From a virus: a stretch of DNA of 30,181 bases. A program made the position numbers and the translations under genes. Below, in pieces: positions 1 through 30,181 of the stretch. The notes below the pieces were generated by a model. That model was not told the DNA's origin. It saw only the letters and a list, made by a program, of their open reading frames with translations, and made no database searches. The stretch is from positions 1-30,181 of the IMG/VR virus record IMGVR_UViG_3300042523_000294; one strand, 5' to 3'. Positions within the stretch are counted from its first letter, which is position 1, and every line of letters starts with the position of its first letter.

Positions 1-40
1 CAACGCCTTGCCCCGCAACGTCTCCCACAAGGAACCCGCA

Positions 41-535
41 ATGAACGTCACCCAGACCCTATCCGTCGAATGCCGCACGCTGGCTGATCTGTTCGCCGCC
101 ACGCCGATCGGCGAAACCGTCAGCTACTCCGCCATGTCTGCCGCCATTGGCCGCAGCATTGCTGATCGCCGGTATCTGGCCATCCGCGCGATGCACATTG
201 CCACCAAGGAAACCGGCGCCATCTTTGGCAGCGTGCGTGGTGTCGGCTATCAGCGCCTCGCCCCTCAGAACGCGCACATGCTGGGGTCACACACGCGGGG
301 CCGCATCCGGCGCAGCGCCAAGCGCACGGCTGACGCCATCGTGGCCGCGATCCAGTCCACGAACGACATGCCCAACGAAGCGCGCCGCAGGGCGTATGCC
401 GAAGTCAACTCGATGCGCCTGGTGCAGCACATCAGCGCAGACAAGCAAGTTTCCGCCGCTGGCACCGAAGCGAAAGCCGAGCCGGTGGCGATCACGATGC
501 GCCGATTTGCCGAGCAGATTGGCGCGGTTGGTTAA
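41..535 (+). CDS. Hypothetical early protein, 164 aa
   Basis: I do not recognise this protein. The ATG at 41 was chosen because an AAGGA Shine-Dalgarno lies about 7 bases upstream; an in-frame CTG/ATG extension further left has no such site. The product is basic and Ala/Arg-rich. Its middle (about residues 30-75) looks like a small winged or HTH-like fold with the segments YSAMSAAIGRSI and YLAIRAMHIATKETG, followed by an Arg-rich stretch (RGRIRRSAKR). It precedes the Gp157-like and RecT genes on the same strand, so it probably belongs to the same early recombination operon. A nucleic-acid-binding role is inferred only from the charge and context. Confidence 0.75.
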   Translation: MNVTQTLSVECRTLADLFAATPIGETVSYSAMSAAIGRSIADRRYLAIRAMHIATKETGAIFGSVRGVGYQRLAPQNAHMLGSHTRGRIRRSAKRTADAIVAAIQSTNDMPNEARRRAYAEVNSMRLVQHISADKQVSAAGTEAKAEPVAITMRRFAEQIGAVG

Positions 536-540
536 CCGCT

Positions 541-554
541 GCGCAGCACTGCGC
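541..554. repeat. Small inverted repeat between early genes
   Basis: GCGCAG and CTGCGC face each other across 2 bases in the 59-base gap between the 164 aa gene and the Gp157-like gene. It could fold as a 5-bp stem with a 4-base loop or act as a protein-binding palindrome. No T-run follows, so it is not a convincing terminator. Confidence 0.3.
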
Positions 555-594
555 TTCGCACAGCGTCTCAACGCTACACAACTCAAGGAACACC

Positions 595-1101
595 ATGAAC
601 ACCCTTGAAATCGCCACCGTCACCAGCGCGGTTCGGATGACCGTTGCACGGATGCGGGAAACTGACCCCTACACCGATGCCGATGCGCTGCTGGCGCTTG
701 TAAACGCCGAGGAACCCGCGTTCGCCGATATCATGACGGCGCTGTGCCGGGCGGCGGATGAGGCGTCCCACGCTTCCGCAATGGTTGATGCTCGCATTGC
801 CGCCTTGAAGGAACGCGAGCGGCGCTTGAACGCCCAGCACGAAGAATACCGCCGCCTGATCTTCGCCGCCATGGATGCCGCCGGGCAACGCGCATGGAAG
901 TCGCCCGAGTTCACGGTGTCGCTCAGCCCCGGCCGCCCCGGCGTGGTCATCACGGACCCCGAAGCAATTCCCGGCGCCTTCATGCGAGTGCGCCGCGAAC
1001 CAGACAAGACAGCCATTGGCGCGGCTATCGCCAGCGGGGCGGATATCCCCGGCGCCGAAATGCGGAACGGGCTTCCGGCCCTCACAATCAGGACGAAATA
1101 A
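595..1101 (+). CDS. Gp157-like phage protein
   Basis: A 168 aa protein of the siphovirus Gp157 type, a family often found beside phage recombination genes; its biochemical role is not established. The visible layout fits: an N-terminal helical region, a charged coiled coil around residues 60-90 (KERERRLNAQHEEYRRL), then the typical C-terminal pattern of K-SPEFTVSLSPGRPGVVITD, an IPGAFMR segment, PDKTAIGAAIASG and GAEMRNGLPALTIR. The start has an AAGGAAC Shine-Dalgarno. It ends one base before the RecT-like ATG, so the two are almost certainly co-translated. The family call rests on the pattern of the C-terminal half. Confidence 0.85.
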   Translation: MNTLEIATVTSAVRMTVARMRETDPYTDADALLALVNAEEPAFADIMTALCRAADEASHASAMVDARIAALKERERRLNAQHEEYRRLIFAAMDAAGQRAWKSPEFTVSLSPGRPGVVITDPEAIPGAFMRVRREPDKTAIGAAIASGADIPGAEMRNGLPALTIRTK

Positions 1102-1102
1102 C

Positions 1103-1915
1103 ATGAGCCTCACAACCACAACCGGCGGCGGCTTGGGCCTTGTGCCGCAGTCGATGGATCAGGCGATGCGGCTGGCTGAGATGATGGCCGTGGGCAAGCT
1201 GGTGCCGTCCCATTTGCAACGGTCGCCGGGCGATTGCCTGATGGTGATTGAGCAGGCGATGCGGTGGGGTATGTCGCCGTTCGCCGTGGCGCAGTCCACT
1301 AGTGTCATTCAGGGCAAGCTGATGTTTGAAGGCAAACTGGTTGCCGCCGCCCTGCACGCTTCCGGGGCTCTGGCCACACGCCTTGCCTACGACTACGCAG
1401 GCGAAGGTGCAGCCAGGCTGGTGCGCGTGTCTGCGGTGCTGGCAGGCGAGACGGAACCGCGCGCGGTAGAGGTCAAGCTGGCCGATGCTAAGACCACGAA
1501 CGGCATGTGGACGAAGCAGCCCGACCAGCAGCTTGCCTACCACGGCGCCCGCGTGTGGGCGCGCCGCTACGCCCCCGAGGTCATGCTTGGCGTTTACACC
1601 CCGGAAGAAATGGAGCCCGCGCCAGCGTTCCACGCAGGCCCCACCATCGAAGCCCGCGCCGAAGTTGCGCAGGAACCCGACCGCATCAAAGACGGCGCCG
1701 ACGCCCTCGCCGCCCAGTTCGCGTCCGTTGCCACGGCACAGGACTATTACGGCATCCTAGACGACGAAAAGACCGCCAAGCAGATGGTCTGGCTCAAGGC
1801 CAACCGCCCTGAACTGTTCGCCACCGTTGACGCCGCCCGCGTGGCTGCGTCGGAGCGGATGGCAGATACGCCTGCGCCGGAAGAGCCGGCATACGACATG
1901 GAGAACGCACGATGA
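1103..1915 (+). CDS. recT: RecT-family single-strand annealing recombinase
   Basis: A 270 aa protein resembling the RecT family, which coats single-stranded DNA and anneals complementary strands in phage recombination. The family core is visible: a helix with IEQAMRWGMSPFAVAQS (about residues 49-65), then VIQGKLMFEGKLVAAALH (68-85), a beta-rich stretch, and the conserved tail WTKQPDQQLAYHGARVWARRYAPEV (136-160), followed by MLGVYTPEEM. The C-terminal third is acidic and less conserved. No exonuclease partner of the YqaJ or RecE type is visible nearby. It starts one base after the Gp157-like stop and overlaps the next gene by ATGA. The family is confident; activity is inferred. Confidence 0.85.
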   Translation: MSLTTTTGGGLGLVPQSMDQAMRLAEMMAVGKLVPSHLQRSPGDCLMVIEQAMRWGMSPFAVAQSTSVIQGKLMFEGKLVAAALHASGALATRLAYDYAGEGAARLVRVSAVLAGETEPRAVEVKLADAKTTNGMWTKQPDQQLAYHGARVWARRYAPEVMLGVYTPEEMEPAPAFHAGPTIEARAEVAQEPDRIKDGADALAAQFASVATAQDYYGILDDEKTAKQMVWLKANRPELFATVDAARVAASERMADTPAPEEPAYDMENAR

Positions 1916-2193
1916 GCGGCACATATCAGCACAAGGAAGGCGCGGGCTCCATGCTCTCAAACAACAAAACGTCCGACGCGCACCCCGACTGGCGTGGCGA
2001 CTTCATGGTCAACGGCACGCTCTACGAGATTGCCGGCTGGGCGGGCTCCACGCAGGGCGGGAAGGCGCGCATTTCGCTGAAGGTGCAGCCGCAGAGGGAG
2101 CGCCAGCCCGCGCCACGGCAGGATGCGGCGCCGCAGGGGCGTGGTGGGGATGCGGATAGGGACGAGATTCCGTTCGCCGCGTGCAAGGAGTGA
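1912..2193 (+). CDS. Small protein with SSB-like C-terminal tip
   Basis: A 93 aa protein overlapping the RecT stop by ATGA. The first 60 residues predict a small beta-rich unit (WRGDFMVNGTLYEIAGWAG then KARISLKVQPQ), followed by a disordered Pro/Arg/Gln linker and an acidic-hydrophobic end, DRDEIPFAACKE. Bacterial and phage single-stranded DNA-binding proteins end in a DDDIPF-type tip after a disordered linker, and the layout here is alike, although the tip is followed by five more residues and the N-terminal part is short for an OB fold. It could be a minimal SSB-like or RecT accessory protein. Unrecognised otherwise. Confidence 0.75.
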   Translation: MSGTYQHKEGAGSMLSNNKTSDAHPDWRGDFMVNGTLYEIAGWAGSTQGGKARISLKVQPQRERQPAPRQDAAPQGRGGDADRDEIPFAACKE

Positions 2194-2197
2194 CGCC

Positions 2198-2542
2198 ATG
2201 ACAAACAAAGCACGACTGGCCGCGCTGGAGGCGGTGGCGGAGGCGGCTGCAAACTACCGCAAAGCACGACTGAACAACGATCCAGATATGATCGTAATAT
2301 CAAAGCGTTCACAGCTTTACAACGCCCTCTACGCCCTCTACGCCCTAGACGCTCTCCCCGCACAGCCGCCGGGGGAGACGGTGGAAGTGTATGGCGTCAT
2401 CAAAGACGATGATGGCGTGATCTACATGATCGACCATTCGCTTCAGGATGGATACGCCGGCCATGTCATCGCCAACGTGACCGCCCGCGTCCTGTTGCCA
2501 ACCGTGCCCACAATCACCGTCACGCTGGAGGTGAAGCCATGA
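2198..2542 (+). CDS. Hypothetical early protein, 114 aa
   Basis: An unrecognised 114 aa protein whose ATG lies 4 bases after the previous stop, with an AAGGAG site inside the end of that gene. The N-terminus is Ala-rich and helical (ARLAALEAVAEAAANYRKARLN), with a short repeated ALYALYALDALP segment. The C-terminal half alternates hydrophobic and charged residues and probably forms strands (VYGVIKDDDGVIYMIDHSL, VTARVLLPTVPTITVTLEV). It ends in an ATGA overlap with the next gene. Its place in the accessory part of the early operon suggests a host-takeover or dispensable function, by context only. Confidence 0.7.
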   Translation: MTNKARLAALEAVAEAAANYRKARLNNDPDMIVISKRSQLYNALYALYALDALPAQPPGETVEVYGVIKDDDGVIYMIDHSLQDGYAGHVIANVTARVLLPTVPTITVTLEVKP

Positions 2543-2781
2543 GCGCGCGGGATGCTGTGCTTGTTGGTATGCAAGTCGATATATCGCCACCTTGGACGAA
2601 GACAATGCGCGCCGACGCCATCCTCTCCGCCCTCTCCGCCGCCGGTTACGCGGTGGTGCCGGTGGAGCCGACAGAGGCGATGATACTTGCAGCGCCCGGT
2701 CGCGACCAGCAAGGCGAAGAAGAAAGCATGTATCACGGCATCTACCGCGCCATGCTCGCAGCATCGGAGCCCACGCGATGA
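2539..2781 (+). CDS. Small early phage protein, 80 aa
   Basis: An 80 aa protein carrying the patterns ADAILSALSAAGYAVVPVEP, TEAMILAA and IYRAMLAA. Short proteins built from such segments (GY-VVP-EPTEAM then YRAM-A) are common in phages of Proteobacteria and have no established function. It overlaps both neighbours by ATGA, so translation is coupled. Confidence 0.7.
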   Translation: MSARDAVLVGMQVDISPPWTKTMRADAILSALSAAGYAVVPVEPTEAMILAAPGRDQQGEEESMYHGIYRAMLAASEPTR

Positions 2782-3062
2782 GCGACGTGATGGATGCGAT
2801 CGCACAAAGCCTGTGGGCGGAATTTCACAGGCGAAAGCCTGAGCGGTTTCCGGATTCGTGTCCCAATCCGCAGCGTTGGCGTGACCTTGCCCGCGCCGCG
2901 ATCCGCGCCGTCACCGAACGCGGCGGCCTGGTGGTGGGGAAGATGCCAGAGGAATGGAGCGACAGCGGGAAACTCACAGAACACATGCAAACGTTTTATG
3001 ACGGTCGCAACCACGCCCTCGCCGCAGTCCGCGCCAACGCGGTGAAGGTGGAGGAAGTGTGA
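2778..3062 (+). CDS. Small early phage protein, 94 aa
   Basis: An unrecognised 94 aa protein. The N-terminal part is helical (MDAIAQSLWAEFHRRKPERF) and is followed by WRDLARAAIRAV, a motif also common in small phage proteins of unknown function. The start is fixed by the ATGA overlap with the previous gene, and the stop overlaps the next ATG as TGATG. Longer readings in this frame begin upstream inside the previous gene and are not needed. Confidence 0.7.
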   Translation: MSDVMDAIAQSLWAEFHRRKPERFPDSCPNPQRWRDLARAAIRAVTERGGLVVGKMPEEWSDSGKLTEHMQTFYDGRNHALAAVRANAVKVEEV

Positions 3063-3178
3063 TGGATGAACATGAAAAAGCCCGCTGGCACGCATGGGCG
3101 CGCGTTGCAATCGGGTGGTCATTGGGTGGCGCCTTCGTGCTTGCGTATTTTGCTGTCCTTGGGGCGTTTCAGCGATGA
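3062..3178 (+). CDS. Tiny one-TM membrane protein, 38 aa
   Basis: A 38-codon ORF linked on both sides by overlaps (TGATG with the gene before, ATGA with the gene after). The N-terminus is charged (MDEHEKARWHAW) and is followed by a single hydrophobic helix (about residues 15-35: VAIGWSLGGAFVLAYFAVLG) ending in a basic residue. Seamless coupling on both sides supports a real gene. The function is unknown; a small membrane effector is possible. Confidence 0.65.
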   Translation: MDEHEKARWHAWARVAIGWSLGGAFVLAYFAVLGAFQR

Positions 3179-3696
3179 GTGTGGTGACGGAATGGCGTTT
3201 CCGTAAAAAACCTGTTGTGATTGAAGCCTTTCAGTTGGGCGTAAAATGGCCCGAATGGTGGCACGAGAAGCACATCACGAACGAAGTCACTACGCACAAT
3301 GCCGACGGGCGGCATAGGGGTGGCCCGGATTACGCGCTGATCCACACCCTAGAAGGCGTGATGCGTGCAGAGAAAGGCGATTGGATTATTCGCGGCGTAA
3401 GGGGGGAAATTTACCCGTGTAAACCGGATATTTTCGCGCTGACATATGAGGCCGTTTCTGATCTCGCCCCCGTCACACCCCCCGCCACCGTCGCCGCGCT
3501 GGTGGAGGCGTTGGAGGCGTTCAGCGTGGCGATACCCGCCGTGCTGGATGCTGCCGACATTGACGCATCGGATACGGTATTCACGGTTCGCGCGGTATCG
3601 CCCACAGGCTCGCGGGAACTGGCGCAACGGTCGCTGGCGGATATGCTTGAAGCCGCCCGCGCCGCCCTCGCCCTCTACCGGGAGGCGGGGCGATGA
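3175..3696 (+). CDS. Conserved phage protein, KKPVVIEAFQ type, 173 aa
   Basis: The N-terminal half matches a widely occurring phage protein of unknown function, with FRKKPVVIEAFQ near residues 10-21 and the signature TLEGVMRAEKGDWIIRG and VRGEIYPCKPDIFALTYE around residues 61-100. This part is probably a compact beta domain. The C-terminal half is an Ala-rich helical extension ending in AARAALALYREAGR. The start at 3175 is set by the ATGA overlap with the 38 aa ORF; a longer reading from 3094 would run through that ORF and lacks its own ribosome site. It shares its first six residues, MSVVTE, with the next gene. Confidence 0.75.
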   Translation: MSVVTEWRFRKKPVVIEAFQLGVKWPEWWHEKHITNEVTTHNADGRHRGGPDYALIHTLEGVMRAEKGDWIIRGVRGEIYPCKPDIFALTYEAVSDLAPVTPPATVAALVEALEAFSVAIPAVLDAADIDASDTVFTVRAVSPTGSRELAQRSLADMLEAARAALALYREAGR

Positions 3697-4010
3697 GCGT
3701 GGTGACGGAGGAGATGCTCAAGGCCATTCTCCGCGCTTACATGGCACGGATGGCGAGCGAAATGCAGAGCCACGCCAACGGGGAAATCGACATCCCCAGC
3801 CGCGATCAAGTTGAGATCATTCTCGCCGCCGTCGCGCCCCTCATCGCCGCACAGGAGCGGGAAAGAGCCGCAGCGATGGTTGAAACGTCGCTCTACATCA
3901 TGTCGGACAGCAAGCCGTCACATCTAGAATACGACCCGAAGCGCGCCAAGAACGATAACCACCACGCCACCATCGCAGCCGCCATCCGCGCGCTAGGAGA
4001 AGCGACATGA
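3693..4010 (+). CDS. Hypothetical early protein, 105 aa
   Basis: A mainly helical 105 aa protein of unknown function. It begins MSVVTEEMLKAILRAYMARMA, sharing its first six residues and the surrounding DNA with the preceding gene. It then has VEIILAAVAPLIAAQERERAAAMVE and ends in ATIAAAIRALGEAT, a C-terminal pattern seen in other small phage early proteins. It overlaps both neighbours by ATGA. Confidence 0.7.
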   Translation: MSVVTEEMLKAILRAYMARMASEMQSHANGEIDIPSRDQVEIILAAVAPLIAAQERERAAAMVETSLYIMSDSKPSHLEYDPKRAKNDNHHATIAAAIRALGEAT

Positions 4011-4063
4011 GCGCGCGCCCGGACGAACGCGCTGGCAGGGACGCCGACGCATTTTGTGGATGA
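4007..4063 (+). CDS. Possible 18-codon coupled ORF
   Basis: An ATG overlapping the previous stop (ATGA) opens a frame of only 18 codons that ends 13 bases before the convergent minus-strand gene. It has the coupling pattern of its neighbours but is too short to judge; it may be a degenerate remnant or a by-product. Confidence 0.25.
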   Translation: MSARPDERAGRDADAFCG

Positions 4064-4076
4064 TCGGATCTAGCCG

Positions 4077-4343
4077 CTACTTCCAATGCCAGAAATGCGC
4101 CGCCACCCATCCACCGCCAGCCGCCAACAGGGGCCAAATCGTGTTGGAAATCCACAAAGCAACACGAAGCCCCGTCTTGGCATCGCGTACGTCAGCGCCG
4201 ATGACTTCAACCTGCTTGGCTAGACGCTCAAGGGCTTCTTCCATCCGACCCATCCGATCGTCTCGGGCGACTCCGCGCTCTTCCAACCGTGTAAGACGTT
4301 CATACACGGCTTGCATTGGCCCTATGTCAATGCCGTCGTTCAT
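4077..4343 (-). CDS. Coiled-coil plus one-TM protein, candidate holin
   Basis: An 88 aa protein at the far end of the late operon. Residues 5-50 are charged and heptad-like (YERLTRLEERGVARDDRMG, then RMEEALERLAKQVEVI). After a short linker (ADVRDAKTGLRV) comes one hydrophobic C-terminal helix, LWISNTIWPLLAAGGGWVAAHF. This coiled-coil/one-TM layout is that of XhlA-type haemolysin or holin-associated proteins and of some small phage holins. The start at the MNDGID methionine is preferred, with a GGGGG stretch upstream. A lysis role fits the position after the tail genes but no endolysin is next to it. Confidence 0.6.
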   Translation of the reverse strand: MNDGIDIGPMQAVYERLTRLEERGVARDDRMGRMEEALERLAKQVEVIGADVRDAKTGLRVALWISNTIWPLLAAGGGWVAAHFWHWK

Positions 4344-4375
4344 GGAACAAAAACCCCCGCGCTTCCACAACCTAT

Positions 4376-4392
4376 AAGCGAAATCATCGCTT
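4376..4392. other. Weak stem-loop between late genes
   Basis: AAGCGA and TCGCTT pair across a 5-base loop in the 76-base gap between the 51 aa gene and the candidate holin gene. There is no clear T-run on the minus strand, so it may be an RNA processing or attenuation element, or chance. Confidence 0.25.
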
Positions 4393-4419
4393 TAACGGAA
4401 CATTGACGCATTATTGTTG

Positions 4420-4575
4420 TTAGTCGATGTCATCGCGCGTGGCGCGGTATTCGGTTTCGGGGATGGCCCGCATGCCGTCGCCGGGATGCCAGTCGGTAAC
4501 GCCATCCCATAGAACGACGTTGACGGCAGTCCCGTCAGCATCCAGCACAATGTACGGAATCGGTTCTGCGTTCAT
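4420..4575 (-). CDS. Small tail-associated protein, 51 aa
   Basis: A 51-codon frame starting 2 bases after the stop of the glycine-rich adhesin gene. The product begins MNAEPIPYIVLDADGTAVN and continues VVLWDGVTDWHPGDGMRAIP. The DG-AVNVVLWDG-T-W-P pattern is typical of short proteins or C-terminal segments coded beside phage tail-fibre genes, where they are tail-fibre components or assembly helpers. The tight spacing and that pattern support the gene; the exact role is not known. Confidence 0.7.
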   Translation of the reverse strand: MNAEPIPYIVLDADGTAVNVVLWDGVTDWHPGDGMRAIPETEYRATRDDID

Positions 4576-4577
4576 TG

Positions 4578-5540
4578 TCACCACTCCCACACGATGACGA
4601 TGCCAGCGCCGCCGGCTCCGCCGTTGCCGCCCACGCGCGCCGCGCCGCTGTCACCCGCGCCGCCGCCACCGCCGCCGGCTCCGAAACCGCCGCCAGAACC
4701 GCCAGCGCCACCATTGGCCGCCGTGCCGGAACCACCGCCACCTCCGCCACTACCAATGCTGCCCGTCGTGTTGTTCAACAGTTGCGGAGATGCCCCGGTG
4801 CCGTTGCTGCCGGCAGTCGCTACGGCACCGCCAACCGCCTGTGATGCGCTACCTTGAAAGAGCGCAGTGCCACCAGCATTGCCCGCCGCAGGAGTGCCAA
4901 TGTTGAACCCGCCGCCCGCGCCGCCGCCCGATGCGCCCTGGTATGCTACGCCCCCACCACCCGCGACACCTGTTGCGCTGCAACCACCGCCGCTTCCTCC
5001 AAATCCAGAGACATTTATGCCAACGCCACCCACGCCGAACCCGCCCGCATTTGCAATGCCGAACCCACCAGTCCCGCCAGCCGCGTTCGTTCCAAATCCT
5101 CCGGATTGGGTAATGGCAAATGTCGCCCCGCCGCCGCCGCTGGCGCTGCCCAGCGCGCCAGGAGCACCACCGCCGCCACCGCCAGCATAAGCCAGCGTGC
5201 CGAAAGACGATTGGCCACCTCTCGCGCCTTGCCCCGCAATAGAGCCACCCGGAGGTATAACGCCGCTGGTTCCACCCGCACCGGCCGCGCCAACCGTGAC
5301 CGCTACGCTCTCCGGCAGGTCCGACGCTCTGTAAATGACCCACGAACAACCCGCGCCACCGCCACCACCACCGCCGGAGCCGGAAGCTGCCGCGGCATAG
5401 GTGCCGCCGAAGCCGCCGCCGCCGCCGCCGCCTACCACGAGAACAGCAACATATCGCGCGCCGCTAGATTTGGTGTAAGTGCCACTCCCGGTAAACGTCG
5501 AAACGACGCGCGCACCAGGCGCTATTGCTCGAAGTGCCAT
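4578..5540 (-). CDS. Glycine-rich tail adhesin
   Basis: A 320 aa protein with an N-terminal beta unit containing FTGSGTYTKSSGARYVAVLV, followed by about 250 residues of glycine-rich sequence with many GGGGGG runs and a hydrophobic C-terminus, AGIVIVWEW. The pattern of GTYT--SGA-YV-V-VVGGGGGG and a sandwich of polyglycine segments is known from phage receptor-binding adhesins, where glycine-rich loops or polyglycine-II helices form a variable binding tip. It sits downstream of two larger tail proteins and shares its first base with the stop of the gene before it. Likely role: host-surface recognition at the distal end of the tail. Confidence 0.8.
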   Translation of the reverse strand: MALRAIAPGARVVSTFTGSGTYTKSSGARYVAVLVVGGGGGGGFGGTYAAAASGSGGGGGGGAGCSWVIYRASDLPESVAVTVGAAGAGGTSGVIPPGGSIAGQGARGGQSSFGTLAYAGGGGGGAPGALGSASGGGGATFAITQSGGFGTNAAGGTGGFGIANAGGFGVGGVGINVSGFGGSGGGCSATGVAGGGGVAYQGASGGGAGGGFNIGTPAAGNAGGTALFQGSASQAVGGAVATAGSNGTGASPQLLNNTTGSIGSGGGGGGSGTAANGGAGGSGGGFGAGGGGGGAGDSGAARVGGNGGAGGAGIVIVWEW

Positions 5541-5884
5541 CAGACGCCACTCCCGCGCGTGATGCGGACGGTTGCCGTGCCCGCCGCCGTGATGCCCGCG
5601 ACATTCAAGCCGGTGCCCGAATCATCAACCCGAACGGTGCTGATCTCTCCTGCTAGGATCGGGAAAGAACCGTCGTTTGCGGCGTTGACGACACCGCCCG
5701 CCGTGGCCACGACACCCGCGTTGCCGAAAGCAAGGAACGCGGTGCTGGGGCCTTCGTTGCGCAAAAGCAGGGTATCGCCAACCGTGCCCAATACGACGTT
5801 GGCGCTGCCGCTGGTTGTGGTGCAAGCAACCGTGCTGGTTTGTTCAGGGTAAAACGCCTGAAACGCAGTAGGAATAGCGGTCAT
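5540..5884 (-). CDS. Virion-associated beta protein, 114 aa
   Basis: A 114 aa protein dominated by small and beta-forming residues (STVACTTTSGSANVVLG, TLLLRNEGPSTAFLAFGNAG, TVRITRGSGV). This resembles small beta-sandwich proteins encoded beside phage tail and head genes, which often decorate the particle or link tail fibres. The start is the TAATG overlap with the 53 aa gene and the end the TGATG overlap with the adhesin gene. The function beyond a probable virion or tail role is unknown. Confidence 0.7.
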   Translation of the reverse strand: MTAIPTAFQAFYPEQTSTVACTTTSGSANVVLGTVGDTLLLRNEGPSTAFLAFGNAGVVATAGGVVNAANDGSFPILAGEISTVRVDDSGTGLNVAGITAAGTATVRITRGSGV

Positions 5885-6045
5885 TACTCAGGCTCCTTTG
5901 CCGGCGCCGGCTGCTGTGCCGCCTGCATGGCGGTGCGGAATGCGTTCAACGCCTCTTCGCGGGCGTGGTAGGGCACGGGCCGTTCCATCATCGCCGCGTA
6001 AAGAACGTTCCAAACGTCGATGGGGAGAGAAGGGGAAGGATTCAT
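5884..6045 (-). CDS. Small helical protein, 53 aa
   Basis: A 53-codon frame that exactly fills the gap between the 719 aa fibre gene (stop directly before its ATG) and the 114 aa gene (TAATG overlap). The product begins MNPSPSLPIDVWNVLYAAMM, followed by HAREEALNAFRTAMQAAQQP and a Pro/Ala/Lys-rich end. A different frame over the same bases is longer on paper but Arg-rich and lacks these junctions. The function is unknown; the position suggests a tail-fibre helper. Confidence 0.7.
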   Translation of the reverse strand: MNPSPSLPIDVWNVLYAAMMERPVPYHAREEALNAFRTAMQAAQQPAPAKEPE

Positions 6046-8205
6046 TTAAACACCTGCAACTGCATTCCACGTGCCGCCGCCTTGGGACACGTAGAGGGTT
6101 GATCCGACGCCGCCGCCCGTGCGGAGGTAGATTGAGCCTCTTGGCGTAGTGGCTGCGGGCACACCCGCGCCGGTCGTCATTGTCGGGCCGGATGCAGAGA
6201 CGGTCAGGCTATCCACTTGCGTAGACGATCCGGCATTGAGCAAAAGCGGGGCCTGCGTCGCCGTCATCTGAGGCACCAGGATCGGCGGGCGGAATTTCAC
6301 GCCGCCCGCACCCGATACCGTGATAACAGGCGGGACATGCTCTGAATAAAGCGTGCCGCCGCCCGCAACAGTCACGGTTAGAATGGTCCAATAGGCAGCC
6401 ACTTGCGCGCCTGTCCCGCTTCCGCCGGTAAGCGTAATCGGAACGGTCGGCAGCACCGTGTAGACGCCCGGCAGCGTCGGCTCCATGTCGATAATGGCGC
6501 CGACGCTATCCACCGCCCGCACCGTGTACTGAAACCGCGTGGAGGCCGTTCCTGTCGCCGCGTTATCGGTCAGCACGTCACCAACCGTATAGCCGGTCCC
6601 GCGCGCACCGGATGCCCCCGCCATCGACAGAGGCCAATCAGCCGCCATCTGGTTGACAGAGCCCGTAGCGGTCGTGCCGCCGCCCGGCGATGCGGCAAAC
6701 GTCAACGTGGGAATACTGGCAAACAACCCGCCGCGCACCACCGTCACGCTGCCGACAACCGCAGTCTTTGCCGCGATGCTCGAAACGGTTTGCAGAGTAT
6801 TCCCGCTCACAGCCCGGCCGCCTACGTTGCCAGTGCCGCCGACGAAAAACCCAGGCGACCATGCAAAAGCGTGATCGAAGGTCATGTCGGGCAGATTAAA
6901 CCCGATGGCGGCCGCATATGCGGGCTGATTGGTGATAAAGCTCTGGTTAGGCACAGTCTCCATGATTGTGCCAACATTAGCACGAACAGGCCAAAGCGCT
7001 GACCAGTCACCGAGGCCGATAACGGTAAGCATGCCCTGATTGCCGTAATTGAAGCGACCAAAGTTGATACCGGTATCCTGCCAAAGCCCGACACCTTCAC
7101 TCGGCGCGCCAGATAAAATAGCCCCAGATGATACGGTCTGAGCGATGCTAACCGTGTATGTTCCTGTTCCTCCGGTGCCGGTGCCAAAAGCCGTAATGCG
7201 TGTGTTGTCGGCAATACCTACATCAGCCGAAGCAATGACCTGCCCAACAGAGATTGTGCCCGATAAAACTGCGGTGACAGTAAGCGTGGCCCCTACAATG
7301 CTGCCAGTAAACGACGCATCCTTTAACTGTGCCCACTGAATAAATCGGCCGCCAGATTGATACTGTGTATTGAACACACTTCCCCAATTAGCCTCAAATG
7401 ATTGTATGCCTTTAATACGACGCGCGCCAATGGTCCCGCTCTTACCAAGCCATGCAAGCGGATTTTCGCCATAAATCTCCGTTTCTTCTAGGCCAGGATA
7501 TCCACCCTGCCAGTGCATTGCACGCCACCAAGGGGCAGCACCAACCAAGAACTGAGCATTGCCCCCGTTGATGCTATCAGCCGTGCTGAATACGTTTGTC
7601 CATTGGCCGTTCTTGCCGCCAGACCAACCCGTTCCGCCGTAAGGGTTGCTGAACATAACACCAGTGCCAAACGCACTAGAATTATCAGTCACGCTGAAGT
7701 TGATAGGAGATGCGCTTGCACTAGCGGTTGATGTTCCTGTGATTACAGCACCAACTTGAACAACCGCTACCTTCTGAGCGCCAGACGCATTAGCAGATTG
7801 CTGAACCGACAAAGCGGAATTGCTGCCATCCGTTGCAGCCCCAAATGGACCGTAAAATATGGCGCCGCCTGCGTTACTCACACGCCCGACCGTCAGTTTA
7901 TCCAGAATCGACACAACGCCGCTGCCCTTGGGGTCAAGCACGATGCTGATGTTCGTGTCAGACCCCGCCGCCGCGATAACCGGGCTACCCGCCGCCGCAG
8001 AGCCTATCACCGTGATGTAGTTGGCCAGGTTGCTCCCCACCGTAGTCGTCCCGGTAAACGTCGGAGACGTGAAAAGCTGCGCAACCGTCAGCTTGCGCGT
8101 CGTGCCGGTCGATGGCCCCGTGCTGCCTTGCGTGACAGGGAACAGGTCTGTTCCGCCCCACGCCGCCGCAGACGGAAGCTGCGAGATATACTGGATCGCG
8201 GTCAC
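6046..8205 (-). CDS. Tail fibre or second spike, 719 aa
   Basis: A 719 aa protein rich in Gly, Thr, Ser and Val, as in beta-helical tail fibres. The N-terminus ([11 protein letters not shown], then [12 protein letters not shown]) resembles the attachment regions of such proteins. It continues [20 protein letters not shown], a common fibre repeat motif. The centre has Trp/Gly-rich segments and the C-terminus ends [19 protein letters not shown], typical of trimeric fibre ends. No enzymatic site is evident. It starts by ATGA overlap with the S74-spike gene and is followed directly by a 53 aa ORF. Likely host recognition; whether it attaches to the neck or to the other spike cannot be read. Confidence 0.8.
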
Positions 8206-9698
8206 GATTTGCGCCCCTCAAGCTGGGCAACCCGCTCGCGCAAGTGCCGCATTTCTTCCCACAGGATCGGAATCATTTGGTCGGGGCGAATGGCCAGCGT
8301 GCCATCTTCCGCTTTCACGAAGCCGCCGAAGTCACGCCCCGCGCGCTTTGCGATGGTGCCCACGTCCTCAGCGCTGAAGCCCCAATGCGTGCGCTTGCCC
8401 GGCACCGGGTTGCCGACCGCATCCTTTCCGCCTTCGATCCATCGGAACGTAATGGGTTTGATGGCGTCGATGATCTTCCCGACAGGCACGTCCGAAAGCG
8501 TCTCAATGTCGGTTTTCTCGCGCGGATCTGATGTCTGAATTGTGCCGTTGACGGCCCACACAGCCGACCACCGCGCGCCGCCGACGCCACAAACCATGGT
8601 GTTGTCGGCCGATGGCACGAAGCCGGTTGCGGCCTTGGCCACCACATATGGAACCGCCGTGTCGCCGATCACGACGTTATCTGACACCGACGTTTGCAGA
8701 AGGATCAGGTTGGCGCTGAGGGCGTTGTTGCGCGCAACAATCTTGGCCTGGCTGTCAATGCGGATGGCGCCGCTGTTAAACGCCCCCTGCGCCATGTCAA
8801 GCCCGTAGCCCGTATGCACGCCCCGGAGGTCGATCGAGGTTTCGCTGTTCGTGTAGTCCGCGATGGTCGTCAGGCGCACGGACTGCGAGGCAAAGATAAG
8901 CCCCTGATTCCACATTGGGGACACCAGGTCGCCAAGGTTGCCCAGCACCGCCACGGCTGCCGTCGCGCGATTGGTGCTGATGCCCGTGACCTGCATCCCG
9001 AATACCGCAGGCTGTGCCGGGAAGCCGCCCGCATCGCCAAAATGCGTGCCAGAGTTGTTGGCTAGGTCAAATTCTGCGATCTGCGCCCCGCCGATGGTGC
9101 AGGCGCCGGGGTTGATGAGCAGAAGCGGATTGAACGCCCAAACGTTGCCGCTGCCAGCATCCGCGCGAATGGCCGCGTAGAGCGCAACCTTGTTCTTGCT
9201 GTCTGGCACCGTAGCGGCAGCACCGTTGTTTGAGACGAAGTTCACCGACATGGAGAACTCGTCTTGCGTGCTGCTGGCCGTGGTGCCGCTGATCGGGTTG
9301 AACGACAGCAGCGGCGGGTTGCCAATCGGCGTGATCGTCTGGGCCGTGCCCTGCGTGGACGTGAGCCCCGGCACCGTGAGGCGGCCCGTCATCGTGTCGC
9401 CAGCCTTGGCCACGGCACCCAACAGGGAGAGCGTTGCGACCTGCGTTTCCTGGTCCCAAATCTGATTTCCCAGTGAGTCCGTAACAACCTGCCGATACGC
9501 GCCCGTGCCGAAGATCACGGCGCTGCCAGCCGCATCGAGGATCACGGGGTTGCTGTTGACGATGGTCGCGTGAACGTCTTGGTAGGTGTTCTTCGGCGTG
9601 CTCGTGTGGGGGATGTAGTGGTATGCATACCCACCCGCGAGCGGATTTCCGGCATCATCAAAAAACGTTGTCTTGCCGGGCGGAAGAGTTAGCGCCAT
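8202..9698 (-). CDS. Tail spike with C-terminal S74 autochaperone
   Basis: A 498 aa tail protein. The N-terminal domain (residues 1-90) has [19 protein letters not shown] and an [16 protein letters not shown] segment, the pattern of particle-binding domains of podovirus spikes. The central part is beta-rich. The end, from about residue 390, is an intramolecular chaperone of the peptidase S74 type: [13 protein letters not shown] with the Ser390-Asp391 autocleavage pair, then [13 protein letters not shown] and a terminal coiled coil ([16 protein letters not shown]). In this family the domain trimerises, folds the spike and is cut off before the serine. The end overlaps the next fibre gene by ATGA. 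Confidence 0.88.
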
Positions 9699-9728
9699 GC
9701 TTCGTGGCCCCTAAGCGGAGGTTGTGTG

Positions 9729-9989
9729 GTGCTGTTTGTCGTGGGCGTGGTGACGCTGGCCGTATGGCTCACGGGCCATTGGATCGGGCGCGTTGCGGCG
9801 TTCGTCGTAGGGACGATGGCCGGCTGCTTCGTCGTGGCTGCGGCCCCGGTGTTCGCCGGGTATCAGGAAGCCGGGTATCTCGCCGTTGCCGGCGGGATGT
9901 GGTTCGTGGCGGCTGTGCCGGGGCTACTGCGGAGGCGGGCGCAGGCGGATCGGCTCAACGTTGGTGGCGCGGTTCGCGTTCTTGACTAG
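9729..9989 (+). CDS. Opposite-strand small membrane protein
   Basis: An 86 aa protein on the plus strand inside the minus-strand late operon. Three hydrophobic segments are visible: about residues 2-16, 20-43 (VAAFVVGTMAGCFVVAAAPVF) and 48-65 (GYLAVAGGMWFVAAVPGLL), followed by a basic tail, RRRAQADRL. GTG at 9729 has a GGAGG site at 7 bases; GTG at 9726 is possible. Its last 66 bases overlap the end of the gp16-like gene in the opposite direction. It occupies the position where P22 carries sieA and the immI genes, between genes 16 and 9, so a superinfection-exclusion or lysogenic-conversion protein is plausible. A holin is the alternative. Confidence 0.6.
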   Translation: MLFVVGVVTLAVWLTGHWIGRVAAFVVGTMAGCFVVAAAPVFAGYQEAGYLAVAGGMWFVAAVPGLLRRRAQADRLNVGGAVRVLD

Positions 9990-12341
9990 CGCGCTTTCTT
10001 TCATGGGGCCGGTCAACGCCCCCCACATTACCGACGCAACGCCCGGCGGGATGCCCACCGCTGCCGCCGCGCCTTCGCCTGCCGCGCGAACGCCAAGCCC
10101 TTTGGCCGCATCAAAGAAGTTCTGCGTGGAATCCGAACCCGGCGCACGCGCCAATCTTTCCGATTGATTTTGCCTCCGAAGATCGTTGCGTAGCGCCCAC
10201 AGCTTGGCCATGGTTTCGTCAGTGATGCCGTGGGCGAGGTCGGGCAGCGTGCTTTCGCGAGACTCCACGATATCTTTCAGCATGCGTTGCACGCCTTGGA
10301 ACGTAATTGGGCCGTTGCCATTGTTGGCGCGGATTTTAGCCGACCAATCTTGAAGCAACTGCATCTCGTCAATTGGCCCGGATGCTTCGGCATAATTTGT
10401 GACAGCCTGGCGAAATCCAGGTGCTCCGAGTTCAATTGCTTTATCAAGTTCATCGCGAACTTGCATAAGCTGCTTGCGCGCCAATTTGGCTTGGGAACTG
10501 TCATCCGTTTTGCCTTCCAGCAAATTGCGGATGTGGGCGCGAACGCCGGCCAACATTTCCGGGTCTGTGTAAAGATTGCCGTCTTTGTCCGTCATGCGAG
10601 CAATTACATTCTTAAGCGTCTTTTCTACCGCTTCCTGCCGCCCGGCTGGGCCATCAAGAATGGTTTGCGCTAGGGTAACTGTAGGATTTGGGTCAGCCGC
10701 GCCCTTGTTGCGCATTGCGCTTGCAACTTCCGCTTCGTATTGCTCATTCCGCGCCAGTTCAAGCCGAAGTCGAAGCGTTGGGGTGCCTTGAGCGTCATCG
10801 TAGAAATCAGCGCGCGCCTGATTGTTGCGGGCCTGATGATCGTCGTATATTTGCTTAGCGGCTGCCGATTGCGTGGCCATGCTCTTTTCGGAACGCGCGG
10901 CTTCCGTGGTCTGCGCAATCTGCGCCTCAGTCGGAATGCTGCCCGGCACGTATTCGGTAGCGTCCGCGCTTGCGGGTTGTGATTCTTCCAACAGTTTCCG
11001 TTCTGCCGTCGCGCGCTGCGTGACCATCTCCTTACGGGACATGTTGGCTTCCGCATCCGTCGCCGCCGCAGCGCCCGCCGAACGCCGCCCGCGCATCGCC
11101 GCGTCATCGGCAGCCGGAGCAATCGTGGCCCCGGGAGGCAGGAAGTCAGGAGGCGCAACGGGAGCCACAGGGGGTCGCTGCACACCCGGCGGCATGAAGT
11201 CCGGCGCCGCGCGTGTCTCGCCAATGTCAGCGCGCATGTAGACGCGGGGCTTGTCAGGCAACGGCACGTATTGAGGCACGGCAGGCGCAAGGCGGTTGGG
11301 CTGCCGTGGGGCGCCACCGGGCAACGCGCCCATGAAAGCCTCCGGCATGGCGGCAAGATCGCGCCCAAGCTGTTGCGGGCTGCCCAACACACCCAGCATC
11401 GGGGCGTCGCCGCCCTCGCGCCCGGCCTGCGTGACACCGGCCTGCAACCCCCGGATGACGCCCCCACCAAGCCGCAACGCCAATTCGCCGCCAGCCGCCA
11501 GCGGGTCCATAACCAGCTTGTTCGCGCGCTGTAGCAGCGTGCCACCACCGGCTGCCGGAGGATAGACGCCCAGCCCTTCCATAACGGGCGTGACAAGCGG
11601 CGGCATGGGCTGCGAGCCTTCGCGGAACCCCTGCGCTGCGGCGGAACGGATGGCGCCCGCGCTGGCTGCAATATCACCAACGGTCGTGCCCGTCTCCACA
11701 GCAGGCGACGAACGCGGGCCGAGATCCGCGCGCTTCTGGAACCGCTGCGGCATCACGGGATTGTCGGGGTCGCCCTGCTGGCGCTTGTCCGTAGGCGCGG
11801 GCTTGGCTTCCGTGGTCGGGGCGATGGCTTTCAAAAAGTCGTCATCGCTGATCGTCGCGCCGGGCGCGGTCGTGGCAGGCTTGGCACCACCGCCGATGGC
11901 TTTTAGGAAGTCATCGTCAGACATGACACCGGAAGCGCGACGATCTGCCACAGGGCCAAGCCTTTCGTAATGCGCTTTGATAGCCGGAACGTATTTTAGC
12001 GTTTCGTCAGGCAGCGCGCCGCCCTTCAGGAAGGCATCAACGCGCCCCGGCCCCGCGTTGTAGGCGGCAAGCGCAAGTTCCGGATGCTTATAGCGATCCA
12101 GCATCTGCGACAGGTATTTGGCGCCGCCGTAGATGCTCTGCTCTGCGTTCGTCAGGTCGGTTACGCCGAGGTCTTTCGCGGTGCCCGGCATGATCTGCAT
12201 GACGCCAACGGCGCCGGCACGACTGCGTGCATTTGGGTTGCCGCCGCTTTCCTGCGTGGCCACCGCGCGCAACAGGCGCGGGTCAACGTTCCATTCGCGG
12301 GCCGCCGCTTCAAAAATCGGGCCGTAATTAGCGACCGACAA
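9924..12341 (-). CDS. Ejection protein with lytic transglycosylase domain
   Basis: An 805 aa internal virion protein placed like P22 gp16. Residues 8-105 are a soluble lytic transglycosylase domain: LLRAVATQESGGNPNARS with catalytic Glu31, GAVGVMQIMPGTA (44-56) and LAAYNAGPGRVDAFL (91-105). It would cut peptidoglycan while DNA crosses the envelope. Two copies of SDDDFLKAI (141-149, 165-173), a Pro-rich linker, and a long helical region follow. The start is TTG at 12341 with AAGGA 8 bases upstream; the next methionine lies beyond Glu31, so TTG is needed. It overlaps the 455 aa gene by 14 bases. Confidence 0.88.
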   Translation of the reverse strand: MSVANYGPIFEAAAREWNVDPRLLRAVATQESGGNPNARSRAGAVGVMQIMPGTAKDLGVTDLTNAEQSIYGGAKYLSQMLDRYKHPELALAAYNAGPGRVDAFLKGGALPDETLKYVPAIKAHYERLGPVADRRASGVMSDDDFLKAIGGGAKPATTAPGATISDDDFLKAIAPTTEAKPAPTDKRQQGDPDNPVMPQRFQKRADLGPRSSPAVETGTTVGDIAASAGAIRSAAAQGFREGSQPMPPLVTPVMEGLGVYPPAAGGGTLLQRANKLVMDPLAAGGELALRLGGGVIRGLQAGVTQAGREGGDAPMLGVLGSPQQLGRDLAAMPEAFMGALPGGAPRQPNRLAPAVPQYVPLPDKPRVYMRADIGETRAAPDFMPPGVQRPPVAPVAPPDFLPPGATIAPAADDAAMRGRRSAGAAAATDAEANMSRKEMVTQRATAERKLLEESQPASADATEYVPGSIPTEAQIAQTTEAARSEKSMATQSAAAKQIYDDHQARNNQARADFYDDAQGTPTLRLRLELARNEQYEAEVASAMRNKGAADPNPTVTLAQTILDGPAGRQEAVEKTLKNVIARMTDKDGNLYTDPEMLAGVRAHIRNLLEGKTDDSSQAKLARKQLMQVRDELDKAIELGAPGFRQAVTNYAEASGPIDEMQLLQDWSAKIRANNGNGPITFQGVQRMLKDIVESRESTLPDLAHGITDETMAKLWALRNDLRRQNQSERLARAPGSDSTQNFFDAAKGLGVRAAGEGAAAAVGIPPGVASVMWGALTGPMKESALVKNANRATNVEPIRLRPPPQ

Positions 12342-13695
12342 GGCCGTTTTCCTTAGCCCAGCGCCAAGCCTGCTTGACGGCTGCGTTGTCGGTGTCGTTC
12401 AGGTTTTTCAGGAACGTCCGTTGCTGTTCCCCGGTCATCCGCAGCATCTGGAACGCGCGCGGGTCAAGGTTCTTCGCCTGCTGCTCAAAGCCGGCTTGGT
12501 CCGCCTTGTCTGGCCAGTTGGCTGCCAGCGTGGCGCGGGCCTTGTTGTAGTCGGCGTTTCCGCGAAGCTGGCTGAGGATCAGCCGCGCGCCCTCTGGCGT
12601 AAGCGTGCTGCCGGGATTGGCGGATTGGGTCACGGCAAGTCGCGCATCCGATCCGGCGCCCTGTGCATCGGCAATCTGCGCCGCCAGCTTGTCGAAAGAC
12701 TCGTTCGCCGCCACCGACTTTTCATCAATGCCGAACGCGCGCGCGACACCGGGAGTAAACCGCAGCGTGGCCTTCTGGAAATTCTTGATGCGGTCCTGCC
12801 CGGTGCCCGTGGCAAACTGCGCAATCTCGGTTTCCATGTTGCCAAGGATCGCGTTTTGCGATTGTGCGGCAACGCCTTGGTCTGCGATCTGGCTGAAGCG
12901 CGCGGCGCCCTGCGTGCCCGTGGCGGACTGTGCGGCTTGCGCAGCCGCGCCGGGGGCCGTGACGTTTGCGGAGGTCGCTTGCGGCGCATTCGTAGGATTG
13001 CGCAGCGCAGGAGGCAACCGCCCGTCGCCCAATGGCGATGTTGTATCGGCCGCCGTGCCGCCGAGGCTGCGGGGCGTAACCTGTTGCTTGGGGCCGTAGA
13101 TCGGGTTGCCCTTTGCGTCGTATCCCACAATGACGCGCTCGTTGAGTTCCGAAGGCGTGACCTGTTGCCGCACGCCCTGCCCAGCTGGCGTGAAGCCGCC
13201 GCCAAACATCGGATCGCGCACGACGCCCGGCTGTTGCACCTGCCCGTCCGACATGGTGCCGCCTTGGCCATACACACGGGTAAGCGCCGCGTTGGGGTCA
13301 ATGCCCATCAGCGCGAACTGCTTCACGCGCCCCATCAAGTCATCGGGGCTTTTCGTGGCCGCGATGCCCTTGAACAACTGTTGCGCCGTGTTCTGGTCGA
13401 GGGTGCCGTTTGCCACGGCGGATTCAATGCCCATGTGCAGCGCATCCACGACGCCATTCGCGCTGGCTGGATTACTCGGGTCATAGACGCTCAAAGCCGT
13501 TCCCGCGATGGCGCCAAGTGCCCGCAACCGCGTCCGGCCAAGCTCCTGCTCTGCGGCCTGCGTCTGCACGCCCTGCAGCTTGTTCTGGCCCATCGCGTTC
13601 GCGATGCCGACCACCTGGCCGAACTGCGCCAACGGGTTCTGCGGTGCCGCAGCGCCGGTGCCGGCCTGTAGCGGGATGTTGGGGTCAATGGCCAT
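12328..13695 (-). CDS. Putative ejection protein, P22 gp20-like position
   Basis: A 455 aa Ala/Gln-rich protein between the gp7-like and gp16-like genes, close to the 471 aa of P22 gp20, which is ejected with the DNA. The N-terminus is helical (PLAQFGQVVGIANAMGQNKL). A glycine/proline-rich middle contains two related segments, PAGQGVRQQVTPSELNER and IYGPKQQVTPRSLGG. The C-terminal 150 residues are helical, with NPGSTLTPEGARLILSQL and ending NAAVKQAWRWAKENGLVGR. No enzymatic motif is seen. The call rests on synteny, length and composition. The start overlaps the previous stop as TAATG. Confidence 0.7.
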   Translation of the reverse strand: MAIDPNIPLQAGTGAAAPQNPLAQFGQVVGIANAMGQNKLQGVQTQAAEQELGRTRLRALGAIAGTALSVYDPSNPASANGVVDALHMGIESAVANGTLDQNTAQQLFKGIAATKSPDDLMGRVKQFALMGIDPNAALTRVYGQGGTMSDGQVQQPGVVRDPMFGGGFTPAGQGVRQQVTPSELNERVIVGYDAKGNPIYGPKQQVTPRSLGGTAADTTSPLGDGRLPPALRNPTNAPQATSANVTAPGAAAQAAQSATGTQGAARFSQIADQGVAAQSQNAILGNMETEIAQFATGTGQDRIKNFQKATLRFTPGVARAFGIDEKSVAANESFDKLAAQIADAQGAGSDARLAVTQSANPGSTLTPEGARLILSQLRGNADYNKARATLAANWPDKADQAGFEQQAKNLDPRAFQMLRMTGEQQRTFLKNLNDTDNAAVKQAWRWAKENGLVGR

Positions 13696-14405
13696 TAGGA
13701 CGCCTTCAGCCGGTTCAGCAGCGTGTAGCTGTTGTAAAGCCCCGCCACGTTGTTAAGCCCGCTGGTGATCGCGTTCGCGCCAGCCACGGCACCAGATGCC
13801 TGCGCATTGGCGCCAGAAGTTGCGAAGTTGCCCGCGTTCTGCGCCGCCTGCATGCCAAGCTGACCCGTATTGGAAGCGGCATTCGCGCCGGTCTGCGTCA
13901 GGGCAAGCAGCTTGTTGAAGCTGTTCGTCTTGTTGGCTTGGTCGATGTCAAACTGCGTCTTGTAGGTGCTATCTGCCAAGCCGGTTGCGTAGTTAGCCGC
14001 ACCCTTGAGCGCCGCGCCGGAGATGCCCAGCCCCTTCGCCGCCGCCGCGTTCTGGACGCTCTTGAGCCCCTGATCCCGCGTAAACTGATAGCCGGGGGTT
14101 GCCTCAAGGTCCGCCATCGTCGGGTTGAACGGAGAAGTCAACTGGTTCAGCCGGTTGATAAGCTGGCCACCGGCCGTGGTCCCGTATCCGCGATACGGCG
14201 CCAAATCCTCGCGGGTCTGCGCATACTGTGCCGCCGATTGCGCCGCCGCACGATCCGCAGCCCCCGCCTGCATGCCAGCCGCATCCGATGCCGCACTGGA
14301 CGAAATCAGGCCGCCAAGAAGCGACGTTCCCGCGCTGATCCCGATGGACAGCGGGTCGAATGCCGCCGTCTCCCATAGGGATTGCGGGCCGGGGCTAAAC
14401 TTCAT
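13695..14405 (-). CDS. Putative internal virion/DNA-transfer protein, gp7-like position
   Basis: A 236 aa Ala/Gly-rich helical protein, close in size and position to P22 gp7 (229 aa), which is injected with the DNA. It begins with a hydrophobic Gly/Ser-rich segment (FDPLSIGISAGTSLLGGLIS), then an Ala/Gln helix (AAQSAAQYAQTREDLAPYRG), the segment ATPGYQFTRDQGLKSVQNAA, and low-complexity alanine-rich repeats. The AA--RGYG / PGYQF-RDQGL pattern is recurrent in phage internal proteins of the gp14 or DNA-transfer type. The start at 14405 has a GGAG site 7 bases upstream and overlaps the 148 aa gene by 11 bases. Confidence 0.75.
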   Translation of the reverse strand: MKFSPGPQSLWETAAFDPLSIGISAGTSLLGGLISSSAASDAAGMQAGAADRAAAQSAAQYAQTREDLAPYRGYGTTAGGQLINRLNQLTSPFNPTMADLEATPGYQFTRDQGLKSVQNAAAAKGLGISGAALKGAANYATGLADSTYKTQFDIDQANKTNSFNKLLALTQTGANAASNTGQLGMQAAQNAGNFATSGANAQASGAVAGANAITSGLNNVAGLYNSYTLLNRLKAS

Positions 14406-14841
14406 TCCACAGCTCCACCGGAACCAATGTGCGCCCCGCCATCTCGACAGGCTGCCCCAAGGCAAAGCCCAGCCACCGCAGCCACCGCAGCGACTTCGTG
14501 TATTCGGCCGCAACCGCCGTTCGTAGGCACACGAACATTTCGAGCATCAACCCGACCTGGCGCCGCGTCTCACGCAGGTAGAATTTGCGGGCCTTGGCGA
14601 TGCCGGGCGCCCCCAGCATCCAAACCTTGCCCACCACATGATCCTCATCGGGAATCACGCCGCCGACGAATGCCGGCTTGCCGTCAACGATGCCCGCGAA
14701 CGTGTGGACCGACAGCGCCACCGCGCGTTGCAGCGCAGGCAGGCCGCCGATGCTTTCGAGGTCCGCGCGCTCGGCCTCGCCCATGACGGCAAGGAATGCC
14801 GACAGCACGTCAGGCGTTACGGGGGCGACGTGTGGGGTCAT
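14395..14841 (-). CDS. T7 gp13-like internal virion protein
   Basis: A 148 aa protein with the DUF2833/T7 gp13-like pattern: ADLESIGGLPALQRAVALS (about 25-44), FAGIVDGKPAFVGGVIP, KVWMLGAPGIAKARKFYLRETRRQV (72-96) and a C-terminal KSLRWLRWLGFALGQP. These proteins have a GNAT acetyltransferase-like outline (gain of a beta sheet, then helix, then RWLRWLGF) but are known as virion-assembly or internal proteins; no activity is claimed. It occupies the place of P22 gene 14 and overlaps the 111 aa gene by ATGA. Confidence 0.75.
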   Translation of the reverse strand: MTPHVAPVTPDVLSAFLAVMGEAERADLESIGGLPALQRAVALSVHTFAGIVDGKPAFVGGVIPDEDHVVGKVWMLGAPGIAKARKFYLRETRRQVGLMLEMFVCLRTAVAAEYTKSLRWLRWLGFALGQPVEMAGRTLVPVELWNEV

Positions 14842-15173
14842 GCCGTTAGGCCCGAAACGAAGATGTTCACCACCGCCGCCGTTGACGCCAGCGCCTGCAG
14901 CGTCTCGCCGGGGTTCAGCACCATGTTCTTCAGGCTCGGCGGGTCATAGGACTGGCCAGCGGAAAGCGACTGAGCCTGAATGATGAGGTTTCCCACCGCC
15001 GCAGCGCCGCCGCTGGGCACGCGGTAAACGGTGATCGTCCTCGCCACCGTGTCGGTGTTGGTGAACGTCGCCTGCTTGATGATGACTTTCGACGCGCCCG
15101 AAGCCGTGGCGTAGGCCACCGCCGCAGCCGTCAACGTGCCCTGCCCCAGATTGGCCGGAGAGATAATCGCCAT
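14838..15173 (-). CDS. Small beta-rich virion protein, 111 aa
   Basis: A 111 aa protein beginning MAIISPANLGQGTLTAAAVA, with predicted strands KVIIKQATFTNTDTVARTITVYRV broken by turns and LNPGETLQALASTAAVVNIFVSG. Short beta proteins with this LxPGETLQALAS pattern are common beside phage tail genes, where they are probably decoration or tail-attached proteins. It lies between the 130 aa repeat protein (TGATG-type shared base at 15173) and the gp13-like gene. The function is inferred from context only. Confidence 0.75.
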   Translation of the reverse strand: MAIISPANLGQGTLTAAAVAYATASGASKVIIKQATFTNTDTVARTITVYRVPSGGAAAVGNLIIQAQSLSAGQSYDPPSLKNMVLNPGETLQALASTAAVVNIFVSGLTA

Positions 15174-15565
15174 CAGTCTGCCACCATCAATGCAATTGCC
15201 GCCGGGTCATTCTCAGGCTCAGTCGGAGCGTCCATCTGCGGCGCTGCCTGCCAGGCGAACGGCTCAGCGTCGGGAACGTCTGCCATCATGTTTGCAAGCC
15301 ATGCCGCTTCGTCGGGCGATGTAGCGTCGGGCACGTCGGCCATGGCGCTCGCAAGCCACGCTGCGTCGTCTGGAGGCGTGTCCGTGGGCACGTCCGCCAT
15401 GTTCCCGTATTGGATTATGTCGTCTAGGCCACTGGTGCCCTGCGCCCCGCCTGTGCGCTGGAACAGGGCGTTGAGGAAGCGCCACCATGTATCCGTGACG
15501 AGGCCCGTCTTGGGGTCGAGAAAGGCTGTGAGTCGTTGCGGGAGGCCTTGCGCGGAACCGCTCAT
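15173..15565 (-). CDS. Repeat-bearing neck-region protein, 130 aa
   Basis: A 130 aa acidic protein. Residues 8-40 have LPQRLTAFLDPKTGLVTDTW then WRFLNALFQRTGG, a helical start frequently seen in small podovirus tail or head proteins. Residues 56-100 carry a 19-residue direct repeat beginning MADVP (starts at 56, 75 and 94, the third partial), each full unit with PD-AAWLA. It sits right after the gp10-like gene, the place of the tail-needle gene 26 in P22, but it is shorter than gp26 (233 aa) and shows no trimeric coiled coil, so the needle assignment is only a question of position. Confidence 0.7.
   Translation of the reverse strand: MSGSAQGLPQRLTAFLDPKTGLVTDTWWRFLNALFQRTGGAQGTSGLDDIIQYGNMADVPTDTPPDDAAWLASAMADVPDATSPDEAAWLANMMADVPDAEPFAWQAAPQMDAPTEPENDPAAIALMVAD
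15287..15400 (-). repeat. 57-bp coding tandem repeat
   Basis: Two adjacent 57-base units (starting at 15400 and 15343 on the minus strand) encode MADVP-D---PD-AAWLA-- and a third partial unit begins at 15286. The units are diverged in third positions, so the duplication is not very recent. Confidence 0.75.
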
Positions 15566-17100
15566 CGCGCCACCCCTTCGCCCATCGCTTGCACGAAGGC
15601 ACCGTTCAACGCCGTCCTCACCGGGGAACTCCAGAACAACTCAAACACCCGATCCCGCGCCATGCCGAGGCGTTGGAAATGGATGGACTTATAGAAATCG
15701 CCCGTCGCACCGAAGTCGTCCGCAATCGGATCGGACCACGATTCCCCGCGCGTGTCGGAATAGCGGAGGTAAATCTTCGACGGTTCTATGCCCAAAGCGC
15801 CGTCATCAATACCAAGAAAGACCGGGATGCTATCAACACCTAGCGCCGTATCGGCCACCACATCGGGTGCCAACGCCTTTTCTGGCAGCCCTATAAGCGT
15901 CGAATTATCGTCGCGCCCCACTTCAAGATCAGCTATGAACTGCGTGTAATAGACCCGGCCGCCGTTGTTCCCCATGTGTGGGAAGCCACGCCGCCGCAGG
16001 ATCGGGGCGCCAGCATCAGTATAAACGTTCAGGTCGAAAGCGTAGAGTTGCCCGGTTTGCCAATCCTGCACGACGTTTTCGCCGTAGCAGTAGGCCGCAG
16101 CCGCGCCCCGGTGCCGATGCTCGCGCCCTTCGTCATCCAACCACGCCCGTTCGTGCCATTGGCCGGTTGTGATATCGAGGCACCACGTTTTGTCGGCCGT
16201 GGGAAACGTCAGCACGTAGAACTGATGGCCCTCTTGCTGGTAGGTGTAGGCCACGGCATCCGATACCGTGCTGTAGCCCGCGATGGCCGTCTCAATCGCG
16301 TGGGTCGAAACCCGTTGAGCCTGATAGCCTTGCCCCTTCAGCACCAGGCGCCCGCCTTGCGCATCCTCGGAGAGCCAGAACAAGGCATCGCCAATCTGTC
16401 CGACGCTATAGACCGCCGCGCATCCGCTTTGGATGAAAGCGCCGTTCATGATCTCATACGGGAAAGCTGGCGCCCCGCTGTTGATCCAGATTTCCGTGGT
16501 CCGCTGGCCAATCAACCAGATTTCCCGATGCACCACCGCCGTCGTCGCCAGCAGGTCCGACGCGCCAATCTTCGTCGCGAAATACAGAGAATCGAACGTA
16601 ACCGCGTTGGAATCCGAAATGTAGAACTGCCCGGTGCCCGGCTTCGCGAAAACGAAGAACGTGTCAACGAAATCGACGCGGGGCGAGCCGTAGAAAGCCG
16701 GATCGCTAATGGTGCCGAACACGCTTGTATTGAGGTTGACCGTGTAACCGTTCCCGGTGCCGTCCACCGCAACTAGCGTGGTCTGGTTGTCCGACATGCT
16801 CACGGGCGTTGTCAGGGCATCGTAGAGCGAGCCTAGCGAGGTCCAAGACCAATCCGACGCCACGCGGTAAAGCGTCTGGCCTACAACCGCATACAGCCGC
16901 CCATCGCTGCCCCGATACACGCCCCTGCCCCGCCCGGCCGCCGGAGGGCTGGAAAGCGCCCGCAAGCCCGGTGTCGGATAATACGTGAATGGGACTGGCG
17001 CATCTTCCGGGTTCTGCTCGGCGTAGAGGTTCAAACTGCGCTGGCACGAAGCGATGACGCTTCGCGAAACGTATGCGCCGGTTTTGAGTGCGACGCGCAT
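15562..17100 (-). CDS. P22 gp10-like tail accessory factor
   Basis: A 512 aa protein matching the phage-stabilisation (P22 gp10) family, the neck ring that closes the portal channel after packaging and holds the DNA. Visible features are the opening RVALKTGAYVSRSVIASCQRS with LNLYAEQNPE, the YYPTPGLRAL segment near residue 43, repeated beta blades, the motif IWLIGQRTTEIWINSGAPAF and the aromatic HQFYVLTFPTADKTWCLD. P22 gp10 is 472 aa. The ATG at 17100 shares bases with the gp4-like stop (TGATG); a TTG three codons earlier is less likely. Confidence 0.9.
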   Translation of the reverse strand: MRVALKTGAYVSRSVIASCQRSLNLYAEQNPEDAPVPFTYYPTPGLRALSSPPAAGRGRGVYRGSDGRLYAVVGQTLYRVASDWSWTSLGSLYDALTTPVSMSDNQTTLVAVDGTGNGYTVNLNTSVFGTISDPAFYGSPRVDFVDTFFVFAKPGTGQFYISDSNAVTFDSLYFATKIGASDLLATTAVVHREIWLIGQRTTEIWINSGAPAFPYEIMNGAFIQSGCAAVYSVGQIGDALFWLSEDAQGGRLVLKGQGYQAQRVSTHAIETAIAGYSTVSDAVAYTYQQEGHQFYVLTFPTADKTWCLDITTGQWHERAWLDDEGREHRHRGAAAAYCYGENVVQDWQTGQLYAFDLNVYTDAGAPILRRRGFPHMGNNGGRVYYTQFIADLEVGRDDNSTLIGLPEKALAPDVVADTALGVDSIPVFLGIDDGALGIEPSKIYLRYSDTRGESWSDPIADDFGATGDFYKSIHFQRLGMARDRVFELFWSSPVRTALNGAFVQAMGEGVAR

Positions 17101-17816
17101 CAGAGCCAAGAATCCGAATACACGTTGTAGCGGCTGTTCGAGGTCGGGATACCAGCTGGCATCCGCAAGCGCGGCATCTGGATGTTGGGGCCACGGATCG
17201 CCGCCAGCGCAGCGCGCGCCAGCCCGTCAAGCTGAGGGTCACGCGGCAACTGATACATGGGCCGGATGCGCTGGGCACCGCACCACCGCAGGGCGTTCAC
17301 GTATGCCGGCGGCAGGTTGATGTCTGTTACGAGGTCGGGAAAGTGCGTGAACGGCTGCTTGAGGGAGAGATGCAATTCTCCAGCGCCAGAGTTCGGCACA
17401 GGCCAAGGGTAGACGACGCCCAGCGGATACGCAGCATCATACCAATACCACGAAGGCCAGGTGCCCACGCTCTTGATCGCGATGCGGTTGTAATCCTCGC
17501 GCGAGCCGATATCTCGCAAGGGATAATCAACCGGCTGCGTGGCGTTGATGGTCGATCGGAAGAACGCCGCCTGCACCTGATCGGGACGCGTGGTGTTGAA
17601 GTCGCCACCCGCCCCGATGGTGTAGGAAATCGCGCCAGTAACAGGCACTGACACGTCAACAAGATGGTAGACAAGCCACCGCTTAGTGGCCCACTCGTCT
17701 AACATCATGTTTAGCGTAGTGAGAACGTCGTTGTTGTCTTCGGCACGCGGGGCCTGGCCAACGCCGTTAACCCCGGCATCCCTCAGCATCAGGCGGATAA
17801 GGGCGACCGGGGTCAT
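17100..17816 (-). CDS. P22 gp4-like packaged-DNA stabilisation protein
   Basis: A 238 aa protein related to the P22 gp4 head-completion family that binds the portal after DNA packaging. It opens with LIRLMLRDAGVNGVGQ and has LTTLNMMLDEWATKRWLVYHL, the typical helix of this family, then TGAISYTIGAGGDFNTTRP, PWPVPNSGAGELHLSLKQPF and LPPAYVNALRWCGAQRI. In P22 gp4 also has muramidase activity, but no catalytic residue can be assigned here. It starts 10 bases after the coat stop and overlaps the gp10-like gene. Confidence 0.88.
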   Translation of the reverse strand: MTPVALIRLMLRDAGVNGVGQAPRAEDNNDVLTTLNMMLDEWATKRWLVYHLVDVSVPVTGAISYTIGAGGDFNTTRPDQVQAAFFRSTINATQPVDYPLRDIGSREDYNRIAIKSVGTWPSWYWYDAAYPLGVVYPWPVPNSGAGELHLSLKQPFTHFPDLVTDINLPPAYVNALRWCGAQRIRPMYQLPRDPQLDGLARAALAAIRGPNIQMPRLRMPAGIPTSNSRYNVYSDSWL

Positions 17817-17825
17817 GGCGTTAAC

Positions 17826-19007
17826 TCAGTTTGCCAGCACGCGGCAAGCAAGCTGCGGTCGGATGGCCTTGAAGCCATACAGCACGTCAAGGCGGCACGG
17901 CATCAGGTCGTTGTTGATGTCATACTGCCGAACGACGCGCATGCTGATCCCGTCCTGCACCTTGCGGGCCGCAAAGTGAACGCCATCCGGCAGGATGAGG
18001 TCAGCGGTCGCGAAGGTGAACGCGTCGGGGTGGTAGCAGAGGCTCTGCTGGGTGGTGGCCGAAGCCGTGCCAACAAAGGTGATGGCCTGATTGTCGGCCG
18101 CAGCGTTGCTGACGTTCTGGTAGGCACCCGTGGCCACGATGGCCGGCGCAATCGACACTGTGCCGCCACCACCCGCATACGCCGCCGTAACGACGAACTG
18201 CTGAAGCACGCCCGTCGATGCCTTGGTCTCAGGATGCACGCGGAACACGCCGCCGATGGTGAATACGTCACCCGCAGCCATCGCGTTCGCGCCGGTATCC
18301 ACGATCAGGCTGGAACCAGTCTGCGCAACCGCCGCGTTGGTCAGATAAGCATTGTTGCGCGCGCCGAATGTGAACGACGGCAGGAGGGTGTTTTCGGCAA
18401 ACTCAAAGCCGCCGGTTTCACCGATCACGCCGTCTTCATACTGCTTCTTGATCTTGTTGGACGACTGGAACAGGCCCTTCAGGCTGTCCACGAGGTCCAC
18501 ATTCGACTGAGTGTCGATGCGGGCCATGTAGGTGGCATTGGGCGCCAGGTTGTCCTTCAGCACCTTACGGGCCTGCAGCATGTTGCGCAGGGTCTGCGCC
18601 GACCCGGAGCCGTTGACGGTGTTGTAAACGTCGCGGGCCATGGCGAAGGCGTCGGCTTCAATGTTCGCCGCCAGCACGGCCATCGCCGGTTCAAGCACCT
18701 GCTGCGAGAAGTCGAAGATGTTCAACGCAAGCTGGGCGCTGGAGAACGTCGTATCGACGCCCTTCTGGTTCGTCACCGCCAGGGTGGTGTTCGTCTCAGC
18801 CACGTCCTGAAGGCTCAGGGCGGCGCCGCTGCGCACCGTATACTGGTTCGGCAGACGGATGCGGAGGGTGCTGCCGATCTTGGCGCCTTCCTGAGCAAAG
18901 CTGTTGTCATAGTCCCGATTGATGGAACCGATGAAGTTCAGCTTCTGGTGAAGGATCATCAACGCGCGGTTGGTGATCTGGTCAACGTTAAGCAACGTAT
19001 TGGGCAT
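17826..19007 (-). CDS. Major coat protein, P22 gp5-like
   Basis: A 393 aa major capsid protein with the P22 coat family pattern: LLNVDQITNRALMILHQKL, NFIGSINRDYDNSFAQEGAK, IGSTLRIRLPNQYTVRSGA and an AVTNQKGVDTTFSSAQLALN stretch. The family has an HK97-type fold with an inserted domain, which would correspond to the variable beta-rich middle (about 210-300). P22 gp5 is 430 aa. A strong GGAG site lies 7 bases before the ATG. It follows the scaffold gene after a 97-base gap and is followed by the gp4-like gene. Confidence 0.9.
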   Translation of the reverse strand: MPNTLLNVDQITNRALMILHQKLNFIGSINRDYDNSFAQEGAKIGSTLRIRLPNQYTVRSGAALSLQDVAETNTTLAVTNQKGVDTTFSSAQLALNIFDFSQQVLEPAMAVLAANIEADAFAMARDVYNTVNGSGSAQTLRNMLQARKVLKDNLAPNATYMARIDTQSNVDLVDSLKGLFQSSNKIKKQYEDGVIGETGGFEFAENTLLPSFTFGARNNAYLTNAAVAQTGSSLIVDTGANAMAAGDVFTIGGVFRVHPETKASTGVLQQFVVTAAYAGGGGTVSIAPAIVATGAYQNVSNAAADNQAITFVGTASATTQQSLCYHPDAFTFATADLILPDGVHFAARKVQDGISMRVVRQYDINNDLMPCRLDVLYGFKAIRPQLACRVLAN

Positions 19008-19104
19008 GTGGAGGCTCCATCATGGGATGCGCCGTCATCGCGACGGTGCGGGGCTGCTTGCCTAGGGCCGCCTTTGAAGGGATATGGCTACGCGGGCGCG
19101 TGCC

Positions 19105-19860
19105 TCAGCGTTTCGCCTCTTGTGCCCGATACCACGAACGCCACGCGGCCGGATCACGCTTGGCATCCGGTTCGCCACCGGGTTCCGCGCGTCCTGCTGC
19201 GATGGGCGTAATGGGCGGGGGCAGTTTCGAGACAGGCTTAGAAGGCGCCGGCTTTGCAGCCATCTTGGCGACTTCCACGGCCATACGGGCAGGCGACAGT
19301 CGAGCAAGGCGCATGGCCTCGTCAGGATTCATGCCGAGTTCGTAGTAGACCTTGGCACCTTCTTCCTTGCCGAGTGCGGTCACGGCTTCCAGCAATGCCG
19401 GCGGAGGTCCGCCGAGAGACTGGAAGTTCTGCACAGCCGTCTGAAAATCCCGATACGTCGTCTCGCCATGGTCTGCGATATCGTTGCAAGCCATGTTGAA
19501 CTGGTGGGCTTCCAACTGCTGCGCCGCGATCCGCCCAACCTCCGATGCCGGGACGTATCCGGCGGGGGGCTGGCCTTCATGCTGCTGCGAAACCGGCTGC
19601 TGTCCCTGCTGAATTGTGCGCAGGTAAGTGGCTAGCTGGTCCGCTTGTCGCCGTGCTTCATGCTTCTCCCGCGTCAACTCGTCGATGCGCTGCTGAAACC
19701 AAGGCTTGCGCTTCGGTTCCTCTGGCGTGTCGGGTTGTTCTGCGGGTTCGGCCTGTTGCTCCTGCCCGGTCTCTGGAGCGGTATTAGTGGCGGGCTGAGG
19801 CACAGATTCGACAGCCGAAGCCGTCTCGCCCTGCGTGGCGATTTCAATGCTTTCGCTCAT
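19105..19860 (-). CDS. Scaffolding protein
   Basis: A 251 aa helical, charged protein placed between portal and coat genes, where P22 carries scaffold gene 8 (303 aa). The N-terminal 45 residues are disordered and Glu/Pro/Gln-rich, followed by a coiled coil (WFQQRIDELTREKHEARRQA). A central helical part has DIADHGETTYRDFQTAVQN and LGKEEGAKVYYELGMNPDEA. The C-terminus is basic and aromatic (WRSWYRAQEAKR), as expected for the coat-binding end of a scaffold. An ATG three codons upstream (19869) is an alternative start; neither has a strong ribosome site. The function is inferred from context and composition. Confidence 0.8.
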   Translation of the reverse strand: MSESIEIATQGETASAVESVPQPATNTAPETGQEQQAEPAEQPDTPEEPKRKPWFQQRIDELTREKHEARRQADQLATYLRTIQQGQQPVSQQHEGQPPAGYVPASEVGRIAAQQLEAHQFNMACNDIADHGETTYRDFQTAVQNFQSLGGPPPALLEAVTALGKEEGAKVYYELGMNPDEAMRLARLSPARMAVEVAKMAAKPAPSKPVSKLPPPITPIAAGRAEPGGEPDAKRDPAAWRSWYRAQEAKR

Positions 19861-19879
19861 GGGTTCCATGATGGTTGGG

Positions 19880-19918
19880 ACGCTTCACAGCGTTCCTAGT
19901 CGCCCGGCAACCCGCCGG
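19880..19918 (-). other. Two small hairpins upstream of scaffold gene
   Basis: In the gap between the 231 aa gene and the scaffold gene, ACGCT/AGCGT (4-base loop, 19880-19893) and CCGGC/GCCGG (5-base loop, 19904-19918) can fold. No T-run follows. They could tune the level of the scaffold and coat messages by processing or partial termination. Confidence 0.35.
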
Positions 19919-19931
19919 TTGGGTCGGCACG

Positions 19932-20627
19932 TCAACGCTTGCTGAACGCCCCCTTGGGCACCTGCAACTTGTTTAACCGGGCGACGATGCCCGGCCCGTA
20001 ATGACGAATGGCCTTGGCGGTAAGCACGCCCTCGCCAATGTCCATCGGCACCAGGCCATCATCGGGGCCGGGCGGGTTGTGGCCCTGCAACCGGTTGGGC
20101 GTGACGATGCCGCCGTGGAACATGCCAGCAAGGCCGGCCATCTGGCCGCCGAAATCGCCTTGTGGACCGCCGCCGATATCGCCACCGACAGCGTTCGTTT
20201 CCGGCCCGGCGCTGCCCATGCCGCCCATGACGCCGTCAAGAGCGCCCAACGGCTCAGACGACACCGCGCCAAGCGGGGCCGTGCCAGAGGTCGTGCTGTT
20301 CGCGCTGCCGAAGCCGCCGAACCCCAGCGCGTTCATAAAGTCGCCGAACGTGGTGTTGCCCTGCGCAGGCGCGCCGTAGCCACCACCGCCGCCCTCAGGC
20401 TGCATGAAGCCCTGCTCCATATCCACGGGCTGGGCAGGCGCAGAGGGCATCACAGGGACCGCAGGAGGCGCCACGGCGGGGGGTAGGTTCTGCGTCGTGT
20501 CATACACCGGCCGGTCAGCCTGTGCGCCGCTGTTCATCCACACGGGGAACTGGCGCTGGAAGCCGGAACGGAAGCCGTAGAAGCCGGCTGGCGTGGCGGC
20601 GCTGGTGCCAAGGGGATTATACGGCAT
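19932..20627 (-). CDS. Gly/Pro-rich structural protein, 231 aa
   Basis: A 231 aa low-complexity protein between portal and scaffold, a place with no counterpart in P22. After a short aromatic N-terminus (FYGFRSGFQRQFPVWMNSG) comes Pro-rich, then Gly-rich sequence. The C-terminal 45 residues are better ordered: GIVTPNRLQGHNPPGPDDGL and VPMDIGEGVLTAKAIRHYGP, then VARLNKLQVPKG. An EGEG-VLT--A----GP---ARLN motif of this kind occurs in several phage internal and tape-measure-like proteins. The function is unknown; a minor head or portal-associated protein is the reasonable guess. It overlaps the portal gene by 11 bases. Confidence 0.7.
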   Translation of the reverse strand: MPYNPLGTSAATPAGFYGFRSGFQRQFPVWMNSGAQADRPVYDTTQNLPPAVAPPAVPVMPSAPAQPVDMEQGFMQPEGGGGGYGAPAQGNTTFGDFMNALGFGGFGSANSTTSGTAPLGAVSSEPLGALDGVMGGMGSAGPETNAVGGDIGGGPQGDFGGQMAGLAGMFHGGIVTPNRLQGHNPPGPDDGLVPMDIGEGVLTAKAIRHYGPGIVARLNKLQVPKGAFSKR

Positions 20628-22731
20628 TGATCACCCCCTCTTGTGGAGGCGTCGGCTGCGCCATCGGCTGAGGCACGCGGGCTTGATCGGCAGCCGCGTG
20701 CTGCGCCATTAACGGCACGATGGGCTCTTCCATCATCTGCGACACCATCTCGCGAATCAGAGGCTTGAACGCCTCAGGGTCAATCTTGCCCAGCGCCGCC
20801 GTGCGAGCCGTCTGCGCCTCGTAGTCTTTACGCTCAAGGTCCGCCTGCTGATCGGCCAACTTCTGGTTGGCTTCCTGCAAGGCAAGATGAAGCTGCGCAA
20901 TCTCGGCCTGGCCCTGCTGCGCCACCTCCTGAAACTGCTGCTGCATCTGCTGCATCTCAGGCGACGGGCCGCCTTTGGCTTGCGGCGGAACCATGTTGTG
21001 TAGACGTTTGGCCAGCTTGTCCGAACCGGGGAAGTCCGCGCTTTCGGCCCAAAGGTCGCCAACCACCGCGAACATCTCTTTGTTCTGCGCCATGATCTGC
21101 GAAAAGGCGTTGAACGCTTCCTGCCGCTGCGTGGCATACGACGGGCCAACGTCCGAAATCACGTCATACTTGCCAACAGACGGGTTCAGGATCGCCGCCA
21201 CCGTCTCCGCGTCGAAATTCTCGGCCTCCGGGTCTGCAAGCTGCTGCGCCGGCCCCTGTGCGTTCGGGTCAACCTGGATCTTGATGCGCTTGTCGTCACG
21301 CCCGATGGCCTGAATGACGCGCGCCGTGTCGTAAACCTTCGGTATCAGGTCGAGGATGATGCGGCCAAGGAACCGGATCATAAGCGCCTGATGGTCGATA
21401 AAGTGGTATGTCGCGTTGTCGCCCTGACGCTGCCGGGCGTTGATGGCCTTGCCGCTCGTCTCGTTGCTCGGCGCGCCCATAATCGCCTGATACTGGCCAG
21501 ATACCAGCATCATTTCCTGTTGGGCAACCTGCATGCCTTCGATGTGGCCACTAGCCGGCGGGGGCGGCGCGATGCGCTGCGGCGGCTGGATCGGCACGCC
21601 ATCGTCTGAAACGTCGTTGTAGATGAGAACGGCCGCGTTCTTGACGTTGGCTTCCGTCCACTGTTCCGGATTGCCTTCCACAGCCCGCGCGCTGGCAAGC
21701 CATGGTGTCTTAGTCTGGTTGGCCACGAACTCAACCGAACCGGACGAGTGGTAATTATACATCTTCTGCGGGTCTAGCATTGCCCGCACATGGCCCTTGC
21801 GGTCCATCTGGCCGTTGATGATCGTCTCTTGCCCGATCATGCGGGCAATCGGCACATACTTGCCAGGCCACGGCTTGCGTTCAACGATGGTTGAACCGAT
21901 GACCTTGCACCACTCTACGCGCTGGTCGATGATCGGCCGTTCGTTGGCAATTGCGCCCGGAAACGCCACCAATTCGTCATAAGCGCCCGCCGGCAGTTCG
22001 GACTTGCGCAGCGTCTGCCCATCCGCCAGCGCAACCAGCGTGTCAGCCTCTTCCGTGCGGTAAAAATACTCGCACACGCGCACGTAATCGTCGCTGATCC
22101 AGCCTTCAGAGCCGTCAATGGGGCTGTCTGCAAACGCCGATTTGTAACGTCGGTATTTGCTCTCGGCCTCCTTGCGCGGGATATCCTCAAACACGAAGCC
22201 ATACCGCGCGTCTGACCCGTCGTATTCCTGAATGTCAGGATCGAGGTAGATCGTCAGCGGATCGGCAACGCGCTTAATGAATATATCCTGATCGAAGGAA
22301 TCTTCATCGCAGTAGTCCACATGCACGCGGACGTAACCGATGCCGCCGAAAACGCCGGTATACATAGCCGCTTCGTAGGCCAGCGTGGCGTTCGACTTGT
22401 ATTCGATGTGCCGAATCAACGCTTCGTAGAGGTCCGCAGCCTTGGCCGTCGCCTCGCCGCCAACCGGGCGAATTTCAATCCCCACCTTGTTCTGGCGGGC
22501 ATCGTTGATGATCTGGAGGCAATGCTGCTGCGTCTTGTTGACGGTCAGCATGGGCTTCTGTTGCGACTCACGCGCCCGTGACACGTCATCCGGCCACTGC
22601 CAGCGGTTGCGAGCATCGCCGTTGCCGAACTTCAGGTCTTCGATGTAACGCTGGCGGGCCGTGGCTTCCCAATCTTCGCAGCGCTTGAAGTTCGCTTTGA
22701 TCTCATTGAGAAGGTCGGTGTCTTCGCTCAT
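20617..22731 (-). CDS. Portal protein, P22 gp1-like
   Basis: A 704 aa portal protein of the P22 type (P22 gp1 is 725 aa), forming the dodecameric channel for DNA at one vertex. It has the characteristic N-terminus (RQRYIEDLKFGNGDARNRW then WPDDV, PMLTVNKTQQHCLQIINDAR), ADPLTIYLDPDIQEYDGSDA, and the GVFGGIGYVRVHVDY segment. Around residues 600-660 there is a Gln-rich coiled coil (MQQMQQQFQEVAQQGQAEI) like the long C-terminal barrel of P22 portal. The start was taken at the ATGA overlap with the terminase stop; a GTG three codons upstream is possible. Confidence 0.92.
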   Translation of the reverse strand: MSEDTDLLNEIKANFKRCEDWEATARQRYIEDLKFGNGDARNRWQWPDDVSRARESQQKPMLTVNKTQQHCLQIINDARQNKVGIEIRPVGGEATAKAADLYEALIRHIEYKSNATLAYEAAMYTGVFGGIGYVRVHVDYCDEDSFDQDIFIKRVADPLTIYLDPDIQEYDGSDARYGFVFEDIPRKEAESKYRRYKSAFADSPIDGSEGWISDDYVRVCEYFYRTEEADTLVALADGQTLRKSELPAGAYDELVAFPGAIANERPIIDQRVEWCKVIGSTIVERKPWPGKYVPIARMIGQETIINGQMDRKGHVRAMLDPQKMYNYHSSGSVEFVANQTKTPWLASARAVEGNPEQWTEANVKNAAVLIYNDVSDDGVPIQPPQRIAPPPPASGHIEGMQVAQQEMMLVSGQYQAIMGAPSNETSGKAINARQRQGDNATYHFIDHQALMIRFLGRIILDLIPKVYDTARVIQAIGRDDKRIKIQVDPNAQGPAQQLADPEAENFDAETVAAILNPSVGKYDVISDVGPSYATQRQEAFNAFSQIMAQNKEMFAVVGDLWAESADFPGSDKLAKRLHNMVPPQAKGGPSPEMQQMQQQFQEVAQQGQAEIAQLHLALQEANQKLADQQADLERKDYEAQTARTAALGKIDPEAFKPLIREMVSQMMEEPIVPLMAQHAAADQARVPQPMAQPTPPQEGVINAV

Positions 22732-24002
22732 GCCATCCACGCGGAATGGCCAGCAACGGCCGTGCGATGCGCTGGCTTCATGGTGGAGGATGCCTTCTTC
22801 TCACGCAGCGCGACTGCCAGGTATCGGAACGCATCGGCCGCGTGGCTGGCGTCGTCGTGCAACGGCTCTTTGGAGAACTGCCCCGTTTCCGGGTCCACAT
22901 CGTATCGGTAGCGGCGCAGGTGGTTCAGCCCGTCTGCGCACTTGTCCGCATCAAACCACATGTTCGGGAACATCGTGCGGGCGGCGTTGATGCCGTTCGC
23001 CACCGACGTTTTAGGCGTGATCTTCACCGTGAAGCCGGCGGCCCGCATCTGCTGGGCAATCGTGCGCTCAGAGGCAAGCAACTCGTTATTGGCGTCGTGA
23101 GGAAGCCAGCAGTCGCCATACACGTAGGACCGTGCCTGCAACTCTTTCAGATAATGCCCCAACGCGTGCCCTGAGTTCTCGTAGAAGTCGATGCATCGCG
23201 TTTCAAACCCCACAAGCTGGCCAAACCAGATGCTGGTGCGATCCGCGCGCCCCAAGTCCCAAAACGTATGAACCGGCTTCGACTGCTCGTAAGGCACCCG
23301 CGTAAGCCGGTTTTCCTCAGTCGCCGCCCGGATTTCCTTGGCGTAGATCGCGCCATCCAGCGTCTGCCGACAGTGGCCGTCGTAGATGTTTAGGTAAGCA
23401 TCCGGGTCCGTGGCCTGTAGGTGCCGCCGCTCGGCTTCCAGTTCTGCCGGGAACCATGGGTTATCGCGCCAGTCGATCTTGACGACTTCGGTATTCGGAG
23501 GCGTGTTCTTCACGAACCGCACATACGTTTCGTCGGTATCGAGTTCGGGGTTGAACGACACGACGATTTGAGAGCCGGGCTTGCGAACGGTCGGAATGAG
23601 CTTTTCCCAACTGGCCTTAGAAACGGTCTGGGCTTCCTCAACCCAGACGATATCCGCGCCCTCTAACGATTTGATGTTGTTGATGTTGTGCCGAAGCCCC
23701 GCAAACAGGAAGCTAGACCCGTTGGCGCCTTTGATCGTCGTCTGCTGAACCTCGTAGAAGTGGCTCAGGCCCATTGCCGCAATCTGATCGGCCAACAGGC
23801 GATGCACGCTGTCCGTGATCGACTTCTGGATCTCGCGTGCACACAGGATACGAAGCGGCGCCACAGTGCCGCGCACCAGCAGCGCCCGCGCCACACCCCA
23901 CGACTTCGCCCCGCCACGCCCGCCATACAAAATCTTGTAGCGCCCCGGCCGGAACAGACATTCCAGCTTTTCGGGAAACTCAATCTTCGCGCTCGGCTGC
24001 AC
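22728..24002 (-). CDS. Terminase large subunit
   Basis: A 424 aa DNA-packaging motor of the PBSX/Terminase_3 type. The ATPase half has Walker A GGRGGAKS (27-34), Walker B ADIVWVEEAQ (116-125) with the catalytic Glu pair, and the coupling SFNP (149-152). The nuclease half has the RNase H-like acidic sites FWDLGRAD (Asp249), VYGDCWLPHD (294-303) and LHDDASHAADAFRY (381-394). The start is GTG at 24002 preceded by GAGG; it overlaps the small-subunit candidate by 23 bases. With its partner it cuts concatemers and pumps DNA through the portal. Confidence 0.95.
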   Translation of the reverse strand: MQPSAKIEFPEKLECLFRPGRYKILYGGRGGAKSWGVARALLVRGTVAPLRILCAREIQKSITDSVHRLLADQIAAMGLSHFYEVQQTTIKGANGSSFLFAGLRHNINNIKSLEGADIVWVEEAQTVSKASWEKLIPTVRKPGSQIVVSFNPELDTDETYVRFVKNTPPNTEVVKIDWRDNPWFPAELEAERRHLQATDPDAYLNIYDGHCRQTLDGAIYAKEIRAATEENRLTRVPYEQSKPVHTFWDLGRADRTSIWFGQLVGFETRCIDFYENSGHALGHYLKELQARSYVYGDCWLPHDANNELLASERTIAQQMRAAGFTVKITPKTSVANGINAARTMFPNMWFDADKCADGLNHLRRYRYDVDPETGQFSKEPLHDDASHAADAFRYLAVALREKKASSTMKPAHRTAVAGHSAWMA

Positions 24003-24402
24003 CAGGCCTCACAAACGATACGGTCAGAGACGTGGGGATTGCCCCGCCCTCCGGCCCGCTGATTTCTTGCGTAGGCTGGCCCCACAACTCGACGCTGATC
24101 TGCTTTGCGGCAACGAGGCGCACCCGGTTGTCAGGGTCCACAAGCGCCGCGTCGTAAACTGCTTCCACCGCGTCTAGCTTCTCGGCCAGCTTCCGGCGGA
24201 ACTCAGCCCGTGCCTGGCGCCCCGCAACCTTGGCATCGGCCGCCGGCTGGTTCTCCGCGTTGAACGCCACCGCAGGCGCACCAGAAGCGCCGCCATACAG
24301 GCCCGGCCCGCTGGCCATGCCACCACGCGCCGGGGCGGACGCGCTGCGGTCCCTGCTGTCGCCAGCAGGCCACCGGCCGGTTGTGGAATCGCGTTCCGGC
24401 AT
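23980..24402 (-). CDS. Putative terminase small subunit
   Basis: A 140 aa protein directly upstream of the large terminase gene. The N-terminal 50 residues are Gly/Ala/Pro-rich. A helical core follows (ARAEFRRKLAEKLDAVEAVY, ALVDPDNRVRLVAAKQISVE), then ELWGQPTQEISGPEGGAIPT and a C-terminal strand, SLTVSFVRPG. The NRVRLVAAK-I-ELWGKP-Q pattern recurs in small packaging-associated proteins encoded just before large terminases, usually as the DNA-recognition subunit. No classic HTH is obvious, so the assignment rests on position and pattern. Confidence 0.7.
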   Translation of the reverse strand: MPERDSTTGRWPAGDSRDRSASAPARGGMASGPGLYGGASGAPAVAFNAENQPAADAKVAGRQARAEFRRKLAEKLDAVEAVYDAALVDPDNRVRLVAAKQISVELWGQPTQEISGPEGGAIPTSLTVSFVRPGAAERED

Positions 24403-24405
24403 GGG

Positions 24406-24834
24406 TTAGGTGTAGGTGCCTGTCCCAACGTTCGTAATCGTCACGGTCGGAACGTCAGCCGTGCCGCCATACGCAACCACGAAGTCGCGGAACGTGGTGG
24501 TTGCAACGGTCGCGGTGCCGCTGATCGTGACGCCCGTGCCGCCCGCAAGCGTCAGGGTGCCAGCGCCAGACTGTGCGATGCGCAGCTGATAGACATTTCC
24601 GGGATACGCCAGAGGGTTATCGGCGAACATCTGCGCAGCCGTGCGCGTGGTCTGCGTGCCGGGCGTGGTGGCAGCCGACACAAGCACAACCTGCGCCCCG
24701 CCCGTGATCGCTCCCGCCGGGATGGTGCCAGCGGTCACGCCAGCCGCATACGCGGTCTGCTTGTAGTTGGACGCGGCCAGCACATCGGCCGAGTCCATCA
24801 TCTCAACGCCGCCTGGCCAAAGATTGCTGCTCAT
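24406..24834 (-). CDS. Beta-rich virion-like protein, 142 aa
   Basis: A 142 aa protein whose sequence (Gly/Thr/Val/Ala-rich, AGTIPAGAITGGAQVVLVSA, QLRIAQSGAGTLTLAGG, TVATTTFRDFVVAYGGTADV) is that of small phage beta-sandwich proteins. The Met at 24834 follows the previous stop by 5 bases. It lies first or second in the late operon, before the terminase genes, an unusual place for a virion-surface protein. Decoration or tail-attachment functions are possible; nothing more can be said. Confidence 0.7.
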   Translation of the reverse strand: MSSNLWPGGVEMMDSADVLAASNYKQTAYAAGVTAGTIPAGAITGGAQVVLVSAATTPGTQTTRTAAQMFADNPLAYPGNVYQLRIAQSGAGTLTLAGGTGVTISGTATVATTTFRDFVVAYGGTADVPTVTITNVGTGTYT

Positions 24835-24839
24835 GGCCG

Positions 24840-25187
24840 TTACACCACGTAGTTGAGCACAGAGGCGCGCATGCGCCACTTGCTGTTGACCGCATCCCAA
24901 TCGCCGTAGACGATATCCATTCGGCTGGCCGTGGTCGTCAGGGTCGGCGCGGTGCCACCGGACCACACGAAACTGCCCGGCCACGTCACCAGACGCGAGC
25001 CTGTGCCGTCTTGGATCACGCGGATCTGAAGCTGCTGTTCCGGGACCTGGCCAGTGGGGGCGCTCATGGTGCGCGAGGCGCCAAGGGTCCACTGGAACAC
25101 GCCGCCAGTGGAACAATCGAACACCTGCGTGGCGCCGTCGGTCACGATGGTAGCGGGGCCGAACTGGCCAATCGGGGTGCCGGGCAT
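24840..25187 (-). CDS. Beta-rich virion-like protein, 115 aa
   Basis: A 115 aa protein, first gene of the late operon after the terminator at 25211-25243. The pattern QLQIRVIQDGTGSRLVTWPG then FVWSGGTAPTLTTTASRMDI and VYGDWDAVNSKWRMRAS is a recurrent small beta domain, common at the ends of tail fibres and as stand-alone phage proteins. The start at 25187 is supported by an AAGGAAC site 8-11 bases upstream, the same leader as for the early genes at 41 and 595. A virion-surface or fibre role is inferred. Confidence 0.75.
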   Translation of the reverse strand: MPGTPIGQFGPATIVTDGATQVFDCSTGGVFQWTLGASRTMSAPTGQVPEQQLQIRVIQDGTGSRLVTWPGSFVWSGGTAPTLTTTASRMDIVYGDWDAVNSKWRMRASVLNYVV

Positions 25188-25210
25188 AAGCGAGGTTCCT
25201 TGCAAGAACG

Positions 25211-25243
25211 CAAAAAACCCGCCGGGCTTGTGCCTAGCGGGTG
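25211..25243 (-). terminator. Rho-independent terminator before late operon
   Basis: On the minus strand, ACCCGC and GCGGGT form the base of a stem with a further GGC/GCC pairing inside and an ACAA loop, followed by six T residues. It lies between the end of the 81 aa gene and the first late gene, so it would stop leftward early transcription unless overridden. Confidence 0.85.
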
Positions 25244-25267
25244 ATGCAGTCAGATTGTGCAGTGTGC

Positions 25268-25513
25268 CTAGGCGTTAGCAGTTTCGGGACCGGGTGTCAA
25301 CCTTCGTTTTTCTCGGCGCAACGCGGCGGTGCTTCGCGCATTTCTGCGGGCTCGGTAATTGACCCGCCCCAATTCGTCCACGCGAAATTCAAAATCGTGA
25401 ACCAGCCCGCAGTCACAACACGCAACGCGATATCCCGGCAGCGGATGTATCCATTCCGTCCAGCCATGAGCATCAACAGGTTCTGGCTTGTATTGGCGAC
25501 GAGGGCCACTCAC
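25268..25513 (-). CDS. Conserved small phage protein, CxC type
   Basis: An 81 aa protein of a type very common in phages of Proteobacteria: GWTEWIHPLPGYRVACCDCG, then LVHDFEFRVDELGRVNYRAR, then RNARSTAALRREKRRL. The Cys32/Cys33/Cys35 cluster suggests a metal site or disulphide, and the basic C-terminus (RARRNARSTAALRREKR) suggests nucleic-acid contact. The function is not established. It overlaps the 180 aa regulator by ATGA and is the last gene before the terminator. Confidence 0.8.
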   Translation of the reverse strand: MSGPRRQYKPEPVDAHGWTEWIHPLPGYRVACCDCGLVHDFEFRVDELGRVNYRARRNARSTAALRREKRRLTPGPETANA

Positions 25514-26052
25514 AACCCATACTCCGCCACCAACCGATCAAGCGCCGCCAGCAACTGCCCGCGCGCCGTGTGCCGCTGCCACCGCCGCACCGCATCGTAT
25601 TCCGTCAATGGCAACCCCGCGACAACCACCCAATGCACGACGCCTTGAGAGGCTGACAGGCCCATCGCCTGCACGCCCCTACGATGCCACTCGGCGGCGC
25701 TAAGAGCCCGCTCCTGCGCCAGCAGAGACACGCCTAGGCCATCGCCGCGCCTGCCCTCCTGCACGCGGTCAACCGCCCATGGCATCGGCCCCATGCCTCG
25801 ACCGCTTTCACAATGCTCCACAGCCTGGCGATAGATCGCAGCCGCCATTCGCATCTCATCCGTGCAATCCTCCACGCGGTTGAGAGGATCGGCACGGCGC
25901 GCACGTCGCACGGTCGCGCGTGTGTTCGGTCCTGCCGCAACTTCCGTGATCTCAACCGGGAGCGCGTATCGAAACTCGCCCGTAGTTGGATCAACGATGA
26001 CGGGGCCGAAGTCGGAGGTCGATGACGCAACGGCGCGCTGGCGTCGGCTCAT
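25510..26052 (-). CDS. Candidate late regulator, DUF6456-like architecture
   Basis: A 180 aa protein with a basic N-terminus, the helical segment EMRMAAAIYRQAVEHCESGR and GMGPMPWAVDR in the middle, and a C-terminus GVVHWVVVAGLPLTEYDAVR then GQLLAALDRLVAEYGL. This order (YR-A----GxGP, later V--V-G--L--YDA, then LAALDRLA-YG) resembles DUF6456-type proteins and ArpU/RinA-like late regulators of phages; it is not a firm match. It lies just before the terminator and late operon, where an activator of late transcription is expected. It overlaps both neighbours by ATGA. Confidence 0.7.
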   Translation of the reverse strand: MSRRQRAVASSTSDFGPVIVDPTTGEFRYALPVEITEVAAGPNTRATVRRARRADPLNRVEDCTDEMRMAAAIYRQAVEHCESGRGMGPMPWAVDRVQEGRRGDGLGVSLLAQERALSAAEWHRRGVQAMGLSASQGVVHWVVVAGLPLTEYDAVRRWQRHTARGQLLAALDRLVAEYGL

Positions 26053-26363
26053 CGTTTGATTTCTACCCGATGCGTCTTGCCACTGGTGCGCGTCCAGTAG
26101 ATGCCGGGCGGGCGGTCGTCGATGCTTGTCAAAATCACCACGCCGCGCCCCCGTGTAGCAGCGCCGCCTTGCGTCGAAACAGTGTAATGCGCTGCGGTGC
26201 GGCCATACGCGCCGCCGCCTCCGGTCAGTATTCCACAGACGCCACCGCCTCCGGCCACGTCATTACCCGTGATGCGGATGCCGCCGTTTTGCAGGTATTC
26301 AATTTGCGCGCCGGGGCTCAACCGCAAGCCCGCAGCCCATTTGGGTTTATCAGCCACCATCAT
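26049..26363 (-). CDS. Hypothetical protein, 104 aa
   Basis: An unrecognised 104 aa protein. It opens MMVADKPKWAAGLRLSPGAQ, continues IEYLQNGGIRITGNDV, has a glycine-rich middle with repeated GGGG, and ends WTRTSGKTHRVEIKR. The strand-and-turn pattern suggests a small beta protein. The start at 26363 is fixed by an ATGA overlap with the 77 aa gene; a GTG further upstream has no ribosome site. Confidence 0.65.
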   Translation of the reverse strand: MMVADKPKWAAGLRLSPGAQIEYLQNGGIRITGNDVAGGGGVCGILTGGGGAYGRTAAHYTVSTQGGAATRGRGVVILTSIDDRPPGIYWTRTSGKTHRVEIKR

Positions 26364-26593
26364 TCCCCCGTCTCGTTGCTGCACCCAGCCGCGCGCGCGG
26401 GTCGTTGTTCCCGTTTGGGAATAGCCCCTTCACCACGTCGCGCCCATTCCTCGCAAAGCAGCCGAGACACGGCCTCCGCCGCCTTCATGGGACTGACCGG
26501 CACCCGATACTCCCGCGCTTTGTCGCAGGCTTCCGGCTTCATGCACGGCTTGCCTTCGCAGCAGATAACCGCAGCGAGTTCATTCAGCGTCAA
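26360..26593 (-). CDS. Cys-rich small protein, 77 aa
   Basis: A 77 aa protein with Cys at 11, 12, 17 and 23 in the segment AVICCEGKPCMKPEACDKA, consistent with a small metal-binding knuckle, followed by a helical part (AAEAVSRLLCEEWARRGEGA). The start is TTG at 26593 with GGAGGG 8 bases upstream; the only in-frame ATG lies inside the Cys cluster. It overlaps the 56 aa gene by 14 bases and the next gene by ATGA. The function is unknown. Confidence 0.65.
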   Translation of the reverse strand: MTLNELAAVICCEGKPCMKPEACDKAREYRVPVSPMKAAEAVSRLLCEEWARRGEGAIPKREQRPARAAGCSNETGE

Positions 26594-26750
26594 CCGTCCA
26601 GCCCTCCGTGGTCATCAGGAAGCGTCCGTATTGGCCAACGGAAACATACACAACTCCTTGCGTCGTTTCCAGCGCGAACGGGGTTGTTGCTGGATGGATC
26701 GTGTATCGGTCGCCTGGTTGCCATTGGGTGCGGTCGTGTGGGTCGGTCAT
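26580..26750 (-). CDS. Small protein, 56 aa
   Basis: A 56-codon frame, first gene of the minus-strand regulatory cassette. The product opens MTDPHDRTQWQPGDRYTIHP and continues QGVVYVSVGQYGRFLMTTEG, a compact beta pattern. A GAGG site lies 4 bases before the ATG. The junction with the 77 aa TTG gene supports co-translation. The function is unknown. Confidence 0.65.
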   Translation of the reverse strand: MTDPHDRTQWQPGDRYTIHPATTPFALETTQGVVYVSVGQYGRFLMTTEGWTVDAE

Positions 26751-26766
26751 GGTGCCTCGAGAAAAG

Positions 26767-26823
26767 ATGCGTGTGACGCAATTGATGCGTTGACTGGGGC
26801 GCGGGGTGACGCTAGAAATGCGT
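26767..26823. promoter_or_regulatory. TGCGT repeats overlapping the promoter
   Basis: ATGCGT occurs at 26767, 26785 and 26818, and the first copy pairs with ACGCA at 26776-26780 as an inverted repeat with a 3-base spacer. The copies flank and overlap the -35 and -10 boxes, as expected for an operator. The HTH protein at the end of this operon is a candidate ligand. Confidence 0.45.
26790..26818 (+). promoter_or_regulatory. Sigma70-type promoter of rightward operon
   Basis: TTGACT (26790-26795), a 17-base spacer and TAGAAA (26813-26818) precede the first gene of the 26852-27513 operon, with start of transcription expected near 26825 and a GGAGAGAC ribosome site downstream. This is the best -35/-10 pair I found in the window. 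Confidence 0.6.
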
Positions 26824-26851
26824 CATCAGGAACACAGACGGAGAGACGGAC

Positions 26852-27058
26852 ATGGCCAGCATCAACGAGAACATCACCACCCTTCGCGCCGCCTTCGGTT
26901 CGGTTGATCGCATGGACCCGTCCGGCAAGGCATACGCCGGGATTTGCGACCTCCTCGACGGTTGCGACGATGAGGCCCTGAAGGCGGTTCACGCGGCGCA
27001 GATCAAGTTCGTTTCCAAGTTGGCTTTCAACCGCATGATCCGGCGCGGCATCGCCTGA
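26852..27058 (+). CDS. Small early protein, 68 aa
   Basis: An unrecognised 68 aa mainly helical protein (MASINENITTLRAAFGSVDR, EALKAVHAAQIKFVSKLAFN, ending RMIRRGIA). A GGAGAGAC ribosome site precedes the ATG. It is the first gene after the promoter at 26790. A small regulatory or host-interacting protein is possible, without direct evidence. Confidence 0.7.
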   Translation: MASINENITTLRAAFGSVDRMDPSGKAYAGICDLLDGCDDEALKAVHAAQIKFVSKLAFNRMIRRGIA

Positions 27059-27063
27059 AACCC

Positions 27064-27077
27064 GGGGCTTCGGCCCC
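27064..27077 (+). other. UUCG-capped hairpin
   Basis: GGGGC and GCCCC pair across a TTCG tetraloop in the gap between two genes of the operon. No T-run follows, so it is more likely a message-stability or processing element than a full terminator. Confidence 0.55.
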
Positions 27078-27103
27078 CACCACCACACACGGGAGAGACT
27101 GAG

Positions 27104-27307
27104 ATGAGCACCACCAATTACGTTTACGAAGTTCGCGGCCCCGAAACCTTCGAGCACGTCACCAGCCTGCGCTTTGCCAAGGCTCTTGCCGCCAAACTTG
27201 CCCGCGAAGGCAACACGGTGGACGTGGTGCGCTACATCCCTGGCCCCGATGGCAAGTCGAAAACCAACGTTGGTCGCGTCCACACCAGCTTTCCGCGTCA
27301 CGCATGA
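27104..27307 (+). CDS. Small early protein, 67 aa
   Basis: An unrecognised 67 aa protein with an alternating strand/helix pattern (NYVYEVRGPETFEHVTSLRF, AKALAAKLAREGNTVDVVRY), ending in a basic tail with GKSKTNVGRVHTSF. It has a GGGAGAGAC leader like the gene before it and overlaps the HTH gene by ATGA. The function is unknown; the order of structural elements would suit a small nucleic-acid or protein binder. Confidence 0.7.
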   Translation: MSTTNYVYEVRGPETFEHVTSLRFAKALAAKLAREGNTVDVVRYIPGPDGKSKTNVGRVHTSFPRHA

Positions 27308-27513
27308 CCCCCGACGCCCTCGAAGACGCCATCGAAACCCTCGGTTGGACAACCGGGGGCCTGGCGCGCTTTCTGAACCTGCCGCGCAATCGCGTGCGAA
27401 ACTGGATACGCCGCGACGTAACGTATCACATTCCCCCCGCCGTCTCCGCGTGGCTTCTCCGCCGCGTGGCGCTGCACGAACAGGCGATGCGGGATGATCC
27501 GCCGCCGTCATAG
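27304..27513 (+). CDS. Helix-turn-helix DNA-binding protein
   Basis: A 69 aa protein with a compact HTH: LEDAIETLGWTTGGLARFLN (7-26) then LPRNRVRNWIRR as recognition helix, followed by IPPAVSAWLLRRVALHEQAM. The pattern G---GLA--LG----RV-NW--G---IPP-V--WL is common in small phage and plasmid regulators that bind operators or replication sites. The last gene of its operon, it could act on the TGCGT repeats at 26767-26823 or on the GTCCC array just to the right. Which site it binds cannot be read from sequence. Confidence 0.8.
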   Translation: MTPDALEDAIETLGWTTGGLARFLNLPRNRVRNWIRRDVTYHIPPAVSAWLLRRVALHEQAMRDDPPPS

Positions 27514-27603
27514 CGCGCCCCACACAAACCCAATCCCAAACCCCACCGTCCCAGCCCCTATGGCGCACAGCAGCCACAGCGCGGCGGCTTCTGGGGTGGT
27601 CAT
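27508..27603 (-). CDS. Possible 31-codon membrane peptide
   Basis: A 31-codon frame on the minus strand, MTTPEAAALWLLCAIGAGTV then GFGIGFVWGAL, a single hydrophobic helix. The start lies next to a GGGACA repeat copy and its end overlaps the HTH gene stop by 6 bases. No strong ribosome site is present, so it is only a candidate. Confidence 0.4.
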   Translation of the reverse strand: MTTPEAAALWLLCAIGAGTVGFGIGFVWGAL

Positions 27604-27604
27604 C

Positions 27605-27750
27605 GGGACACGCCCAAAAATGCCAGACACGCCGACGGGACAGGGGGATATAACGTAGTTATATATCCCCCCAGTGTCCCGCCTCTGTCCCGATGTCCCA
27701 TGTCCCGACGCGTCCCGGCGTGTCCCGAAATCTGTCCCGATGGACGTCCC
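27605..27750. repeat. GTCCC iteron-like array
   Basis: Eight copies of (T/C)GTCCC start at 27675, 27686, 27694, 27701, 27711, 27721, 27733 and 27745, mostly 10-12 bases apart, and two inverted copies (GGGACA) lie at 27605 and 27637. This 150-base non-coding block sits between the HTH operon and the next plus-strand gene, beside the replication operon. Confidence 0.8.
27637..27680. repeat. Palindrome inside the repeat array
   Basis: GGGGGATATA (27643-27652) and TATATCCCCC (27662-27671) form a 10-bp perfect stem with a 9-base loop; GGGACA and TGTCCC on its two flanks extend it with a 3-base bulge. The AT-rich centre could melt, act as a protein-binding cruciform or stop transcription. Confidence 0.75.
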
Positions 27751-27788
27751 GGCGGACATACAGCACAAAATAGTTGCGCCAACATGGT

Positions 27789-27794
27789 TATAAT
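27789..27794 (+). promoter_or_regulatory. TATAAT -10 box next to the array
   Basis: An exact TATAAT precedes the 75-79 aa gene, giving an expected transcription start near 27801. No good -35 lies at 16-18 bases, so a bound activator on the adjacent GTCCC copies may substitute. Confidence 0.5.
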
Positions 27795-27813
27795 GACATA
27801 CAAGCGGAGAAAC

Positions 27814-28053
27814 ATGGAGGCGCACATGCGCGTAGACACCCACATCCCAATCCCTGATGGAACACTTTCTGGCCAAGGTCGAGCACCTAAATACCCTTTC
27901 GCCAGCATGCCGGTCGGAGGGTCGTTCGGCGTTGATCCGTCCATGGCTGCGAAAGTCGCAACCGCCGTCCGCATTTGGAAATCGCGGCATCCGGGCTGGG
28001 ATTACCGCACCCGCAAAACATCCGAAGAATTCCGCGTTTGGCGTGTCGCTTGA
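27814..28053 (+). CDS. Small protein, 79 aa, beside the array
   Basis: An unrecognised 79 aa basic protein (from the ATG at 27814; ATG at 27826 with GGAGG 5 bases upstream is equally likely and gives 75 aa). The order is IPIPDGTLSGQGRAPKYPFA, then MPVGGSFGVDPSMAAKVATA, then WKSRHPGWDYRTRKTSEEFR. SMPVGGSF then AAKV--A---W then R--R-T-EE-RVWRV resembles small regulators encoded beside phage replication genes. It is transcribed away from the repeat array and converges on the AAA ATPase gene. Confidence 0.7.
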   Translation: MEAHMRVDTHIPIPDGTLSGQGRAPKYPFASMPVGGSFGVDPSMAAKVATAVRIWKSRHPGWDYRTRKTSEEFRVWRVA

Positions 28054-28056
28054 TGT

Positions 28057-28082
28057 GAGGCGGGGCTTCACTGTCCCGCCTC
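28057..28082. terminator. Shared hairpin between convergent genes
   Basis: GAGGCGGG and CCCGCCTC form an 8-bp perfect stem with a 10-base loop immediately after the 79 aa gene. The stop codon of the convergent AAA ATPase gene lies inside the loop. There is no T-run, but it may act as a barrier to both transcripts. A TGTCCC copy lies at 28072-28077. Confidence 0.5.
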
Positions 28083-29180
28083 CCTGACCGCCCAAACCCG
28101 CCCATTATTCGCCGCCACAAGGTGCTTCCCCTGCAACTCGGCCACGGCGCGCTGGAACGCCTTCTTCTTCGTGTCCTGATTGTCGCCCACGGTTCGGGTG
28201 TAGAACGCTTCCCTCCACCATTGTTCGGGGATGCTGGCCACGTTCTGCGGCACCCCTGCAAACCCGTTAGCCCCAGCCCGCGCCAGAGCGTCATGCAGGG
28301 CTTCCATGGCCACGCTGGTATGACCGGATAGGCGGGGTGCCTTAAACGCCTTGGCGGCCCCTTGGGCGGCCCGCACGAGGCATGTCGTCACCATCTCCCC
28401 GTGCCGGTTCTCCCCTACCTCGACCACTTCAAGCGTGAAGTGGATCACGTCGCCTTTCTTCATGTCGCGTTGCTTGACTACCGTTGCAGTCCTCACGTCG
28501 CTCCCTTCCTCGTCTGCAACCTCAATTTCGGTGTCGATGGCGGCGCGGAGGCTGCTATGCCCACGGGCACCCTTGGCCGCATCCTTGCCGCTGTGATGGA
28601 TAAACAGGACCATCGCCCCGGTTGCCTCGCGGATGGCGTCCATGTTCGTCACCAGTGCGCCCATATCCTCGCTGGCGTTTTCGTTGCCGCCGGCCATGGC
28701 GCGGGCGAGGGTGTCCACGACAATCAGCTTGATCGCCACGCCCATACGCTCGGCTGCGGTGGCTGCGGCTTCGATCACGCGCGGCGTATCGGCCTCCGGG
28801 TCTAGTAAGTTCACCTGCGACGGAATGGCCGCGAAATAGACGGGTAGGCCGGGGGCGTGTTCGGCACGCCAGATTGCCACGCGGTTACGGAACCCGTCGC
28901 CACCTTCAAGTGCCAGGTAGAGCACCCCGCCAGCTTCCACGCGGCGCCCGTGCCAGTCGAAGCCGGCGGCTACGTGCAACGAAATATCCGTGGCAAGGAA
29001 CGTCTTGCCGGAGTTGCTTTCGCCATACAGGACAGCCGACGACTTCTGGACAAGCAGCCCTTGCACAAAATCCTTGGCGTCGGTGACGGGGTGGATATCG
29101 TCAATGAACAGGATCGGTAGGGGTGACGGGTCGGCGTAGGACGCATGCGCGCCCCATGGATTACGGCTCAACTGGTTCAT
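28068..29180 (-). CDS. RepA-like AAA ATPase, replication helicase
   Basis: A 370 aa RecA-fold ATPase of the AAA_25/RSF1010 RepA type, which acts as a DNA helicase or helicase loader in plasmid and phage replication. Visible are Walker A GESNSGKT (53-60), the GGVLYLALEGGDGFRNR segment (84-100), Walker B KLIVVDTLAR (151-160, Asp156), VLFIHHSGKD (191-200), and the loop GARGHSSLRAAIDTEIEV (205-222). The C-terminal 100 residues are helical and variable (DTKKKAFQRAVAELQGKHLV). Start chosen at the ATGA overlap with the 128 aa gene. The helicase activity is inferred from the family. Confidence 0.9.
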   Translation of the reverse strand: MNQLSRNPWGAHASYADPSPLPILFIDDIHPVTDAKDFVQGLLVQKSSAVLYGESNSGKTFLATDISLHVAAGFDWHGRRVEAGGVLYLALEGGDGFRNRVAIWRAEHAPGLPVYFAAIPSQVNLLDPEADTPRVIEAAATAAERMGVAIKLIVVDTLARAMAGGNENASEDMGALVTNMDAIREATGAMVLFIHHSGKDAAKGARGHSSLRAAIDTEIEVADEEGSDVRTATVVKQRDMKKGDVIHFTLEVVEVGENRHGEMVTTCLVRAAQGAAKAFKAPRLSGHTSVAMEALHDALARAGANGFAGVPQNVASIPEQWWREAFYTRTVGDNQDTKKKAFQRAVAELQGKHLVAANNGRVWAVREAGQ

Positions 29181-29563
29181 CCCCGCCGCCTGCGCCCGTG
29201 AAGCGCGTTCCATTCGTTTCGCAGTATAGGCACGATTTCATCCCACGACAGGACGCCGCCATTCGCGTTGCTGGCGGCTTCTTCGATTTCGTGCTTGAGC
29301 GCGGCAGCTTCGATCAACGGACGGACGGCCCATTTGATGGCCGTCTCTGCGTTGGCGAGTTTCAACCGATGCGCGCGCGCCTGGTCCCGCATGGCGTGGT
29401 GCAACCGCGCCTGTAGCCCGCTGCGGTCCACCGTCGTCACGTTCGACACCCACGCCTTGATTGTGTCGGATGCGTCGGCGTCACTCATGTCGTCACGGGC
29501 CACGATGGTGCCGAGTTGCGTGGCCGCGTGGTGCAGGTGGATGGGATCGAGACGGTGCTTCAT
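29177..29563 (-). CDS. Helical replication-operon protein, 128 aa
   Basis: An unrecognised 128 aa helical protein between the AAA ATPase and two small genes, linked by ATGA on both sides. It has HHAATQLGTIVARDD, an IKAWVSNVTTVDRSGLQARL segment, a long helix AHRLKLANAETAIKWAVRPL, and an acidic IEEAASNANGGVLSWDEIVP followed by a basic end (HGRRRRG). A replication accessory or loader is a fair guess by context only. Confidence 0.7.
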   Translation of the reverse strand: MKHRLDPIHLHHAATQLGTIVARDDMSDADASDTIKAWVSNVTTVDRSGLQARLHHAMRDQARAHRLKLANAETAIKWAVRPLIEAAALKHEIEEAASNANGGVLSWDEIVPILRNEWNALHGRRRRG

Positions 29564-29775
29564 CCCCGCCCCTTCAAAAACGTCTCCGTCCAGCCATCGG
29601 AAAAATGTTGATACTCAAACCGCACAATACCAGGCGCTTCCTGCCGCCAGCCGCGAACGTGGATCGCCACGTCATCCAGCGTCAGACTGCCGTGGTGGCC
29701 ATCGGGGCCAGCCGTGAGGGTCAGGACGCCCTTGCGATTCCAGCCATCTGGATCGGGCGGGATGAACTTCTTCAC
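29560..29775 (-). CDS. Small protein, 71 aa, GTG start
   Basis: A 71 aa protein beginning at GTG (29775), which shares bases with the previous stop (GTGA) and has GGAAGG 7 bases upstream; the longer reading would overlap the previous gene by 54 bases. The order is KKFIPPDPDGWNRKGVLTLT, LTLDDVAIHVRGWRQEAPGI and VRFEYQHFSDGWTETFLKG, a small beta domain. The function is unknown. Confidence 0.7.
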   Translation of the reverse strand: MKKFIPPDPDGWNRKGVLTLTAGPDGHHGSLTLDDVAIHVRGWRQEAPGIVRFEYQHFSDGWTETFLKGRG

Positions 29776-30122
29776 GTCGTCACCTTCCGGTGGCGCGGCG
29801 GGTAGTGGTTGCCGTTCTTGCTCCACCGCAAATGAGGCAACTTCGGAAACCGATCAACTTCCTCGATTGTTGCCTCAATGCGCACCCGGACCACGGAACA
29901 ATCGCGTTTACCGCGCCACGGCCCGACACGATCCAGCAAGAATGCCCGCGCTTCGGCTTCGGTCGGGAACAGCGCGTAGATGCCGACAGGATACATTTCG
30001 TGCCGGCCGATCTTGTTCCCGTCGAGCCCACCGAATAGCGTGCCATCGGGCTTGAATTCCGACGCGGGCACCTTAATCGCCCAGCCGTAGCGCATGCCGG
30101 AAATCTTGAGGTTGCCGCTCAT
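29772..30122 (-). CDS. Small protein, 116 aa
   Basis: An unrecognised 116 aa protein opening MSGNLKISGMRYGWAIKVPA, with the segment MYPVGIYALFPTEAEARAFL and a Arg/Lys-rich end (HLRWSKNGNHYPPRHRKVT). The ATG at 30122 has an AAGGGG site and overlaps the gene to the right by ATGA; a TTG six codons upstream is less likely. A nucleic-acid-binding role is suggested only by the basic end. Confidence 0.7.
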   Translation of the reverse strand: MSGNLKISGMRYGWAIKVPASEFKPDGTLFGGLDGNKIGRHEMYPVGIYALFPTEAEARAFLLDRVGPWRGKRDCSVVRVRIEATIEEVDRFPKLPHLRWSKNGNHYPPRHRKVTT

Positions 30123-30181
30123 GTGCCGCACCCCTTGCAAACAATGAACCGCTTCCCGCGCTGCACCTTCCGCAAGATCGT
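30119..30181 (-). CDS. Partial CDS at right edge, Cys-containing C-terminus
   Basis: Only the last 20 codons are inside the window. The frame is open to the edge and ends in an ATGA overlap with the 116 aa gene, the same coupling as elsewhere in this operon. The end reads RGKRFIVCKGCGT, with a CxxC pair of the zinc-ribbon kind. Nothing else can be said. Confidence 0.55.
   Translation of the reverse strand, partial: TILRKVQRGKRFIVCKGCGT

Follow-up and report, generated by a model that had tools for sequence, protein, structure and literature searches.

What is the function of a dense array of short repeats that surrounds a hairpin beside the gene of a RepA-like helicase? The question is raised by a virus genome that carries P22-type portal and coat genes and that was analyzed here over the full 30,181 bases of its IMG/VR record (hereafter the window). 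We approached it from the composition of the array, from its recurrence in relatives, and from its relation to the neighboring helicase, and then weighed the readings that these observations allow.

Array, hairpin and helicase in the window

The array comprises eight direct copies of (T/C)GTCCC on the + strand, which start at 27675, 27686, 27694, 27701, 27711, 27721, 27733 and 27745 and occupy 27675–27750; read on the − strand, which is the helicase strand, these iterons appear as CGGGACA or CGGGACG, and we use CGGGACA as the word of the window. Two inverted copies, CGGGACA on the + strand, lie at 27604–27610 (outer) and 27636–27642 (inner). The inner copy abuts a central hairpin at 27643–27671, a perfect 10-bp inverted repeat (GGGGGATATA at 27643–27652, TATATCCCCC at 27662–27671) with a 9-nt loop that sits between the inverted and the direct set of iterons. 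All of these elements had been listed in an initial annotation of the sequence and were found again at 27604–27750, the span of the whole array including the hairpin. The intervals of mostly 10–12 bases given there hold roughly: The spacing between the eight direct copies is 11, 8, 7, 10, 10, 12 and 12, so that two intervals are closer. The assignment to non-coding DNA stands, as no supported gene covers this stretch, while a further copy, TGTCCCG at 28072–28078 (− strand) within the final codons of the helicase, had been missed. The density is exceptional for this genome: CGGGAC occurs nine times in 160 bp, whereas outside the array no 6-mer of the 30 kb record exceeds five copies in a stretch of this size, and the top 6-mer of 20 block-shuffled control genomes reaches four to five.

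The adjoining gene (28068–29213, − strand) encodes a RepA-like hexameric helicase of 381 aa, which we propose to be a self-recruiting initiator. Its membership in the AAA_25/RSF1010 RepA family follows from a RecA-fold core, the AAA_25 profile of Pfam (E 1.3e-38) and RSF1010 RepA as the closest solved structure, both by sequence (PDB) and by fold. In the AlphaFold2 model, residues 297–376 (28086–28325, − strand) form a separate domain of three helices and a two-strand wing (H-H-H-E-E, pLDDT mostly >85), the proposed iteron reader. The same winged-helix fold was predicted from 50 C-termini modelled alone, and Foldseek matched the isolated domain to winged-helix proteins (CRP family, ORC, Hel308) at weak scores (best E 0.04). 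By sequence, the domain has no homologue in PHROGs, and its matches in the PDB are weak and irrelevant, e.g., 6qbi (a lipoprotein; 0.00095), which most likely reflects coiled-helix similarity. The window helicase is a stand-alone protein; most relatives measure 600–850 aa and carry an N-terminal primase part, which is a Prim-Pol in p101 of Rhizobium phage 16-3. No primase gene was recognised in the window record, and no RepC-like Pfam match was obtained among the window proteins scanned, which cover part of the ORFs.

Between helicase and array lies an ORF of 75 aa (27826–28053, + strand) that is found at this place only in the window: It is absent from the near relative L002 and from all other loci, and neither the 161 loci searched nor the phage collection contain a homologue. 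Because the array of L002 begins directly at the helicase stop codon, the ORF looks like an insertion beside the first iteron, by which the window array is displaced from the helicase end by ~320 bp. The array of one further locus (L020) is likewise displaced.

Recurrence of the layout behind helicase genes

A search for the array in related phages, which the initial annotation had suggested as a check, showed that the layout recurs behind the helicase gene and that the word differs among phages. In IMG/VR relatives down to 33% identity, a short-word array flanks a hairpin directly behind the helicase stop codon, and for 34 of 41 non-redundant IMG/VR helicases (<90% alike; two ties) the densest 7-mer array of the locus is the one at the helicase 3′ end. 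The unchanged test was applied to an independent set of 80 bacterial-genome and prophage loci (78 usable), in which a 320-bp segment 3′ of the helicase was compared with ~35 control segments each. This segment surpasses every control at 47 of the 78 loci; eight or more copies of a single 6-mer were counted in 30 of the 78 helicase segments versus 3 of 2607 controls. Five circular records of plasmids or phage-plasmids were examined as well, and each has its record-wide array maximum at the 3′ end of the helicase. Among cultured phages, strong arrays follow two helicase genes, with about 20 copies of CGTGAC after the Prim-Pol/AAA_25 gene p101 of phage 16-3 and ten copies of GTATAA after the helicase of Roseobacter phage CRP-831, and BcepGomr has a weak array with a hairpin. 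No array was found directly 3′ of the helicase in the Caulobacter RW, Mycobacterium Dove and Pantoea AAM37 phages and in ~30 of the 78 genome relatives. A DNA search of phage records with the array region returned the helicase core in Roseobacter phages only.

At least 15 different words were found. They include CGGGACA, CGGACA, TGGAGACAT, CCAGACAT, CGTTACG, TACCGCA, TGGGAAA, CGTCCGAA, GGTCTACAT, TGCACA and others, and also forms such as GGGACA, CGTTAC, GGTCTAC and CGTGAC. Some loci deviate in the placement of the array. A strong CCCGAAA array with a hairpin lies ~5 kb 3′ of the helicase in L027, and a strong TGCACAAA array with a CACCCTTTAGGGGTG hairpin ~4.1 kb 3′ of it in L028; the sequences would fit either a relocated origin or an altered gene order. 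In L009 (4050–4290) the coding sequence of the helicase is extended at its 3′ end and contains the array, with the result that the repeats are also translated; the region at the locus end of L008 (7168–7395) was grouped with this case.

The hairpin takes a fixed place in this layout. Iteron orientation flips across it, with a ratio of 229:57 before and 41:69 after the hairpin (odds ratio 6.8, P 1e-15). Of 125 regions 3′ of a helicase, 34 contain a hairpin centred on CTTTAG or CTAAAG, compared with 5 of 1652 control segments; a hairpin was counted if three or more further pairs extend the centre C-TTTA-G or C-TAAA-G. The centres of other relatives are GTA, GAA, TATA or similar, and the hairpin of the window, the counterpart of the CTTTAG type, has an AT-rich centre instead. 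The AT-centred melting site of the initial annotation is hence apt for the window; it does not extend to most relatives, in which the hairpin is G+C-rich and its short loop contains TA. Judged by these sequences, the recurring feature is the hairpin rather than AT-richness. As single-stranded DNA, the array region of the window has a more stable fold than its shuffled versions (z −4.2), which inverted iterons would lead one to expect; no known structured RNA of Rfam was matched. A hairpin can occur without an array: In the Polaromonas plasmid pPNAP03 (L168), the DNA ~44 bp 3′ of the helicase has a CCACCCCCTTTAGGGGGTGG hairpin but no clear iteron array.

Co-variation of word and helicase tail

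Word similarity is associated with similarity of the C-terminal domain if the helicase core is held constant (partial Mantel r 0.32, P 0.001, n = 74), and is not associated with the core if the C-terminus is held constant (r −0.01, P 0.55). The association of word and tail reaches a partial Mantel r of 0.49 in the genome set alone, and it holds in the viral and genome subsets as well as after thinning to cores of <60% identity. Domain and array might be inherited together simply because they are linked, which would mimic co-variation; two kinds of case therefore carry particular weight.

The first is a natural swap among freshwater phages: The DNA of L045/L047 and L053/L055 is ~90–95% identical and their helicase cores are near-identical, but the last ~110 aa (starting near residue 25 of the C-terminal region) are only ~50% identical, the word changes from GGGACAA in the former pair to GGTCTACA in the latter, and homology is regained at the next gene (~94% identical). 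The second is the persistence of a word in arrays that have otherwise diverged: The helicases of the window and L002 are 98% identical, C-terminus included, and both use CGGGACA, whereas their arrays and hairpins are unalignable. Across unalignable arrays, mean word similarity is 0.09 below a tail score of 0.25 and ~0.25 above it. Unalignable arrays with a shared word argue, from few close pairs, against linkage, and co-variation and natural swap together support the C-terminal domain as the probable specificity determinant.

A candidate origin and its alternatives

In our assessment, the array is in all likelihood the replication origin of the phage, and the adjoining RepA-like enzyme would act as helicase and initiator in one, with its C-terminal winged helix reading the words. 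The initial annotation had already pointed to an origin with iterons beside a RepA-like gene, and this assignment is now backed by position, conservation in relatives, co-variation with the helicase C-terminus and the precedent of SaPI Rep discussed below. Array, position, recurrent architecture, co-variation and cassette swap are observed and the wing fold is modelled; from these we infer iteron binding, helicase loading, hairpin priming and origin function. Mechanistically, the winged-helix tails would bind the short words (CGGGACA in the window), by which several helicase molecules would align on the direct and inverted sets. The opposed sets would put helicase on either side of the hairpin, and one hexamer or two facing hexamers would be loaded at the hairpin between them. 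Extruded or single-stranded, the hairpin could then serve as the entry site at which unwinding and the first priming begin. Each phage lineage would possess a word of its own, matched by its C-terminal domain, and the two would constitute an exchangeable specificity cassette. GC skew lends this reading no support: It shows no turn at the array in the window, and in the plasmids its extremes are not generally located at the array.

Because operators typically contain repeated sites with dyads and the gene of a 69-aa YdaS/MerR-like HTH protein (27304–27513, + strand) adjoins the array, the latter might alternatively be an operator through which this protein or an autoregulating helicase controls replication or early genes. 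Initiator autoregulation would fit an origin as well, and we consider an operator unlikely: The array lies 3′ of the helicase, the genes downstream are varied, no sigma-70-like promoter was found in 27300–28200, and the word tracks the helicase C-terminus. The HTH protein itself, which the initial annotation had named as a binder, was discarded on its phylogenetic distribution, as homologues occur in merely 4 of 161 loci while arrays occur in most; it is a neighbor and probably not the partner of the array. We regard it as very unlikely that transcription of the helicase operon ends at the hairpin and that the repeats are incidental or related to termination. Hairpins directly 3′ of a gene would suit a terminator, and the stem is followed by some T in a few relatives (16-3, CRP-831). 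However, none of 49 TA-loop hairpins is followed by a T-run (at least five T in 8 nt), and they are therefore not intrinsic terminators, for which such a run should directly follow the stem. The sole terminator-like match near the array is a different one, weak and at chance level, and a lineage-specific word that occurs up to ~20 times and co-varies with a protein domain would be superfluous for termination.

Partition sites also have short-word arrays in both orientations, and two plasmid records carry parA. A centromere (parS), or a packaging or recombination site in place of a replication start, is nevertheless highly improbable: No parA or parB was found among the window proteins tested, the arrays of the two parA plasmids lie at the helicase 3′ end, 8–11 kb from parA, and, here too, the word tracks the helicase domain. 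That the words are short and G+C-rich could finally suggest low-complexity or chance repeats in G+C-rich DNA that are linked to the helicase end. This is hardly credible in view of sparser shuffles and control segments, of A+T-rich words elsewhere (GTATAA in CRP-831) and of the identical word in the unalignable arrays of the window and L002.

An origin read by its own helicase can be compared with several known systems. The oriV of RSF1010 (IncQ) combines iterons, which are long (~20 bp), with the hairpin priming sites ssiA and ssiB. RSF1010 RepA shares the helicase fold and is the nearest solved relative (1G8Y, 1NLF), but the iterons are bound by a separate protein, RepC, and the winged helix of the window helicase lies beyond the end of the aligned RepA chains. 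The alpha protein of phage P4 unites, like the protein proposed here, helicase and origin binding; it recognizes short iterons in both orientations (ori/crr) via a C-terminal winged helix, but the helicase is of the SF3 type and ori and crr lie apart. In SaPIs, the iterons are arranged in two sets. A like layout, an initiator helicase whose C-terminal domain binds short iterons right behind its own gene, is described for SaPI Rep in the summary of Ubeda et al. 2007 given in PMC7581432. SaPIbov1 Rep is related to the DUF927 protein Cch and SaPI5 Rep to the Primase_Cterm/D5 type (PMC7581432). The window module has the array 3′ of the helicase gene, in this case displaced, and would work like a SaPI Rep-ori; in our comparison it is not a member, because Pfam gives AAA_25 alone and neither DUF927 nor a D5/Primase_Cterm helicase. 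It differs in its engine, a RecA-fold AAA_25/RepA helicase, and modules of its type have a strong, often CTTTAG-centred hairpin between the sets. In SCCmec, the C-terminal domain of Cch2 binds direct repeats (AAGTG) downstream of the helicase gene, and the putative origin also contains inverted repeats and potential hairpins (PMC7581432). This resembles the module proposed for the window, but there are three repeats of 5 nt, the helicase is of the D5 type with 3′–5′ polarity, and the element is not a phage. In the Sulfolobus plasmid pRN1, replication requires a stem-loop directly behind the replication gene, whose sequence varies among plasmids while the structure is kept (PMC4234260). The likeness lies in the pairing of a replication protein of Prim-pol, helicase and winged-helix parts with a 3′ stem-loop; the helicase is, however, of the SF3 type, the stem-loop has 100 nt, and no iteron array is shown. 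Compared with SaPI, SCCmec and pRN1, the window module differs in its RecA-fold engine and in that it unites both features, downstream repeats and stem-loop.

Our literature search found no origin of a RepA/AAA_25 phage. More tentatively, and with somewhat less than even confidence, we envisage a large undescribed class of RecA-fold helicase-initiators with a private word per tail, a CTTTAG-type hairpin between inverted sets for loading and priming, and tail and array swapped as a cassette, the origins being mutually exclusive in co-infection in the manner of incompatibility groups. Few tailed phages have a known origin; if the proposed assignment is right, that of any phage with this widespread helicase could be located from sequence at the 3′ end of the helicase gene. 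The natural tail–word pairs (at least 15 words) constitute a data set on DNA reading by a winged helix and suggest swappable, mutually orthogonal replicons, and the recurrent CTTTAG hairpin points to a shared, unexplained step, either loading or priming.

A conserved DnaA-box-like cluster is absent from the window and present in one freshwater phage clade (L044, L047, L050, L053, L056, L057, L067, L072 and L075, in the last from 8399). Its three to four sites, TTATCCACA twice in direct orientation, one inverted TGTGGATAA and GTATCCACA, lie ~1.31–1.47 kb 3′ of the helicase stop in apparently intergenic DNA. The cluster is a possible second or auxiliary origin element in that clade, and host DnaA may take part there because the clade carries these boxes.
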